NCBI GenBank assembly: GCA_016215645.1
Contig: JACRIX010000052.1
Location: 1-64,000 of the forward strand
Direction of reading: 5' to 3'
DNA length: 64,000 bases
Origin: Rhodocyclales bacterium
Lineage (GTDB): Bacteria > Pseudomonadota > Gammaproteobacteria > Burkholderiales > Rhodocyclaceae
Part shown: positions 1 through 64,000 of the stretch, piece after piece
Position numbering within the stretch: position 1 is the stretch's first letter
Layout: each line of letters begins with the position of its first letter
Position numbers and translations under genes: made by a program
Notes under the pieces: generated by a model
The model's input: only the letters and a program-made list of their open reading frames with translations
What the model was told of the DNA's origin: nothing
Database searches by the model: none

Positions 1-2
1 CC

Positions 3-998
3 GACGCCATCAACACCCAGTCCTCGGGCGCCGGCACGCTCAACGCCACGGCCGGCAGCGGCGGCATCTTCCTCGACGAAGCCGACGCCGCGATCATCGG
101 CACGGTGACCACCACGGGCGCGGGCAACATCAAGATGAGCGGTGGTGGTTCATTGTCGCTGGGTGCGATCACGACGGGTGCGGGTGGTTACCTGGACGTA
201 ACCGCCGGTGGCGCGATCAGCCAAACCGGACTCCTGACTATCGGAGGGAATTTGTGGGTGAAGTCGACCGGAGGCAGTATTACCCTGAATGGATTCACGA
301 ACCTTCTTGGCGGCACGGTTTCACTAACTGCTCCGCTTTCAAACGGAGTCTCTGGGGCGGGTAGTGAAGTTTTGATTCGGGCGAATTCGATACGCATTGG
401 CCTGGTCAGGCCGTCAGATTCGTCCACTACTGATTCGGGAATTACGGCGGCCCGGGTGACGATTGAGGCGCCGAGTGGCGGCGCTACCATTCTTGCTGAC
501 GGCACGCAGGGCCTGATTACAGCTGATCAACCAAACGGCACGACGCCAGCGCTGACAATCATTGCAGATGGTGTTATCGGAAATCCGGCAACAGCTAGTC
601 CAACCACCGAAGGTTTGTGGGTACTAACAAGCGGTCTGGTTAAAGTTGTGGCCGATACCTTAGGGGCTGGGACAATTATGTTATTCGGCGACAATGCGGT
701 TCAACCGAAGTACGAATTCTCCGGCGATCCAACCAAGCGCTCGGTCAAGTACAACGGTGTTGAGGCGACAAACGCCCAATTGACCGGTGCCTTGGACGCG
801 GCCTACCTTGATATTCGAAACATGACGACTGAAATCCGTGAATCCGGCTTTGCAAAGGAGAACGCCAGCAAGGTTCTCAGGCGCGGAGTGGTTACTTCGG
901 CCGGCCCCGGCCAGCCCGCTGTGGATGACAGTACCGGCATGGCTGGCGCCGAGGAGTGCGAAGGCGGATTTGCGAACGAGAGCCTTACTTGCCAATAG
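3..998 (+). CDS. C-terminal part of a large TPS exoprotein (filamentous haemagglutinin-like)
   Basis: The frame is open from the window edge, so this is the last ~331 residues of a larger protein. The first ~90 residues are glycine/threonine/alanine-rich beta-helix type repeats (GAGNIKMSGGGSLSLGAI, then GAGGYLDVTAGGAISQTG), typical of secreted TpsA adhesins. The end is different: two cysteines 11 residues apart lie 13 and 2 residues from the C-terminus (ECEGGFANESLTCQ). In Haemophilus HMW1 a similar terminal disulfide loop anchors the exoprotein to its TpsB pore, so surface retention is a reasonable inference. OmpA-like and FecR-like genes follow on the same strand. Base composition is less GC-rich than in the housekeeping genes downstream. 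The N-terminal secretion domain lies outside the window. Confidence 0.8.
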   Translation, partial: DAINTQSSGAGTLNATAGSGGIFLDEADAAIIGTVTTTGAGNIKMSGGGSLSLGAITTGAGGYLDVTAGGAISQTGLLTIGGNLWVKSTGGSITLNGFTNLLGGTVSLTAPLSNGVSGAGSEVLIRANSIRIGLVRPSDSSTTDSGITAARVTIEAPSGGATILADGTQGLITADQPNGTTPALTIIADGVIGNPATASPTTEGLWVLTSGLVKVVADTLGAGTIMLFGDNAVQPKYEFSGDPTKRSVKYNGVEATNAQLTGALDAAYLDIRNMTTEIRESGFAKENASKVLRRGVVTSAGPGQPAVDDSTGMAGAEECEGGFANESLTCQ

Positions 999-1148
999 GA
1001 CGGTTTTGTACTATTGAGTTAATTGGAACCAGTGGGTTTGGGGCATTTCGTACGCGGACTGTGACTTTTGTCGTTGACCGGGTTTGGCCCGGAAGGTATG
1101 TTTCGATCTGAAATGATTTGATGTCACGTTTTATAGTGGAGGTTCGCA

Positions 1149-1709
1149 ATGTTCAATAGAAAACTCATCGTTGTCGCAATGGTACTCGCGGGGACCTTCG
1201 GAACGGCATTCGCTGCTGACGAGGAAGCACGGCAGACTATTTCGATCAACAGCCCCAATCCCAAGGTCGAGGACATCGAAGGCGCTTTGTTCCCGAAGGA
1301 AGTTGTTGCGCTAAAGGATGAATGTGCGCAAATGGAAAAGATCGGATTGCGCTGCCAGAGCGTAATTCCGAAGTCCTCGCTGGATACGATCCAGATCACA
1401 TTTGCCCGTGGCTCTGCATTGCTTACCGAAGAAGGCAAGGGTTTCCTTAGGTCGGTCGGTGCCGCTTTGCAACGCAAGGCGGGAGTCTGGAAATCGCTGG
1501 TTGTTGAAGGACACACGGATTCCACAGGAAGCGATTCTGCCAATCGTCGCCTTTCGCAACAACGCGCCGATTCGGTAAAGGGCTTTCTGCAGGCAGAGTT
1601 CGGTCTTAGCAACATCGAAACGGCTGGCCGCTCCAGTGACAGGTTGCGCGATACGGATAATCCGTCCAGCGGCTTGAATCGCCGCGTTGAATTTGTCCCG
1701 AACTGGTGA
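1149..1709 (+). CDS. OmpA-family peptidoglycan-binding protein
   Basis: 186 aa with an N-terminal signal peptide (MFNRKLIVVAMVLAGTFG, cleavage probably after AFA). The C-terminal half is an OmpA-like domain: FARGSALLTEEGKGFL, VVEGHTDSTGS, then NRRLSQQRADSVKGFL and a final LNRRVEF. This fold binds peptidoglycan from the periplasm or outer membrane. There is no beta-barrel, so it is a soluble or periplasmic OmpA-C type protein. A good ribosome-binding site (GGAGG) lies 7 bases before the ATG. It sits between the exoprotein end and a FecR-like gene, with its stop 5 bases before the next start, so it is probably co-transcribed with both and may help hold the exoprotein system at the envelope (inference). 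Confidence 0.85.
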   Translation: MFNRKLIVVAMVLAGTFGTAFAADEEARQTISINSPNPKVEDIEGALFPKEVVALKDECAQMEKIGLRCQSVIPKSSLDTIQITFARGSALLTEEGKGFLRSVGAALQRKAGVWKSLVVEGHTDSTGSDSANRRLSQQRADSVKGFLQAEFGLSNIETAGRSSDRLRDTDNPSSGLNRRVEFVPNW

Positions 1710-1714
1710 TAATC

Positions 1715-2362
1715 ATGAAAAACAATAGCTTGAAGCTGGTTTTCGCTTTCATCACGGCGCTTGTTGGTGGTGTTGCGCTCGCACAGGATGCGGGTGATGT
1801 CGGGCTGGTGAATTCGCTGCAGGGCGATGTCAACTATCAGGGCAAGGAAGGGCCGGCGCGCAAAGCCCAGCCTTATATGCGTCTGCGCCATGGAGACAAG
1901 GTCACGCTTGCCGCCGGTGCCGCAATTCGCATCAGCTATACCACGGCGAATCGCCAGGAGTCCTGGTCCGGCCCAAGCAGCTTTGTTGCCACTTCTGGAG
2001 GTGGCGAGTTGCTCAAGGGCAGCAAGCCCGAGATTGTGCAGATGCCGGCTGCGGTTCCCCAAAAGCTGGCTCGCGTATCCGAGTTGATGAATACGTCACG
2101 GGTGGGCGGCTTGGTGGTGCGTTCTGTCAAGGCTCAGTCGGCATCGAGCAAGGAAGAGGTTGCAGAAGCGGTTGCCGCCTATGAATCGATGCGTGCCAAG
2201 GCAGCACCCAACGATGTGACTCCCGAGTTGTTCCTCTACTCTGTGTTCCAGGAAAACGGCATGGTCGACGATTTGAAGATCGTTGCCAAGGAGATGATGT
2301 CACGTCAGCCTGACAACCCCGAAATTCGCCAGTTGGCACAGGCGGCATTGAACGCTCGCTAA
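1715..2362 (+). CDS. Exported FecR-like domain protein
   Basis: 215 aa. A signal peptide (MKNNSLKLVFAFITALVGG, then VALAQ) precedes a short beta-rich domain with the pattern VNSLQGDVNYQG, RLRHGDKVTLAAGAAIRISY and GGGELLKGSKPEI, which resembles the FecR periplasmic domain. The last ~80 residues are helical (KEEVAEAVAAYESM and on) and could form a small TPR-like unit. The ATG at 1715 is preferred to an upstream GTG at 1706 because the signal peptide begins there. A strong hairpin terminator follows at 2384. No sigma-factor or TonB receptor is adjacent, so a classical FecIR role is unlikely. The precise function is unknown. Confidence 0.65.
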   Translation: MKNNSLKLVFAFITALVGGVALAQDAGDVGLVNSLQGDVNYQGKEGPARKAQPYMRLRHGDKVTLAAGAAIRISYTTANRQESWSGPSSFVATSGGGELLKGSKPEIVQMPAAVPQKLARVSELMNTSRVGGLVVRSVKAQSASSKEEVAEAVAAYESMRAKAAPNDVTPELFLYSVFQENGMVDDLKIVAKEMMSRQPDNPEIRQLAQAALNAR

Positions 2363-2383
2363 GGATCGGCAAACGTAAATTGG

Positions 2384-2422
2384 TCGGCCGCAACGGGTAA
2401 CCGTTGCGGCCGATGTCTTTTC
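2384..2422 (+). terminator. Intrinsic terminator after the exoprotein-OmpA-FecR-like genes
   Basis: A perfect 13-bp stem (TCGGCCGCAACGG paired with CCGTTGCGGCCGA) with a GTAA loop is followed by TGTCTTTTC. It lies 21 bases after the stop of the FecR-like gene, so it most likely ends that transcript and separates it from ftsK. Confidence 0.75.
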
Positions 2423-2538
2423 AAGGTCGGAAAAGCGCGGCTACAGACCGGTTTTTCGCCTCATGGCGTTGTAGCGCGGGGACCATAATCGGCAGAATCC
2501 GTTATTGCGATCCTGCACCCAATGGGCCGATCGACACC

Positions 2539-4848
2539 ATGACTGCTGCCAGCATGACAGAAGACTCTCCTGTGCCACTTCCCGAGAAAATTGCCTCGCT
2601 GGTCCATGAGGCCCACTGGCTGCTTGTCGGCATGCTCGGAATCTACTTGTCCCTGATTCTCTGGGGCTACGAGCGTATGGACCCGGGCTGGTCGCATGCG
2701 GCAACGCTGGACCGTATTGTCAATCCGGGAGGGCGTTTCGGCGCCTGGCTCAGTGATCTGCTGCTTTACCTGTTCGGGCTTTCGGCCTGGTGGTTGGCGC
2801 TATTGCCCTTGTTCCTGCTTGCCTGGGGTTACCACCGACTGAGCCACATTTTTGGCGGTGATCGGCGCTCGTTGGCTATTGCGCTCATCGGCTTTGTTGT
2901 GCTGTTGCTGGCAAGCACCGGCATCGAGGCCATGCGTTTCTGGAGCCTGAAACTGGCGTTGCCCCTGGCTCCCGGCGGCATGCTGGGCAATGAGGTGGGC
3001 CGGTTGACCGCCGCGTTTCTCGGCTATACCGGGGGAACCCTGATCCTCATCGTCTTCGCCATGATCGGTTTCAGCTTATTTACCGGCGCGTCGTGGATCG
3101 CAATCGCCGAGAAGGCGGGCGTTCTGCTCGAAGGGGCCTATGTTGGTTCGCGCAGTCTTTGGGAAGCCTGGCAGGATCGTCGTTACGGCAAGGCAATCGC
3201 CGAGCAGCGCGAGGAGGTTGTGGAGACCGAAAGGCGAAAAGCGGAGGAAAGCCCCTTGCCGCCGCTGCGCATCGAACCGGTCGAACTGGTCGTCCCGGTG
3301 GCACCGAAGGCCGTAGCCCGAGCCGAAAAGGAGCGTCAGCAGGCGTTGTTCTTCGATGCACCCGGCGGCGCACTCCCACCACTGCACCTGCTGGCTGAAG
3401 CAGCACACAACCCCGAGGATCTGCCCGCTGCGCAGACGCTGGAGTTCACTTCGCGCCTGATCGAACGCAAGCTTGCCGATTTCAATGTCGAGGCCAAGGT
3501 GCTGAGCGCCCATCCCGGGCCGGTGGTAACCCGCTATGAGATCGAACCTGCCGTCGGCGTCAAGGGCAGTCAGATCGTCGGTCTTGCCAAGGATCTGTCA
3601 CGCGCCCTGTCACTGGTCTCGATTCGTGTCGTCGAGACCGTTCCGGGAAAGTCCTGCATGGCACTGGAACTGCCCAACCCGAAGCGACAGATCGTGCGCC
3701 TATCCGAGATCATCGGCTCGCAGGCCTACCACGGCATGCATTCGCCGCTGTCGGTGGCGTTGGGCAAGGACATCGGCGGCCAGCCCGTCGTCGCCGACCT
3801 TGGCAAGATGCCGCACCTGCTGGTGGCGGGCACCACCGGCTCGGGCAAGTCGGTGGGGGTCAATGCGATGATTTTGTCATTGATCTACAAGTCCGAGCCC
3901 AAGGACGTGCGCATGATCATGGTCGACCCCAAGATGCTGGAGCTGTCGATCTACGAAGGCATTCCGCATCTGCTGGCGCCGGTGGTCACCGACATGACCA
4001 AGGCCGCCAACGCGCTGAACTGGTGCGTCGGCGAAATGGAGCGGCGCTACAAACTGATGTCGGCCCTGGGCGTACGCAACATCTCCGGCCTCAATGGCAA
4101 GATCAACGACGCGCGGAAGGCCGGCGAGCCGATCACCAATCCCTTCACGCTGACGCCCGAGAATCCCGAGGTCATCGAGACCATGCCCTACATTGTCGTC
4201 GTCATCGACGAACTCGCCGACCTGATGATGGTGGTGGGCAAGAAGGTCGAGGAACTGATTGCGCGCCTGGCGCAAAAGGCGCGCGCCTCGGGCATTCACC
4301 TGCTCCTGGCGACACAGCGGCCCAGCGTCGATGTCATCACCGGCCTGATCAAGGCCAACATCCCGACGCGCATTGCCTTCCAGGTCTCGTCGAAGATCGA
4401 TTCGCGCACCATCCTAGACCAGATGGGCGCCGAGGCGCTGCTGGGGCAGGGTGACATGCTCTACCTTGCGCCAGGCACCGGCCTGCCGGTGCGCGTGCAT
4501 GGCGCCTTCGTTGCGGACGATGAGGTGCATCACGTCGTCGATCATCTGAAGAAGGTCGGTCCGCCGGACTACATTGAAGGCCTGCTCGACGGCCCGGTTG
4601 GTGAAGAGGCAGAAGTCGGCGCCGGCGACACGGCGAGCGGCGACGCCGAGGCCGATCCGATGTACGACCAGGCCGTCGAGATTGTCCTGAAGACGCGCAG
4701 GCCGTCGATTTCCCTGGTGCAGCGCCACCTGCGCATCGGTTACAACCGCGCCGCACGGCTGATCGAGGCCATGGAGAAGGCCGGCCTGGTCACGCCGATG
4801 AATGGCGCCGGCGGTCGCGAGGTGATCGCGCCGAGCCGCGCGGAGTAG
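2539..4848 (+). CDS. ftsK: DNA translocase FtsK
   Basis: 769 aa if translation starts at the ATG at 2539; the frame is open further upstream but carries no membrane or family features there. FtsK is a septal, membrane-anchored hexameric motor that pumps chromosomal DNA and activates XerCD at dif. Four hydrophobic segments lie in the first ~190 residues. A short acidic/proline linker leads to the motor, with Walker A GTTGSGKS at residues 431-438 and Walker [14 protein letters not shown] winged-helix gamma domain ([20 protein letters not shown]) sits near residues 715-735. The linker between motor and gamma contains [11 protein letters not shown], whose DNA resembles the dispersed repeat described elsewhere in this window. 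The gene converges on the minus-strand TPS pair. Confidence 0.95.
4609..4636 (-). repeat. Candidate dispersed-repeat copy inside ftsK
   Basis: The reverse complement reads TCGCCGTGTCGCCGGCGCC followed by GACTTCTG, close to the short form of the repeat at 20313 (TCGCCGTGTCGTCAGCGCC then GACTTTTG). It lies in the linker between the motor and gamma domains, where an insertion would be tolerated. The match is short and could be chance at this GC content. Confidence 0.35.
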
Positions 4849-4900
4849 CCGTGGTTAGCTGAACCGCTGTTGTCGCCGCGGTTCGAAATCTCGGGGAAAA

Positions 4901-6067
4901 TCAGCGCAGCGAAATCGGCGCCGCGTCAACCAGCGAAAGGCGGACCGTCACCGTGCCGTCTACCAGCCCGGAGGTGCCGCGCGGTAGCGATGGCGCGACC
5001 GGCCTTGCGGCGGGCGGCGGAGGTGGCGCGGGCGCGGCCACAGGATTCGGCGTTCGGATCGATGCCGACGCGAGCTTCATGCTGCCTACGGGTACGGCGG
5101 TGCCGGGGCCGACGATGGTTCCGGCTGGATTGACGAGAAAGACTTTTCCATTCGACGTCAGGTGTCCGAGAATTGTCGCAGGATCAGCACCGGTCACCCG
5201 GTTCAGTACTATCGAACTTGCACTCGATTGCTGGAAATGTGTAGTTTGGCCGGCGGCAATGTTGAAGCTATTCCAGTTGATGATTGCGCCATTGCTGTTG
5301 GTGACGGTCAAACCGGTCGTCCCGGAGACGAAGCTAACTGAGCCGGCTGCCACGACACCTGGGTGCGGCAGCAGGGCTATGCCTCCACCGGACAAACTCA
5401 AGTTGCCGCCTGACCCGGCTCCGGATACGGTTATCGTTCCGGTTCCCGGGAGGAGTGGCGGCGTTACCGGAACGATTGGAGGCGGTGGCGGCTCGACGAC
5501 GCTCACCTGGTCGAGAATGATCGACCCACTGTCGACTTGCAGAACGCCGGTTACCTCGAGTCTGTCTGCGCTATGCCTAAGATCATCCATTGCGTCGATG
5601 CGTCCGTCCATGCGAATCGTTGAACCGGACGGCGGCGGATCGAAGCGGATGTTGCCACCGAGAAAATCGGCATTCGAGATGTTGCCGGTGCTCAGATAGA
5701 CGCTGCTGCCGCTGAAGCTGCCGGCAGGGCCGACGAAGATGCCGCTCGGATTGACGAGGAAGATCTGGCCGTTCGAGGTGACCGATCCATGGATAGTGGA
5801 TATGTCGGCTCCGAGGACGCGATTCAGGGTGGCCGAACTGCTCGACGGCTGGTTGAAAATCACCGAATTGCCTGCGCCGACATTGAACGTGTTGTAGTTA
5901 ATGACGGTCCGCTGGCTTCCGGTATTCACCGTCATCGAATTCGCCGTGTTTGCGAATGTCGCGGAGCCGGCAACCACATTGGCGCCGGTCGGCAAGCCCG
6001 CCTGCGCCCAGGCGCCCGCAGGGACGGCAATCGCAAAAAGCGTGCGCAGTACGGAAACCGGTTTCAC
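4901..6067 (-). CDS. Small TPS exoprotein with two tandem haemagglutination-activity domains
   Basis: 388 aa with a GTG start and GGAAGA upstream; the signal peptide ends near GAWAQA. Two copies of the TPS secretion domain are visible. The first spans about residues 25-135 (INYNTFNVGAGNSVIFNQ, LNRVLGADIS, IFLVNPSGIFVGP). The second spans about residues 230-340 (INWNSFNIAAGQTTHFQQ, LNRVTGADPA, VFLVNPAGTIVGP). They are joined by a proline linker near residues 190-205, and a second proline-rich stretch precedes a ~30-residue tail. There is no long beta-helix passenger, which is unusual because TpsA proteins usually carry one TPS domain and exceed 1000 residues. The TpsB gene lies 46 bases upstream in the same direction, so they form an operon and presumably a transporter-substrate pair. 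Confidence 0.85.
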   Translation of the reverse strand: MKPVSVLRTLFAIAVPAGAWAQAGLPTGANVVAGSATFANTANSMTVNTGSQRTVINYNTFNVGAGNSVIFNQPSSSSATLNRVLGADISTIHGSVTSNGQIFLVNPSGIFVGPAGSFSGSSVYLSTGNISNADFLGGNIRFDPPPSGSTIRMDGRIDAMDDLRHSADRLEVTGVLQVDSGSIILDQVSVVEPPPPPIVPVTPPLLPGTGTITVSGAGSGGNLSLSGGGIALLPHPGVVAAGSVSFVSGTTGLTVTNSNGAIINWNSFNIAAGQTTHFQQSSASSIVLNRVTGADPATILGHLTSNGKVFLVNPAGTIVGPGTAVPVGSMKLASASIRTPNPVAAPAPPPPPAARPVAPSLPRGTSGLVDGTVTVRLSLVDAAPISLR

Positions 6068-6113
6068 TTGGCTGTCTTCCTATCGATATGGCCATGATCT
6101 TAGCATGGACATA

Positions 6114-7787
6114 TCAGAAATCAAGTTGCATGGAGAGCCAGGCCCGCCACCTGGCATCGCGCCCGTCGCCGTCCGTTCCGGCACTGTTGCGCCCAGCATT
6201 GCCGCCGAGCTGGCGGGCCGCGTCGAGGCTGATGCGAAGGCGTTCGGGCAAGCGCCAGCTCAGGCCGGCACCCAGTCCCGACAGCTCATAACGATTGCGC
6301 TGATTGGTCCAGGGCTTGGTGTTGCGCTGGATGCCGCCGCCATCGAGAAACACGCGCGTTTCAAAAGCGTCGTCGAACTGATGGCGCCACTCCATTGTCG
6401 CCAGCCAGCCGCCGTCGCCAAGCGCTTCAGCCGTCGGATAGGCGCGCACTCCGTCGTATCCGCCGAGCGCGAACTGCTGGGTCGAGTCAAGATTGCGGTC
6501 GGCTATCTGGCCGTTGGTGCGCAGGATGAAATTGTTTCTCCCGGCGGTCATCTCATGCCCCAGGCGCCAGCGCAGGCGCCAAAATCCGCCATGAATCCGG
6601 CTCGAAGCGGCGTCGGCTGCCAGGTCCCCCGCATTGCGCGAAAGGTCGGCATCGCCCCGTTCTACGTCGAGTCCGAGACGGGTGATGCCGGCGTTGTTCC
6701 GCGAGACGCCATCCAGCCGCAAAAGTGCCGCATCGATGCGGCGATTCTGCAGATTGCCGAAGATCGAATTGTCATGATAGAAGGTTCGCTGCAGGGAGTA
6801 TTCGGCCTTGAGCGCCAAGGGTTGGCCGCGCAACAGCGTTTGCCTCAGGGAAGCCTGCCAGCGATCGAATTGCCCCCGCAGTTCGAGGGCGGCGCCGGCG
6901 CGGCGGGCACGGAACCTCGCCGTGGTCGCCTGTAGGCTGGCGCGCATGCCGGAATCGCCGAGCGGCAGGCTGAGCAAGGGGGCGAGCAGAGAACTGCCTG
7001 CGGATTGTTCCACGTCGATCGCAAGGCGCTCGGCAAGTCCCAGGACATTGTCGATGCGCACATCCAGCCCCAGTCGGTCCTGGCCGATTTCGCGCACCCC
7101 GTGGTTGTCGGCAAAGAACCGGCCGGCAAGAACTGGCCTGTCCGACAGATGTACCGTGATATCCACATCCGCGGCCTGCGCGCCGCGGTCCAATCCGATG
7201 GCCGCCGCGATCCCCGGTTGGGAGTTGAGTACCTCGATACCGCTTTCAAGCCTGGCCAGCGGCAGCGGAGAGCCGACGGCCAGCCCGTCGGTGAGAAAGC
7301 GTTCAACGAGCCCTTCCCGGATGCGAGTGTCGGCCGGGTATTCGACTCGCACTTTGCCGACACGCAATTCCTCGACCGCGACTTCGGCCACGCCTTCAGC
7401 CGCGATCACGGCGGCGATGCGCACGCGTGCCATCATGCCGCGGCGCAGGTAGGCGGTGGCGACCGTTTGTGCGACCGAAAGCAAGTCCTTGGCGGTAAGC
7501 TGGCGGCCGATGTAGCCGGCCAATTCTTCCGCGAGAACTTCCTTGGCGATCAGGTGGGTTCCGCTGAAGCGAAAGCCCTTGAGTTCGATCCTGAAGTCAC
7601 CCGGCACAGGTGTGGCGAGCTGGCCCGGATCGGCCAGCGGCCGACTGGATTTTGGCGCCGGCTCCGGTCTTTCCCGGTTTTCGAATTGCCGTTGCGAAGA
7701 TTGAGCGAATGCGCCGGAAGCTGCGGCAAGTAGAAGACATATCGGCAATAGGTGGTGCATTGGCTTGTTTGCCAGGTGAAAAAACAT
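6114..7787 (-). CDS. TpsB outer-membrane transporter (ShlB/FhaC/HecB family)
   Basis: 557 aa including a signal peptide that best fits MHHLLPICLLLAAASGAFAQ, so the true start may be the ATG at 7760 rather than 7787. After a short linker come two POTRA-type domains (residues ~60-210; FRIELKGFRFSGTHLIA and VRVEYPADTRIREGLV) and a C-terminal 16-strand barrel. The barrel region contains the family-type strand FALGGYDGVRAYPTAEALG and ends in a terminal aromatic (LSMQLDF), typical of BAM substrates. Such proteins recognise the TPS domain of an exoprotein in the periplasm and pass it through the outer membrane. It is first in an operon with the tandem-TPS exoprotein and could also serve the large exoprotein ending at 998 (inference). 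Confidence 0.9.
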   Translation of the reverse strand: MFFHLANKPMHHLLPICLLLAAASGAFAQSSQRQFENRERPEPAPKSSRPLADPGQLATPVPGDFRIELKGFRFSGTHLIAKEVLAEELAGYIGRQLTAKDLLSVAQTVATAYLRRGMMARVRIAAVIAAEGVAEVAVEELRVGKVRVEYPADTRIREGLVERFLTDGLAVGSPLPLARLESGIEVLNSQPGIAAAIGLDRGAQAADVDITVHLSDRPVLAGRFFADNHGVREIGQDRLGLDVRIDNVLGLAERLAIDVEQSAGSSLLAPLLSLPLGDSGMRASLQATTARFRARRAGAALELRGQFDRWQASLRQTLLRGQPLALKAEYSLQRTFYHDNSIFGNLQNRRIDAALLRLDGVSRNNAGITRLGLDVERGDADLSRNAGDLAADAASSRIHGGFWRLRWRLGHEMTAGRNNFILRTNGQIADRNLDSTQQFALGGYDGVRAYPTAEALGDGGWLATMEWRHQFDDAFETRVFLDGGGIQRNTKPWTNQRNRYELSGLGAGLSWRLPERLRISLDAARQLGGNAGRNSAGTDGDGRDARWRAWLSMQLDF

Positions 7788-8058
7788 GCATTGCGATTGG
7801 GAAGCAAAGTCGTCAGGCGTTCGGCATGATACTTAATACCTCCGACTCGCGCTATACCATTGTCACCTGACCGGAGAAGCTCCCTCCGGTGCCAAGTTCA
7901 GTAGAAAGCGGAACGATTCGGATTGTTGCTACGCTATCTGCCGGGGTGCCGCAGGGGATTAGCTTGTATCATCTTCAACTGCGCGAGAACGCGTTCCGAC
8001 CGACTAATCAATCGGTACGAGGTTTACCTTGAAGCAGCCTACGCCGACGCGACATCCA

Positions 8059-8676
8059 ATGAAAAATTTCGCAACCATAGGTTTCTGCGCCATCACGATG
8101 ACTCTCAGTGGAGGCGTCCATGCCACCGGCCTCGACCAGCTCAAAACCTTCCTCGACACCAATCGCAGTGCCCGTGGCATCTTTACGCAGACGGTGCTGA
8201 CCAAGTCGGGCAGGAAGCCGCAGCAATCGGCCGGCATCTTTGCCCTGCAGCGTCCAGGCAAGTTTCGCTGGTCCTATGAGTCGCCCTACAAGGCATTGCT
8301 GGTCAGCGATGGAGCCAAGCTCTGGAGCTACGACCCGGACCTCAACCAGGTGGCGGTGAAGAAGCTGGGTGCCGCCTTCGGCGCGAGTCCGGCGGCGCTA
8401 TTGGCGGGGCAGGATCTGGACAAGCATTTTGAACTCAAGGAAGGCGCCACCGCCGATGGCGTCGACTATGTCGAGGCGCGGCCGAAGGGTGGCGACACCA
8501 GCTTTGAGCGCGTCAGGATCGGCTTCGCCGCCAACCGCCCGGTGAGCATGGATATCCACGACAGCTTCGGTCAGATCACCCATTTGCGCTTTACCCAGTT
8601 CGAGGCCAATCCGGTTCTGCCGGCGACCCTGTTCCGCTTTACCGCACCGGCCGGAGCCGACGTTGTTGGCGAGTGA
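8059..8676 (+). CDS. lolA: Outer-membrane lipoprotein carrier LolA
   Basis: 205 aa from the ATG at 8059; upstream in-frame TTG/GTG starts would add residues before the signal peptide (MKNFATIGFCAITMTLSGG, then VHA). LolA receives lipoproteins from LolCDE at the inner membrane and hands them to LolB. Family features are visible: LDTNRSARGIFTQTVL, IFALQRPGKFRWSYESPY, LLVSDGAKLWSYDPDLNQV, and a C-terminal FEANPVLPATLFRFTAP. The 271 bases upstream (7788-8058) hold no gene; a small ACCGGAG/CTCCGGT hairpin at about 7871-7892 was the only structure seen there. rarA begins 10 bases after the stop, so the two are likely co-transcribed. Confidence 0.93.
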   Translation: MKNFATIGFCAITMTLSGGVHATGLDQLKTFLDTNRSARGIFTQTVLTKSGRKPQQSAGIFALQRPGKFRWSYESPYKALLVSDGAKLWSYDPDLNQVAVKKLGAAFGASPAALLAGQDLDKHFELKEGATADGVDYVEARPKGGDTSFERVRIGFAANRPVSMDIHDSFGQITHLRFTQFEANPVLPATLFRFTAPAGADVVGE

Positions 8677-8686
8677 CCTGTTCTCC

Positions 8687-9979
8687 ATGGCACCGGCGCA
8701 TGCGCCGTTGGCGGAGCAGATGCGGCCGCGTACTCTCGACGACGTCATCGGTCAGCGCCATCTGGTGGGCGAAGGCAAACCCCTGCGCCTGGCTTTCGCC
8801 TCGGGTACGCCGCATTCGATGATCCTTTGGGGCCCGCCGGGCGTGGGCAAGACCACGCTGGCGCGCCTGATGGCCGACGGCTTCGATGCCGAATTCATCG
8901 CGCTGTCGGCGGTGTTCTCCGGCGTCAAGGACATTCGCGAGGCGATGCAGCAGGCCGAGGTGATGGCGCAGCAGGGGCGGCGCACCATCCTGTTTGTCGA
9001 CGAAGTGCACCGCTTCAACAAGGCGCAGCAGGATGCCTTCCTGCCCTATGTCGAGCGTGGCACGGTTACTTTTATTGGCGCTACCACCGAGAATCCGTCT
9101 TTCGAAGTCAATTCCGCGCTGCTGTCGCGTGCCGCGGTGTATGTACTGAAGAGCCTGGATGAAACCGAACTGGGCGAATTGTTCGATCGCGTGCGAAGCG
9201 CGGCCCTTGACGGACTTGATTTCGATGCCGAGGCGCGTGAGCGCCTGATCGGCTATGCCGATGGCGATGCGCGGCGCCTGCTCAACGTGCTGGAACAATT
9301 GCGCACGGCCGCGGCCACTGCAAAACGCCGTCTCGTCAGCGCCGACTTTCTGGAGCAGACGCTGGCCGCCGACCTGCGTCGCTTCGACAAGGGCGGCGAC
9401 GCCTTCTACGACCAGATCTCGGCCCTGCACAAATCGGTGCGCGGTTCGAACCCGGACGCCGCGCTCTACTGGCTGATGCGCATGCTCGACGGCGGCGCCG
9501 ATCCGCTCTACATGGGGCGACGCATCGTGCGCATGGCGATCGAGGACGTCGGCCTGGCCGACCCGCGCGCCTGGGAGGTCGCACTCAACGCCTGTGCCAC
9601 CTACGAGCGCCTGGGCAGTCCGGAAGGCGAACTGGCGCTGGCCAATGCCGTGCTCTATATGGCCGCGGCGCCCAAGTCGAACGCTGCCTACGTCGCCTAT
9701 AATGCCGCCCGCGCCTTCGTCGCCAGGGACAAGAGCCGCGGCGTTCCGGAACACCTGCGCAATGCCCCGACCAAGCTGATGAAGGAACTCGGCTACGGCG
9801 CGGACTACCGCTATGCCCACGATGAAGCCGAAGGCTATGCCGCGGGTGAAAGCTACCTGCCCGAGGGCATGCCGGCCGTACAGTGGTATCAACCCGTGGC
9901 GCGCGGGCTGGAACAGAAGATCGCCGAGAAACTTGCCCACCTGCGCGAACTCGATGCGCAGGCGAAAAAGAAACGATAA
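8687..9979 (+). CDS. rarA: Replication-associated recombination protein RarA (MgsA)
   Basis: 430 aa from the ATG at 8687; a TTG 24 bases upstream would overlap lolA. RarA is an AAA+ clamp-loader-like ATPase that acts at stalled replication forks. Motifs: LAEQMRPRTLDDVIGQRHL at the N-terminus, Walker A GPPGVGKTT, Walker B LFVDEVHRFNKAQQDAF, sensor 1 GATTENPSFEVN, and the C-terminal oligomerisation region beginning FYDQISALHKSVRGSNPDA. A stretch near residues 213-222 (KRRLVSADFL) is encoded by DNA resembling the dispersed repeat of this window. It sits between lolA and serS, a frequent arrangement in proteobacteria. Confidence 0.95.
   Translation: MAPAHAPLAEQMRPRTLDDVIGQRHLVGEGKPLRLAFASGTPHSMILWGPPGVGKTTLARLMADGFDAEFIALSAVFSGVKDIREAMQQAEVMAQQGRRTILFVDEVHRFNKAQQDAFLPYVERGTVTFIGATTENPSFEVNSALLSRAAVYVLKSLDETELGELFDRVRSAALDGLDFDAEARERLIGYADGDARRLLNVLEQLRTAAATAKRRLVSADFLEQTLAADLRRFDKGGDAFYDQISALHKSVRGSNPDAALYWLMRMLDGGADPLYMGRRIVRMAIEDVGLADPRAWEVALNACATYERLGSPEGELALANAVLYMAAAPKSNAAYVAYNAARAFVARDKSRGVPEHLRNAPTKLMKELGYGADYRYAHDEAEGYAAGESYLPEGMPAVQWYQPVARGLEQKIAEKLAHLRELDAQAKKKR
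9325..9353 (+). repeat. Candidate dispersed-repeat copy inside rarA
   Basis: ACGCCGTCTCGTCAGCGCC followed by GACTTTCTGG is nearly the same as the intergenic copy at 20313 (TCGCCGTGTCGTCAGCGCC then GACTTTTGG). It encodes RRLVSADFL in frame. Because a RarA helix is expected at this place, chance similarity is possible. Confidence 0.35.
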
Positions 9980-12611
<2,632 letters not shown>

Positions 12612-12672
12612 CGCTTTCCCTCCGTACGTGCTGTGATCGACGGACGCTTCGCGGTTATAATCCGCGCCTCGC

Positions 12673-12762
12673 GGAGAGGTGGCAGAGTGGTCGAATGTAC
12701 CTGACTCGAAATCAGGCGATGTCGCAAGGCATCCGTGGGTTCGAATCCCACCCTCTCCGCCA
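12673..12762 (+). tRNA. tRNA-Ser(CGA)
   Basis: 90 bases including an encoded CCA. The acceptor stem GGAGAGG pairs with CCTCTCC, the T loop is GGGTTCGAATCCC, and a long variable arm typical of serine tRNAs precedes it. The anticodon loop CTCGAAA puts CGA at 12707-12709, which reads UCG. It lies between mltF and the ygiQ-type gene. Confidence 0.96.
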
Positions 12763-12813
12763 CTCGATTCTACCTGCTGCAAACCCCCAGCCCCGATTGC
12801 CGGAAAACCTCCG

Positions 12814-15015
<2,202 letters not shown>

Positions 15016-15030
15016 GCGTGGGGATCCGGC

Positions 15031-15606
15031 TCAGGCCGTGCGGACGCGGCTTTGCGACGGCACGTGGCGGGCGAGAAAATCCATCTGGTCGGCGAGGATG
15101 TTGCGATTGCAGAGGATCAGGTACTCGGCCTTGTTCGGCACGTAGGGAGCGTAGACCAGTTGCATGCGCGCCTGTTCCGGGGTGCGCCCGCTCTTGGTCT
15201 GGTTGCAGTGGCGACAGGCGGTGACCACGTTCATCCAGCTGTCCCTGCCGCCTTGCGATACCGGCACGATATGGTCGCGGGTCAGGCGCTGGCCGGAAAA
15301 TTCCTTGGCGCAGTAGGCGCAGATGTGGCGGTCGCGATGGAACAGTTCGCGGTTCGACAGCGGCGGAACCGGATGCAGCGATTTGCCGGACAGGGCCTTG
15401 CCGCGGATGGCGATGATGCTGCTGGTGGCGAGTTCCGAACGTTCACCGGTGACGCGATTGGTGCCACCGTGGAAAACAAACTGCGTATCGCCCGCATCCC
15501 AGGCGACCAGATCCCGCGCCACATAAACGCAGGCATGCTGCCAACTCACCCAGCGGTGCGGAACTCCGTGCTGGTCAAGGGTAAGGATCAACGGATGGCG
15601 GCTCAT
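15031..15606 (-). CDS. HNH endonuclease family protein
   Basis: 191 aa from the ATG at 15604-15606; the open frame extends further upstream without family features. The zinc-bound HNH module is complete in the second half: HICAYC, then RLTRDHIVPVSQGGRDSW and NVVTACRHCNQTKSGRTP, giving two CxxC pairs around a DH and an N. The N-terminal half (WVSWQHACVYVARDLVAWDA) is shared with a group of chromosomal, non-phage HNH proteins common in proteobacteria, whose cellular role is not well defined. No toxin, phage or restriction partner is adjacent. It is directly upstream of the ygiQ-type gene and divergent from the TonB-like gene. Confidence 0.85.
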   Translation of the reverse strand: MSRHPLILTLDQHGVPHRWVSWQHACVYVARDLVAWDAGDTQFVFHGGTNRVTGERSELATSSIIAIRGKALSGKSLHPVPPLSNRELFHRDRHICAYCAKEFSGQRLTRDHIVPVSQGGRDSWMNVVTACRHCNQTKSGRTPEQARMQLVYAPYVPNKAEYLILCNRNILADQMDFLARHVPSQSRVRTA

Positions 15607-15668
15607 CTCTATAAAATCCTCTATCGCCGGCAATCTAGCAGAGCATTGTGACATTTCATAGCAAGGAT

Positions 15669-16376
15669 ATGGGGGCATTTCAGACGCGACGGATGCGCTA
15701 TGCCATCCTAGCCTCGCTGCTGCTGCACGTCCTGCTGCTGTGGCCGGCACCCCTGCGACCGCCGGCGCAGGAGGCCCGAGCCCTGTTGCAGGCAACGGTG
15801 CGCTCGCCCCAGCCGGAACCCGTGCCGGAGCTGCCCAAGCCGGTACCGCCGCGCGCCGTGCCGCCAGTGCCGACTCCTGCCCAGGTGCCACCCATGCCGC
15901 TCGCACAGCCCTTGGAGGTGCCGCGCCAGGCGTCGGTTCCCGTGCCATCGGCGACCGCATCCGCCAGCGCGGCGCCGTCGGTGTCGGCATCGCCCATACC
16001 GGCGCCGCCTGCGGGTGCGCCAGCAACGGCTACTGCCGGGACATCGCTGACGCCGAACGCCGCTTCCGGCGAGTCACTCGACGGCCTGCGCGGCTATCGG
16101 CTCGCCGTCGCCAGTCAGGCGCGGCGCTTCAAGCGTTATCCGGCAGAGGCCAAGGCGTCGGGTTGGACCGGCAGCACCGAAGTACGCCTTGACGTCGGTG
16201 CGGAAGGCCAGCCGCGTCCGGCGGCCGTGGCGCGATCCAGCGGCCACGAAGCCCTGGATCGCGCGGCGCTGGCCATGATCGATGCCGGCGCCGCGCGCGC
16301 GCGCCTGCCCGACAGCCTGCGCGGGCGCAGTTTCACGGTGACGCTGCCGGTGGTATTCAACCTCGACGAGGAATAG
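15669..16376 (+). CDS. TonB-like energy-transducing protein
   Basis: About 235 aa from the ATG at 15669; a GTG at 15648 and an ATG at 15693 are alternatives, and the real start is uncertain. A single membrane segment (MRYAILASLLLHVLLLW) is followed by a long proline/alanine/valine-rich spacer (~residues 40-135) that would span the periplasm. A C-terminal TonB-type domain follows (SQARRFKRYPAEAKASGW, VRLDVGAEGQP, ALDRAALAMIDAG, FTVTLPVVFNL). TonB transmits proton-motive force to outer-membrane receptors. No exbB, exbD or receptor gene is adjacent, so its partners are elsewhere. Confidence 0.85.
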   Translation: MGAFQTRRMRYAILASLLLHVLLLWPAPLRPPAQEARALLQATVRSPQPEPVPELPKPVPPRAVPPVPTPAQVPPMPLAQPLEVPRQASVPVPSATASASAAPSVSASPIPAPPAGAPATATAGTSLTPNAASGESLDGLRGYRLAVASQARRFKRYPAEAKASGWTGSTEVRLDVGAEGQPRPAAVARSSGHEALDRAALAMIDAGAARARLPDSLRGRSFTVTLPVVFNLDEE

Positions 16377-16399
16377 CCGTCGCCCGAATGAGCCACGCC

Positions 16400-16942
16400 C
16401 TAGCGCGGCGGTGGCGCGATCAGGTCTTCGCTGTGGAAGCGGTAGCTGCCCTGGCGGCGATCGGCAAAGAAATGGCGCAGGGTGATGGCGATGGTGCGGA
16501 AGGCGATCTCGTCCCAGGGGATCTCCTCCTCGCTGAACAGGCGCAGCTCCAGGGTTTCCACGCCGGGGGCAAAATCCAGGTCGAGCAGGCGCGAGCGATA
16601 GATCACGTGCACCTGGTGAATGTGCGGCACGCTGATCATGGAATACATCTCGCCGAGTTCGATGCGGGCGCAGGCTTCTTCCATCGTCTCGCGCAGGGCC
16701 GCCTCGGCGACGCTCTCGCCGTTTTCCATGAAGCCGGCGGGCAGGGTCCATTTGCCGTGGCGCGGTTCGATGGCGCGGCGGCACAGCAGGATGCGATCTT
16801 CCCATTCGGGCAGGGCGCCGACCACCAGGCGCGGGTTGCGGTAGTGGATTACGCCGCAGGCATCGCAAACGTGGCGCTGCATGCTGTCGCCCGCCGGTAT
16901 GCGCAGGCTTACCGAGGCGCCGCAGACGCTGCAATAGTTCAT
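16400..16942 (-). CDS. Nudix hydrolase with zinc ribbon
   Basis: 180 aa from the ATG at 16942 (another ATG at 16954 adds four residues). An N-terminal zinc ribbon has two CxxC pairs (YCSVCG and CDACG). The Nudix box reads GFMENGESVAEAALRETMEE and matches GX5EX7REUXEE, the catalytic Mg-binding helix. This group hydrolyses nucleoside diphosphate-X compounds; NADH pyrophosphatases and related ADP-ribose-type enzymes have the same zinc ribbon, but the substrate here cannot be told. The last residues are LIAPPPR. It converges on the TonB-like gene. Confidence 0.88.
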   Translation of the reverse strand: MNYCSVCGASVSLRIPAGDSMQRHVCDACGVIHYRNPRLVVGALPEWEDRILLCRRAIEPRHGKWTLPAGFMENGESVAEAALRETMEEACARIELGEMYSMISVPHIHQVHVIYRSRLLDLDFAPGVETLELRLFSEEEIPWDEIAFRTIAITLRHFFADRRQGSYRFHSEDLIAPPPR

Positions 16943-17056
16943 CGCCGGATCCATGCACGAATTGTAGCGTGACCGCTCCGTCATCGTGATTGCCCCATCG
17001 CTTGAAATGGTGTTATAAGCCTTCCCACCGCAAAACACAGGCAACACGCATCCACC

Positions 17057-19078
17057 ATGTCGAACACTCCGGTCACCCGGCGCATAGACGAGATCAAGGG
17101 CATGAATGACTTCCCCATGCCCAAGGGGCCGGCGCTGGCCCTGATTCGCCTGACGCAGCGCGAGTTCGTTTCGCTCGCTGTCGTTGCCCATGCCATCAAG
17201 GCGGATCCGACCTTCGCCGTACGCGCGATCAGGGTAGCCAATGGTATCGCCGGTGCCGATCACGGACCGGTGGTCTCGCTGCGCGATGCAGTGGACGTGC
17301 TCGGCGTGCCGCCGGTGCGCTCGCTGGCGATGGGATTTTCCCTGCTGGAAAGCCATCGCGGCGAGCAATGTGCCGGCTTCGACGGCAAGCGGTTCTGGGC
17401 GCAGTCACTGGCGCGTGCGGTGGCGCTACAACTGCTCGTTGCCTCGCGCCCTGATTTGTCGCGGGCGGATGCCTTCAGCGTCGGCCTGCTGGCCCGTGTC
17501 GGCGAGCTGGTGCTGGCGACGCTGTTCCCGCAAGCGTTTGGCGCACTGTTGCAGCGTCGCGCCGGCAAGCGTGATGCCAATCCCGCGCTCGCGGAGCAGG
17601 AGGCCATGGGCGCCGGTGCGGCCTCGCTGTCGGCGTCCATCCTGCTCGACTACAACCTCCCCGAGGCGTATGCCGAAGCCGCCGAATCGCTGGGCGGCAG
17701 CCATGCGCTGGAATTCGCCAAGGATGTCGCCGACCCGAAGCTGCATCAGTTGTTGCGCCTGGCCGACCACATCGGCGACGTCTGCGTTGCGCCCGAAACC
17801 AATTGGCGCGCGATGATGCCAGCCTTGTTCGCGATGGGTGAATCGCTGTCGCTGGACGCGACCGAACTCATCGCACTATGCCATCGTGTGGCCCACGAGT
17901 GGCGCGAATGGGGCGCCAACCTGGTGCTGGAAACCGGGCCGATGCCGCGCTTCGAGCAGATCGAGCTGACGCCGCTGTCCGCGGTTGCGGCGCCGGCTTC
18001 ACCGGCGGTCGGCGTGGCCGCGCCCCCGGTCGCCACCGCCATTTCCGCCCCGGTGGCGCCTGCTCCCGCCGTCGCCAAACCGGCCTCACCGGTGCCGGCA
18101 TCTGCTGCGCTGCACGTCCTGCTGGTGGGCGACCCGGCGCGGGTCCGCCTATCCCTGCGTGCGCAGCTGATTGCTGCCGGCCATCGCCTGGTCGAGGCGG
18201 ACAACGGACGGCAAGGCCTGGCCACGGCCATCGAACTGCAGCCGCAGGTGGTTCTGGTCGATGCCCGGGCGGCGGAACTCGACGGCATTGAACTGGTGCG
18301 CACGCTACGCCAGTTCAAGACCGGGCGTGGCATCTACGCCCTGCTGCTGGGCGACCAGGCCGACGAGGATCAACTGGTGCGTGCCTTCGAGGCGGGTGCC
18401 GACGGTTACCTGGCCTTGCCGCCGTCGCCGCGTGCGCTGGCGGCGCATCTATTGGCCGGACTGCGCGTGGCCAGCCTGCAGGAAGAACTGCGCCACGACC
18501 AGGAGGAACTGCGTCGCATGTCGGCCGAGCTTTCCGCCAGCAACCAGAAACTGCAGGAAGCGGGCATGACCGACATGCTGACGGGATGCCCGAACCGCCG
18601 CTACGCGATGGATCGCCTCAACCAGGAATGGGCCATGGCGGTACGCACCGAGCGCCCGCTGGCCTGCATGGTGATCGACCTCGACAACTTGAAGCAGATC
18701 AACGACGGCCACGGCCACGACGCCGGCGATCGGTCGCTGAAGCTGGTCGCCAGTGCCTTCAAGGGTGAGATGCGGGCGCAGGAGGTGCTGGCCAGGAGCG
18801 GCGGCGACGAGTTCATTGTCATCTGCCCGGATACCTCGCTCGATGCCGCGCTGGCCTGTGCCGAGCGCATGCGCGCCGCCGCGGCGGCTCAGCCCATCGT
18901 CGGCGGTGCGCTTCCGGTACATACCAGCGTCAGCATTGGTGTCGCCGTGCGCGATGCCAGCACGCCGGACCCGGAAACCCTGCTCCGCCTGGCCGACCAG
19001 AGCGCCTATCTGGCCAAGCGCAATCGCAACTCGGTGGCGACCATGCAGACCGTCGCCCGTCCGGGGCGTCCTGCCTAG
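17057..19078 (+). CDS. HDOD - receiver - GGDEF signalling protein
   Basis: 673 aa with three domains. Residues ~15-280 are an HDOD-type domain (PKGPALALIRLTQ, AIRVANGIAG, LGVPPVRSLAMGF). An alanine/proline linker (~310-350) follows. Residues ~352-465 are a receiver domain that keeps a candidate phospho-acceptor aspartate (VVLVDARAAELDG) but has LALPPSP where the conserved KP lysine should be, so it is probably not switched normally by phosphorylation. A coiled-coil (LQEELRHDQEELRRMSAEL) leads to a diguanylate cyclase domain with intact SGGDEF near residue 581. It would make cyclic di-GMP in the cytoplasm. It lies immediately upstream of flhDC, which fits a role in motility control (inference). 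Confidence 0.9.
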   Translation: MSNTPVTRRIDEIKGMNDFPMPKGPALALIRLTQREFVSLAVVAHAIKADPTFAVRAIRVANGIAGADHGPVVSLRDAVDVLGVPPVRSLAMGFSLLESHRGEQCAGFDGKRFWAQSLARAVALQLLVASRPDLSRADAFSVGLLARVGELVLATLFPQAFGALLQRRAGKRDANPALAEQEAMGAGAASLSASILLDYNLPEAYAEAAESLGGSHALEFAKDVADPKLHQLLRLADHIGDVCVAPETNWRAMMPALFAMGESLSLDATELIALCHRVAHEWREWGANLVLETGPMPRFEQIELTPLSAVAAPASPAVGVAAPPVATAISAPVAPAPAVAKPASPVPASAALHVLLVGDPARVRLSLRAQLIAAGHRLVEADNGRQGLATAIELQPQVVLVDARAAELDGIELVRTLRQFKTGRGIYALLLGDQADEDQLVRAFEAGADGYLALPPSPRALAAHLLAGLRVASLQEELRHDQEELRRMSAELSASNQKLQEAGMTDMLTGCPNRRYAMDRLNQEWAMAVRTERPLACMVIDLDNLKQINDGHGHDAGDRSLKLVASAFKGEMRAQEVLARSGGDEFIVICPDTSLDAALACAERMRAAAAAQPIVGGALPVHTSVSIGVAVRDASTPDPETLLRLADQSAYLAKRNRNSVATMQTVARPGRPA

Positions 19079-19149
19079 CGGGGCAAGGCCTGGCGGGTCG
19101 CCAGGGGATGGCTTCAGGTCTATTGAAAAGTGGTAGAGAACGCACTTTC

Positions 19150-19330
19150 CAGGTTAAAAATCATACTGATAAGTCAATTTTGTAATGTTTTTTCTTACAA
19201 GATGGCTGTATCTAATTCTTACAACAGATTGGTTTTTCCATTGATTTCTTTCTTGTCATCACCCGTGTGATCATGCATCTGCCGGGATTCGGGCTCCAGT
19301 CAGGATCCGAACGGCGATCTCAAGGAGTGA
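19150..19330 (+). promoter_or_regulatory. AT-rich control region of flhDC
   Basis: The 250 bases between the GGDEF gene and flhD are far more AT-rich than their surroundings between about 19150 and 19265. A 9-base direct repeat, TTCTTACAA, occurs at 19192-19200 and 19216-19224, 24 bases apart, and TTGTAA at 19180-19185 forms an inverted partner to the first copy. These look like regulator-binding sites for the flagellar master operon. AAGGAG at 19322-19327 is the flhD ribosome-binding site. No promoter hexamers are assigned with confidence. Confidence 0.5.
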
Positions 19331-19651
19331 ATGATGAAATCGACCGACACCTACAACGACATAAAGGAAGTCAATCTCTCTTACCTGATGCTGGCTCAGA
19401 ACATGGTGCGCTCGGATCGCGAAGCCGCCATTTTCCGCCTCGGAATCAGCGAAGAGATTGCCGACGTGCTGTCCCGCCTCACCCCGGGGCAAGTCCTCAA
19501 GATGGCCAGTTCCGACATGCTGCTGTGCAACTTCCGTTTCGACGACACCCTGTTGCTCGACCTGCTCGCCAACCACGAGCGCGATCGCGGCGTCGGCCAC
19601 CTGCATGCGGCAATCCTCGCCGCCGGTCGCCCTGTCGCCACGCTGGCCTGA
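19331..19651 (+). CDS. flhD: Flagellar master regulator subunit FlhD
   Basis: 106 aa (a second ATG at 19334 is equally possible). FlhD and FlhC form the heteromeric activator of class II flagellar promoters. Characteristic stretches are VNLSYLMLAQNMVRSDREAA, LGISEEIADVLSRLTPGQVL and DMLLCNFRFDD. AAGGAG lies 3 bases before the first ATG. flhC follows 48 bases later. Other flagellar structural genes are not in the window apart from a fliT-like gene 2.5 kb downstream. Confidence 0.95.
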   Translation: MMKSTDTYNDIKEVNLSYLMLAQNMVRSDREAAIFRLGISEEIADVLSRLTPGQVLKMASSDMLLCNFRFDDTLLLDLLANHERDRGVGHLHAAILAAGRPVATLA

Positions 19652-19699
19652 TTTCCAGGCCGTCAACCCAACACAGAACGTCTGACGACGGGGGTACTC

Positions 19700-20254
19700 A
19701 TGCGTAATAAATCCGTAATCATCGAGGCCAAGGACATCGGCCTCGCGATCGAACTCATCGAACTCGGTGCCCGCCTGCAACTGCTGGAAGCGGAAACCAA
19801 CCTCTCGCGCGAGCGCCTGCTCAAGCTCTACAAGGAGGTGCGCCACGAGTCGCCGCCCAAGGGCATGCTGCCTTTCTCGACCGACTGGTTCATGACCTGG
19901 CAGCCGAACATCCATGCTTCGCTGTTCATGGCCTACTACCGCTTCCTCAAGTCGCACACCCAGCTTGGCGGGCTGGAACTGATCATCAAGGCCTACCGCA
20001 TGTATCTGGACCAGATCAAACGCGGCGGCATGGATACCGTGCTCTCGCTGACGCGGGCCTGGACCATGGTGCGCTTTTTCGACGCCAACATGCTGCAGAT
20101 GGCCACCTGTCGCGAGTGCGGCGGCGATTTCGTCGCCCACGCCTACGACCCGGTCAAGGGCTATGTCTGCGGCCTGTGCCACATGCCGGCCCGCGCTGGC
20201 AAGACCCGTCGCGCGGCGGAAGCCGCCGCCAGCGCGGCGCTCGCTGAAGCCTGA
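19700..20254 (+). CDS. flhC: Flagellar master regulator subunit FlhC
   Basis: 184 aa, similar to the usual length. FlhC is the DNA-contacting partner of FlhD and carries a structural zinc site. The four cysteines are present as CRECGGDF and, 20 residues later, CGLCHMP. The N-terminal helices (IEAKDIGLAIELIELGARLQ, ETNLSRERLLKLYKEVR) and SPPKGMLPFSTDWFMTW are typical. A terminator hairpin follows at 20276, so flhDC is a two-gene operon. Confidence 0.95.
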   Translation: MRNKSVIIEAKDIGLAIELIELGARLQLLEAETNLSRERLLKLYKEVRHESPPKGMLPFSTDWFMTWQPNIHASLFMAYYRFLKSHTQLGGLELIIKAYRMYLDQIKRGGMDTVLSLTRAWTMVRFFDANMLQMATCRECGGDFVAHAYDPVKGYVCGLCHMPARAGKTRRAAEAAASAALAEA

Positions 20255-20275
20255 GGCTGGGCGGCTGATTTGCAG

Positions 20276-20312
20276 GGCGCTCCCGGCGGTTTTCCGCCCG
20301 GAGCGCCTTTTT
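20276..20312 (+). terminator. Intrinsic terminator of flhDC
   Basis: A 14-bp stem with one mismatch (GGCGCTCCCGGCGG against CCGCCCGGAGCGCC) closes a TTTT loop and is followed by TTTTT at 20308-20312. It lies 21 bases after the flhC stop. A dispersed repeat copy begins immediately downstream. Confidence 0.85.
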
Positions 20313-20343
20313 ATCGCCGTGTCGTCAGCGCCGACTTTTGGCG
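20313..20343 (+). repeat. Dispersed repeat, short form (intergenic, flhC-rdgC)
   Basis: ATCGCCGTGTCGTCAGCGCC followed by GACTTTTGGCG. It abuts the T-tract of the flhDC terminator and lies 52 bases before the rdgC start. Near-identical copies occur at 28763, 37411, and inverted at 40654 and 43006. Confidence 0.7.
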
Positions 20344-20394
20344 CCATCCCGGCGGCGATTAGAATCCGCTTTTGTTCAAACCGGATTCCTCACC

Positions 20395-21294
20395 ATGTGG
20401 TTTCGCAATCTCCAGATATTCCGCCTCGGTTCCGACTGGAACTACAGCACCGAGGCTCTCGCCCAGGCCTTGCAGACCGGCATTTTCCAGGGCTGTGGCG
20501 CCACGGATCGTACAGCGCGTGGCTGGGTGCCGCCGCGCGGCGAGGATGGCGAACTGGTGTTCAGCGTTGCCCGCCAGCAACTGATCGCGCTGGGCGTTGA
20601 ACAAAAGCTGCTGCCGGTCTCGGTGGTGCGTCAGTACGCCCAGGCCAAGCTCGAGCAGATCGAGGTGGCGCAAGGCTACAAACCCGGACGCAAGCAGCGC
20701 CGCGAAATCACCGACCAGGTCGAATCCGAACTGTTGCCGCGCGCCTTCGTCAAGCGCGGCCTGACCTACGTCTGGATCGATCCGGTGAATCGCTGGCTGC
20801 TGGTCGACGCCTCGTCGCCCACGCGCGCCGACGAGGTCATGGAGCAGCTCAAGCTCTCGCTCGGCGAGCTGCCGCTGACCCTGGTCAAGACCCAGGTCGC
20901 ACCGGCCACGGCAATGACGCAATGGCTGGCCGCGGGGGAGGCGCCGGGCAGCTTTACCATCGACCGCGATTGCGAACTGCAGGCGGCAGCCGACGAACGG
21001 CCGGCGGTGCGCTACGTGCGCCACAGCCTCGACAGCGAAGAGGTGCGCAACCATATCGCCAGCGGCAAGTCGGCGACGCGCCTGGCGCTGACCTGGAATG
21101 ACCGGGTCTCCTTCGTTCTCACCGAGCAGCTGCAGGTCAAGAAAGTCAGCTTCCTCGACATGATCAAGGAAGACGCCGAGCGCCAGGCGGAAAACGCCGA
21201 CGACCTCTTCGCCGCCAACTTCACGCTGATGTGCGGCGAGCTCTCGCAACTGCTGGCGCAGTTGGTCGAGGTGCTGGGTGGCGAGGGCGAGTAA
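20395..21294 (+). CDS. rdgC: Recombination-associated protein RdgC
   Basis: 299 aa from the ATG at 20395, which matches the conserved N-terminus MWFRNLQIFRL; 57 further bases upstream are open but not part of the family. RdgC is a nucleoid-associated, ring-forming DNA-binding protein that limits RecA activity. Typical stretches are GWVPPRGEDGELVF, PGRKQRREITDQVESELLPR, WLLVDASSPTRADEVMEQL and FTLMCGELSQLLAQLVEVLG. The M48 peptidase gene starts 4 bases after the stop, suggesting co-transcription. Confidence 0.95.
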   Translation: MWFRNLQIFRLGSDWNYSTEALAQALQTGIFQGCGATDRTARGWVPPRGEDGELVFSVARQQLIALGVEQKLLPVSVVRQYAQAKLEQIEVAQGYKPGRKQRREITDQVESELLPRAFVKRGLTYVWIDPVNRWLLVDASSPTRADEVMEQLKLSLGELPLTLVKTQVAPATAMTQWLAAGEAPGSFTIDRDCELQAAADERPAVRYVRHSLDSEEVRNHIASGKSATRLALTWNDRVSFVLTEQLQVKKVSFLDMIKEDAERQAENADDLFAANFTLMCGELSQLLAQLVEVLGGEGE

Positions 21295-21298
21295 GGCC

Positions 21299-22102
21299 AT
21301 GCGCACGCTGCTCGCGGCTTTGCTGTTGTGCCTGGCCTTGCCGGCCGCGGCCGCTGATGGCGTGGATGTCGGCAAGCCGTCGGCCATGCGCAATCTGGTG
21401 CCGGCGGGAACGATCGAAAAGCAGGCGGCGCAGGAATACGAGCAACTCAAGCGTCAGGCGGCATCCAAGCAGGCACTCGGGCCCGACGGTCACCCGCAGG
21501 TACGGCGCCTGCGCGCCATCGCCGCGCGCATGATTCCCTATGTCGGCCGCTTCAATCCGCGCGCCGGGCAGTGGAAGTGGGAGGTCAACCTGATCGGCTC
21601 GAAGCAGATCAATGCCTTCTGCATGCCCGGCGGCAAGATCGCCTTCTACACCGGCATCCTCGATACGCTCAAGCTCACCGACGACGAAGTGGCGATGGTC
21701 ATGGGCCACGAGATCGCCCATGCCCTGCGCGAGCATGCGCGCGAGCGCATGGCCAAGGGCCAGTTGACGCAACTGGGCGCCAACATCCTCGGCGAGCTGG
21801 TCGGCGGTGGCCGCTATGCCGGGGCCTTCCAGCTTGGCGGCAACCTGCTTTCCCTGAAGTTTTCGCGTGACGACGAATCCGAGGCCGACGTGGTCGGGCT
21901 CGACCTCGCGGCGCGGGCCGGTTTCGACCCACGTGCCGGCGTCACGCTATGGCAGAAGATGACGGCGGCCAACAGCCGGGCGCCGCTCGAGTTCCTGTCT
22001 ACCCACCCGGCCGGCGATCACCGCATCCGGGAAATCGAAAAGCACCTGCCCGAGGTGATGCCGCTGTACAAGCAGGCGCAAGCCAACGCGCCGGCGCGCT
22101 GA
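21299..22102 (+). CDS. Exported M48-family zinc metallopeptidase
   Basis: 267 aa with a signal peptide (MRTLLAALLLCLALPAAAA). The zinc site is HEIAH in MVMGHEIAHALREHARERM, with the third ligand in DDESEADVVGLDLAARAGFD and a substrate-cleft motif INAFCMPGGKIAFYTGIL. Its size and layout are those of periplasmic LoiP/YcaL-type peptidases without TPR repeats, which take part in outer-membrane protein quality control. Assignment to one of these is not possible from sequence alone. It is one of two M48 peptidases in the window; the other (30449) has a TPR tail. Confidence 0.9.
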   Translation: MRTLLAALLLCLALPAAAADGVDVGKPSAMRNLVPAGTIEKQAAQEYEQLKRQAASKQALGPDGHPQVRRLRAIAARMIPYVGRFNPRAGQWKWEVNLIGSKQINAFCMPGGKIAFYTGILDTLKLTDDEVAMVMGHEIAHALREHARERMAKGQLTQLGANILGELVGGGRYAGAFQLGGNLLSLKFSRDDESEADVVGLDLAARAGFDPRAGVTLWQKMTAANSRAPLEFLSTHPAGDHRIREIEKHLPEVMPLYKQAQANAPAR

Positions 22103-22103
22103 G

Positions 22104-22448
22104 TCAGGTGCCGCCGCCCGGCGCCGTGGTCGCCACGGCATAGGCGCGTTGCAGTTCGCGCAGGCGCCGGTTGTCCCCCAGCAGGTGGCGCACATGCTCC
22201 ATCCAGGGCTCGGTATGGCGACGTATCTCGGCATCGTCGTCGAGGATGCGCTCGATCAACTGGCGGCGCCGGTCCAATTCTGCAACCGACCCGGCCGTAT
22301 CGGTGGGCATCGCCGTCAGCGTGTCACGCAACCGGGCCACCCCGGATTCGAGTTCGATCAGCCGCTCCCAGTCGCCGGCGCGCGCGGCATCGACCATCAC
22401 CGACGAGATGCGGCCCATTTCTTCGTAGAGTGCAAGCTGGCGTGGCAT
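22104..22448 (-). CDS. FliT-like flagellar chaperone
   Basis: 114 aa, all-helical and charged. The N-terminal LYEEMGRISSVMVDAARAGD followed by WERLIELESGVARL, and the later RRQLIERILDDDAEIRRH, follow the pattern of FliT-family proteins. FliT binds the filament-cap protein FliD and, in enterics, FlhDC. The assignment rests on length, helix pattern and the nearby flhDC, and no exact signature exists, so it is tentative. It converges on the M48 peptidase gene with one base between the stops. Confidence 0.55.
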   Translation of the reverse strand: MPRQLALYEEMGRISSVMVDAARAGDWERLIELESGVARLRDTLTAMPTDTAGSVAELDRRRQLIERILDDDAEIRRHTEPWMEHVRHLLGDNRRLRELQRAYAVATTAPGGGT

Positions 22449-22601
22449 GGCGCCTATCCTAGCGGTCCGTGCCAGCCCCGTTTTCGCAAGCTGGAAGGGG
22501 TTCTTTGGCCTATTTGAAGGCGCGCCAAGAGATTTCCCCGCCGATGCGGAGCAGGGCCGGAATCAGCCGTCAAATCGGCGTTTGGCGGTGTCTGGGGATA
22601 C

Positions 22602-23819
22602 TCAGGCGGGCACCGGCTGGCGCGCCCCGAGATTGCGCTCGTCGATCGGAAAGTGGCAGACCGCCGCCACCACGCCGAGCAGGATGCAAATGCCCCAGAT
22701 GGTGTTGTACGAGCCGGTGGCGTCGAACAGCTTGCCGCCCAGCCAGACGCCGAGAAAGCTGCCCACCTGATGGCTGAAAAACACCAGCCCGGAGAGCATG
22801 CCGAGGAAGCGCACGCCGAACACCTGGGCGACGATGGCATTGGTCAGCGGCACCGTGGACAGCCAGAGCAGGCCCATGGTCGCCGCGAAGATGTAGGCGC
22901 TGGTGGGGGTGAGCGGCAGCCAGAGGAAAATCGAGATCGCCACGCTGCGCGTGAAATAGATTCCCGCCAGCAAGTGCCGCTTGGGGTAGCGGTTGCCCAA
23001 CTGGCCGGCGCTGTAGCTGCCGAAGACATTGAACAGGCCGATCAAGGCCAGCGAGGTCATGCCGACTTCCGGGCCGAGCCCTTTGTCCAGCAGGTAGGTG
23101 GGGAAATGCACGCCGATGAACACCACCTGGAAACCGCAGACGAAGTAGCCGATATTGAGCAGCAGGTAGCCCTTCTCGCGCCCGGCCTCGCGCAAGGCTT
23201 CGATTCCGGTCTGGCCGCGCGTGGCTGCCGTGGCAGTGAGCCCCCGCGTCAGCGCGCTGCCCAGGGGCATGATCAGCAGCGCGGCGGCGGAGAACATCAG
23301 CAGGGTGCCGAACCAGCCCATGCCGCCGATCAGCTGCGATGCCACCGGAATCATGAGGAACTGGCCGAAGGAGCCGGCCGCCGCGACCACACCCATCGAC
23401 CAGGCGCGACGGGACTCCGGCACCAGGGCGCCGAGCGCGGCGAACACCACGCTGTAGGTGCAGCCGCTTTGCGCGGCGCCGATCAGCAGGCCGGCGCTGG
23501 CCGCCAGCCCGGTGCCGGTGCTGGCATAGGCCATGCCCACCAGGCCCAGCGCATACATGGCGCTGGCGCCCCACAGAACGCGGCGCGCACCATAGCGGTC
23601 GGCGAGGAAACCGGCGAAGGGCTGTGTCGCGCCCCACATCAGGTTTTGCAGCGCCAGCGCGAAGGAAAACACCTCGCGGCTCCACTGGTGCTCCATGCTC
23701 ATCGGCGTGAGGAAGAGGCCGAAGGTATGGCGGATGCCCATCGCCACGCAGACGATCAGCGCGGCGAAGGCGAGGACGGCGGCAAGGGAGCGCTGGGCGC
23801 CGGGGGCGGTGAGGTTCAT
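22602..23819 (-). CDS. Major facilitator superfamily transporter
   Basis: 405 aa with about 12 membrane segments. The start is the ATG at 23819 (MNLTAPGAQRSLAAVLA); upstream residues in the open frame overlap greB. The cytoplasmic loop 2-3 motif is present as GFLADRYGARRVLWG, and a second loop carries GQLGNRYPKRHLLAG. The HTFGLFLTPM start of helix 1 and the overall pattern resemble the oxalate/formate and monocarboxylate transporter-like group, but the substrate cannot be deduced. It is divergent from greB with 46 bases between starts. Confidence 0.85.
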   Translation of the reverse strand: MNLTAPGAQRSLAAVLAFAALIVCVAMGIRHTFGLFLTPMSMEHQWSREVFSFALALQNLMWGATQPFAGFLADRYGARRVLWGASAMYALGLVGMAYASTGTGLAASAGLLIGAAQSGCTYSVVFAALGALVPESRRAWSMGVVAAAGSFGQFLMIPVASQLIGGMGWFGTLLMFSAAALLIMPLGSALTRGLTATAATRGQTGIEALREAGREKGYLLLNIGYFVCGFQVVFIGVHFPTYLLDKGLGPEVGMTSLALIGLFNVFGSYSAGQLGNRYPKRHLLAGIYFTRSVAISIFLWLPLTPTSAYIFAATMGLLWLSTVPLTNAIVAQVFGVRFLGMLSGLVFFSHQVGSFLGVWLGGKLFDATGSYNTIWGICILLGVVAAVCHFPIDERNLGARQPVPA

Positions 23820-23865
23820 GATGAACCGGATGCTAACATCCGCGACCACGCATGAATTCCACGAA

Positions 23866-24411
23866 ATGAACAAGGCTTTTGTCAAGGAATCCGAAGACGA
23901 CGACGAGGACGACGCGCCCGAGACGCAGCTTCCCGCCGGCACGCGCAACTACATGACCAAGCGCGGCCACGCGCAGATCCGCGCCGAGTTCGAGCATCTG
24001 GTGAAGGTCGAGCGGCCGGCCATCGTGCAAGTGGTGTCCTGGGCCGCCGGCAACGGCGACCGCTCGGAAAACGGCGACTACATTTACGGCAAGAAGCGTT
24101 TGCGCGAGATTGACCGGCGCATCCGCTTCCTTGCCAAGCGCCTGGAAACCGCGGTGATCGTCGACCCCACGGAGCAGCAGAATGTCGAGCAGGTGTTCTT
24201 TGCCGCCACGGTCACGGTGTGTGACGTGGACGGGAACGAGGCCACCTACCAGATCGTCGGCATCGACGAGGCCAATGCCAGCCAGGGCATGATCAGCTGG
24301 ATCTCGCCGCTGGCCCGCGCCCTGTTGAAGGCGCGTGAAGGCGATACGGTGCGCTTCGACAGCCCCGGAGGGCTGCGCGAACTGGATATCGTCGAGGTGC
24401 GTTACGAGTAG
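23866..24411 (+). CDS. greB: Transcription elongation factor GreB
   Basis: 181 aa from MNKAFVKESEDDDEDD. GreB rescues backtracked RNA polymerase by stimulating transcript cleavage through the secondary channel. GreB rather than GreA is shown by the coiled-coil sequence SENGDYIYGKKRLREIDRRI. The C-terminal FKBP-like domain includes YQIVGIDEANASQGMISWIS and SPLARALLKAREGDTV. The N-terminus is more acidic than usual. No operon partner is evident. Confidence 0.95.
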   Translation: MNKAFVKESEDDDEDDAPETQLPAGTRNYMTKRGHAQIRAEFEHLVKVERPAIVQVVSWAAGNGDRSENGDYIYGKKRLREIDRRIRFLAKRLETAVIVDPTEQQNVEQVFFAATVTVCDVDGNEATYQIVGIDEANASQGMISWISPLARALLKAREGDTVRFDSPGGLRELDIVEVRYE

Positions 24412-24471
24412 GTTTGGGCAGGTGTCGTAGGCCCGTTTCCGGGGGGTGACTTCAAGCCGGCCCTTGCGTGT

Positions 24472-26352
24472 CTACAGCACAACCTGTGTCCCCAGTTCGA
24501 CCACGCGATTCGACGGAATCTTGAAAAACGCGGTTGCACTTCCCGCATTCCGGAACATGGCGATGAACAGCAGCTCCCGCCAATAGGCCATGTCGGATCC
24601 AAAGCTGGGTATCAGCGTTTCCCGCCCGAGGAAGAATGACGTGTCCGTCATGTCACCTGCAAGCCAGGATTCATGGCACATGGCCAGCGCCGCAGGAATG
24701 TCCGGTTCATCCTTGAAACCGTACTGCACCGTTACCTGGCTGAAATTGCCATCCAGGCGACGCACCTCGACCCGATCGACGTCCGGTACATAAGGTAGAT
24801 CAACTACCTGCACGCTCAGCACAATCACCTGTTCATGCAGGGCCTTGTAGTGCTTCAGGCTATGCAGCAAGGCATGGGGAACACTGTCCGGGTTCGGCGT
24901 CAGGAAGATGGCGGTACCGGGAACCCGCTCGATGCCCCCCATGACAAGTCTGGCGACAAATGGCTGGAGCGCAATGGCCTCCTCGGCCAGTCGCAGTCCG
25001 AGCAACTCCCGTCCGCGTTTCCAGGTCGTCAACAGGATGAAGATGCCGAGGCCGAAAGCGAGCGGGAACCAGCCGCCATCGGGTATCTTGACCGAGTTTG
25101 CGAGGAAGAAGCCAAGGTCGATGCAGATAAAGGGCAGGGCCCCCAGGATGGCCCGGGCGGGGCTCCAGTCCCACACGCGGACCGCAACGGCAATCGCCAG
25201 AATGTTGGTAATCAGCATCGTGCCGGTAACCGCAATCCCGTAGGCCGCTGCCAGGCGCGACGACGATCCGAACCCGATGACCAGGGCGATGATGGAAATG
25301 AGCAGCAGCCAGTTGATGGCCGGCAGGTAAATCTGGCCAATCTGCTTCTCGGAGGTATGCTGGATTTCCAGGCGCGGCGTGTAACCCAACTGGATGGCCT
25401 GCTGGGTGATGGAAAAGGCGCCCGAAATGACTGCTTGTGAGGCAATCACGGTGGCGATCGTGGCCAGAATCACCAGGGGATAGCGCGCCCATTCCGGGGC
25501 CAACAGATAGAACGGATTCTCGATTGCGCCGGGGTCTGCAAGCAGCAAGGCGCCCTGGCCAAAATAGTTGATGAGCAGTGCCGGCATCACGTAGCCCAGC
25601 CAGGCGTATTGAATCGGTTTGGCACCAAAGTGCCCCATGTCGGCATAGAGGGCTTCGGCCCCGGTGATACACAGAACGACAGCCCCGAGCGCGAAGAATC
25701 CCAGTGCCGAATTTCCCAGCAGGAACTGGAAGCCGTACATCGGATTGATCGCGGCCAGAACCGACGGGTTGGCAGTGATGGCCAGCGCGCCAAAGGCAGC
25801 AAGCACGGCAAACCAGAGCACCATGACCGGTCCGAACAAGGCCCCGACACTTGCGGATCCGTTGCGTTGAAAAGCGAACAGACCGATCAGGATGGCAAGT
25901 GAAATGGGCAGGATGTAGGGTTTGAATGCCGGTGTGATGATTTCCAGGCCCTCGACAGCCGAGAGCACGGAAATGGCCGGTGTAATCACGCCGTCACCAT
26001 AGAACAGCGCCGCCCCGAACAGGCCCAGCATGACCAGCAACTTCTGTTGCCAGGTACCGGGTGTTCCCTTCTGCAAGGCCAGAGTCATCAAGGCGATGAT
26101 GCCGCCTTCACCCTTGTTGTTGGCTCGCATGATGAACGAGACGTACTTGATGGTCACGACGATGATGAGCGACCAGAAGAACAGGGACAGGATACCCAGG
26201 ACATTCCCCGGTGTGATGGGTACCGGATGGTGCGGACCACCGAAGACTTCCTTGATGGCGTAAAGCGGGCTGGTGCCGATGTCGCCATAGACGATGCCGA
26301 GCGCAGCCAGCGTCAGCGTCGCCAGACGCTGCTTGTCGTGTTCAGTTTGCAT
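24472..26352 (-). CDS. kup: Low-affinity potassium transporter Kup
   Basis: 626 aa, full length, with 12 predicted membrane segments and a cytoplasmic C-terminal domain. Kup is a K+/H+ symporter of the inner membrane. The N-terminal signature LGIVYGDIGTSPLYAIKEVF is intact, as are NNKGEGGIIALMTLALQ and GDGVITPAISVLSAVEGLE. AGGGGA lies 4 bases before the ATG. It follows kdpE by 8 bases on the same strand, so it is probably the target and third gene of a kdpD-kdpE-kup operon. A second kup gene occupies the right end of the window. Confidence 0.95.
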   Translation of the reverse strand: MQTEHDKQRLATLTLAALGIVYGDIGTSPLYAIKEVFGGPHHPVPITPGNVLGILSLFFWSLIIVVTIKYVSFIMRANNKGEGGIIALMTLALQKGTPGTWQQKLLVMLGLFGAALFYGDGVITPAISVLSAVEGLEIITPAFKPYILPISLAILIGLFAFQRNGSASVGALFGPVMVLWFAVLAAFGALAITANPSVLAAINPMYGFQFLLGNSALGFFALGAVVLCITGAEALYADMGHFGAKPIQYAWLGYVMPALLINYFGQGALLLADPGAIENPFYLLAPEWARYPLVILATIATVIASQAVISGAFSITQQAIQLGYTPRLEIQHTSEKQIGQIYLPAINWLLLISIIALVIGFGSSSRLAAAYGIAVTGTMLITNILAIAVAVRVWDWSPARAILGALPFICIDLGFFLANSVKIPDGGWFPLAFGLGIFILLTTWKRGRELLGLRLAEEAIALQPFVARLVMGGIERVPGTAIFLTPNPDSVPHALLHSLKHYKALHEQVIVLSVQVVDLPYVPDVDRVEVRRLDGNFSQVTVQYGFKDEPDIPAALAMCHESWLAGDMTDTSFFLGRETLIPSFGSDMAYWRELLFIAMFRNAGSATAFFKIPSNRVVELGTQVVL

Positions 26353-26360
26353 GTTTTCCC

Positions 26361-27050
26361 CTACGGCTGGAAGCGATAGCCCACGCCGGTTTCCGTCAGA
26401 AAATACTCGGGTTGGGTCGGATCGTCTTCGAGCTTTTGCCGCAGATGACTGACATAGACCCGCAGGTAGTGGCTGCTCTCGCTGTAGGACGGTCCCCAGA
26501 TTTCGCGCAGCAGATTGCGCTGGGTCAGCACCTTCCCCGGATGGCCGACCAGCACGCTGAGCAGACGATATTCGATGGGAGTGAGATGCATCGTTTCGCC
26601 TTCGCGTGTCACCAGACGGCGCGACAAATCGACCACAACGCGGCCGAATTCGATGACCGGAGATGCCGATTCGCTAGTGGGACTGCGCCGCCGCAGCAGG
26701 GCCCTGACCCGCGCACGCAACTCGCCGACGCTGAATGGCTTGATCAGGTAGTCGTCGGCACCGGCATCGAGTGCGTCGATCTTGTCGTTTTCCCGGGATC
26801 GGGCGGAAAGGATCAGGATGGGCACATCCGACCAGCCGCGCAGATTATGGATCAGGTCGATGCCATTTCCATCGGGCAGCCCAAGGTCGAGGATAAGCAG
26901 ATCGGGCTGACGCACGCCGGCCTGGACCAGGCCCTGTGCCATGGTTTCTGCTTCGGTGACCTGGCAGCCCTCCTCTTCAACCGCGACGCGCACAAATCGG
27001 CGTATCTGCTTCTCGTCTTCGATGATGAGAACCCTGGCCGGCGTCGTCAT
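26361..27050 (-). CDS. kdpE: Response regulator KdpE
   Basis: 229 aa, OmpR/PhoB class. The receiver domain has the acidic pair in VLIIEDEKQIRRFV, phospho-acceptor Asp in LLILDLGLPDGNG and the conserved Lys in YLIKPFSVGEL. The C-terminal winged helix contains LTPIEYRLLSVLVGHPGKVL and LRVYVSHLRQKLEDDP, typical of KdpE. It normally activates kdpFABC, but here the next gene is kup and no kdpFABC is present. It overlaps kdpD by ATGA. Confidence 0.93.
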   Translation of the reverse strand: MTTPARVLIIEDEKQIRRFVRVAVEEEGCQVTEAETMAQGLVQAGVRQPDLLILDLGLPDGNGIDLIHNLRGWSDVPILILSARSRENDKIDALDAGADDYLIKPFSVGELRARVRALLRRRSPTSESASPVIEFGRVVVDLSRRLVTREGETMHLTPIEYRLLSVLVGHPGKVLTQRNLLREIWGPSYSESSHYLRVYVSHLRQKLEDDPTQPEYFLTETGVGYRFQP

Positions 27051-28576
27051 GACGGTTCCTCTTCCACGCTGGGGGGATTGCCGACCGGTAACGTAAAGCG
27101 TACCAGCGCTCCGCCGCCCGGCCGGTCGTCCGCTTCAATGGTGCCGCCATGCGCTTCTATGATCGCCTTGCAGATGGCCAGGCCCAAACCGGTGCCCGGC
27201 CTTCCGGATTCGGCCTGCCCGCGCACGAACATGTTGAAGAGCTCATTCCTGCGATGGCCTGGAAATCCGGGCCCATGGTCAAGCAAGGACACTTCGACGA
27301 CACTGCCGACTTGCCTGGCATGCAAGGCGATCGGGGTCTGTGCCGGAGAATACTTGGCGGCATTCTCAAGGAGGTTGCAGAGCACACGTTCGATAAGGAC
27401 CGAGTCGAACTCCAGCAAGGGCAGCGCCGCGTCGAGCGCTGTATTGACCGGGTGCCCGTCCAGCGCGGTACCCAGCAGTTTGATGCTGGCGCCAACCACT
27501 TCTTCAAGCGGCTGCCATTCCCGACGCAGGATCACGTCGCCGGCATTGAGGCGGGCCATGTCCAGCAGATTGCCAACCAGACCGGCAAGGCGTTCGGCGT
27601 GCTCATGCAGTGCTTGCGCAGTTTCCAGCGCGGCGGGAGGCAATGCCGGTTTGACCAGGAAAAGCGAGTCGGCCAGGCCGACCATCACCGTCAGCGGAGT
27701 TCGCAGGTCATGGGATAGCGCTGAAAGAATCGAACTGCGCAGTCGTTCCGTCTGCATCTTTAGGTCGGCGGTCTGCGCGACTTCAACGTAGTGCAGCCGC
27801 TCAAGCGCAACAGCTACGAGCGAGGCGAGGGCTTCCAGCAAGGGTAGTGTTTCATCGCGCGGCCCGTCCGCATGTTCCACAAACGCCACTGCCAAAACGC
27901 CACGTACGCGCAAGGACGCCTTGAGCGGAAAATAGAGTGAGGCATATCCCATAGCGCGTACTTCGTCGTTGCGTACAAGTTCGCCGCTCTCGAAGGCAAT
28001 CCGGGCGAGATGAACCTCAATCGGCAGGCCGCCATGGAATTGCACCGGGTCGAGAGTTTTGTGGTCGTCATCCGGCACGAGGACGGCCGTCCTTGCATTC
28101 AATTGCGAGAGGACAAAGCCCCCGGCAATGTCAAGCACCTGCCCGACTGTCATGGCGCCCGCGAGTTGCCTGGCCAACTGGTACAGGGCCAGGGTCCGCT
28201 GTTCGCGCTTTACGGCCTCCTGCGCACGCTGGCGGAGAACAGAAGTGAAATGCGTGGTGGTCAGCGCGGTTGCCAGCATCACGACAAAGGTGACGAGATA
28301 CTGGATATTGCTGACGGCCAATGAAAACCGTGGGGGTACGAAAAATACGTCGAAGCAGAGAACGCTGAGGACGGATGCCAGGACGGCGGCATTGCGCCCT
28401 AGCTTGACAGCGATCACGAGCACCGTCAGCAGGAACAACATCACGATGTTGGCGAGGTCGAGATAGCCAAGCAGCGGCGTTGCCAGCAGCGTCACGCCTG
28501 CACATGCCGCAACAGTCAGTGCAATGCGCCGGGCGGCACTGACATTCTCCTCGCCGAAAGATGTATCGATTGGCAT
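27047..28576 (-). CDS. kdpD: Truncated KdpD-type sensor histidine kinase
   Basis: 509 aa, against roughly 890 for full KdpD. The N-terminal KdpD ATP-binding and Usp domains are absent. What remains begins with four membrane segments of the DUF4118 type (residues ~18-110; LATPLLGYLDLANIVMLFLL, VLCFDVFFVPPRFSLAV). A GAF-like domain follows (~135-270), then HisKA with the H box SALSHDLRTPLTVMVGLADS and the ATPase domain with NLLENAAKYSP, DHGPGFPG and GTGLGLAICKAI. The membrane region matches the C-terminal half of KdpD, so potassium or osmotic sensing is plausible, though the usual regulatory input domains are missing. It is the first gene of the kdpD-kdpE-kup unit. Confidence 0.85.
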   Translation of the reverse strand: MPIDTSFGEENVSAARRIALTVAACAGVTLLATPLLGYLDLANIVMLFLLTVLVIAVKLGRNAAVLASVLSVLCFDVFFVPPRFSLAVSNIQYLVTFVVMLATALTTTHFTSVLRQRAQEAVKREQRTLALYQLARQLAGAMTVGQVLDIAGGFVLSQLNARTAVLVPDDDHKTLDPVQFHGGLPIEVHLARIAFESGELVRNDEVRAMGYASLYFPLKASLRVRGVLAVAFVEHADGPRDETLPLLEALASLVAVALERLHYVEVAQTADLKMQTERLRSSILSALSHDLRTPLTVMVGLADSLFLVKPALPPAALETAQALHEHAERLAGLVGNLLDMARLNAGDVILRREWQPLEEVVGASIKLLGTALDGHPVNTALDAALPLLEFDSVLIERVLCNLLENAAKYSPAQTPIALHARQVGSVVEVSLLDHGPGFPGHRRNELFNMFVRGQAESGRPGTGLGLAICKAIIEAHGGTIEADDRPGGGALVRFTLPVGNPPSVEEEPS

Positions 28577-28762
28577 TTGGCGTTTCCGGTAACGGGATGC
28601 TTACAGACTAGGACAACCCGTGTAAAAACGCTGACCATTCTGGCGATTGCGGCGTAAAAATGTCGTAAAGATTCAGCTGGGCAGTCACTGTTCTCCAGCC
28701 CTGCCGGATGGTAAACATCCGGGTTGGGCGGCACTGCCTCTGGCGTCGCTCCGGTCTGCCTG

Positions 28763-28793
28763 AATCGCCGTTCCGCCAACGCCGACTTTCGGC
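28763..28793 (+). repeat. Dispersed repeat, short form (downstream of ctaA)
   Basis: AATCGCCGTTCCGCCAACGCC followed by GACTTTCGGC. It lies in the 259-base gap between the kdpD start and the ctaA stop, 42 bases beyond ctaA. The first 20 bases are almost the same as the left half of the long copy at 35614. Confidence 0.7.
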
Positions 28794-28835
28794 CGCCGGC
28801 ATTGCAAACTCGCGGTGTTTTGGCGCCTTGGTTCC

Positions 28836-29891
28836 TCAGGCGCGGCGGTGGGCGTGGATGGCCCACAGCAGTAGCCCGAACAACACCATCGCCCCGGCCT
28901 GGTGGGCGGCGCCCAGGGCCACCGGCACCTGCAGCAGCAGCGTGGCGACGCCGAGCGTGACCTGCACCGCCAGCCAGAGCACCAGCAGCAGTGCCGGAGT
29001 GCGTGCGGCCGGGTTTTCCCGCGCGATGCGCCAGGCCAGCCACGGGATCAGACCCATCAGCGCCCAGGCGATCAGGCGATGGTCGAACTGCACCAGCGCC
29101 ATGTTGGTAAAGAAGTTCAGCCACCACGGCTCGACCACGAAGCTCTCGGGGGGCAGGAAATGCCCGTTCATCAGCGGGAAGGTGTTGTAGGCCAGGCCGG
29201 CGCGGATGCCGGCGACCAAGGCGCCGGTCAGCACCATGATGAACACCAGCACCACCAGCCCGTTGCCCAGGCGCCAGGTGAAAGTTATGCGAAGCGGTAT
29301 CCCCTTGTGGGACGGCGCTGGCGACACGGCGGTTTTCGCGGCGCGCGGCTGCAACATGCCCAGCCCGGTCCAGAACATCAGGCCGAAAAGCAGGAAGGCA
29401 AGCCCGAGGTGGGCGGCGAGGCGGTACTGCGAGACGCGCGGGTCGTCCACCAGGCCGCTCTTGACCATGTACCAGCCCATCGCGCCCTGCAGGCCGCCGA
29501 GGATGAAGAAGCCGAAGACCTTAGCCGCCAGCGCGCCCTTGAGGTAGCCGCGGGCGAGGAAAAACAGGTAGGGCAGCAGGAAGACCACGCCGATCAGACG
29601 GCCCGAAAGGCGGTGCGCCCATTCCCACCAGAAGATGAACTGGAAGCCGTCCAGCGTCATGTCGTGATTGCGTTTGATGAATTCCGGCGTCTGCTGGTAT
29701 TTGGCGAACAGCTCCAGCCAGTCGGCATGCGACAGCGGCGGCAGGGCGCCGATCAGCGGCTTCCATTCGACGATGGACAGGCCGGAGTGCGTCAGGCGCG
29801 TCACGCCGCCGACCACCATGGTGACAAACACCATCGCACAGCAGGCGAACAGCCACCAGGCCACGGCGCGCGGCGGATTGTGGTAGTTCAT
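28836..29891 (-). CDS. ctaA: Haem A synthase (COX15/CtaA)
   Basis: 351 aa with eight membrane segments; it converts haem O to haem A for aa3-type cytochrome oxidase in the inner membrane. Conserved histidines occur in [54 protein letters not shown] and [10 protein letters not shown]. The loop between the two four-helix halves carries an extra peptide, [19 protein letters not shown], which is encoded by a copy of the dispersed repeat at 29281. The start overlaps the moaC stop as ATGA, so moaC-ctaA is an operon. No oxidase genes are nearby. Confidence 0.93.
29281..29336 (-). repeat. Dispersed repeat, long form, in frame inside ctaA
   Basis: The reverse complement begins AAACCGCCGTGTCGCCAGCG, continues CCGTCCCACAAGGGGATACC and ends GCTTCGCATAACTTT. 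It matches the copies at 33556 and 35614 over about 55 bases. It adds an in-frame peptide to the loop between the helix bundles of CtaA. Confidence 0.8.
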
Positions 29892-30400
29892 TGGGCGGTC
29901 CAGTGGCCGGATTTGCCGCCGGCCTTTTCCAGCAGCTTGATATCTTCGATGACCATGCCGCGGTCGGCGGCCTTGCACATGTCGTAGATGGTCAGCAGAC
30001 CGACCGATACGGCAGTCAGGGCCTCCATTTCCACGCCGGTGCGGCCGTGGGTTTCGGCCGTGACTTCCAGCGTCACGCGGTGCTGTTTCGCGTCCAGCGA
30101 AAACTCGGCGGCGACGCGGGTCAGCGCCAGCGGATGGCACAGGGGGATCAGGTCGGACGTGCGCTTGCTTGCCTGGATCGCGGCGATGCGGGCGATGCCC
30201 AGCACGTCGCCCTTCCTGGCGCTGCCGCTGCTGATCAGGTCGAAGGTGGCGGGTGCCATGCGGATATGCCCGCTGGCGCGCGCCACGCGGGCGGTTTCGG
30301 CCTTGGCGCCGACGTCGACCATGTGCGCCTGGCCGGCACCATCAAAATGGGTAAGCACGGCGGCGGGGGCCTTGGCGGTGGGTTTCTTGGGTGGTTTCAT
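29888..30400 (-). CDS. moaC: Cyclic pyranopterin monophosphate synthase MoaC
   Basis: 170 aa from the ATG at 30400; a longer open frame to 31900 is the shadow of the opposite gene. MoaC makes cyclic pyranopterin monophosphate in molybdenum cofactor synthesis. Typical stretches are [72 protein letters not shown] and [15 protein letters not shown]. It overlaps the start of ctaA by four bases. It is divergent from the bepA-like gene with 48 bases between starts. Confidence 0.95.
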
Positions 30401-30448
30401 GAAATACGCTGTCACAACCGGTTTTTCGCGACCCGCTATCATAGCGAT

Positions 30449-31906
30449 ATGAAACCGCATCTGCTTGCCGGCGTCGCCGTGCTTGTCATTGGCATTGTGG
30501 CGACGACGCGCCTGTCGGTCGCCGAAGGCCTGCCCGACCTGGGCGAGGCGGCGCAGACCGAGTTTTCGCCGGCGGCCGAGCGGCGCATCGGCGAATCGAT
30601 CATGCACGACATCCGGCGCGACCCGGCCTGGCTCGATGACGCGGAAATCAATGCCTACCTCAATCGCCTGGGCAATCGCCTGGCCGCGCAGAGCTCGGAG
30701 TCGCGCCAGGAATTCGAGTTCTTCGCCCTCAAGGATTCCACGCTCAACGCCTTCGCCATGCCCGGCGGCTACATCGGCGTGCACACCGGGCTGATCCTCG
30801 CCGCCGCCTCGGAATCGGAACTGGCCTCGGTGCTGGCCCACGAAATTTCGCACGTCACCCAGCGCCACCTGGCGCGCCTGATCAACAAGGCGGGGCAGGG
30901 CCAGGTCAGCAGCCTGCTGGCGCTGGCCGTGGCAATTTTTGCCGCGCGCAGCAATCCGGACCTGGCCGTCGGCGCGGCGATGGCCGGGCAGGGGGCGGCG
31001 ATCCAGAACCAGCTCAACTATTCGCGCGATTTCGAGCGCGAGGCAGACCGCGTGGGCTTGTTCCTGCTCGAGCGTTCGGGCTTTGACATCCGCGGCATGA
31101 GCGGCTTCTTCGAGCGCCTGCAGAAATTTGGTCGGCTCTACGAGAACAACGCCCCCGGCTACCTGCGTACGCATCCCTTGACCACCGAGCGCCTGGCCGA
31201 CATGGGCAACCGCATCCAGTCGCGGCCTTACCGGCAGGCGGCGGATTCGCTCGAATTCCAGCTGGTGCGGGCCAAGCTGCGTGCCCAGGACGGCACACCG
31301 CGCGATGCCGTCACCGATTTCGAAGCGCGCCTGCGCGACCGCAATTTCGCGGGCGCCGAAATCGCCGTGCGCTATGGCCTGGCCCAGGCACGCCTGCGCG
31401 ACGGCAAGCCAGCCGGCGCGGAAGGGGAGCTGACGGAGTTGCGCCGGCTCAAGGCGCAATCGCCGATGATCGAAACACTCGCCGCGCAGTTGCGGCGCAA
31501 GCAGGGCGACATGGCGGGCGCGGTAAAAATCCTGCGCGAGGCGCAGCCGCGCTATCCGCAGGAGCGCGCCATTGTCTATGGGCTGGTGGAAGTCCTGCTG
31601 GACGCACGCCAGCCGCAGGATGCGCTGACGCTGATCGAGGACGACCTGCTGAGCTATCCCTCGGATGCCCGGGCACATGCCCTGCAGGCCCGAACCTATG
31701 CCATGCTCGGCAAGCGCCTGCAACAGCACCGCGCCCAGGCCGAGTCCTACCTGCTGCTGGGGCAGTTGCCCCTGGCGGTGGAGCAGATGGAGCTGGCGCA
31801 GAAATCCGGCGACGGCAATTTCTATGAGCAGTCGCGGGTCGATGCCCGCCTGCGTGAGTTGAAACTGCGCCTCGCCGACGAAGCCAAGCAGGCCAAACAA
31901 AAGTAG
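30449..31906 (+). CDS. BepA-like M48 metallopeptidase with TPR repeats
   Basis: 485 aa. A signal peptide ([20 protein letters not shown]) precedes an M48 zinc peptidase domain with HEISH in [16 protein letters not shown], the cleft motif [19 protein letters not shown] and the third ligand in [19 protein letters not shown]. From about residue 280 the protein is helical TPR repeats. This is the layout of BepA (YfgC), a periplasmic protease/chaperone that assists LptD and other outer-membrane proteins. It is followed 8 bases later by the cbbQ-type gene on the same strand, though a functional link is not obvious. Confidence 0.9.
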
Positions 31907-31914
31907 CTTGCCCG

Positions 31915-32742
31915 ATGAAACCCGCCAAGACCGCTGCCGCCACGCTCGCCACGCCGCTCACGCGCGCCACCGAAGAGCCCTACTACCATGTCGTCGGCGA
32001 CGAGGTCGAGGTGTTTGCCGCCGCCGCGCAAAGCCGCCTGCCGGTGATGCTGAAGGGCCCCACCGGCTGCGGCAAGACGCGCTTCGTCGAACACATGGCC
32101 TGGAAACTCGGGCGGCCGCTGGTCACCGTGGCCTGCCATGACGACCTGACCACCGCCGACCTGGTCGGCCGCTACCTGATCGTCGGCGACGAAACCGTCT
32201 GGCTCGACGGCCCGCTGACTGCGGCAGTCCGTGCCGGCGCCATCTGCTACCTCGACGAGATTGTCGAGGCGCGCAAGGACACCACGGTGGTGATCCATCC
32301 GCTGACCGATTCGCGGCGTGCGCTGGCAGTGGAAAAGCACGGCGAATACCTCGCGGCCCATGCCGATTTCATGTTGGTGGTTTCCTACAACCCCGGCTAC
32401 CAGAGCGTGCTCAAGGAGATGAAGCCGAGCACCCGGCAACGCTTCGTCGCGCTCGATTTCGACTATCCAGCGCCCGACGTCGAGGCGCGCATCGTCGCCC
32501 ACGAAGGCGGTGTCGATGAAAGCACGGCGCAGCGGCTGGTCAAGCTCGGCGGCCTGACGCGCAAGCTCAAGGGCGCGGGGCTCGACGAGGGCGCCGGTAC
32601 CCGCCTGCTGGTGCACGCGGCGCAGCTCATGGCGCGCGGCATGAATCCCCTCGTCGCCTGCACCGCCGCCATCGCCCGACCGCTGGCCGACGAACCCGAT
32701 ACGCGCAACGCGCTGGATGATCTGATTGCCGCCGTTTTCTGA
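31915..32742 (+). CDS. CbbQ/NirQ/NorQ-family MoxR-type AAA+ ATPase
   Basis: 275 aa. Walker [19 protein letters not shown], Walker [15 protein letters not shown] and [20 protein letters not shown] identify the CbbQ/NirQ/NorQ group of MoxR ATPases. With a VWA-domain partner they remodel an enzyme: CbbQ/CbbO reactivates RuBisCO and NorQ/NorD matures nitric oxide reductase. Neither rbcL/cbbM nor norCB lies in the window, so the client is unknown. The stop and the next start overlap as TGATG, showing translational coupling to the VWA gene. Confidence 0.9.
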
Positions 32743-34841
32743 TGGCGCAGCGCAAGCTCTTCGCCCACGAAATCGAGGAGCGGCTCGACGAGATCCTGCT
32801 GCTCAAGTTGCGCCAGCGTTCGGCGAGGGAAGTCGCGGCGCGGCTCGAAACCCTGGCGCGTGACCGGCAGGAGCGCGTCCTGCACTGGGTCGGCGTCGCC
32901 GCCCAGTCCGCCAACGAACTGGGCTGGTTGATCGCCGCCGAGGCCGCGGCCCTTGGCGAGGATGCAGGCGACGGCCTCGACGACTGGGTGCGCGCCGGAC
33001 TGGCCGCGCATGATCGCGGCGGCATCGAGGCGGCGCGCGACGCCTTGCCACGGGCCGCCGCCGACCGGCGGATAGCGGCGCGGCACCCGGCGCAGGGCGT
33101 GGCCTTTGGCGAGGTCGAGGGCCGCCTCGGACGTTTTCTCCAGGCGCTCGACGGCCGTCCGCTGCGCCTGGCCAGCGCGGCGCAGGCCTGGACCGACGGC
33201 GAAACCCTGTGGCTGCCGGAACGCCTGGATCGCGCCGCCGATGCCAATGGCAACCGGCGGCAATACACCGTGCTGGCCGTACAGCTCTGGGCGCAGGCCC
33301 GCTACGGCAGCTTCAACGTCGATCCCGAGCCCGAGCTCGCGCAATGGGCCGACCGCGGCGCGGCCCTGGCCTGGTTCGCGCTGTTCGAGGCGATGCGCCT
33401 GGAGACGCGCCTGGAACAGGACCTGCCGGGCATTGCGCGCGACATCCGCGCCCTGCGCGGCCCCTGGCCGGCGCTACTGGCCGCCGCCGCGGCCGATCTG
33501 GCGCGGCCTGAGGCCACGGCGGCCGACAGCCTCGCCTGGGTTGCCGAACGGCGAAGAGTTATGCAAAGCGGTATCCCTTGGGACGGCGCTGGCGAGACGC
33601 CGATTTTTGCCCACCTGACCGGTTTCGATCCGCTGGCAGCACGGCGCCTGCGCGCCGCCCGCATCGCCCGCGACAGCACGACGCTGCGGCGCGCCCTCAA
33701 CATCCTGCGCGCCAACGATCCGCACAGCCGTGGCGGGGCCGGCGACGACTCCCATCCGCCGCTGGCCGCCGAAGGCGACGCCGTGCCGGCCGATTTGCAG
33801 GCCGGCGATATCCAGGGCCTGTCGCCCGACGCGCAAGCCGCCGCGCAGTCGCTGGCGCAGGACACGGACGGCATGCCGCCGGAAATCCTCCGGCCGGCCG
33901 GCCCCGGTGCCTGGCAGCCCGAGGAGCGTGCCGAGGGTGAGGCTGCGGTCGCAACGCGCGAGCGCAAGCCAGACGCCGTCTATGACGAGTGGGACTACCG
34001 GCGCGCCGCCTGGCGCCGCGACTGGTGCCACCTGTATGAGGCCGAGGGCCCCGCTGGCGAGGATGCCTGGGTCGAGGGCGTGCGCAGCCGCCATGCCCAC
34101 CTGATCCGCAGCATCCGCCGCCGCTTCGAGGCACTGCGTGGCGAGGACAAGGCCGAGCGGCGCCAGCTCGAGGGCGAGGAGATCGACCTCGATGCCCAGG
34201 TCGAGGCGCGCGCCGACCGCCGCAGGGGTTCGGAACCTTCGCCGCGGCTGTTCATCCACCGGCGCCGGATCGAGCGCTCGCTGGCGGTGATGTTCATGGT
34301 GGACATGAGCGGCTCGACCAAGGGCTGGGTCAACGACGCCGAGCGCGAATCGCTGGTGCTGCTGTGCGAGGCGATCGAGGCCCTGGGCGATCGCTACGCG
34401 ATCTACGGCTTTTCCGGCTGGACGCGCACGCGCTGCGACATCTACCGCATCAAGACCTTTGGCGAACGCTATGACGCGGCGGCGCGGCGGCGCATCGCCG
34501 GTATCGAGGCGCGCGACTACACGCGCATGGGGGTTGCCGTGCGCCACCTGTCGCGGCTGCTGCACGGCCAGAACGCGCGCCACAAGCTGCTGGTGACCCT
34601 GTCCGACGGCCGTCCCGACGATCACGGCGACGAGTACCGTGGCCGTTATGGCATCGAGGACACCCGCCGCGCCCTGCTCGAAGCGCGCGAGCAGGGCATC
34701 CGCAGCTATTGCGTGACCATCGATCGCCACGGCGCCGACTACTTGCCGCAGCTCTACGGGCCGGCGCATTATTCGGTGATCGACGACGCGAAGAAGCTGC
34801 CGAGCAAACTGGCGGAAATCTACCGCAAGCTGACGGCATGA
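32742..34841 (+). CDS. CbbO/NorD-type von Willebrand A domain protein
   Basis: 699 aa. The C-terminal ~200 residues are a VWA domain whose metal-ion-dependent adhesion site is intact (MFMVDMSGSTKGWVNDAERE, later TLSDGRPDDHGDEYRGRYG). The N-terminal ~450 residues are helical and low-complexity, as in CbbO and NorD. Near residues 272-289 the sequence RRVMQSGIPWDGAGETPIF is encoded by a copy of the dispersed repeat (33556), so the protein carries an extra loop there. It is translationally coupled to the preceding ATPase and should form an ATPase-adaptor complex with it. Confidence 0.88.
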   Translation: MAQRKLFAHEIEERLDEILLLKLRQRSAREVAARLETLARDRQERVLHWVGVAAQSANELGWLIAAEAAALGEDAGDGLDDWVRAGLAAHDRGGIEAARDALPRAAADRRIAARHPAQGVAFGEVEGRLGRFLQALDGRPLRLASAAQAWTDGETLWLPERLDRAADANGNRRQYTVLAVQLWAQARYGSFNVDPEPELAQWADRGAALAWFALFEAMRLETRLEQDLPGIARDIRALRGPWPALLAAAAADLARPEATAADSLAWVAERRRVMQSGIPWDGAGETPIFAHLTGFDPLAARRLRAARIARDSTTLRRALNILRANDPHSRGGAGDDSHPPLAAEGDAVPADLQAGDIQGLSPDAQAAAQSLAQDTDGMPPEILRPAGPGAWQPEERAEGEAAVATRERKPDAVYDEWDYRRAAWRRDWCHLYEAEGPAGEDAWVEGVRSRHAHLIRSIRRRFEALRGEDKAERRQLEGEEIDLDAQVEARADRRRGSEPSPRLFIHRRRIERSLAVMFMVDMSGSTKGWVNDAERESLVLLCEAIEALGDRYAIYGFSGWTRTRCDIYRIKTFGERYDAAARRRIAGIEARDYTRMGVAVRHLSRLLHGQNARHKLLVTLSDGRPDDHGDEYRGRYGIEDTRRALLEAREQGIRSYCVTIDRHGADYLPQLYGPAHYSVIDDAKKLPSKLAEIYRKLTA
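33556..33608 (-). repeat. Dispersed repeat, long form, in frame inside the cbbO/norD-like gene
   Basis: The reverse complement begins AAAAATCGGCGTCTCGCCAG, continues CGCCGTCCCAAGGGATACC and ends GCTTTGCATAACTCT. It matches the copies at 29281 and 35614 but lacks a few bases in the middle, which keeps the frame. Relative to the host gene it is read in the opposite direction to the ctaA and dioxygenase copies' shared peptide. Confidence 0.8.
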
Positions 34842-34857
34842 CGAAAGGGAGGTGGTG

Positions 34858-35595
34858 ATGGGCGAGTTTTCCAATCGCGTGGCCCTGGTGACGGGCGCCA
34901 CCAGCGGCATCGGCGAAGCCATCGCGCGGCGCCTCGCGGGACTGGGCGCCTCGGTGGTGATCAACTCGGCGCGTTCGGTCGAGGCCGGCGAGCGCATCGC
35001 CGCCGAGCTGGGCGACCACGCGCTTTACGTGCAGGCCGACATCGCCGACCCGGCCGCGCCGCAGCGCCTGCTCGAGGCCACGCTGGCCCGCTTCGGCAAG
35101 CTCGACATCCTGATCAATAACGCGGGCTGGACCACGGTAGTGCCCCACGCCGACCTCAATGCGCTCTCTGACGAGATTTTCGCCAAAACCTTCGAGGTCA
35201 ATGTCACCGGCACCTGGCGCCTGAGCAAGGCGGCGATGCCGCACCTGATGAAAAGCGAGGACGGCAACCTGCTCACCATTACGTCGATTGCCGGCGTGCG
35301 TCCGGTGGGCAGCTCGATCGCCTATTCCATGGCCAAGGCGGCGCTGAACCAGATGACGCGCCTCCTGGCCAAATCCTGCGGGCCGGTGCGGGTGAATGCC
35401 GTCGCCCCGGGCCTGGTCGAAACGCCGTGGACGGCGGACTGGGCCGCGCAGCATGAGGCAGTCAAGGCGCGCGCGCCGCTGCAGCGCTCGGCCACCACCG
35501 ACGACTGTGTCGAAGCGGCGCTGGGGCTGCTGCGCACCCGCTATGCGACGGGCCATGTCTTCGTCGTCGATGGCGGTTTGACGCTGGCGATGTAA
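34858..35595 (+). CDS. Short-chain dehydrogenase/reductase
   Basis: 245 aa, classical SDR. The start at 34858 is preferred because AAGGGAGG (34845-34852) gives good spacing. The cofactor site is VALVTGATSGIGEAIARRL, followed by DILINNAGW, the catalytic Ser in LTITSIAGVRP and YSMAKAALNQMTRL with the Tyr/Lys pair. The C-terminus FVVDGGLTL is typical of 3-oxoacyl-ACP-reductase-like SDRs. The substrate is unknown. It follows the VWA gene by 16 bases and precedes the dioxygenase. Confidence 0.9.
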   Translation: MGEFSNRVALVTGATSGIGEAIARRLAGLGASVVINSARSVEAGERIAAELGDHALYVQADIADPAAPQRLLEATLARFGKLDILINNAGWTTVVPHADLNALSDEIFAKTFEVNVTGTWRLSKAAMPHLMKSEDGNLLTITSIAGVRPVGSSIAYSMAKAALNQMTRLLAKSCGPVRVNAVAPGLVETPWTADWAAQHEAVKARAPLQRSATTDDCVEAALGLLRTRYATGHVFVVDGGLTLAM

Positions 35596-35602
35596 GCGCG
35601 CC

Positions 35603-36286
35603 ATGGACCGACCAATCGCCGTTCCGCCAGCGCCATCCCGCAAGGGGATACCGCTTTGCGTCACTCTTGCAACGGCTGCCAGCTTCCGTCGCCGCCGCCT
35701 GTTGCTGGCGTCGCCATTGATCTTCCTGCTGCCGCTGGCGCGTGCCGCCAGCCCGCTGGCCGCAACGCCGGCGCAGATGCTCGGCCCCTTCTACCCCGTG
35801 CAGCCCGACGCGGCCGCCGGCAACGACCTGGGCACGGTCGACGGCAAGCTCCGCGCGCGCGGCAAGGCGCTCACCATCGTTGGCCGCGTTGCGGACACGG
35901 CAGGCCGGCCGCTGCCGGGCGTGCTGGTCGAGATCTGGCAGACCAATGCCCACGGTCGCTACCACCATCCGCAGGATGACAGCCCCCAGCCGCTGGACCC
36001 GAACTTCCGCGGCTACGGCCGCGCCATCGCCGGCGCCGACGGCGCCTACCGTTTTTCCACCATCGAACCGGTGGCCTATCCGGGTCGCACGCCGCATGTG
36101 CATTTCCGCCTCAGTCGCGGCGCGCGCGAACTGCTGGTGACGCAGATGTACCTGCCGGAAGCCGCCGCCGCCAATGCGCGCGACGGCCTGTTCATGTCGC
36201 TGCAGGATGGCGCGCGGCGGCGCCTGGTCGGCGTGCCCGAGGTCGGGGCAGCGGGCACGCTGCGCTTCGACATCGTCCTCGGCTAG
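35603..36286 (+). CDS. Exported intradiol ring-cleavage dioxygenase-like protein
   Basis: 227 aa. The core matches intradiol (protocatechuate 3,4-/catechol 1,2-type) dioxygenases: MLGPFYP, then VLVEIWQTNAHGRYHHP, NFRGYGRAIAGADGAYRF and GRTPHVHFRLS. The Tyr in GRYHHP and the two His in PHVHF are the expected ferric-iron ligands. A twin-arginine-like or Sec leader (RRRRLLLASPLIFLLPLARA) suggests export, as in a little-studied periplasmic subgroup. The 20 or so residues before it (IAVPPAPSRKGIPLCVTL) are encoded by a copy of the dispersed repeat. No other start codon lies between the ATG and the leader arginines. Catabolic partner genes are absent. Confidence 0.82.
   Translation: MDRPIAVPPAPSRKGIPLCVTLATAASFRRRRLLLASPLIFLLPLARAASPLAATPAQMLGPFYPVQPDAAAGNDLGTVDGKLRARGKALTIVGRVADTAGRPLPGVLVEIWQTNAHGRYHHPQDDSPQPLDPNFRGYGRAIAGADGAYRFSTIEPVAYPGRTPHVHFRLSRGARELLVTQMYLPEAAAANARDGLFMSLQDGARRRLVGVPEVGAAGTLRFDIVLG
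35614..35669 (+). repeat. Dispersed repeat, long form, at the 5' end of the dioxygenase gene
   Basis: Begins AATCGCCGTTCCGCCAGCGC, continues CATCCCGCAAGGGGATACC and ends GCTTTGCGTCACTCTT. It matches the copies inside ctaA (29281) and the cbbO/norD-like gene (33556). It encodes AVPPAPSRKGIPL, very close to [13 protein letters not shown] in CtaA. Confidence 0.8.
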
Positions 36287-36289
36287 GCC

Positions 36290-37384
36290 ATGGCGGACAG
36301 GGACGCCTGGCGCCGCATCCAGTCGCGACTGCGCACCGAGTTCGGCCAGCTGGTGGCGTTCAACCGCAGCGACCGGCGCTGGCAGATGCCTTTCTGCGCG
36401 GCACTGGCTTCCGGCCTGCCGCTGCTGATCGGGGCCGGGTTCGGCCATCTCGATTTCGGCCTGGTCTCATCGCTGGGCGGGTTGGTGTTTCTGTACGCGC
36501 CGAACACGGCCCTGTCGCACCGCATGGTGTTCCTCATGGCCTGCGCCTTCGGCATGAGCGCGTGCTTTGCGCTGGGCGTGATGAGCCATTTCTTTCCGCT
36601 GCTGCTGGTGCCGGTACTGAGCTTCATCACCATCGTGGTCACCATGGTTTGCCGCTTCTACATGGTCGGGCCGCCGGGCAGCCTGTTCTTCATCATGGCC
36701 GCCTCGATCGGCGCCTATGCGCCGGTCGAGGTGATGCAGGTGCCGCTGCAGGTCGGCCTGCTGACCATGGGCTGCCTGCTGGCCTGCCTGATCGCCTTCT
36801 TTTACGGCATCTACGTCCTGCGCCTGCAGGCGCCGCAGCCTGTCGCGCCGCTGCCGCCGGCGAGTTTCGATTTCGTCGTCTTCGATTCGGTGGTCATCGG
36901 TCTGGCGGTCGGGGTTTCGCTGCTGGCGGCCCAGGCGCTGCAACTCGAGCGCGCCTACTGGGTGCCGGTGAGTTGTCTTGCCGTGTTGCAGGGGGCGACC
37001 CTGCGCGCGGTCTGGAACAAGCAAGTGCATCGCATTGCCGGCACCGCGGTCGGCCTGTTCCTGAGCTGGGGCTTGCTGGCCTTGCCGCTCGGCCCCTGGA
37101 GTGTTTCGCTGCTGATGATGGTGCTGACCTTCCTGGTCGAGACCCTGGTGGTGCGCCACTACGGGTTGGCGGTGGTTTTCATCACGCCGCTGACCATTTT
37201 TCTCGCCGATGCCACGCGCATCGGCCAGGGCGCGCCGGAAGCGATGCTGCAGGCACGCCTGCTGGACATCGTGCTGGGTTCGGTGGTGGGTGTGCTGGGC
37301 GGGGTCTGCCTGCACAGTCCGCGTTTCCGCGAGCTGTTCGGTCGGCAGTTGCGGCGCCTGACGCCGCGCCGCCTGCTGCCCTGA
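36290..37384 (+). CDS. FUSC-type inner-membrane protein
   Basis: 364 aa with about ten membrane segments arranged as two halves of the fusaric-acid-resistance (FUSC/YccS) fold. Visible signs are FCAALASGLPLLIGAGFGHL, LSSLGG-type turns (VSSLGGLVFLYAPNT), and in the second half RAYWVPVSCLAVLQGATLRA with RIAGTAVGLFLSWGLL, which is the most diagnostic stretch. The aromatic-acid efflux role known for some FUSC proteins would fit the dioxygenase gene 3 bases upstream, but this is inference. It ends the plus-strand run that began at 30449. Confidence 0.8.
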   Translation: MADRDAWRRIQSRLRTEFGQLVAFNRSDRRWQMPFCAALASGLPLLIGAGFGHLDFGLVSSLGGLVFLYAPNTALSHRMVFLMACAFGMSACFALGVMSHFFPLLLVPVLSFITIVVTMVCRFYMVGPPGSLFFIMAASIGAYAPVEVMQVPLQVGLLTMGCLLACLIAFFYGIYVLRLQAPQPVAPLPPASFDFVVFDSVVIGLAVGVSLLAAQALQLERAYWVPVSCLAVLQGATLRAVWNKQVHRIAGTAVGLFLSWGLLALPLGPWSVSLLMMVLTFLVETLVVRHYGLAVVFITPLTIFLADATRIGQGAPEAMLQARLLDIVLGSVVGVLGGVCLHSPRFRELFGRQLRRLTPRRLLP

Positions 37385-37410
37385 GCGGATTGGTCCTGCC
37401 GGGCCGCCGC

Positions 37411-37442
37411 AGTCGCCGTGTCGTGGGCGCCGACTCTTGGCG
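37411..37442 (+). repeat. Dispersed repeat, short form (between convergent genes)
   Basis: AGTCGCCGTGTCGTGGGCGC followed by CGACTCTTGGCG. It lies in the 66-base gap between the stops of the FUSC-type gene and fpr. Confidence 0.7.
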
Positions 37443-37450
37443 TTCCGCGC

Positions 37451-38245
37451 TTACCAGTACTTCTCGAAGGCCATCTGGCCCGGCACGCCGCGCCGGTTGG
37501 TGGTGTAGCCGCGCGTGCCCAGGTAGTCACGCAGGCTGCGCGCCAGTTCCGGATTGCCGCAGACCATCAGGCGCGAATCGGCAAGGCTGATCGGCGTGCC
37601 GGCCGCGGCTTCGAGGCGGCCGTCAGCCAGCAACAGCGGAATGCGATCGGACAGGATCGTGGCGCCGGGTTCGCGCGTGACGATAGGCAGGTAGCGCAGC
37701 TGTGCTTTCGCCTCGGCTTGCCAAGCCCGCGGCGGCAGGGCTTCGATCTCGTCGCGCCAGGCCAGTTCGGCGGCGTGGCGCACGCTGTGCACCAGGATCA
37801 GGCGCTCGAAATTGCGCCACACCGTCGGGTCGCGCAGGATGGACATGAAGGGGCCGAGGCCGGTGCCGCTGGAAAGCATCCACAGGTCCTTGCCCGGCGC
37901 CAGCTGATTGACGGTGAGGAAGCCGTAGGCCGCCTTGTCGACGCCGAGGGCGCCGCCGATCGTGAGCTCGCGCAGCCTTTCGGAAAAGGCGCCGCCGGGA
38001 ACCCGTACGGCGATGAATTCGAGGAAGTCGTCCCCCGGGGCCGAGGTCAGCGAGTAGGGGCGCCAGACCCGCGCGTCGCCGGCGCCGAGGCCGAGCCGCG
38101 TGTAGTGCCCGGGCGTGAAGCGGAAGGCCGCCGGGCGCGTGCAGCGGAAGGAAAGCAGGGTGGGCGTCCAGTGGCGGATTGCCAGCACGCTTTCCTCGGT
38201 GGCCTTGACGGCGGGTCGGGCCGGCGCGGGGCCGGGGCTATCCAT
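37451..38245 (-). CDS. fpr: Ferredoxin/flavodoxin--NADP+ reductase
   Basis: 264 aa, usual length. It moves electrons between NADPH and ferredoxin or flavodoxin using FAD. The FAD site is RPYSLTSAPGDDFLEF, the NADP site LWMLSSGTGLGPFMSILRD and LMVCGNPELARSLRDYL. The C-terminus ends in an aromatic (AFEKYW), as in bacterial Fpr. The start codon shares a base with the nnrS-like stop (TGATG), so it is translationally coupled to that gene. Confidence 0.92.
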   Translation of the reverse strand: MDSPGPAPARPAVKATEESVLAIRHWTPTLLSFRCTRPAAFRFTPGHYTRLGLGAGDARVWRPYSLTSAPGDDFLEFIAVRVPGGAFSERLRELTIGGALGVDKAAYGFLTVNQLAPGKDLWMLSSGTGLGPFMSILRDPTVWRNFERLILVHSVRHAAELAWRDEIEALPPRAWQAEAKAQLRYLPIVTREPGATILSDRIPLLLADGRLEAAAGTPISLADSRLMVCGNPELARSLRDYLGTRGYTTNRRGVPGQMAFEKYW

Positions 38246-39345
38246 CAGCCCGGCCCCGGCATGTCGCGGCCGCCGCGCAGCACGCTGCCCAGCATCACCA
38301 GGATGAACACCAGCAGGGCGATGGCATTGGTCATGCCGCCCTGGCGGATCAGCGAAAAGCTGTCGAGGAAGCTGCCGGCCACGCGCCAGACGAGCGATGC
38401 ATGCAGCAGCACCAGCGGCAGGTAGACCAGCGGATGCCAGGGAATCTTTACCCGCAGCACGGCGGGGAAAATGATCGGCGCATGGCCGAAGATCATCGAG
38501 AAGACAAAGCCCAGCGTCACCGCATGCAGCGTCGCGTCGCGCCACGGGTGCCCGGGAAGCAGGCCGCCCATCAGCCCGAGCACACCGGCAAAGCCCAGCC
38601 AGGCGTAGCCGGCGAGCAGGCAATGGGCGATGAAGCCGGTCAGCCCCGGGCGCCGCATGTTGCGCTGGGCGATGTCGTAGCGCAGCAGCCAGGCGGCCAG
38701 CGCCAGCAGGCCGGCGGAGAACAGCGCCAGTCCCGCTTCCTCGTCCTTCAGGGTGGCGGCGGCGCCGGCCAGCAGCAGGCCGACGATGAGCAGGAACATG
38801 CGCTGCGAATCGCGCTTGATGGGCAGGAAGCGATTGAGTTCCAGGCGTTCGCCGGCGATGGTCAGGACCAGGAAGGCCAGCCACCAGGGCACGGCCAGAT
38901 GCAGCTCGGCGCCGGCAAGCCAAAGCCCATTGCCCATCAGCCAGCACAGCGCGGCCAGCGCCAGCAGCACGGTGAAGGGTGCCACCAGGCGTTGCATCAC
39001 CACGCTGCTGGCGGCGAGCAGGACGGTCGCGGCGGCGACCCCGAAGCCCTGCACGACATGCAGCGGCGCACCGGCCAGCAGCGCGACGCCGGCGATGCCG
39101 GCGCAGGCTGGCGCCAGGTAGGCCCAGCCGCGGCCGATGGCCACCGCGCGTTCGAGGCTGATCACGGTGCCGAGGAAGGCCGAAATCATCAGCGCGCCGT
39201 GCCAACCGGCGGCACTGGCGGCAACGGACGGCATGGGCCAGTCCAGCCGCGCCAGGCCGGCCAGCACGCCGCCCAACAGGGACAGCATGCCCAGCACCAA
39301 GAGCGGCAGGCGCGCGGCGGGCGGCAGGTCAAACATCGCCGCCAT
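38245..39345 (-). CDS. NnrS-family membrane protein
   Basis: 366 aa (363 if the ATG at 39336 is used) with 10-12 membrane segments. The stretches GAWHG-like AAGWHGALMISAFLGTVISL with a conserved His, AGERLELNRFLP, and the later HAVTLGFVFSMIFGHAPIIF resemble NnrS proteins. NnrS is a haem- and copper-containing membrane protein linked to nitric-oxide tolerance. The 5' end overlaps the DUF59 gene and the 3' end touches fpr, so the three form one tightly coupled operon. No nitrite or NO reductase lies in the window. Confidence 0.8.
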   Translation of the reverse strand: MAAMFDLPPAARLPLLVLGMLSLLGGVLAGLARLDWPMPSVAASAAGWHGALMISAFLGTVISLERAVAIGRGWAYLAPACAGIAGVALLAGAPLHVVQGFGVAAATVLLAASSVVMQRLVAPFTVLLALAALCWLMGNGLWLAGAELHLAVPWWLAFLVLTIAGERLELNRFLPIKRDSQRMFLLIVGLLLAGAAATLKDEEAGLALFSAGLLALAAWLLRYDIAQRNMRRPGLTGFIAHCLLAGYAWLGFAGVLGLMGGLLPGHPWRDATLHAVTLGFVFSMIFGHAPIIFPAVLRVKIPWHPLVYLPLVLLHASLVWRVAGSFLDSFSLIRQGGMTNAIALLVFILVMLGSVLRGGRDMPGPG

Positions 39346-39661
39346 CCGCCCAGCCGAAATGCTTGCGTGCGGCGTCGGTCATCATCGATTGCTGCCAGGG
39401 CGGTTCCCAGACCAGCCGGAGGTCAGCGCTCCAACCCGGCGGCAGTGCTGGCGCAATCGCTTCGCGTGCCTCGGCGGTGATCATGTCGCCCAGCGGGCAG
39501 GCCGGCGATGTCATGGTCATGGCGATGCTGACGCGCGGCGGGACGATGTTGATGTGATAGACGAGGCCAAGGTCGACGATGTTGCAGCCGGCTTCGGGAT
39601 CGATCACCTGGCGCAGGCAGTTGCGGATCGTGGTGTCGTCAGGTGGGGCGGGTTGGGTCAT
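39329..39661 (-). CDS. MIP18/DUF59-family metal-sulfur cluster assembly protein
   Basis: 110 aa. The fold is recognised by LRQVIDPEAGCNIVDLGLVY and by MTMTSPACPLGDMITAEARE, which contains the conserved cysteine, followed by the VWEPPWQQSMMTDAARKHF region. Relatives (PaaD, SufT, MIP18) help install Fe-S clusters in target proteins. Its placement at the head of an operon with an NnrS-like membrane protein and a ferredoxin reductase hints at repair or maturation of Fe-S proteins under nitrosative stress (inference). Confidence 0.85.
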   Translation of the reverse strand: MTQPAPPDDTTIRNCLRQVIDPEAGCNIVDLGLVYHINIVPPRVSIAMTMTSPACPLGDMITAEAREAIAPALPPGWSADLRLVWEPPWQQSMMTDAARKHFGWADGGDV

Positions 39662-39803
39662 GGCGGGTTCCGGTTGGCCGCGCTATGCTTCGCGGCGCTT
39701 GGGTTTATCGAATGCGGGAGGCGTCGGTTCCCCCTTCGGCGGACGAATGAGCGGCGCAGAGCACCCCGCCGCCCCGTACCCCCATCCGGCGCCAGGTTTC
39801 AAT

Positions 39804-40223
39804 TCATCCATGGTGCAACTGCATCAGTTCCGGCACCAGCGAACTGATCTCCGGATTCAGCAGTTCGTCGCGGTGCAGGCGCACCATCTTGTCGGCGATG
39901 CGCTCGCCGTCGGCGGTGAGATGCACTTCCACCGCGCGGCGGTCGGCCTGGCCCTGGCGCCGCTCGACCCAGCCGAGGCTTTCGCAGCGCGAGATCAGCG
40001 CCACGGTGCCGTGGTGAGATGCCTGCAATCGCTCGGCCAGTTCGCCGACGGTGGCCCATTCGCGGCCGGGAAAGCCCTTGATGTGCAGCAGCAGCAGGTA
40101 TTGCAGGGGCGTGATGCCGTGCTTGCGCGTCACCTGCTCGGAAAATCGCAGGAAGCGGCGCAGCCGGAAGCGGAATTCGGAAAGGGTTTCGAAGTCCTTC
40201 TTGTCCAGGGTCCTGGCGGGCAT
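39804..40223 (-). CDS. MarR-family transcriptional regulator
   Basis: 139 aa from the ATG at 40223 (MPARTLDKKDFETLSEF); the open frame continues upstream through the intergenic operator region. The winged helix-turn-helix is visible as ITPLQYLLLLHIKG, VGELAERLQASHHGTVALIS and the wing RRQGQADRRAVEVHLT. MarR proteins are dimeric repressors released by small ligands or oxidation. It is divergent from the tusE/dsrC-like gene, and an inverted repeat in the shared 106-base gap may be its operator. Confidence 0.9.
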   Translation of the reverse strand: MPARTLDKKDFETLSEFRFRLRRFLRFSEQVTRKHGITPLQYLLLLHIKGFPGREWATVGELAERLQASHHGTVALISRCESLGWVERRQGQADRRAVEVHLTADGERIADKMVRLHRDELLNPEISSLVPELMQLHHG

Positions 40224-40252
40224 GGGGCGGGTTTCCGGCGAGCGATGCGTCT

Positions 40253-40289
40253 TTATATCATGTTGTGCTTCTATCACGGCATGATGTAT
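40253..40289. promoter_or_regulatory. Candidate MarR operator in the marR / tusE-like divergent region
   Basis: ATCATG at 40257-40262 and CATGAT at 40280-40285 form an inverted repeat with a 17-base spacer; the arms extend imperfectly to about 12 bases on each side (TTTATATCATG and CATGATGTATTA). It is an AT-rich patch midway between the two divergent start codons. Confidence 0.45.
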
Positions 40290-40329
40290 TATTGCGGCAA
40301 CAGGTTTCAATAGCCGAAAGAGGATGAGG

Positions 40330-40653
40330 ATGGAGACCATGGCCACGCTGCCAACGATCGATGACCAGGGTTACCTGCTCGATCCCGCCGACTGGAACGA
40401 CGATCTGGCGCACGAGCTGGCGCGCCAGGAGAACATCGAACTGACTGAACAGCACTGGGCGGCGATCCGTTTCATGCGCGATTTCTTCGCCGAACACCAG
40501 GTTATTCCCGACGTGCGCTTCGTCATGCGCCACCTCGGCGAACGTTTCGGCGGCTCGCGCAACCGGGTGTTCGAACTGTTTCCCTACGGTTATGTCCGCC
40601 AGGCCTGCCGCATCGCCGGGATGCGCAAGCCCAGGAGCTGGTCCACGGGATAG
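40330..40653 (+). CDS. TusE/DsrC-family sulfur-relay-like protein lacking the C-terminal cysteine
   Basis: 107 aa from the ATG at 40330, chosen because AGAGG lies 6 bases upstream; an ATG at 40324 is also possible. The family is clear: TIDDQGYLLDPADWNDDLA, LTEQHWAAIRFMRDFFAEH, RNRVFELFPYG and VRQACRIAGMRKP. DsrC has two cysteines on its C-terminal arm and TusE keeps only the last one. Here the inner cysteine (QACRIAG) is kept and the last is missing (RKPRSWSTG ends the protein). It therefore cannot act like TusE and probably belongs to a DsrC-like regulatory paralogue group. A repeat copy starts right after its stop. Confidence 0.85.
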   Translation: METMATLPTIDDQGYLLDPADWNDDLAHELARQENIELTEQHWAAIRFMRDFFAEHQVIPDVRFVMRHLGERFGGSRNRVFELFPYGYVRQACRIAGMRKPRSWSTG

Positions 40654-40682
40654 GCCGAAAGTCGGCGCGGGCGCTACGGCGA
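40654..40682 (-). repeat. Dispersed repeat, short form, directly after the tusE-like stop
   Basis: The reverse complement reads TCGCCGTAGCGCCCGCGCCG followed by ACTTTCGGC. It begins at the base after the tusE-like stop codon, and the same sequence type occurs inside the DNA glycosylase gene at 43006. Confidence 0.7.
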
Positions 40683-40761
40683 CCCCGCATCCCCATCCCC
40701 TTGAAAAGGCTTTTGACGGCCCCATATCGCGTCGGTACGTTCTGTTTCCACGAGGATTCCC

Positions 40762-42691
<1,930 letters not shown>

Positions 42692-42702
<11 letters not shown>

Positions 42703-43186
42703 AACAACGAGGCTGACGGGCCTGGCGCCCGTCATCGACCAGCGAGCCCGGGTGCTGATCCTGGGCTCGTTTCCGTCTACCGCCTCGCTCGCCGCGCGGC
42801 AGTACTACGCCCACCCGCAGAACCAGTTCTGGCGCATGCTCGGCGCCGTGATCGGCCAGCCGCTGAACGCGCTGGAGTATCCGGCGCGGCTTGAGGCGGT
42901 CAGAGCCGCCGGCATCGCCATCTGGGATATCTATGCGACATGTGAACGCGCGGGCAGCCTCGATTCGGCGATCCGCGGCGCGCAGGAGAACGACCTCGCC
43001 CCCCTCAAAGAGTCGGCGCCCGCGCTACGGCGAATCTGCTTCAACGGCCGCACCGCGGCGCGCCGTTTGCGCGAGATGGAGGAGATAGGCTACGAAGCCG
43101 TGGTGCTGCCCTCCACCAGCCCGGCCCATGCCGGCATGCGCTTCGAGGAAAAGCTGGCGCGCTGGCGCGTGGCGCTGACTAGCTGA
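42692..43186 (+). CDS. DNA-deoxyinosine/uracil glycosylase (UDG superfamily, family-6-like)
   Basis: 164 aa, GTG start inside the end of htpG, so translation is coupled. The N-terminal active-site region [20 protein letters not shown] followed by [13 protein letters not shown] is the signature of the hypoxanthine-DNA glycosylase group of the UDG superfamily. [21 protein letters not shown] and [19 protein letters not shown] complete the family pattern. It excises deaminated purine (hypoxanthine) from DNA. Residues ESAPALRRI near position 108 are encoded by a copy of the dispersed repeat. Its 3' end overlaps the convergent OGT-type gene by 8 bases. Confidence 0.85.
43006..43035 (-). repeat. Dispersed repeat, short form, inside the DNA glycosylase gene
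   Basis: The reverse complement reads ATTCGCCGTAGCGCGGGCGC followed by CGACTCTTTG. It closely matches the copies at 37411 and 40654 and is translated in frame as [10 protein letters not shown]. Confidence 0.6.
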
Positions 43187-45155
43187 GGCCCACGTCCTCG
43201 ATGCCAACGCGAATTGCGCAGGGCTCAAGGCCTTCGCACCAGCGTTGCCACATGAGGCGTAGTGCGCGTTCCAGGCTGGCGGCGATCACTTCCGGACGGC
43301 CGATCGGGGAGCCTGCCAATCGCCCCGGCAGCTCCTGCCGGATCAGGGCCAGGGCATCGAGGTGCGCGGCCCAATGGCGTGCCTTCGCGGAAAGCCCTGC
43401 TGTTGTGTCGGCAGTGAACCCTTCCAGGCCGACGGCATGAAGCAGCGCGGCGCCGACACAACCCGGCGCGGTGTCGCCGGTCAGGGTCAGCGTGGGTACG
43501 CCCATCGAAAGCGCATGGAGGGTGGTCGTGCCACCGTTGTAGGGCACGGTATCGAGGCAGATATCCGCTTGGTGATGGGCTAGAAGATACTTCGACAGTG
43601 GCAGGCGACCGCGCATGTCGATTCGCTCCGGGGCGATTCCGCCTGCGGCCAGTGCGCGCTTCAAGGCGGGCCCCAGCGTTGCCGGATCCGGCGCGAACAC
43701 CAGCAGCCGGGAATCAGGAACCCCGCGCAGGACGTCCGCCCACGCGTCGAGGGTCTCGGGGGTGATCTTGCTGGTGTGGTTGAAACTGGCGAAGCTCAGG
43801 CCCTTCCCGGCCATGGCAGGCAGCGGGTTGGGCGCGACCGCCGCCGGAGACGGCTGGAAGGCGACGAGCGCGGGCAGGCGCACGATCTTTTCGGAAAACC
43901 AGTGGTCGAAGCGGCCGGCCGGCAGGAAGTGGTCATCGCCAATGTAGTAATCGACGGCATCCAGGCCGGTGGTGCACGGGTAGCCGATCCAGCTTGCCTG
44001 CAAGGGCGCCGGCTTGCGCGCAAGCGTCGGCAGCCGGTTGCCGCCGGTGTGGCCGGACAGGTCGATCAGGATGTCGATGCCGTCGGCCTGGATCGCCGCG
44101 GCCAAGGCCGCATCCGAGAGATTGGCAACCGGCAGCCAGCGCGCAAATGCTCCGCGCATGCGCTGGCTGGTCCGGTCTTCGGTCGCCGACGCCGAATAGG
44201 CATGCAGCGCCAGGGTGGTGCTTTGGGCAAGATGGCGCAGCACGGGTTCGAGGAAGTAGGCCATGGGATGGTTGCGCAGGTCGGCGGACACGATCCCGAT
44301 GTTCAAGCGCCGCATCGGGTCGCGCGAGTTGCCGTGCGCCGGCCACGCCTCGCGGAGGGGCGACTCGATGAAATGCGAATACCGGCGATGCGCGGCGTAC
44401 AGGCTCGCGGCGCCGACCTTCGACGATCGGGACAGCGCCAGGAGCAGGGCGCTGCGCACGGCGGCGTTGTGCTCGTCCAGCGCCAGGCATTTTTCCAGCG
44501 CCAGGAGGGACGCTTCCGTATTCCCTTGGCGAAAATGGACATCCGCCAGATTGATGAGCGTAGCGAGATGGTCCGGGCGCCGCTCAAGCGATGCCCGATG
44601 GCAGTCGGCGGCGGCGGCGAGGTCGCCCCCCTCGCTGAACACGATGCCAAGTTTGCCAAGCAGCGCGGCGTCGTCCGGCGTCTGCTCGAGCGCACGCCGC
44701 GCAGCCGCCAGGGCTTCGGTTCGACGCCCGAGGGAACGAAAGCCGACCGCCTGTAGAAAGCAGGTCGCGCAATCGTCCTGGTCGACCAGTGCCGAATCGT
44801 GGCGCGACTCGCTCGTCTGCACCATCGGATCAAACAGCCCCGCGGAATACCTGCGCGCCCTCGCCACGGCCGCGGGTAGGTTCAGCGCCATCTCGCCCAG
44901 CAGCAGCGCCACGCGGTCGTCGGCAACCAGCGCCATCGCGTTGGCAAGGCTGGCGCGCGCACCGACTGCATGGCCCAGTGCCAGCAGCGCCACGCCCAGC
45001 CCCTGGTGGGCCTCGGCGGTGCCCGGGTCGAGGCGCAGGGCTTCTTGCCAGGCCAGGCAGGCGTCCTCGTAACGTCCCAGCCCGGCGAGGGCCAGGGCAT
45101 GCTTGTGCCGCGCCATGGCGTCGGGCGCCGCAGCGACAGTGGCATTTTCCGACAT
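43179..45155 (-). CDS. TPR-domain GT41 glycosyltransferase (OGT/SPINDLY-like)
   Basis: 658 aa from the ATG at 45155; the frame is open much further upstream but that is the antisense of glgP. Residues ~15-290 are TPR repeats (LAWQEALRLDPGTAEAHQGL, LGKLGIVFSEGGDLAAAADC, TLINLADVHFRQGNTEASLL). Residues ~300-640 are the GT41 catalytic region: LNIGIVSADLRNHPMAYFL, GIDILIDLSGHTGGNRL, APLQASWIGYPCTTGLDAVD, SFNHTSKITPETLDAWADVL and DTVPYNGGTTTLHALSMGVP. Such enzymes move a sugar (GlcNAc or similar) from a nucleotide-sugar to Ser/Thr; bacterial clients are mostly unknown and may include flagellin or surface adhesins. Confidence 0.88.
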   Translation of the reverse strand: MSENATVAAAPDAMARHKHALALAGLGRYEDACLAWQEALRLDPGTAEAHQGLGVALLALGHAVGARASLANAMALVADDRVALLLGEMALNLPAAVARARRYSAGLFDPMVQTSESRHDSALVDQDDCATCFLQAVGFRSLGRRTEALAAARRALEQTPDDAALLGKLGIVFSEGGDLAAAADCHRASLERRPDHLATLINLADVHFRQGNTEASLLALEKCLALDEHNAAVRSALLLALSRSSKVGAASLYAAHRRYSHFIESPLREAWPAHGNSRDPMRRLNIGIVSADLRNHPMAYFLEPVLRHLAQSTTLALHAYSASATEDRTSQRMRGAFARWLPVANLSDAALAAAIQADGIDILIDLSGHTGGNRLPTLARKPAPLQASWIGYPCTTGLDAVDYYIGDDHFLPAGRFDHWFSEKIVRLPALVAFQPSPAAVAPNPLPAMAGKGLSFASFNHTSKITPETLDAWADVLRGVPDSRLLVFAPDPATLGPALKRALAAGGIAPERIDMRGRLPLSKYLLAHHQADICLDTVPYNGGTTTLHALSMGVPTLTLTGDTAPGCVGAALLHAVGLEGFTADTTAGLSAKARHWAAHLDALALIRQELPGRLAGSPIGRPEVIAASLERALRLMWQRWCEGLEPCAIRVGIEDVGLS

Positions 45156-45335
45156 GTCGGATTGCGGACCAGCGGACACAGCGTCCTTTCTTCGCGGGCG
45201 GGGGGATCGGTCCAGTTTATTCGCCGCGACGGAAAAATCGCGCAAGGCCTTGCGGAAAGATGCGCGTCGGGCGCATCGCCGCTGCGGGCCGCGATACTTG
45301 TATGATCGGCACGTTATCGCCAACGGGAGCTGTTC

Positions 45336-47819
45336 ATGAACAAGAAGCCCGCCGCCCTGCCCGAACTCGACCGCCCGGCGCTGGACGCCGAATCGATCCG
45401 GCGCTCGCTCTACAACCGCCTGATCTACACCATTGGCAAGGACCCGATCACGGCCACCGACCGCGACTGGTTCTACGCCGCTGCCGCCGTGGTGCGCGAA
45501 CGCATGATCGAGCGCTGGATGGAGACCATGCGCAGCTACTACGTCGAGGATCGCAAGCGCATCTACTACCTCTCGATGGAATTCCTCATGGGCCGCACCA
45601 TGAGCAACAGCATGCTCAACATGTGCGCGGAAAAGGAATTCCGCGATGCGATGACGGCGCTGGGCGAGATGGGCCTGCGCCCGGAAAACATCGCCGACAT
45701 GGAGCCGGATGCCGCGCTGGGCAATGGCGGCCTCGGCCGGCTGGCGGCCTGCTTCCTCGATTCGATGGCGACCATGGGCGTGGCCGGTTACGGCTATGGC
45801 ATCCGCTACGAGTACGGCATGTTCCACCAGGGCATCGAGGAGGGGCAGCAGGTCGAGCACCCCGACAACTGGCTGCGCTACGGCAACCCCTGGGAGTTCC
45901 CGCGCCCCGAGGTGCTCTACCAGGTCAAGTTCCATGGCCGCGTGGTCGAATTTGCCGACGAGCACGGCAAGAAGAACCATCAGTGGGTGGAAACCGATGA
46001 CGTCATGGCCATGGCCTACGATTACCCGATCCCCGGCTACGACACCGGCACGGTAAACAACATGCGGCTGTGGGCGGCCAAGGCCAGCCGCGACTTCGAC
46101 CTCAAGTATTTCAACGAGGGCAACTACATCCGCGCCGTCGAGGACAAGAACGATTCCGAGAACCTTTCCAAGGTGCTCTACCCCGACGACACCACCGAGA
46201 TGGGGCGCGAACTGCGCCTCAAGCAGCAGTACTTCTTTGTCAGCGCCTCGCTGCAGGACATGCTCTACCGCTTCGAAAAGTCCGGCGTGCCACTGGACAG
46301 CCTGCCCGACAAGGTGGCGATCCAGCTCAACGACACCCACCCCTCGATCGCCGTCGCCGAACTGATGCGCATCCTGATGGACCAGCACCATTTCGAATGG
46401 TCGCGTGCCTGGGGCATCGTTACCCGTACCTATGGATATACCAATCACACGCTGATGCCCGAGGCGCTGGAGACCTGGCCGGTATCGCTGTTCGAGCGTG
46501 TGCTGCCGCGCCACCTGCAGATCATCTACGAGATCAACCACCGTTTCCTGAAAGACGTGATGCACCACTACCCGGCCGACCCGGCGATCTGGCAGCGCAT
46601 GTCGCTGATCGACGAAAGCAAGGGCAAGCGCATCCGCATGGCGCACCTGGCCATCGTCGGCAGCCACAAGGTGAATGGCGTGGCCGCGATCCACACGCAA
46701 CTGATGAAGGAAACCATCTTTTCCGACTTCCATCGCCTGTGGCCGGACAAGATCGTGAATATGACCAATGGCGTGACGCCCCGGCGCTGGCTCAATCAGG
46801 CCAACCCGGCGCTGGCCCACCTGATCACGCGCCACATCGGCAAGGGCTGGCTGAAAGACCTCGACCGGTTGCGCACGCTCACCCCGCTGGCCGAGGATGC
46901 CGGATTCCGCGAGCACTTCGCCCGCGTCAAGCGCGACAACAAGGCGCGCCTGGCGCAAGTGATCCAGCAGCGGCTGAACATCGTGGTCGACCCCGCGTCG
47001 ATCTTCGACGTGCAGATCAAGCGCATCCACGAATACAAGCGCCAGCTGCTCAACCTGCTGCACGTGATCACGCTCTACAACCGGCTGCGTGCCGGGGTCG
47101 AGGCCACGCCGCGCACCGTGGTCTTCGGCGGCAAGGCCGCCCCCGGCTACCGCATGGCCAAGCTGATCATCCGCCTGATCAACGACGTCGCCGACGTGGT
47201 GAACAACGATCCCTTGATGCGCGACCGCCTCAAGCTGGCCTTCATCCCCAACTACGATGTGTCCAATGCCGAGATCATCATCCCGGCGGCCGATCTTTCG
47301 GAGCAGATCTCGACCGCCGGCACCGAGGCTTCGGGCACCGGCAACATGAAGCTGGCGCTCAACGGCGCGCTGACCATGGGCACCATGGACGGCGCCAACG
47401 TCGAGATCCACAACGAGGTCGGCGCGGAGAACATCTTCATCTTCGGGCTCACCACCGACGGCGTCGCCGAGCTGCGCGGCAAGGGCTACAAGCCCTGGCT
47501 GTACTACGAAAGCAATCACGAGCTGAAACAGGCGCTGGACATGATCCGCGACGGTTTCTTCTGCCCCGAAGAGCGCGAGCGCTACAAGCCGGTGTTCGAC
47601 AACCTCACGGCCAACGGCGACCACTACCTGCTGCTCGCCGACTATGCCTCCTACATCGAGGCGCAGGACCAGGCCGGCGCCCTGTACCGCGACCAGGAGG
47701 CCTGGGTGCGCAAGGCGATCCTTAACGTGGCCGGCATGGGCAAGTTCTCGTCGGACCGCACTATCGGCGAGTATGCGAAGACGATCTGGAATGTGGAGGC
47801 AAGGCCGCGGCAGGCTTGA
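45336..47819 (+). CDS. glgP: Glycogen/alpha-glucan phosphorylase
   Basis: 827 aa, full length. It releases glucose-1-phosphate from glycogen using pyridoxal phosphate. The substrate and cofactor regions are intact: DAALGNGGLGRLAACFLDS, VAIQLNDTHPSIAVAELMRI, and the PLP lysine in TEASGTGNMKLALNGALTMG. GGAG lies 9 bases before the ATG. It stands alone; no glgA, glgB or glgC is in the window. It is divergent from the OGT-type gene. Confidence 0.96.
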   Translation: MNKKPAALPELDRPALDAESIRRSLYNRLIYTIGKDPITATDRDWFYAAAAVVRERMIERWMETMRSYYVEDRKRIYYLSMEFLMGRTMSNSMLNMCAEKEFRDAMTALGEMGLRPENIADMEPDAALGNGGLGRLAACFLDSMATMGVAGYGYGIRYEYGMFHQGIEEGQQVEHPDNWLRYGNPWEFPRPEVLYQVKFHGRVVEFADEHGKKNHQWVETDDVMAMAYDYPIPGYDTGTVNNMRLWAAKASRDFDLKYFNEGNYIRAVEDKNDSENLSKVLYPDDTTEMGRELRLKQQYFFVSASLQDMLYRFEKSGVPLDSLPDKVAIQLNDTHPSIAVAELMRILMDQHHFEWSRAWGIVTRTYGYTNHTLMPEALETWPVSLFERVLPRHLQIIYEINHRFLKDVMHHYPADPAIWQRMSLIDESKGKRIRMAHLAIVGSHKVNGVAAIHTQLMKETIFSDFHRLWPDKIVNMTNGVTPRRWLNQANPALAHLITRHIGKGWLKDLDRLRTLTPLAEDAGFREHFARVKRDNKARLAQVIQQRLNIVVDPASIFDVQIKRIHEYKRQLLNLLHVITLYNRLRAGVEATPRTVVFGGKAAPGYRMAKLIIRLINDVADVVNNDPLMRDRLKLAFIPNYDVSNAEIIIPAADLSEQISTAGTEASGTGNMKLALNGALTMGTMDGANVEIHNEVGAENIFIFGLTTDGVAELRGKGYKPWLYYESNHELKQALDMIRDGFFCPEERERYKPVFDNLTANGDHYLLLADYASYIEAQDQAGALYRDQEAWVRKAILNVAGMGKFSSDRTIGEYAKTIWNVEARPRQA

Positions 47820-47925
47820 CAGGAAGCAATTTGCTACGGCGGGTCATGGTGATTGGCCCCGGCTCCTATGCTGGATAGGAACTTGACGTTGGCGCATTCT
47901 TCGCCCTGCCTCTTGATTTTTCGGC

Positions 47926-48114
47926 CAACCACGTCTGCCACGGCACACAAGTTGGCACGCCTGATCTACTCGATGCTGACCAAGGGAACGGATTTCCGCC
48001 GATCAAGGCCAAGATTACCGCGAAGAGCGCAATCGCCAGCGCGTCATGCATCACCTTTCCAAGCGTGCCGAAAAGCTCGACCTACAGCTCATTCCGATAC
48101 CACCGATCGCTTGA
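47926..48114 (+). pseudogene. 3' remnant of an IS transposase gene (frameshifted)
   Basis: One frame reads TSATAHKLARLIYSMLTKG then TDF, and after a frameshift near 47999 the next frame continues DQGQDYREERNRQRVMHHLS and KRAEKLDLQLIPIPPIA before a TGA at 48112-48114. Together they look like the C-terminal ~60 residues of an insertion-sequence transposase of the type ending in a helical RAEKLGxxLVP tail. The rest of the element and its inverted repeats were not found, so the exact IS family is left open. It lies just downstream of glgP. Confidence 0.55.
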
Positions 48115-48456
48115 AGCCCTTTCCCGTTTCAGTTACCTGGATTGTGTGTCTTGCGAGAGCATAGGGCTTCGCGGCATCCTGTCTGTGAAGCCGCCGACCT
48201 GGCAGCGCTGCGGAATGGGTGGCCATCAACCAATGTCAACGGGCCGAGTCCAGCCTGGAGAGCCGCCGCAGCCGCGACCGGGTGGCTGCGCGGGTACGCT
48301 GGCAAAAGCTTCGGATGGCAGCCGAGAGTCGGAAGACTTGCGCTGCCGAAACGCCCGTAGTCTAATTTATGTGGCGTATTGCAACGCGCTGCCATGGTGT
48401 CGGTATGGCCGCAGCTTTTTATTACACGGATGATTCGAAGGGAGTTGAGACGTCTT
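48115..48456. other. Non-coding stretch between the transposase remnant and the next gene
   Basis: Together with 47820-47925 this forms the only long gap in the window. No open frame here has a recognisable product or ribosome-binding site, and no RNA gene is visible. GC content drops toward the right end. It is most simply read as decayed mobile or duplicated DNA. Confidence 0.5.
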
Positions 48457-49140
48457 ATGTCGAGAGGAATCATTAGCATCTATTGGGGTGACAAAGCGGC
48501 GTTGCCGCTGGAACGACTGTTGGCGTCGACCCAGAAATTTCACCCGGAGTTGCCGCATGAATTCATCGAGATTGAATCTAGGCTCGATGGGGCATTTCAG
48601 CTTCAGGAAAAGGCGAGAATGTTCGATTTGTCGCCGTTCGACGAAACGCTCTACCTTGATTGCGACACGGTAGTCTTGGGAAGGCTCGACTACGGGTTCA
48701 ATAAGGCGCTGGTCGCCGATAGCGGGTTGGCGCTGGCGATTTGTGAGTGCCCTTGGGCACGCCGCTACCCGAAAATTTTTTCCGGTGACGAAATCGAGTA
48801 CAACACTGGAGTCGTTTTCTTTACTCGCAAGGCGGAACCCGTGTTTCGGCAATGGCAAGAAAATGCATCAGTGCTGGATTCGACGATTGTTTGCCTGGAT
48901 CACAACCAGGAAATGCGTGTGATGCCATCCAACGATCAGGGGACTTTCGCCGCCGCGATCGAACAAACCGGCACAGTACCCTTTGTTTTGCCGCACAACT
49001 GGAACTACCGGCCGCTTTTCCACACTAGTTTCTTCGGACCGGTGAAGATCTGGCACGATTACACTGATCCGCCCGACGATCTGGTCGCCGCCAACGAGTA
49101 CTACACTACGCCGGGTCACGTAATCCAGTTTCATTGCTAG
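48457..49140 (+). CDS. Putative glycosyltransferase-like protein
   Basis: 227 aa from the ATG at 48457 (ATGs at 48379 and 48430 are open alternatives). It resembles nucleotide-sugar transferases of the GT-A type: an N-terminal strand IISIYWGDKAALPLERLL, helix QLQEKARMFDLSPFDETLYL leading to a DxD-like metal site LDCDTVVLG, and later EIEYNTGVVFFTRKAEPVF and NDQGTFAAAIEQTG. The C-terminal VKIWHDY contains a His often used as a metal ligand in GT8-type enzymes. The substrate is unknown. GC content is clearly below that of glgP, and a transposase remnant lies upstream, both compatible with horizontal transfer. Confidence 0.65.
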   Translation: MSRGIISIYWGDKAALPLERLLASTQKFHPELPHEFIEIESRLDGAFQLQEKARMFDLSPFDETLYLDCDTVVLGRLDYGFNKALVADSGLALAICECPWARRYPKIFSGDEIEYNTGVVFFTRKAEPVFRQWQENASVLDSTIVCLDHNQEMRVMPSNDQGTFAAAIEQTGTVPFVLPHNWNYRPLFHTSFFGPVKIWHDYTDPPDDLVAANEYYTTPGHVIQFHC

Positions 49141-49210
49141 CCGCGTGCATTGGTGAAGACGATATCTGGCGTCGATTCGCAGCGTACGGAACGGTTTGGC
49201 GCTTGATGTG

Positions 49211-50047
49211 TCAGGCGGCGAATATGGTCTGGTGTTGTTCGCCGAGGCCCTCGACCGCCAGGCGCAGCGTGTCGCCGGGCTGCAGGTACTTGCCGCGGCC
49301 CATGCCGACGCCTTGCGGGGTGCCGGTGCAGATCACGTCGCCGGGCAGCAGTGTCATGAAGCGCGACACATAGCTGACGATGTGGGCGCAACCGAAAATC
49401 ATGTCCGAGGTGTTCGAATCCTGCACCCGCTCGCCGTTGAACTCCAGCCACAAGCGCAGAGTCTGCGGGTCGGGGACGTCATCGCGCGTCACCAGCCAGG
49501 GGCCGAGCGGGCCGAAGCTGTCGCAGCCCTTGCCCTTGTCCCACTGGCCGCCGCGCTCGATCTGGAAGGCGCGTTCGGAGACGTCGTTGAAGCTGCAATA
49601 GCCGGCGACATGGCGTAGCGCGTTTGCCTCATCGACGTAGCGGGCTTCGCGGCCGATGACCATGGCGAGTTCGACCTCGTAGTCGAGCTTGGTGCTGCCG
49701 ACCGGCTGGATCACGCCGTCATTTGGGCCGGTGAGGCAGGTGGTGGCCTTCATGAACATCACCGGCTCGGCGGGGATGGGCATGCCGGCCTCGATGGCGT
49801 GGGCACGGTAGTTGAGGCCGATGCCGATGATCTTGGAAATGCCGGTGAAGGGCACACCCAGGCGCGGCTTGCCTTTGACTTTCGGCAATGTCGTGGGGTC
49901 GATGGCGCGCAGTCGCTTCTGCCCGGCGTCGGACAGCTCGTTCCAGCCGATGTCGGCGACTTGCGCGGAAAGATCCCGCAGGCTGCCGTCGGCGGCGATC
50001 AGGCCGGGCTTTTCGCGGCCCCTGGCACCGTAGCGGACCAGCTTCAT
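49211..50047 (-). CDS. Fumarylacetoacetate hydrolase-family protein
   Basis: 278 aa. The FAH catalytic fold is shown by IIGIGLNYRAHAIEAGMPIP, the metal-binding acid in KLDYEVELAMVIGREARYV, GYCSFNDVSERAFQIERGG, and LLPGDVICTGTPQGVGMGRG. Members hydrate or cleave 2-oxo acids in aromatic or sugar-acid breakdown (for example 2-keto-4-pentenoate hydratase or ureidoglycolate lyase), and the exact substrate cannot be assigned. Its ATG overlaps the rhlE stop (ATGA), so it is co-translated with the helicase. Confidence 0.88.
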   Translation of the reverse strand: MKLVRYGARGREKPGLIAADGSLRDLSAQVADIGWNELSDAGQKRLRAIDPTTLPKVKGKPRLGVPFTGISKIIGIGLNYRAHAIEAGMPIPAEPVMFMKATTCLTGPNDGVIQPVGSTKLDYEVELAMVIGREARYVDEANALRHVAGYCSFNDVSERAFQIERGGQWDKGKGCDSFGPLGPWLVTRDDVPDPQTLRLWLEFNGERVQDSNTSDMIFGCAHIVSYVSRFMTLLPGDVICTGTPQGVGMGRGKYLQPGDTLRLAVEGLGEQHQTIFAA

Positions 50048-51588
50048 GCCTTTTTGCCGAGGCCACCGAGCAGGGCCGCGACGGGACGCTGCGGGCGTGT
50101 CGGGGCGGGCTTTTCGACCGTGGCCTCGCCGGGAACGGCTTTGCTGACGTAGGGCTTGGTCGGATCGAAGTCGAGTTTGGGCAGGCGGGGGTCGAACCGG
50201 GGCACGTGGGCGGCCGGGGTGGGGAGCTCGCGTCCGGCCGGCTTGACGCCTTCCAGCGTCAGCGAACGGTCGCGCTCGCGGGCCTTTTCGCGGGCGCGCT
50301 CGAGGTGCTCGCGGCGGTGGCCGCGATTGCTCGGCGGCGCACTTTCATGCACCGGCGCCAGCTCGGCGAAGCCGCTGATTTCGACGCGTTCGATCTTGCG
50401 CTTGATCAGTTTTTCGATGTCGGCCAGGCGCTGCGCTTCCTCGGGGGCGAACAGCGAGGTGGCGTTGCCGTGCTTGCCGGCGCGGCCGGTGCGGCCGATG
50501 CGGTGCACGTAGTCCTCGGCGGTGTGCGGCAGTTCGTAGTTGATGACGTGGGGCAGGTCGTCGATGTCGAGGCCGCGCGCGGCGACGTCGGTGGCGACCA
50601 GCACCCGTATCTTGCCGGATTTGAAGCCTTCGAGCGCCTCGGTGCGCTGCTGCTGGTTCTTGTCGCCATGGATGGCGTCGGCAGCGATGCCCTGGCGCTC
50701 GAGGTAAACGGCCAGGCGGCTGGTGCCGAACTTGGTGCCGACGAAGACCAGCACCTGCTGGTTGGCGTCGTCGTGCGTCAGCAGGTGCACCAGCAGGCTG
50801 CGCTTGAGGTCGGAGGCCACAGGGTAGACGCGGTGGGTGATGGTCTCCGACACCGCGTTGCGGCGCGCCACCTCGATCAGCTGCGGCGATTTCAACATGC
50901 TGTCGGCAAGATTCTTGATCTCGTTGGAGAAGGTCGCCGAGAACAGCAGGCTCTGGCGCTCCTTGGGCAGCATGGCGAGGATGCGCTTGATATCCGGGAT
51001 GAAGCCCATGTCGAGCATGCGGTCGGCTTCGTCGAGCACCAGCACCTCGACCTGGGCGAAGGAGACGCTCTTCTGCTCGACGTGGTCGAGCAGGCGGCCC
51101 GGCGTGGCGACGACGATCTCGCGGCCCTCGCGCAACTGGGCGATCTGCGGCCGGATGTCCACCCCGCCGTAGATGCAAACCGAGCGTAGCGGCAAATGCT
51201 TGCTGTAGGTGACGACGCTTTCATGCACCTGCATCGCCAGTTCGCGCGTTGGCGCCAGGATCAGGGCGCGCACCGGGTGGCGCGCCGGCGAGGGCGAGGA
51301 ACTGGCGTACTTGGCCAGACGCTGCAGCAGCGGCAGGGTGAAGCCGGCGGTCTTGCCGGTGCCGGTCTGGGCGCCGCCCATGACGTCCTTGCCGGACAGG
51401 ATGATCGGGATGGCTTGGCTCTGGATCGGCGTCGGGTGGGTGTAGCCGTTGTCCTTGACCGCGCGCAGCAGTTCCGGCAGCAGGCCGATGTCGTCGAAAG
51501 TTGCCGACGGTACGCAGGGCGCTGGCGCGACGGCGGCAGCGGGGTCGACGGGAGTGGAAGGGATGATGCCGTTGTCGTTTGCGTCCAA
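50044..51588 (-). CDS. rhlE: DEAD-box RNA helicase, RhlE type
   Basis: 514 aa. The start is a TTG at 51588 with AGGAG seven bases upstream; no closer ATG exists before the Q motif. Helicase motifs in order: Q motif YTHPTPIQSQAIPIILSG, Walker A MGGAQTGTGKTAGFTLP, APTRELAMQV, DEAD box VLVLDEADRMLDMGFIPD, SLLFSATFS, LVATDVAARGLDID and YVHRIGRTGRAGKHG. The C-terminal ~110 residues are basic and disordered, as in RhlE. It remodels ribosomal and messenger RNA. The FAH-family gene is coupled downstream. Confidence 0.93.
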   Translation of the reverse strand: MDANDNGIIPSTPVDPAAAVAPAPCVPSATFDDIGLLPELLRAVKDNGYTHPTPIQSQAIPIILSGKDVMGGAQTGTGKTAGFTLPLLQRLAKYASSSPSPARHPVRALILAPTRELAMQVHESVVTYSKHLPLRSVCIYGGVDIRPQIAQLREGREIVVATPGRLLDHVEQKSVSFAQVEVLVLDEADRMLDMGFIPDIKRILAMLPKERQSLLFSATFSNEIKNLADSMLKSPQLIEVARRNAVSETITHRVYPVASDLKRSLLVHLLTHDDANQQVLVFVGTKFGTSRLAVYLERQGIAADAIHGDKNQQQRTEALEGFKSGKIRVLVATDVAARGLDIDDLPHVINYELPHTAEDYVHRIGRTGRAGKHGNATSLFAPEEAQRLADIEKLIKRKIERVEISGFAELAPVHESAPPSNRGHRREHLERAREKARERDRSLTLEGVKPAGRELPTPAAHVPRFDPRLPKLDFDPTKPYVSKAVPGEATVEKPAPTRPQRPVAALLGGLGKKA

Positions 51589-51737
51589 TGGAACTCCTGA
51601 ATCGGCCTGCCCATTGCTGGGAACCGGTACAGGCGGCGAAGCGCTTGAGGTATTTGCGGCGGAGTGCCGCAGGCGGCGCCAACCGGCAGGGCGCTCAGGG
51701 GCCGTATTGTATTACAGGCGCCCGGCGCCCCCGGTGG

Positions 51738-52442
51738 TCATTTGAACAGGCTAAGGATGGCGCTGCCCGCCCTGTCCAGAGTCGTGCCGGCCGATTTCTT
51801 CAGGCGTTCATAGTTGCCGGCGACGCTGAGTTTGGCCGTCATCGCACTGGCGATCTCCTGGCCGAGTTCGGCCGGTGTAACGCCACCCTTGGCCTTGCCG
51901 ACATTCTTGAGCACGATGTCGGGGAGGGCGATGCTGATGGTTTTGTCGCCCATGAAGGGCGCACTGGCATGCGCATTGGCGTTGCAGATGGTCAGTTCCT
52001 CGATGATCAACAGCGTTTCACCGCGATTCTTCGTTCGTGCCGGGCCGAGGTAGGCGGCAATGTTTTTCTGGATGGCGCCGAAATTGGTCTGCGTATCGCC
52101 CGTTTCGTAAAATACGTCGGGCTTGTCGATGATCAGCAGGCGGACCACGGTGACGTCCTTGTTCAAGGTGGCGAGGTCGATGTCAAGGTCGATGCGTTCG
52201 ACGCGCAGGGCATACGGTGTCTTGAAGCCCTTGGGATTGCCGATCAGCAGGCCGCTGATGATGCCTTTGCCGTTTTTCGGCGCGATATCCACCCTCTCGA
52301 CGCCGATTCTTGCCTGCGTCATGACCGTGCCATGGTGCGCGATGGCGTCGGCCACGATCTCGTCCAGACTTTCCGCAAGCCTGTACAAGGCACTGACGCT
52401 GAGGAGCGTGATGATCAGCAGTGGGAGGAGGATTTTCTTCAC
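51738..52442 (-). CDS. AsmA/DUF748-like inner-membrane-anchored protein
   Basis: 234 aa with a GTG start. One N-terminal membrane anchor (KKILLPLLIITLLSVSAL) is followed by a periplasmic beta-rich region: RIGVERVDIAPKNGKGIISG, ISGLLIGNPKGFKTPYALRV, VERIDLDIDLATLN and VVRLLIIDKPDVFYE. This pattern is the start of AsmA-type repeats, which in larger family members make lipid-transfer grooves between membranes. Here only one unit is present. It lies between marR and rhlE on the same strand. The function is unknown. Confidence 0.6.
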   Translation of the reverse strand: MKKILLPLLIITLLSVSALYRLAESLDEIVADAIAHHGTVMTQARIGVERVDIAPKNGKGIISGLLIGNPKGFKTPYALRVERIDLDIDLATLNKDVTVVRLLIIDKPDVFYETGDTQTNFGAIQKNIAAYLGPARTKNRGETLLIIEELTICNANAHASAPFMGDKTISIALPDIVLKNVGKAKGGVTPAELGQEIASAMTAKLSVAGNYERLKKSAGTTLDRAGSAILSLFK

Positions 52443-52539
52443 GGATGACTCACAGGTTTACACTATTCAGCATAGACCCATTGAAGAAAAAATGGACGGT
52501 GACACCGCCCATAGTGCTTTAGTAATACAGGGTAGGCTA

Positions 52540-53031
52540 TTACCGTTTTGCGGCGACTTTCGCCGCGCTGTTTTTCAGCGCGGCGAGCAGGTCGTAGAGC
52601 TCGTCACGCTGCTTTTCGTCCATGGTGGAAAAAAGCGCAACCATCCAGGCTTCATGGGCTTCCGCCATGCGACGGAAACTGCGGCGACCTTCGGCGGTCA
52701 ATTTGACGATATAGGCACGCCGATCCTTGGGACTGTCTTCGCGCACTACCAGGCCTTCCCGCACCAGCTGGTCGGTGATACCGGTGACATTGCCCCCGGT
52801 CACCATCATGCGCTTGGAAAGTTCGCCCATTTTCAGCCCTTGCGGCGAGCGTTCCAGCTGCGACATCAGGTCGAAGCGCGGCAGGGTGATGTCGAAATCG
52901 CTGCGCAGCTTGGCGCGGACGTGGTTTTCGATCAGGTTGGTGCACGCCAGCATGCGCAGCCAGAGGCGCAGATCCTTGGCGTGTTCTGCGGTGGCACGGG
53001 TTTCGCTGTCAGGAATAGGGGTTTTGGGCAT
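52540..53031 (-). CDS. MarR-family transcriptional regulator
   Basis: 163 aa from the ATG at 53031 (MPKTPIPDSETRATAEH). The winged helix-turn-helix is FDITLPRFDLMSQLE, MGELSKRMMVTGGNVTGIT and the wing VVREDSPKDRRAYIVKL. The sequence resembles MarR proteins that control aromatic-compound degradation (BadR-like), but no such operon is adjacent. Two palindromes occur in the 155 bases upstream of its start. It is the second MarR gene in the window and is not a close copy of the first. Confidence 0.88.
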   Translation of the reverse strand: MPKTPIPDSETRATAEHAKDLRLWLRMLACTNLIENHVRAKLRSDFDITLPRFDLMSQLERSPQGLKMGELSKRMMVTGGNVTGITDQLVREGLVVREDSPKDRRAYIVKLTAEGRRSFRRMAEAHEAWMVALFSTMDEKQRDELYDLLAALKNSAAKVAAKR

Positions 53032-53068
53032 GGCAGTATGACGCGGAGGAGGTAACGCACCGGGGGAT

Positions 53069-53136
53069 GATATTTCGATCCTTAAAATATCAAAAGCGAG
53101 GCATTTCCGCAACCCGTAAGCATGTGCAAATTGCAC
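53069..53136. promoter_or_regulatory. Two palindromes upstream of the second marR gene
   Basis: GATATTT (53069-53075) and AAATATC (53085-53091) form a perfect inverted repeat with a 9-base spacer, the size of a MarR dimer site. A second perfect palindrome, GTGCAAATTGCAC, lies at 53124-53136. Both are 38-105 bases upstream of the marR start and are candidates for autoregulation. Confidence 0.5.
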
Positions 53137-53186
53137 GTTTTCAGAGGAAACCCCTATTTCCGGGGGATTCCGGCGGGGTCGGCGAC

Positions 53187-53648
53187 CTACAGACGCTCGG
53201 GATCGACCACGGTGCGCAGGATGGCTTCCGGCCGCCCGCCGCGGGTGCGATGCTCGAACCACCACACGGCACCCTTGCGTACCGAAACGCCGGACGCATC
53301 GCCCGTCATCAGCAGCGAGGCCAGTTCGCCCAGACTGGGCTGGTGGCCAACCACCAGCACCGTGCCCTTGTGCCGCGGCCATGCGGTGGCGGTGAGGATG
53401 TCATGGGCCGTAGCGCCCGGCGCTACGCGCGGTTCGATTTCGTAGGCCGAGCCCAGGGCATCGGCAGTCTGGCGGGTACGCAGGGCGGGGCTGACCAGTA
53501 TTTTGCGCTCCGCCGGCAGGTGTTCCAGAAGCCAGCGGGCCACCCGCTTCGCCTGCTTTTCGCCGCGCCGCGTCAGGCAGCGTTCAAGGTCGGCGATGTC
53601 GCCATCGGCGTCTTCGGCTTCGGCGTGGCGCCAGAGGATCAGGTCCAT
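53187..53648 (-). CDS. sixA: Phosphohistidine phosphatase SixA-like
   Basis: 153 aa from the ATG at 53648. Histidine-phosphatase superfamily: catalytic His in MDLILWRHAEAEDADGD, Arg in VSPALRTRQTADALG and second His in VLVVGHQPSLGELASLL. The short form with this layout is SixA, which dephosphorylates histidine on phosphocarrier proteins. It follows the CYTH-CHAD gene by 16 bases on the same strand, a pairing seen in several proteobacteria. Confidence 0.88.
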   Translation of the reverse strand: MDLILWRHAEAEDADGDIADLERCLTRRGEKQAKRVARWLLEHLPAERKILVSPALRTRQTADALGSAYEIEPRVAPGATAHDILTATAWPRHKGTVLVVGHQPSLGELASLLMTGDASGVSVRKGAVWWFEHRTRGGRPEAILRTVVDPERL

Positions 53649-53664
53649 TGGAGCAATTCGCAAT

Positions 53665-55203
53665 TCACGGAGCGGGGGGCCGGCCGGCGGTGCCCCTGGC
53701 ATCGACAAGCCGCCTCGGCAGGCGCATTCTGGCGAGCTTCGGCAGGGCGTCGGCAATCTCCACCAGCAGCCGTGCATGGCGCGCGCCATGCCAGCCGCCG
53801 ATCAGGGCGACGGCTTCGCGCAGTCCGGGATCATTCCCCGCACAATCCGACAAGCGCACTCCGGCGTTCGCGAGGTCGTTGAGCCGGCCAAGGGTGTCCT
53901 GGGCGACGGCAAGCCGGCTCTGCAGGCGGTGCAGCGTGCGATCCGTGGCCGGCGTGGCGAAGAACTCGAGCGCATAGCGCAGGCGTTTGATGCCGATTCT
54001 CAGTAGATGCAGCGATGCGGGGTCGCTGGTGCTTGCGGCCGTGGCCAGGCGGCGCAGCCGGCGACACAGGTGCCGCAGGCGCGCGGCAGCGAACTCGCCC
54101 AGCGAGGCAGTGGTCAATCGCGGCGGAGTGAGCGGGTGCAGGGCCTCGACGGCACCGAGCAGCATGCGCCCGTAGGTCGGTGCGGCCAGCGCCGCCAGCA
54201 CCTCGGCGCGCACCCCATAGCGCAGCTCGGTGATGTTGCTGGCCAGCGCCGCCAGGCGCGGTTCCTCGGGCATGGCGTTTTGCACGGGATCGACGATTTC
54301 CCCCAGCAGTACGTCGAGGTCGCGAGCCTGCCCCAACTGCCTGGTCAGCGTGGCCATCGGCTGGCGCAGTCCGTCGCGCAACTCCTGCGGCAATGCCGGG
54401 GCAAACAGCCGCAGCGCCGCCCGCAGGCGGCGCGTGGCGACGCGCATCTGGTGTATGTACTCGACATCCTCCGTGCGCAGGGCGCCGTGATGGTTCTGCT
54501 GCAGGTGTTCGAGGCAGGAGAGCGCAATCCTGCAAAAGGCATCAAAGGGCCCCATCGACGAGGACAGGGCAATGCTTTCGGCCTTCACCGGCGTTGGCAT
54601 GGTTCCGCTGTGCAGGCGATAGCCGCGCTCAGCCTTGGAGAGTACGGCCGGCACCAGCGAAATCCGTTCCGCGAGCTGGCCGGCGATGTGGAACAGGGCC
54701 TGCACCGGCGCGCCGTCGAGTTCCAGTTCAACTTCGGAGATTGCTTCGCGCTTGCCGTCGGCAATTGCCCAACCGCGATCGAGGGTGACCAGCACGGCGC
54801 CGGTCTGCGCCCGCAGCTTCCAGGTCACGCGGCGAAAGCGCGTTTCGCAGACGGGCAGGATGCGCGCGAGCAGTTCAGGACGCTGAAGCCAGTTGCGCAG
54901 CGCGGTTGGCTCGATATCGGAAAAGTCGAAATGACCACCGTAGGGGCGTTCCCACTCCGGCCGGCTGCTGAGCCCCGCCGTCGCGCTGCCGGCCAGCTTC
55001 ACCGTCTGCAGCCATGCGTTGCCCTGGCGCCGCAGGCGCAGCGCGATGCCGCGCCGTCGCAGCGCCAGCCCGGCGGTGTCGTAGTAGATGTTGTCGAGAA
55101 GCGTGACCTGGCGTTCGCTGGCCTGACGCAGCAGCGGATGGCGCAGGAAGCGCGCCTGGTGGGCCTCGTCGAGCGCCAGCTTGAGTTCGACTTCCTCCGC
55201 CAT
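53665..55203 (-). CDS. CYTH-CHAD domain protein (inorganic triphosphatase-like)
   Basis: 512 aa. Residues 1-200 are a CYTH domain that starts with the charged EVELKLAL strand and continues with DNIYYDTAGLALRRRGIALR and ISEVELELDGAPVQAL, a tunnel fold that binds triphosphate with Mg2+. Residues ~220-500 are a CHAD domain, helical with the conserved histidines in VEYIHQMRVATRRLRAALRL and LHLLRIGIKRLRYALEFF. CHAD binds polyphosphate. The full protein corresponds to YgiF-type inorganic triphosphatases. sixA lies downstream and the MacB-type permease upstream. Confidence 0.9.
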   Translation of the reverse strand: MAEEVELKLALDEAHQARFLRHPLLRQASERQVTLLDNIYYDTAGLALRRRGIALRLRRQGNAWLQTVKLAGSATAGLSSRPEWERPYGGHFDFSDIEPTALRNWLQRPELLARILPVCETRFRRVTWKLRAQTGAVLVTLDRGWAIADGKREAISEVELELDGAPVQALFHIAGQLAERISLVPAVLSKAERGYRLHSGTMPTPVKAESIALSSSMGPFDAFCRIALSCLEHLQQNHHGALRTEDVEYIHQMRVATRRLRAALRLFAPALPQELRDGLRQPMATLTRQLGQARDLDVLLGEIVDPVQNAMPEEPRLAALASNITELRYGVRAEVLAALAAPTYGRMLLGAVEALHPLTPPRLTTASLGEFAAARLRHLCRRLRRLATAASTSDPASLHLLRIGIKRLRYALEFFATPATDRTLHRLQSRLAVAQDTLGRLNDLANAGVRLSDCAGNDPGLREAVALIGGWHGARHARLLVEIADALPKLARMRLPRRLVDARGTAGRPPAP

Positions 55204-55212
55204 GGAATCCGC

Positions 55213-56445
55213 CTACTCGTAGCGCAGGGCTTCGATCGGCAACAGCCGGGAGGCCTTGCGAGCCGGGTAATAGCCGAAGAAGACGCCCACGGCGCCGGCA
55301 AAGCCGGCAGCCAGGACGATTGAAGCAGCGGAAAGCTCGGTGCGCCAGCCGGCCAGCTCGGCGACCGCCATGGCACCGCCGACACCGAGCAGGATGCCGA
55401 TGGCGCCGCCGATCAACGACAGGGTCACGGCCTCGACCAGGAACTGCGTGAGGATGTCGCGACCCCGGGCCCCGACGGCCATGCGCAGGCCGATTTCGCG
55501 GGTGCGCTCGGTAACCGAGACCAGCATGATGTTCATGATGCCGATGCCACCGACCAGCAGCGACACCGATGCCACGGCCGCGAGCAGCAGTGCCATGACC
55601 TTGGACGAGGCCTCCTGGGCCTGGAGGATTTCGGACAGGTTGCGGACGAAAAAGTCGTCGTCCTGGCCGGCTTGCAGGCGGTGACGCTGGCGCAGCAACT
55701 CGCGCATGCGCTGGTCGGCCATGCTCATGTCCTGGCCCTGGCGCACCTTGACCATGATCGAGGAGACGCTGCGCGACTTGGCCATCGCCGCCCCGAGCAC
55801 GCGCTTCCTCGCCGTGCTGATCGGCATCAGCAGGATGTCGTCCTGGTCCTGGCCGGTCATGCTCTGGCCCTTGCGATCGAGCACGCCGATGATGGTCAGC
55901 GGCACCTTGCGCACGCGGATCACCTGGTCGATCGGGCTGGCGTCGCCGAACAGGTTCCTGGCCACGGTCTGGCCGATCAGGGCTACCTTGCCGGCGCCGT
56001 TCATCTCGGCGGGTTCGAAGCCGCGACCTTCGACCACGGCCCATTCCCGCACGTCGAGGTAGTCGGGCGTGATGCCGTAGAACACCGTGGACCAGTTGCT
56101 GTTGCCGAACACCACCTGGCCGTTGCCGCGCAAAGTGGGTGCGGCAGCCTGGATCTCCTCGATTTCGCGGCCGATGGCGTAGGCGTCGTCCTCGAAGATG
56201 GTCGGCTGCGAGCCGATGCCGCCGCGCGCGCCGCCCGAGGTCATCGAGCCAGAGAGCACCATGATGATGTTGGAGCCGAGGCTGCGGATCTGTTCTTCGA
56301 CGCGCGCCTGGGCCCCACCGCCGACAGCGATCATGACGATCACGGCAGCGACGCCGATGATGATGCCGAGCATGGTCAGCGCCGAGCGCATCTTGTTCAC
56401 GCGCAGGGCGAGCAGGGCGATGCGCAAGGTGGCGGCGAAGTTCAT
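55213..56445 (-). CDS. MacB-type ABC transporter permease
   Basis: 410 aa with four membrane segments: one near the N-terminus (LTMLGIIIGVAAVIVMIAVG) and three after about residue 285 (ALLLAAVASVSLLVGGIGIM and onward). Between them is a periplasmic domain of ~230 residues. The motif VTERTREIGLRMAVGARGRD and the C-terminus YYPARKASRLLPIEALRYE are typical of the MacB/FtsX family. In enteric MacB the ATPase is fused to the permease, while here they are separate genes coupled by an ATGA overlap. Together with the MacA-like adaptor it should form a tripartite efflux or mechanotransmission complex with an outer-membrane channel encoded elsewhere. Confidence 0.92.
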   Translation of the reverse strand: MNFAATLRIALLALRVNKMRSALTMLGIIIGVAAVIVMIAVGGGAQARVEEQIRSLGSNIIMVLSGSMTSGGARGGIGSQPTIFEDDAYAIGREIEEIQAAAPTLRGNGQVVFGNSNWSTVFYGITPDYLDVREWAVVEGRGFEPAEMNGAGKVALIGQTVARNLFGDASPIDQVIRVRKVPLTIIGVLDRKGQSMTGQDQDDILLMPISTARKRVLGAAMAKSRSVSSIMVKVRQGQDMSMADQRMRELLRQRHRLQAGQDDDFFVRNLSEILQAQEASSKVMALLLAAVASVSLLVGGIGIMNIMLVSVTERTREIGLRMAVGARGRDILTQFLVEAVTLSLIGGAIGILLGVGGAMAVAELAGWRTELSAASIVLAAGFAGAVGVFFGYYPARKASRLLPIEALRYE

Positions 56446-57158
56446 TTCAGCATCGCCGCGGCGTCGGCGGCTGCATTGGCGTGGTCCTGGATCACCCTGC
56501 CGTCGCGGAAATTGATGATGCGACCGGCGAAGTTGGCGACATCGTGCTCGTGGGTCACCAGCACGATGGTGATGCCTTCGCGGTTGAGCTGCAGCAAAAG
56601 GGCCATGATTTCGACGCTGGTGCGCGAGTCCAGCGCGCCGGTCGGTTCATCGGCCAGCACCAGTTGCGGGTTGTTGACCAGCGCGCGGGCAATGGCGACG
56701 CGTTGCTGCTGGCCGCCCGAGAGTTGCGCCGGGTGGTGGTCCAGGCGATCGGCCAGCCCCACCTGCCGTAGTCGTCGTTCGGCCTGCAGCCTGCGCTCGT
56801 GCAGCGGCATGTGGCTGTAGAGCAGCGGCAGGCCGACGTTGTCCAGCGCCGAGGTGCGCGCCAGCAGGTTGAAATGCTGGAACACGAAACCCAGTTTGCT
56901 GTTGCGCACCTGGGCCAGTTCATCGCCGGAAAGCCGGGAGACCTCCTGGCCGGCCAACCAGTAGCTGCCGCCGCTGGGATGGTCGAGGCAACCCAGCAGG
57001 TTCATGAAGGTGGATTTTCCCGAGCCCGAGGGCCCCATGACGGCGACGAATTCGCCGGCCTGGATCTCCAGGCTGACACCTTGCAGCGCCGGCACCACAT
57101 TGCTGCCCATGCGGTATTCCTTGGCGAGCTGCTCGACGCGGATCAGCGCCTCGGCCAT
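56442..57158 (-). CDS. ABC transporter ATP-binding protein (MacB ATPase part)
   Basis: 238 aa. Walker A GPSGSGKSTFMNLLGCLD, ABC signature LSGGQQQRVAIARALVNNP, Walker B LVLADEPTGALDSRTS and the H-loop LVTHEHDVA are all intact. It belongs to the MacB/LolD group. It starts 11 bases after the MacA-like gene and overlaps the permease start by four bases. Confidence 0.94.
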   Translation of the reverse strand: MAEALIRVEQLAKEYRMGSNVVPALQGVSLEIQAGEFVAVMGPSGSGKSTFMNLLGCLDHPSGGSYWLAGQEVSRLSGDELAQVRNSKLGFVFQHFNLLARTSALDNVGLPLLYSHMPLHERRLQAERRLRQVGLADRLDHHPAQLSGGQQQRVAIARALVNNPQLVLADEPTGALDSRTSVEIMALLLQLNREGITIVLVTHEHDVANFAGRIINFRDGRVIQDHANAAADAAAMLK

Positions 57159-57169
57159 GGCAACGGTGC

Positions 57170-58723
57170 TCAGAACAGCCGCGGGCCCGGCGTGCCGGCC
57201 GGCTTGGCCCCCGCGGAAGCGGTGGTTTGCTGGCCGACGATGACGTCGCTGCCTTCCTTGATGTCGCCGGATACGATTTCGGTCATGCTGCCGTCGGTGA
57301 GCCCGAGGCGGACGCTGACGGACTTGGGTGCGCCATCTTCGCCGGGAATCCAGATGCGGCCGCTGCCGCCACCGCCACCGGCACGCGCCGCCTGGGCTTC
57401 GGCGGCCATTTCTTCATAGCGCTTCTTTTGCTCGGGCGTGAGCAGGACCGAAACCTTCTCGCGGATTTCGGCACGGTTGCGTTCGAAGGCCTTGTTCTTC
57501 TCGGCTTCCGGCAGGTCACGCGCGGCGCGAAACTTGTCGCGCATGGCGTCGAATACCGCATCGACCTTGGCCTGCTGGTCGGCGTCGAGCCTGAGGTCGG
57601 CGACCAGGCGATCGCGGATGGCGCTGAGGCCGCCACCACCGGGTGCTCCAGGGCCCGCTGACCCAGGAGTCGGCGCTGGCAACACGGCGGCAACGGGCTT
57701 CTTTTCCTCGCCGCTGCCCGGGGGACGAAAGCGCAGCGCGGCGTTCGGCACCTTCAGTGCCTTGTCCTTCTGTGCCGTGATGATGCGCACGTTGGCGGTC
57801 ATCCCGGGCAGCAGGGTGAGGTCGGGATTGGCCGCCGACACCACTACGGTATAGGTTACGACATTGGACACCACGGTGGCCGCCTTGCGTACTTGCCTGA
57901 CCTCGCCGCTGAAGGCCCGCCCGGCAAACGCATCCACCGTAAACGTGGCTTTTTGTCCGGTCTGGATGCGGCCGACATCGGCTTCGTCGATCGAGGTCTC
58001 GACCTGCATGTCGGTGAGGTTGCGGGCGATGACGAACAATTCGGGTGCCTGCAGGCTGGCGGCGACGGTCTGCCCGGGTTCGATGCTGCGCTTGACGACG
58101 ACGCCATCCACCGGCGCCTTGATCGCGGTACGTTCGAGGTCAATGCGTGCCTGCGAGAGCTGGGCCTGGCGCTGGCGCACCTGGGCCTCGCCGTTCTTCG
58201 CCTGCGACTCGGCCACCTGCAGGCCGGCGCGCCCGGCATCGAGCACGCTCTGCGCCTTGTCGCGTTCCGCGGACGAGAGGAAGTTTTTTTCCACCAGCAG
58301 CTTCTTGCGTTCGAAATCGCGCTGGAATTCCGCGAGATTGGCCTTGGCGCGCAGCACTTCCGCCTGTTGCACGCCCACCGCGGCGCGGGCGGCTTCAAGG
58401 TCGGCCTCTGCCTGATGCACGCGATACTGGAAGGTTTCCGGATCGATGCGGGCGATGAGCTGGTTTTCCTTCACCGGCGAATTGAAGTCGACCAGGATCT
58501 CCTTGATCTGGCCCGAGACCTGTGAGCCGACCTGGACCGAGACTACCGGGTTCAGCGTGCCCGTGGCGGAAACCACGGCGGTGAGTGGTCCGGATTCGGC
58601 CTTGGCCAGCTTGTACTTCGGGGCGTTGCCGCCATTACCGTTGGCGCGCCAGACAGCATATCCGCCGCCGCCGAAAAGGATCAGGACCAGTGCGGCAAGG
58701 CCAAGTCGGGATGGAGTCTTCAT
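57170..58723 (-). CDS. MacA-like periplasmic adaptor with a Spy/CpxP-like insert
   Basis: 517 aa, longer than usual MacA (about 370). It has an N-terminal anchor (RLGLAALVLILFGGGGYAVW), the first lipoyl half TLNPVVSVQVGSQVSGQIKE and a helical hairpin from ~100 to 200. The second lipoyl half is KAPVDGVVVKRSIEPGQTVA and the beta-barrel follows. After ALRFRPPGSGEEKKPVAAV the sequence leaves the family pattern for ~110 residues: a helical segment (VADLRLDADQQAKVDAVFDA, then REKVSVLLTPEQKKRYEEM) like the LTxxQ motifs of Spy/CpxP periplasmic chaperones. The MacA C-terminal strand pattern then resumes (PKSVSVRLGLTDGSMTEIVS). The insert may sense or bind misfolded periplasmic proteins (inference). 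Confidence 0.88.
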   Translation of the reverse strand: MKTPSRLGLAALVLILFGGGGYAVWRANGNGGNAPKYKLAKAESGPLTAVVSATGTLNPVVSVQVGSQVSGQIKEILVDFNSPVKENQLIARIDPETFQYRVHQAEADLEAARAAVGVQQAEVLRAKANLAEFQRDFERKKLLVEKNFLSSAERDKAQSVLDAGRAGLQVAESQAKNGEAQVRQRQAQLSQARIDLERTAIKAPVDGVVVKRSIEPGQTVAASLQAPELFVIARNLTDMQVETSIDEADVGRIQTGQKATFTVDAFAGRAFSGEVRQVRKAATVVSNVVTYTVVVSAANPDLTLLPGMTANVRIITAQKDKALKVPNAALRFRPPGSGEEKKPVAAVLPAPTPGSAGPGAPGGGGLSAIRDRLVADLRLDADQQAKVDAVFDAMRDKFRAARDLPEAEKNKAFERNRAEIREKVSVLLTPEQKKRYEEMAAEAQAARAGGGGGSGRIWIPGEDGAPKSVSVRLGLTDGSMTEIVSGDIKEGSDVIVGQQTTASAGAKPAGTPGPRLF

Positions 58724-58769
58724 GTCGCCGATTCTAGACGATCACCGTTGCCCGCCTTGTAACGGGGTG

Positions 58770-60512
58770 TTACGCGATACCGGCGTTGCCCTTCAGGCCG
58801 ACCAGTTTTGGCTGATTGAGCTTGCGCGGGGCGATCGTCTTCTTGTCGCGCAAGTAGCGCGCCACCACATCCCAGACCGGTTCGCCCCTGGCGCCCTCGG
58901 CTACCGGCGCCCAGCCGGCCACCTTGTAGGTCTTGTTCGCCTCGATCGGCGTCCCCCCGTGTTTGCCACCGAGGCGCATGTCCTGGATCCGGTTGCCGAT
59001 CTTCGCATTCGGGTCGCAGGTGTAGTCGAGGCCGCCGACGCGCACCATGTCGCCGCCCTGCTGGTAGTAGGGATCGGGATTGAACAGGTTGTCGCCGACG
59101 TCTTCAAGGATGGTCTTGATTTGCTCGCCCTTCATCTCGGTCAGCGTCGCCTGCGGATAGGTGATCGCGGTCTGGTCCATCAGGTGCTCGAACGTGATCG
59201 CCTGTCCCGGAAGGATGGTGGTGCCCCAGCGGAAGCCGGGCGAGAATCCGATCTCGGCGCCCTGGACTTCCATGATGGCATCGAGGATCAGTTGATCCCA
59301 GCTGCCGTTGAAGTTGCCGCGACGGTAGAGCAGGCCTTCGGAGACGGCGAGTTTTTCCTCCAGCTTCGCCTGGTGCGGGGCGCGGACCTTGTCGATCAGC
59401 GCCGCCATCTCGGCATCGGCCGGCAGCAGCCTGGAGAATATCGGCAGCAGCTTGTAGCGGAAGTCGCTGATGCGGCCACCCTTGACGTCGAAATCGAGCA
59501 CACCGAGGAACTTGCCGTTGGATCCGGCATTGGTGACCAGAGTCTTGCCGTTGGCATTGGTGACCACCACCGGCTGCGGCACGCCGTCGTGGGTGTGGCC
59601 GCCTAGTATTGCGTCGATGCCGGTGACGCGCGAGGCCATCTTGAGGTCGACGTCCATGCCGTTGTGCGAGAGCACGACCACGACCTGGGCGCCCTTGCTG
59701 CGCACCTCGTCGACCATTTTCTGCATGTTGTCGTCCTGGATGCCGAAGGTCCATTCCGGGATCATCCAGCGCGGGTTGGCGATCGGCGTGTAGGGGAAGG
59801 CCTGGCCAATTACCGCCACCTTGACGCCGTTCATTTCGCGCAGCGTGTAGGGCTCGAAGACCTTGTCGCCGAAGTCGCTGGTCTTGATGTTCTGGGCGAT
59901 GAAGTTGATCTTCGCCCCGCTCTTGCCACCAAAATCCTTCTCGATGATTTCCATCACGCGCTTGTCGCCCAGCGTGAATTCCCAGTGGCCGGCCATGATG
60001 TCGACACCCAGCAGCTTGCAGGCATCGACCATGTCCTGACCCTTGGTCCACAGTGCGGTTGCCGAGCCCTGCCAGGTATCCCCGCCGTCGAGCAACAGCG
60101 CGTTGGGGCGGCTGGCACGCAGGCGCTTTACCAGTGTTGCCAGGTGGGCAAAGCCGCCCACCTTGCCGTAGGTCCTGGCGGCCTTTTCGAAATTCAGGAA
60201 GCTGAAGGCGTGCGCTTCGATGCCGCCCGGCTTGATGCCGAAGGCCTTGAGCAGTCGCTCGCCGACCAGATGCGGTGCGCGGCCGGCAGCACCGCCGATG
60301 CCGAGGTTGACGCTGGGCTCGCGGAAATACACGGGTTGCAACTGCGCGTGGCAGTCGGTGAAGTGCAGCAGGTGCACATTGCCGAAACGCGGCAGTTCGT
60401 AAAAGCTGTCGCCCTTGCCGGCGCCCCAGGCCTGCCGTGAATCGAGGGCGAAGCCGGCGGCAGAGGCGGCGGCGAGGATTTGGAGGAATTCGCGGCGGTT
60501 CATCGATGACAT
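58770..60512 (-). CDS. soxB: Thiosulfohydrolase SoxB
   Basis: 580 aa from the ATG at 60512, chosen because GGAG sits 6 bases upstream. It hydrolyses the sulfone sulfate from SoxY-bound thiosulfate in the periplasm and contains two Mn ions. A Tat-type leader begins NRREFLQILAAASAAGFAL. Metal-site motifs: HLLHFTDCHAQLQPVYFRE, LLLDGGDTWQGSATALWTKG, MAGHWEFTLG, VVLSHNGMDVD and ILGGHTHDGVPQPV. It is the last gene of soxYZAXB. A strong terminator hairpin lies in the 58 bases between soxX and soxB. Confidence 0.96.
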   Translation of the reverse strand: MSSMNRREFLQILAAASAAGFALDSRQAWGAGKGDSFYELPRFGNVHLLHFTDCHAQLQPVYFREPSVNLGIGGAAGRAPHLVGERLLKAFGIKPGGIEAHAFSFLNFEKAARTYGKVGGFAHLATLVKRLRASRPNALLLDGGDTWQGSATALWTKGQDMVDACKLLGVDIMAGHWEFTLGDKRVMEIIEKDFGGKSGAKINFIAQNIKTSDFGDKVFEPYTLREMNGVKVAVIGQAFPYTPIANPRWMIPEWTFGIQDDNMQKMVDEVRSKGAQVVVVLSHNGMDVDLKMASRVTGIDAILGGHTHDGVPQPVVVTNANGKTLVTNAGSNGKFLGVLDFDVKGGRISDFRYKLLPIFSRLLPADAEMAALIDKVRAPHQAKLEEKLAVSEGLLYRRGNFNGSWDQLILDAIMEVQGAEIGFSPGFRWGTTILPGQAITFEHLMDQTAITYPQATLTEMKGEQIKTILEDVGDNLFNPDPYYQQGGDMVRVGGLDYTCDPNAKIGNRIQDMRLGGKHGGTPIEANKTYKVAGWAPVAEGARGEPVWDVVARYLRDKKTIAPRKLNQPKLVGLKGNAGIA

Positions 60513-60522
60513 GGGCAACTCC

Positions 60523-60557
60523 AAAAAAAACGGGCCTGGCCATTCGACCAGGCCCGT
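60523..60557 (-). terminator. Intrinsic terminator/attenuator between soxX and soxB
   Basis: On the minus strand ACGGGCCTGG pairs perfectly with CCAGGCCCGT around an 8-base loop (TCGAATGG) and is followed by TTTTTTTT. The T-tract ends at the base before the soxB ribosome-binding site GGAG (60519-60522). It lies 13 bases after the soxX stop. The geometry is that of a full Rho-independent terminator inside the operon. Confidence 0.85.
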
Positions 60558-60570
60558 CGCACGTACAGGC

Positions 60571-61200
60571 TTACTTGTTGACCGGTGAGGCGGGATCGAG
60601 CAGCAGGGCGACCAGGTCCTTGATCTGCTTTTCGTTCAAGGCACCTGCATGGCCAAAGCGCGGCATCTCCGAGCAGAGGTTGAAGGCCTTGGCGTTGTAG
60701 ATTTTGGAATAGGTGTACTTCTGCATCTCCGGCGTATTGCCGCGCGTCTTGCCGTAGCCGAGCAGGCTGGGGCCGACGGTTCCAAACGAGGACTCCTGCG
60801 GCCCGATCTGGTGGCAGTTGTAGCAGTTGCCGCCAGCGGGTTGATCCGCCTTGTCCGACCAGGTGAAGCCGCGGCCACTCTGGGCCAGCTTCTCGCCTTC
60901 CTTCCAGTCACCGAGGTACTTGTCATCGGCCGGCAACTTGATAGTCGAAAGCTGCGCACCGGTAAGCTTGATCACCAGGTCGGCGGGTGGTGTATTGGCG
61001 TGGGCATTGCACGCCTGCTGAACGTCATCGGCGGTCAGGCGTTCGAACTTGGCCTGGCCCTTGGCCTGGAAGTCGCGCTTGATGGTGTCGAGTGCCAGTT
61101 GCCGATATTCGGCTTCGCTGCGGCTGGGACCACCGGCGCAGCCGGCAAGGAGGGCGACCGCACCGGCAACGCCGGAAATCATGGCTAGTGTCTTCATCAT
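60571..61200 (-). CDS. soxX: Monohaem cytochrome c SoxX
   Basis: 209 aa (an ATG at 61197 has slightly better spacing from AAGGAG). The N-terminal signal carries a lipobox-like LLAGCAG, so it may be a lipoprotein. One c-type haem site, CYNCH, lies near residue 125, with the distal Met probably in SEMPRFGHAG. A ~90-residue N-terminal extension precedes the cytochrome core. SoxX pairs with SoxA to attach thiosulfate to the SoxY cysteine. Confidence 0.93.
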   Translation of the reverse strand: MMKTLAMISGVAGAVALLAGCAGGPSRSEAEYRQLALDTIKRDFQAKGQAKFERLTADDVQQACNAHANTPPADLVIKLTGAQLSTIKLPADDKYLGDWKEGEKLAQSGRGFTWSDKADQPAGGNCYNCHQIGPQESSFGTVGPSLLGYGKTRGNTPEMQKYTYSKIYNAKAFNLCSEMPRFGHAGALNEKQIKDLVALLLDPASPVNK

Positions 61201-61207
61201 GGTCTCC

Positions 61208-62023
61208 TTAACGCTTGATGCCCGGGCCCTTGTACATCTGCCCGTTTGAGTTGCCGGCCATATAGGTCAGCAGATTGGTGACGGCCTGCGAGGCGTACTT
61301 CGGTTCCGGGAACCGCTGCTGGCGGAAGCAGTCGTTCATGCGCCACTGCGAGGTCAGCATCACGCCGCCCGTCATGCGATAGCCGGGCCAGCCCTGTACG
61401 CCACGGATTGCACCTTCCGGCGTAGACAGGTTGGGCAGGTTCTGCATGCGGATGCGCTTGCCGTCGGCACCGTGGCAGGTATTGCAGGAGAAATCGTAGG
61501 GGCCGGCGCGGTAGGCGGCCATGGCTCTGCCGGTCTCGAAGGCGTCGCGTACCCTTGGATCATGCATAGGCACATCGAAGGCCATGTTGCGTGAGCCGCT
61601 GGCGACATAGGTCACCAGATTGGTGATGTCGGGTGCGTTGTTGTCGTTGGCACCCTGGAAAGGCTTCTTGGCGATGTCCTCGAACTTGAAGCCCTGCTTT
61701 TCGACCATGCACCAGACGATGCGCCGTTCCCCATCCATGACGGCATCGGCATCGGCAAAGTAGCGTGGCATCTTTACCCAGGCGCCCTCAACCTTGCCGG
61801 GGCCCTGACCAAGGTCGCAGCTTTCGGCCAACGAAACCTTGTTCGGTCCACGCTTGGCTTTCCACAGTTCTTCGCCCTTGGCCTCGAACAGCTCGGCGGG
61901 GCTGCTTTCTTCCATTTCAGCACGGAATTTTTCGAACTCCGCGTTGGCATCCTTGGTCTGGGCAGCAACTGGCCCGACCGTGGCGATCGACAATGCGACC
62001 ACGAGTGCGATGCGACTCTTCAT
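61208..62023 (-). CDS. soxA: Monohaem cytochrome c SoxA
   Basis: 271 aa from the ATG at 62023 with GGAGGAG upstream; signal peptide MKSRIALVVALSIATVG then PVAAQ. One haem motif is present (SCNTCHGADG). The N-terminal domain of diheme SoxA would carry another CxxCH, but here cysteines occur only in LAESCDLG and IVWCMVE, which would form a disulfide instead. The C-terminal MNDCFRQQRFPEP contains the cysteine that becomes the persulfide haem ligand at the active site. It catalyses conjugation of thiosulfate to SoxYZ together with SoxX, whose gene follows after 7 bases. Confidence 0.94.
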   Translation of the reverse strand: MKSRIALVVALSIATVGPVAAQTKDANAEFEKFRAEMEESSPAELFEAKGEELWKAKRGPNKVSLAESCDLGQGPGKVEGAWVKMPRYFADADAVMDGERRIVWCMVEKQGFKFEDIAKKPFQGANDNNAPDITNLVTYVASGSRNMAFDVPMHDPRVRDAFETGRAMAAYRAGPYDFSCNTCHGADGKRIRMQNLPNLSTPEGAIRGVQGWPGYRMTGGVMLTSQWRMNDCFRQQRFPEPKYASQAVTNLLTYMAGNSNGQMYKGPGIKR

Positions 62024-62087
62024 TTTCTCTCCTCCAGGGTATGTGCCGCCGGTCTTTTGCCGGCTCTGGCGATCTACTGCGATTGCA

Positions 62088-62399
62088 TCATGCCACGGTA
62101 GCTTCATCGGTGCGCTTGTCACCCTTGTTGTCCACCCAATTGACGATGACTTTGTCGCCGGCTTTCGCGCCCTTCATCTTGAAGCCGAAGACGGGATTGC
62201 GGGAAATCGCGGTGCCGGTCTGGCCATCGACGACGCGCTTGCCGCCAACGTCGATGGTAATGGTCTGGATGAAATGGGCGGGGACGGTATTGCCAGCGGC
62301 GTCCTTGCGCTGGCCGGTTTCCATCGCGTGGCCCATCAGGATGCGGATTTCCGCTACGTCGCCTTTCATCTGGGCGCGAATCTTCATCGGATCTGCCAT
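62088..62399 (-). CDS. soxZ: Sulfur carrier partner SoxZ
   Basis: 103 aa, usual length, no signal peptide, because it is exported as a complex with SoxY. Typical stretches are MKIRAQMKGDVAEIRILMGH, ETGQRKDAAGNTVPAHFIQT and NPVFGFKMKGAKAGDKVIV. AAGGAAG precedes the ATG. SoxZ is the structural partner of SoxY. Confidence 0.95.
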   Translation of the reverse strand: MADPMKIRAQMKGDVAEIRILMGHAMETGQRKDAAGNTVPAHFIQTITIDVGGKRVVDGQTGTAISRNPVFGFKMKGAKAGDKVIVNWVDNKGDKRTDEATVA

Positions 62400-62426
62400 G
62401 GTTCTTCCTTTGCTATGTGTTGTGGG

Positions 62427-62897
62427 TCAGCCGCCGCAGCCGCCGACGGTTACCTTGACTTCCTTCTGGGCGACATAGAATTTGTCTCCCGCCTTGGCGA
62501 CGGCCTTGACCAGCGAGGTCTGACCCATTTTGATGCGTGCGGATACGTCGGGCAGGGCGCCATTGGCGAAGCTGAACATGGCGCTCAGGGCGGTGGGATT
62601 TTTGTCGACCAGGATGGCAATGGAACTGGTGTTCGGAATGTTGCTGGTGACATCGACCGGGACTACGGCGCCATTTTCGGCGATGTCCGGCACCTTGAGG
62701 ATCAGGTCCTTGCTTTCCGCGGCCGTACCGGCACCGAGCCCTTTGAGGGCGGTGGACGTATCCTTGGCGTCGAATGCGGCCTTGTTCCAGTCAGCGGCCA
62801 GCACCAGTGTCGGGCGCAGGGCGCCGGCGGCAATCAAGCCTGCCAGCACGCCACTGGCGGTTGCGCCCCTGAGTACCGTTCTGCGGGTGGTGTTCAT
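62427..62897 (-). CDS. soxY: Sulfur carrier protein SoxY
   Basis: 156 aa from the ATG at 62897 (MNTTRRTVLRGATASGVL), which gives a twin-arginine leader. The protein ends in the hallmark flexible arm KVTVGGCGG, whose cysteine carries the sulfur intermediates. The mature part begins near ADWNKAAFDAKD. It is the first gene of soxYZAXB; soxCD is not in the window, so stored sulfur or a second pathway may complete oxidation. Confidence 0.95.
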   Translation of the reverse strand: MNTTRRTVLRGATASGVLAGLIAAGALRPTLVLAADWNKAAFDAKDTSTALKGLGAGTAAESKDLILKVPDIAENGAVVPVDVTSNIPNTSSIAILVDKNPTALSAMFSFANGALPDVSARIKMGQTSLVKAVAKAGDKFYVAQKEVKVTVGGCGG

Positions 62898-62963
62898 GAA
62901 ATGGTCTCCTCCTTTGTGCATAAGAAAGCCGGAAGGTATCGCAATACCCGCCAGCAAACGCGC

Positions 62964-62992
62964 ATTGTTCCGCGCTTGATTGAAGTTTGCAA
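62964..62992 (-). promoter_or_regulatory. Candidate soxY promoter
   Basis: On the minus strand TTGCAA and AACAAT, four of six matches each to sigma-70 hexamers, are separated by 17 bases and lie about 67 bases upstream of the soxY start. A small inverted repeat, GGTAT/ATACC, at 62935-62948 sits between it and the start and could be an operator. Confidence 0.35.
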
Positions 62993-63043
62993 ATCATACG
63001 GGGTGATGGGGGAATCAGGCGACCTGATTCGGGTCGCGCAGGG

Positions 63044-64000
63044 TCAGAGCTCGACCTGGGTTCCCAGCTCGACGACGCGGTTGGTCGGCAGTTTGAAGTA
63101 GTCCGTGGCCGTATCCGCGTTGCGGAACATCCACATGAACAGGACCTGTCGCCACAGCGTCATGGCGGGTACGCGGTTGGGAACGATGGTTTCGCGGCCG
63201 AGGAAGAAGGAGGTTTCCATCATCTCCACCGGCGCCATCCCCATGTAGCCGCACATTTCCAGGGCCACCGGGATGTTTGGATCGTCCTTGAAGCCGTAGT
63301 TGAGCATGACGCGGAAAAAGCCGTCCGACAAGGGTTCCACCATCATGCGCTCATTTTCCGCAACGTGCGGGATGTCCTGGATATTGACGTTGAGGAGGAT
63401 CACCCGCTCGTGCAGCACCTTGTTGTGCAGCAGGTTGTGCAACATGGCGCGGGGCACGCCGTCCGGACGCGTGGTCATGAAAATGCCGGTGCCGGGAACG
63501 CGATGCGGCCCGCCGTACTTCATGCTGGAAATGAAGGCATCGAGCGGCATCGAGTCCTGCTGCAGCTTTTCGTAGAGCAGGCTGCGCCCGCGCTTCCAGG
63601 TGGCCAGCAGGGTAAACACGGCGAGGCCGAGCACCAAGGGGAACCAGCCACCGTCGAGTACCTTCACCAGATTGGCGGAGAAGAAGGCGAAATCGACAAC
63701 AAAGAACAGGGCCAGGAAAATGCCGGCCTGGAGCCAGCTCCAGTTCCACAGGGCGCGGACCACGACAAAGGCGAGCAGGGTGTCGATCATCATCGTCAGC
63801 GTGACGGCGATGCCGTAGGCCGAAGCAAGGTTGGACGATGACTTGAAGCCCAGCACCAGGATGATGACCGCCAGCAACAACAGCCAGTTGACGTTGGGGA
63901 TGTAGATCTGCCCTTTTTCGCGTTCCGAGGTGAATTTGACCTGGATGCGCGGGCAATAACCGAGCTGCATGGCCTGGCTGGTCAGCGAAAACGCCCCGGA
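63044..64000 (-). CDS. kup: Second Kup potassium transporter (N-terminus outside the window)
   Basis: The visible 318 residues are the C-terminal half, and the frame runs open to the window edge (SGAFSLTSQAMQLG and on). Family stretches include QIYIPNVNWLLLLAVIILVL, GWFPLVLGLAVFTLLATWKR, VPGTGIFMTTRPDGVPRAML and the terminal NRVVELGTQVEL, which aligns with NRVVELGTQVVL in the kup at 24472. The two are clearly paralogues but have diverged. It lies 147 bases from soxY on the same strand. Confidence 0.93.
   Translation of the reverse strand, partial: SGAFSLTSQAMQLGYCPRIQVKFTSEREKGQIYIPNVNWLLLLAVIILVLGFKSSSNLASAYGIAVTLTMMIDTLLAFVVVRALWNWSWLQAGIFLALFFVVDFAFFSANLVKVLDGGWFPLVLGLAVFTLLATWKRGRSLLYEKLQQDSMPLDAFISSMKYGGPHRVPGTGIFMTTRPDGVPRAMLHNLLHNKVLHERVILLNVNIQDIPHVAENERMMVEPLSDGFFRVMLNYGFKDDPNIPVALEMCGYMGMAPVEMMETSFFLGRETIVPNRVPAMTLWRQVLFMWMFRNADTATDYFKLPTNRVVELGTQVEL

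Follow-up and report, generated by a model that had tools for sequence, protein, structure and literature searches.

A 21-nt word, GTCGGCGCTGGCG-NN-ACGGCG, forms the shared part of the repeats in the 64,000-nt stretch of DNA analysed here (the window), whose genus is probably Sulfuritalea. We give about even chances to the explanation that this word is kept near an exact spelling by a sequence-specific process acting at the DNA level, most likely as a signal of the uptake type, and that the modules found in some copies are secondary additions at AGT^CGGCG. Judged from sequence, the word appears to have most hallmarks of the self-DNA tags of Neisseria and Haemophilus, here in several related betaproteobacteria.

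The earlier note had described a repeat of about 55 bases placed in frame in three genes, and all three copies were located (Table 1), with peptides and reading strands that a translation check found to be as first described. The composites measure 46–49 nt, and their host genes carry the Pfam domains COX15-CtaA, VWA and Dioxygenase_C, the VWA gene adjoining a CbbQ-type ATPase. Within this window the 24–27 base module was found in these three copies only; contig C33 holds a fourth exact composite copy. The 21-base core matches 10 further places in the window besides the three composites (at most two mismatches). At the place of the copy at 40661..40681 the relative G006 is longer by 60 nt (another module).

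Table 1. Composite copies, their parts, and other matches of the core in the window
Feature	Positions	Strand	Remarks
Composite copy, ctaA	29283..29331	+	
AGT, 5' part of word, ctaA	29283..29285	+	Gene on - strand
27-nt module TATGCGAAGCGGTATCCCCTTGTGGGA, type A, ctaA	29286..29312	+	Also in G006 (L075); missing from other 20 informative relatives
Core CGGCGCTGGCGACACGGCG, ctaA	29313..29331	+	21-mer 29311-29331, 0 mismatches
Composite copy, VWA/CbbO-like gene	33557..33602	+	
AGT, 5' part of word, CbbO-like gene	33557..33559	+	Sense
24-nt module TATGCAAAGCGGTATCCCTTGGGA, type A, CbbO-like gene	33560..33583	+	Missing from 20/20 relatives, each 24 bp shorter here
Core CGGCGCTGGCGAGACGCCG, CbbO-like gene	33584..33602	+	1 mismatch
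Composite copy, dioxygenase	35617..35665	-	
AGT, 5' part of word, dioxygenase	35663..35665	-	Gene on + strand
27-nt module GACGCAAAGCGGTATCCCCTTGCGGGA, type A variant (GACG for TATG), dioxygenase	35636..35662	-	Type A module also in G006
Core TGGCGCTGGCGGAACGGCG, dioxygenase N-terminus	35617..35635	-	1 mismatch
Short-form copy, in gene, sense	4615..4635	+	1 mismatch
Short-form copy, in gene, antisense	9326..9346	-	1 mismatch
Short-form copy, in gene, sense	14209..14229	-	1 mismatch
Short-form copy	15854..15874	-	1 mismatch
Short-form copy, outside genes	20315..20335	-	1 mismatch
Short-form copy, outside genes	28766..28786	-	1 mismatch
Short-form copy, outside genes by gene caller used	40661..40681	+	1 mismatch
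Short-form copy, in gene	43012..43032	+	2 mismatches
Short-form copy	57669..57689	+	1 mismatch
Tenth core match	51515		Without usual AGT; may be chance

Further copies in the genome, which the earlier note had anticipated, run to hundreds per genome, with a genome-wide spelling of about (R)ARAGTCGGCGCTGGCGRYACGGCGA. A chance origin is excluded, because the window has 10 places for the 24-base core pattern against 0.01 expected (at most three mismatches) and the reversed pattern has no match in any of the 26 genomes of the genus (at most two mismatches). Core density is about 205 per Mb (95 copies in 464 kb, at most two mismatches), the complete genome G002 contains 683 copies of a 20-base pattern and none of its reverse, and all 26 genus genomes have the core, in 11 to 357 copies by the 24-base pattern. 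G017, a genus member that is 99% complete, has 11 copies only. The counts fall off as at a cliff: at 0 to 3 mismatches there are 39, 40, 16 and 12 copies, against 0, 0, 3 and 6 for the reversed pattern, perfect copies being no more numerous than those with a single mismatch. As in uptake sequences, copies thus stand in their hundreds far above chance, the consensus is sharp and decayed copies are few; a tail of decayed copies was not found, though copies occupy orthologous places in diverged species. Close pairs are rare (4 within 60 bp across all sequence examined), and the single inverted pair among them does not amount to the inverted pairing of DUS terminators.

Many copies lie inside genes, again as anticipated, and they prefer certain frames: for 100 intragenic copies (sets S1 and S2) four frames take 52, 20, 18 and 8, the two Arg/Trp-rich frames have one copy each, and 61 copies are sense and 39 antisense. 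The repeated spelling thereby places short foreign-looking peptides in hundreds of proteins. Copies outside genes are in excess, at 30 of 70 versus 16% non-coding sequence. PlsY has the word in 14 of 16 species of the genus, in a protein of the same length as in 5 of 7 outgroup genera, and one- and two-mismatch forms are present; the alignment indicates that the word arose there through base substitution, with the length unchanged. Inside the word, 4 of 5 four-fold wobble positions of PlsY are invariant, at a mean identity of 0.91, whereas outside it the figures are 8 of 59 and 0.60; this points to upkeep at the DNA level. Over 75 ortholog pairs, conservation is 0.87 in the core versus 0.70–0.76 in the flanks, no more than a moderate gain, and one that holds for pairs in which the word can be recognised.

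In a few percent of copies, the three of the earlier note among them, a module of 24–42 nt lies exactly between AGT and CGGCG, and such modules occur in 25 of the 26 genus genomes. A recognisable core follows the module in 61 of 63 cases (by regular expression or eye). Among the three sites in the window, the sole aligned relative with a module is G006, at two of them: it is alone among 21 informative relatives at ctaA and alone among 13 at the dioxygenase, where six relatives have the short form. The cbbO module is present in none of 20 relatives; the core at this site is forward in 17 of them, inverted in place in G005 and G011, and diverged in G017. The modules look like guests, since the 39-nt type has a covarying hairpin (matched by 0 of 500 shuffles) and folds better than shuffles in DNA (z -4.39), the lengths inside genes are all multiples of three (35/35), and the two halves of the word are kept equally with or without a module, the middle part of the core showing 0.74 mismatches of 6 in 39 copies with one versus 0.73 in 106 copies without (p 0.83). 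The loop of type A resembles the ultrastable GCGAAGC DNA mini-hairpin; the core and the modules of 24–27 nt fold as DNA no better than shuffles. In the scheme we propose, a module would enter exactly at AGT^CGGCG of a pre-existing word, which would serve as the landing site of a small guest. Further internal modules were observed as well. The core itself was considered as a base-paired hairpin and discarded, with weak or no folding support (the short form, folded as RNA, gave the best z, -2.24) and, over 646 copies, no pairing columns by mutual information, the strongest pairs reflecting only the presence or absence of a module; a structured RNA was also discarded, as both orientations in genes speak against it.

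In the family at least 30 copies are found in 14 of 121 genomes and 8 of 68 genera, namely the window's genus and seven others. G463 spells the word AGTCGACG in 29 of its 31 matches, in a scan that sees matches within two mismatches only; on this sequence evidence the family has lineage-specific spellings, as do uptake sequences. The number of copies, the mismatch cliff, the spread and the substitution in PlsY mark DNA uptake sequences; Rickettsia palindromic elements do not show them. In the uptake-type explanation the competence machinery would have a receptor that prefers DNA bearing the word; a site brought to this spelling by point mutations would therefore spread via recombination with taken-up DNA, while protein-coding constraint would filter the frames in which the word is tolerated. 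Uptake and its receptor we infer; copy number, sharp consensus, substitution in PlsY, the frame filter and the family-wide spread with variant spelling have direct support. Several observations tell against this explanation: the length of the word, the scarcity of inverted pairs, perfect copies that do not exceed single mismatches, the sites with extra residues or extra length at the word, the moderate gain over the flanks, the presence of modules and the low count in G017.

A rival explanation is a chromosomal DNA-binding protein with hundreds of sites, each maintained by selection; it might, for instance, organise the nucleoid or act in replication or repair. This too would explain why the word is kept at the DNA level, occurs in both orientations, originates by substitution and has a genus-specific spelling. 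Replichore polarity shows no clear bias (15+/26- at positive GC skew, 23+/18- at negative), and this weak polarity leaves room for an orientation-free function. However, protein sites are not usually as sharp as an asymmetric word of 21 nt with such a cliff, an argument that PMC1626085 makes for the USS of Pasteurellaceae, and direct selection on about 700 sites in conserved genes would be costly; we consider this explanation unlikely, if by no means far-fetched.

The earlier note had inferred an equivalent of the Rickettsia palindromic elements and had named, as support to be sought, orthologues precisely lacking the insert. The corresponding rival explanation makes the whole unit a short, mobile palindrome of this or the MITE kind, inserted into genes and surviving where it is in frame. 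Orthologues without the insert exist for the inner 24–27 nt module only; most relatives already have the outer 21-nt core in the corresponding position, which is part of the outcome that the note itself had named as refuting. Insertion of the whole 55-base unit as one element is rejected, since orthologues retain the core and most proteins tested have no extra residues: PlsY gained the word by substitution, and comparison with solved structures shows that the residues encoded by the motif are not extra at 8 of 11 sites. The other three sites (the second site of SelB, Cas9 and an acyl-CoA ligase) do have 4–9 extra residues, and one intergenic-type site of G008 with the word is 31 bp longer than 5 of 6 orthologous places without it, while the sixth exceeds the G008 site by 97 bp; together with the precise in-frame insertion of modules, their covarying hairpins and the further internal modules, the cases of SelB, Cas9 and G008 speak for mobility. 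Against it stand the missing tail of decayed copies and the want of a linked transposase: Y1/RAYT genes (PF01797) are found in 21 of 26 genus genomes, and the genomes that lack them include G007 and G019, with 179 and 211 copies of the word. Mobilisation of the RAYT/IS200 type was likewise set aside, since the words near several PF01797 genes lie at varying distances and in varying contexts and a different repeat flanks several of the genes. We regard a mobile origin of the whole unit as improbable. That the core is no special DNA and reflects codon usage or preference for a peptide (VGAGDTAI / AVSPAPT) would suit the use of four frames with two nearly avoided, but is hardly credible given that the synonymous-codon control refutes it (mean 0.37 matches at 3 mismatches, none below), that the peptides read from the two strands of the word are unrelated, and that so many copies lie outside genes.

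If the uptake-type reading holds, this may be a third family with its own word of this type. The word would be longer than any other such word, would differ in dialect between genera and would have homing, frame-keeping hairpin modules riding on it, a combined claim that we advance only tentatively. We know of no uptake sequence that carries inserted modules. According to PMC3630211 (2013), uptake words that span the genome have been described for only two families. A third independent case would make it possible to ask which features of such words recur, how words start and how their spelling changes, and to do so in environmental bacteria, whose genera differ in copy number and spelling and can be set side by side; precise frame-keeping hairpin inserts inside a word would be new relative to the descriptions in the uptake-word papers cited here. 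Our literature search found no paper on such repeats or uptake sequences in Sulfuritalea or Rhodocyclaceae, nor on palindromic elements in betaproteobacteria, which leaves their absence in print unproven.

Among known systems, REP elements with RAYT are likewise short, hairpin-bearing repeats in many copies, but here some copy-rich genomes have no RAYT genes, and a different repeat flanks several of those that exist. Rickettsia palindromic elements, as outlined in PMC10969869, share the in-frame extra peptide, the several open frames and the many copies; they are, however, about 100–150 bp long, palindromic and inserted, whereas here the 21-nt core is not inserted in most of the cases tested and only the modules of 24–42 nt are. 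The USS of Pasteurellaceae originate by substitution rather than insertion, as established by the same alignment test (PMC1626085) and as the present word does in PlsY and probably at most other sites compared; they also resemble it in that one orientation is commoner in reading frames (PMC2346458), as with our 61 sense and 39 antisense copies. In contrast, the USS core is 9 nt and unrelated in sequence, and perfect copies exceed single mismatches in most Pasteurellaceae (PMC1626085), where we count 39 to 40. The DUS of Neisseriaceae, in the general description given by PMC3630211, also occur in hundreds to thousands of copies, genic and intergenic and in both orientations, with a strong consensus and lineage spellings. 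Unlike the present word they commonly form inverted pairs, at least in Neisseria (same description), which are few here, and it is the present word that carries modules. DUS measure 10–12 nt, whereas the present word spans about 21–23 nt with a free NN, about twice the length of the known uptake-sequence cores (9–12 bases).

The three repeats lie where the earlier note had placed them (Table), in genes whose Pfam domains are COX15-CtaA, VWA and Dioxygenase_C, and their exact alignment reveals a common architecture of AGT, an inner module and the core of a 21-nt DNA word. Further copies, which the note had named as support, came from a whole-genome search: a 24-base core pattern (≤2 mismatches) found 261 copies in the genome of the window. 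With up to 3 mismatches this pattern matches 10 places in the window vs. 0.01 expected, and for a strict composite pattern the genome yields four exact matches.

Table. Features of the window and related loci (L, loci; G000, genome of the window; G002, complete genome; G013, a further genome)
Feature	Location	Content
ctaA repeat	window 29283-29331	AGT, 27 nt, CGGCGCTGGCGACACGGCG
CbbO-like (VWA) repeat	window 33557-33602	AGT, 24 nt, CGGCGCTGGCGAGACGCCG
Dioxygenase repeat, minus strand	window 35617-35665	AGT, 27 nt, TGGCGCTGGCGGAACGGCG
First-listed open frames	window 28836-30140 to 31900	long, overlapping, on both strands, typical of GC-rich DNA; these frames do not count as evidence of genes
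Gene called Cas9 (best solved match among Cas9 chains)	L111:14492-17932 (G002)	perfect 21-mer word, with 9 extra residues there relative to the best match
Atypical stretch	L114 (G002:C1:1910001-1930000)	GC 0.534, no word; codon use typical in only three genes
Modules after CGGCGCT	L271, L189, L146, L296, L297, L187; L308 and L294	
Short word inverted in place, ctaA	L079, L089	
Short word inverted in place, cbbO	L250, L252	
Repeat GGGGACAGACCACGGTTTTC on both sides of Y1/RAYT genes	L342, L344, L353, L355	
Repeat GGGGACAGACCACGGTTTTC in a ctaA gene, nested next to the word	L091 (G013)	

Our analysis shows a long DNA word that is kept sharp, filtered by reading frame and spelt in a lineage-specific manner. 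In 464 kb (the window plus 20 evenly spaced 20-kb stretches of the complete genome), a 21-nt core pattern with 18 informative bases occurs at 39, 40, 16, 12 and 96 places with 0 to 4 mismatches, respectively, vs. 0, 0, 3, 6 and 84 for the reversed core, and vs. means of 0.37 and 2.73 places at 3 and 4 mismatches for thirty synonymous-codon patterns. Because of these controls, we count about 95 real copies, with nearly no decayed trail. The sequence logo of the word reads rARAGTCGGCGCTGGCGRYACGGCGA, and its copies per 20 kb have a mean of 4.1 and a variance of 4.3. Despite the near-absence of decayed copies, species with flanks 70–90% alike often carry the word at orthologous places; in 75 ortholog pairs (12 sites) the core is only moderately better kept than the flanks (conservation 0.87 vs. 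0.76 and 0.70; NN 0.56 and 0.51).

According to a simple codon-usage gene caller written for this analysis, 84% of the sequence is coding in the stretches selected by position or synteny; of the 70 short-form copies there (words without module), 38 fall within genes, 2 lie at a gene end and 30 are outside; for loci found via the exact word the corresponding numbers are 62, 8 and 87 of 157. Reading frames are filtered by constraint on the encoded peptide: among 100 in-gene copies (61 sense, 39 antisense), VGAGxTAI is encoded by 52, RRxASAD by 20, AVxPAP by 18, SALAxRR by 8, and the two Arg/Trp-rich frames by one each.

For most of the cases tested, the word itself is no insertion, and in at least one well-sampled gene it has arisen by substitution. 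PlsY was detected in 23 of the 25 genomes searched. Of the 16 genus species with PlsY, 14 carry the word at a single position and with no more than 2 mismatches (4 mismatches in genome G017, 7 in G022); the length of the protein in the word-bearing species equals that in five of seven outgroup genera without the word, and it is longer in G092, G303 and G022. Four-fold wobble positions of PlsY are invariant in 4 of 5 cases inside the word vs. 8 of 59 outside, with mean identity of 0.91 vs. 0.60. Comparison with solved structures at 11 sites, a non-random set picked for solved homologues, revealed no extra motif-encoded residues in the first SelB site, SelA, AroB (a weak copy), CDP-glucose dehydratase, PlsY, RsmE, an ArnB-like aminotransferase and an NtrC-type regulator; extra residues coincide with the motif in an acyl-CoA ligase (4), the second SelB site (8) and Cas9 (9). 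Against the non-insertion reading counts one word place in genome G008: five relatives are 31 bp shorter there and a sixth is 97 bp longer, and all six lack the word.

The modules, on the other hand, are genuinely inserted sequences that carry a hairpin of their own. They lie exactly between AGT and CGGCG of the word, and this fixed position suggests that they may home into it. The pattern GTTATG-n-GGTATCC-n-GGACGGCG has 256 matches in 25 of the 26 genus genomes (21 in G000, 20 in G002, none in G017), and its reverse has none in these 26. In 146 of the 150 matches listed the implied length is 24, 27, 36, 39 or 42 nt (the other four: 23, 38, 38 and 40). In the analysed sequence it is a multiple of three in 35 of 35 modules within genes and 23 of 24 outside; thus selection in genes alone does not account for the lengths, which characterise the family itself. 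In an alignment of 38 modules of 39 nt, 97.4% of the cells of the TATG-stem-CGGTA hairpin are paired, and 6 pairs have changes in both partners; none of 500 shuffles reaches this, and slid versions are paired in 34–55%. The 39-nt modules fold better than shuffles (z -4.39); those of 24 and 27 nt do not (z +1.14 and -0.57). The core midpart is equally well preserved in both forms: its mismatches (of 6) average 0.74 with module vs. 0.73 without. A second insertion point, after CGGCGCT, holds modules of about 38 nt (two hairpins) and 60 nt.

The proposal that orthologues lack the insert holds for the module, absent from most relatives at the three window sites, but not for the short word, which most of them carry. 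Among 21 informative relatives for ctaA (one more did not align at the site), 13 have a forward and 2 an inverted short form, 4 lack the word, 1 has a module (G006) and 1 is nested with another repeat. The cbbO site is forward in 17 of 20 relatives, inverted in place in 2 and diverged in 1, with no module; the dioxygenase site is short in 6 of 13, with a module in 1 (G006), a different module in 1 (G019), degenerate in 1 and in another upstream context in 4. Most simply, the lineage of G000 and G006 would have acquired the module. Long and short forms also exchange at one place elsewhere. Where the short word is inverted in place, as in some species, the frame is kept, the length changes little or not at all, and an unrelated peptide is encoded.

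The 24-base pattern (≤2 mismatches) is present in all 26 genus genomes, from 11 (G017) to 357 (G002) copies, with no match to its reverse in any of them. G017, 99% complete and without module, represents a lineage in which the system was either lost or never acquired. An order-wide sample (≤1 mismatch) gave at least one match in 22 of 399 genomes, with the larger counts in the family of the window. Across the family, a pattern of 20 informative bases (≤2 mismatches) matches 68 of 121 sampled genomes, and only 14, from 8 of 68 genera, have at least 30 copies: g1 (507–732), g166 (725), g192 (705), g22 (244 and 515), g215 (287 and 405), g18 (200 and 355), g179 (40, and 1 in a second genome) and g199 (31); the reversed pattern gives at most 3 per genome. 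In the g199 genome AGTCGACG replaces AGTCGGCG in 29 of 31 matches, a dialect of the word. Among the matches listed, most named genomes are metagenome assemblies of Sulfuritalea, Sulfurisoma, Rhodocyclaceae or Rhodocyclales, so the window probably belongs to Sulfuritalea. In the literature collection searched, we found no publication on a repeat of this kind, or on an uptake word, in this bacterial group.

Sharp upkeep, origin by substitution in at least one well-sampled gene, frame filter and lineage-specific spelling are a combination shared by uptake sequences, and by this analogy we give even chances to the word being an uptake-type DNA signal. Excerpts of one study (PMC1626085) describe the USS of Pasteurellaceae as not being insertions and as having an unusually strong consensus; excerpts of another (PMC3630211) report dialects, permissive placement and the confinement of uptake sequences to two families. 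The word described here is longer than known uptake sequences, its inverted pairs are rare whereas those of the DUS of Neisseriaceae are frequent, and, unlike in most Pasteurellaceae, its single-mismatch copies are not outnumbered by perfect ones.
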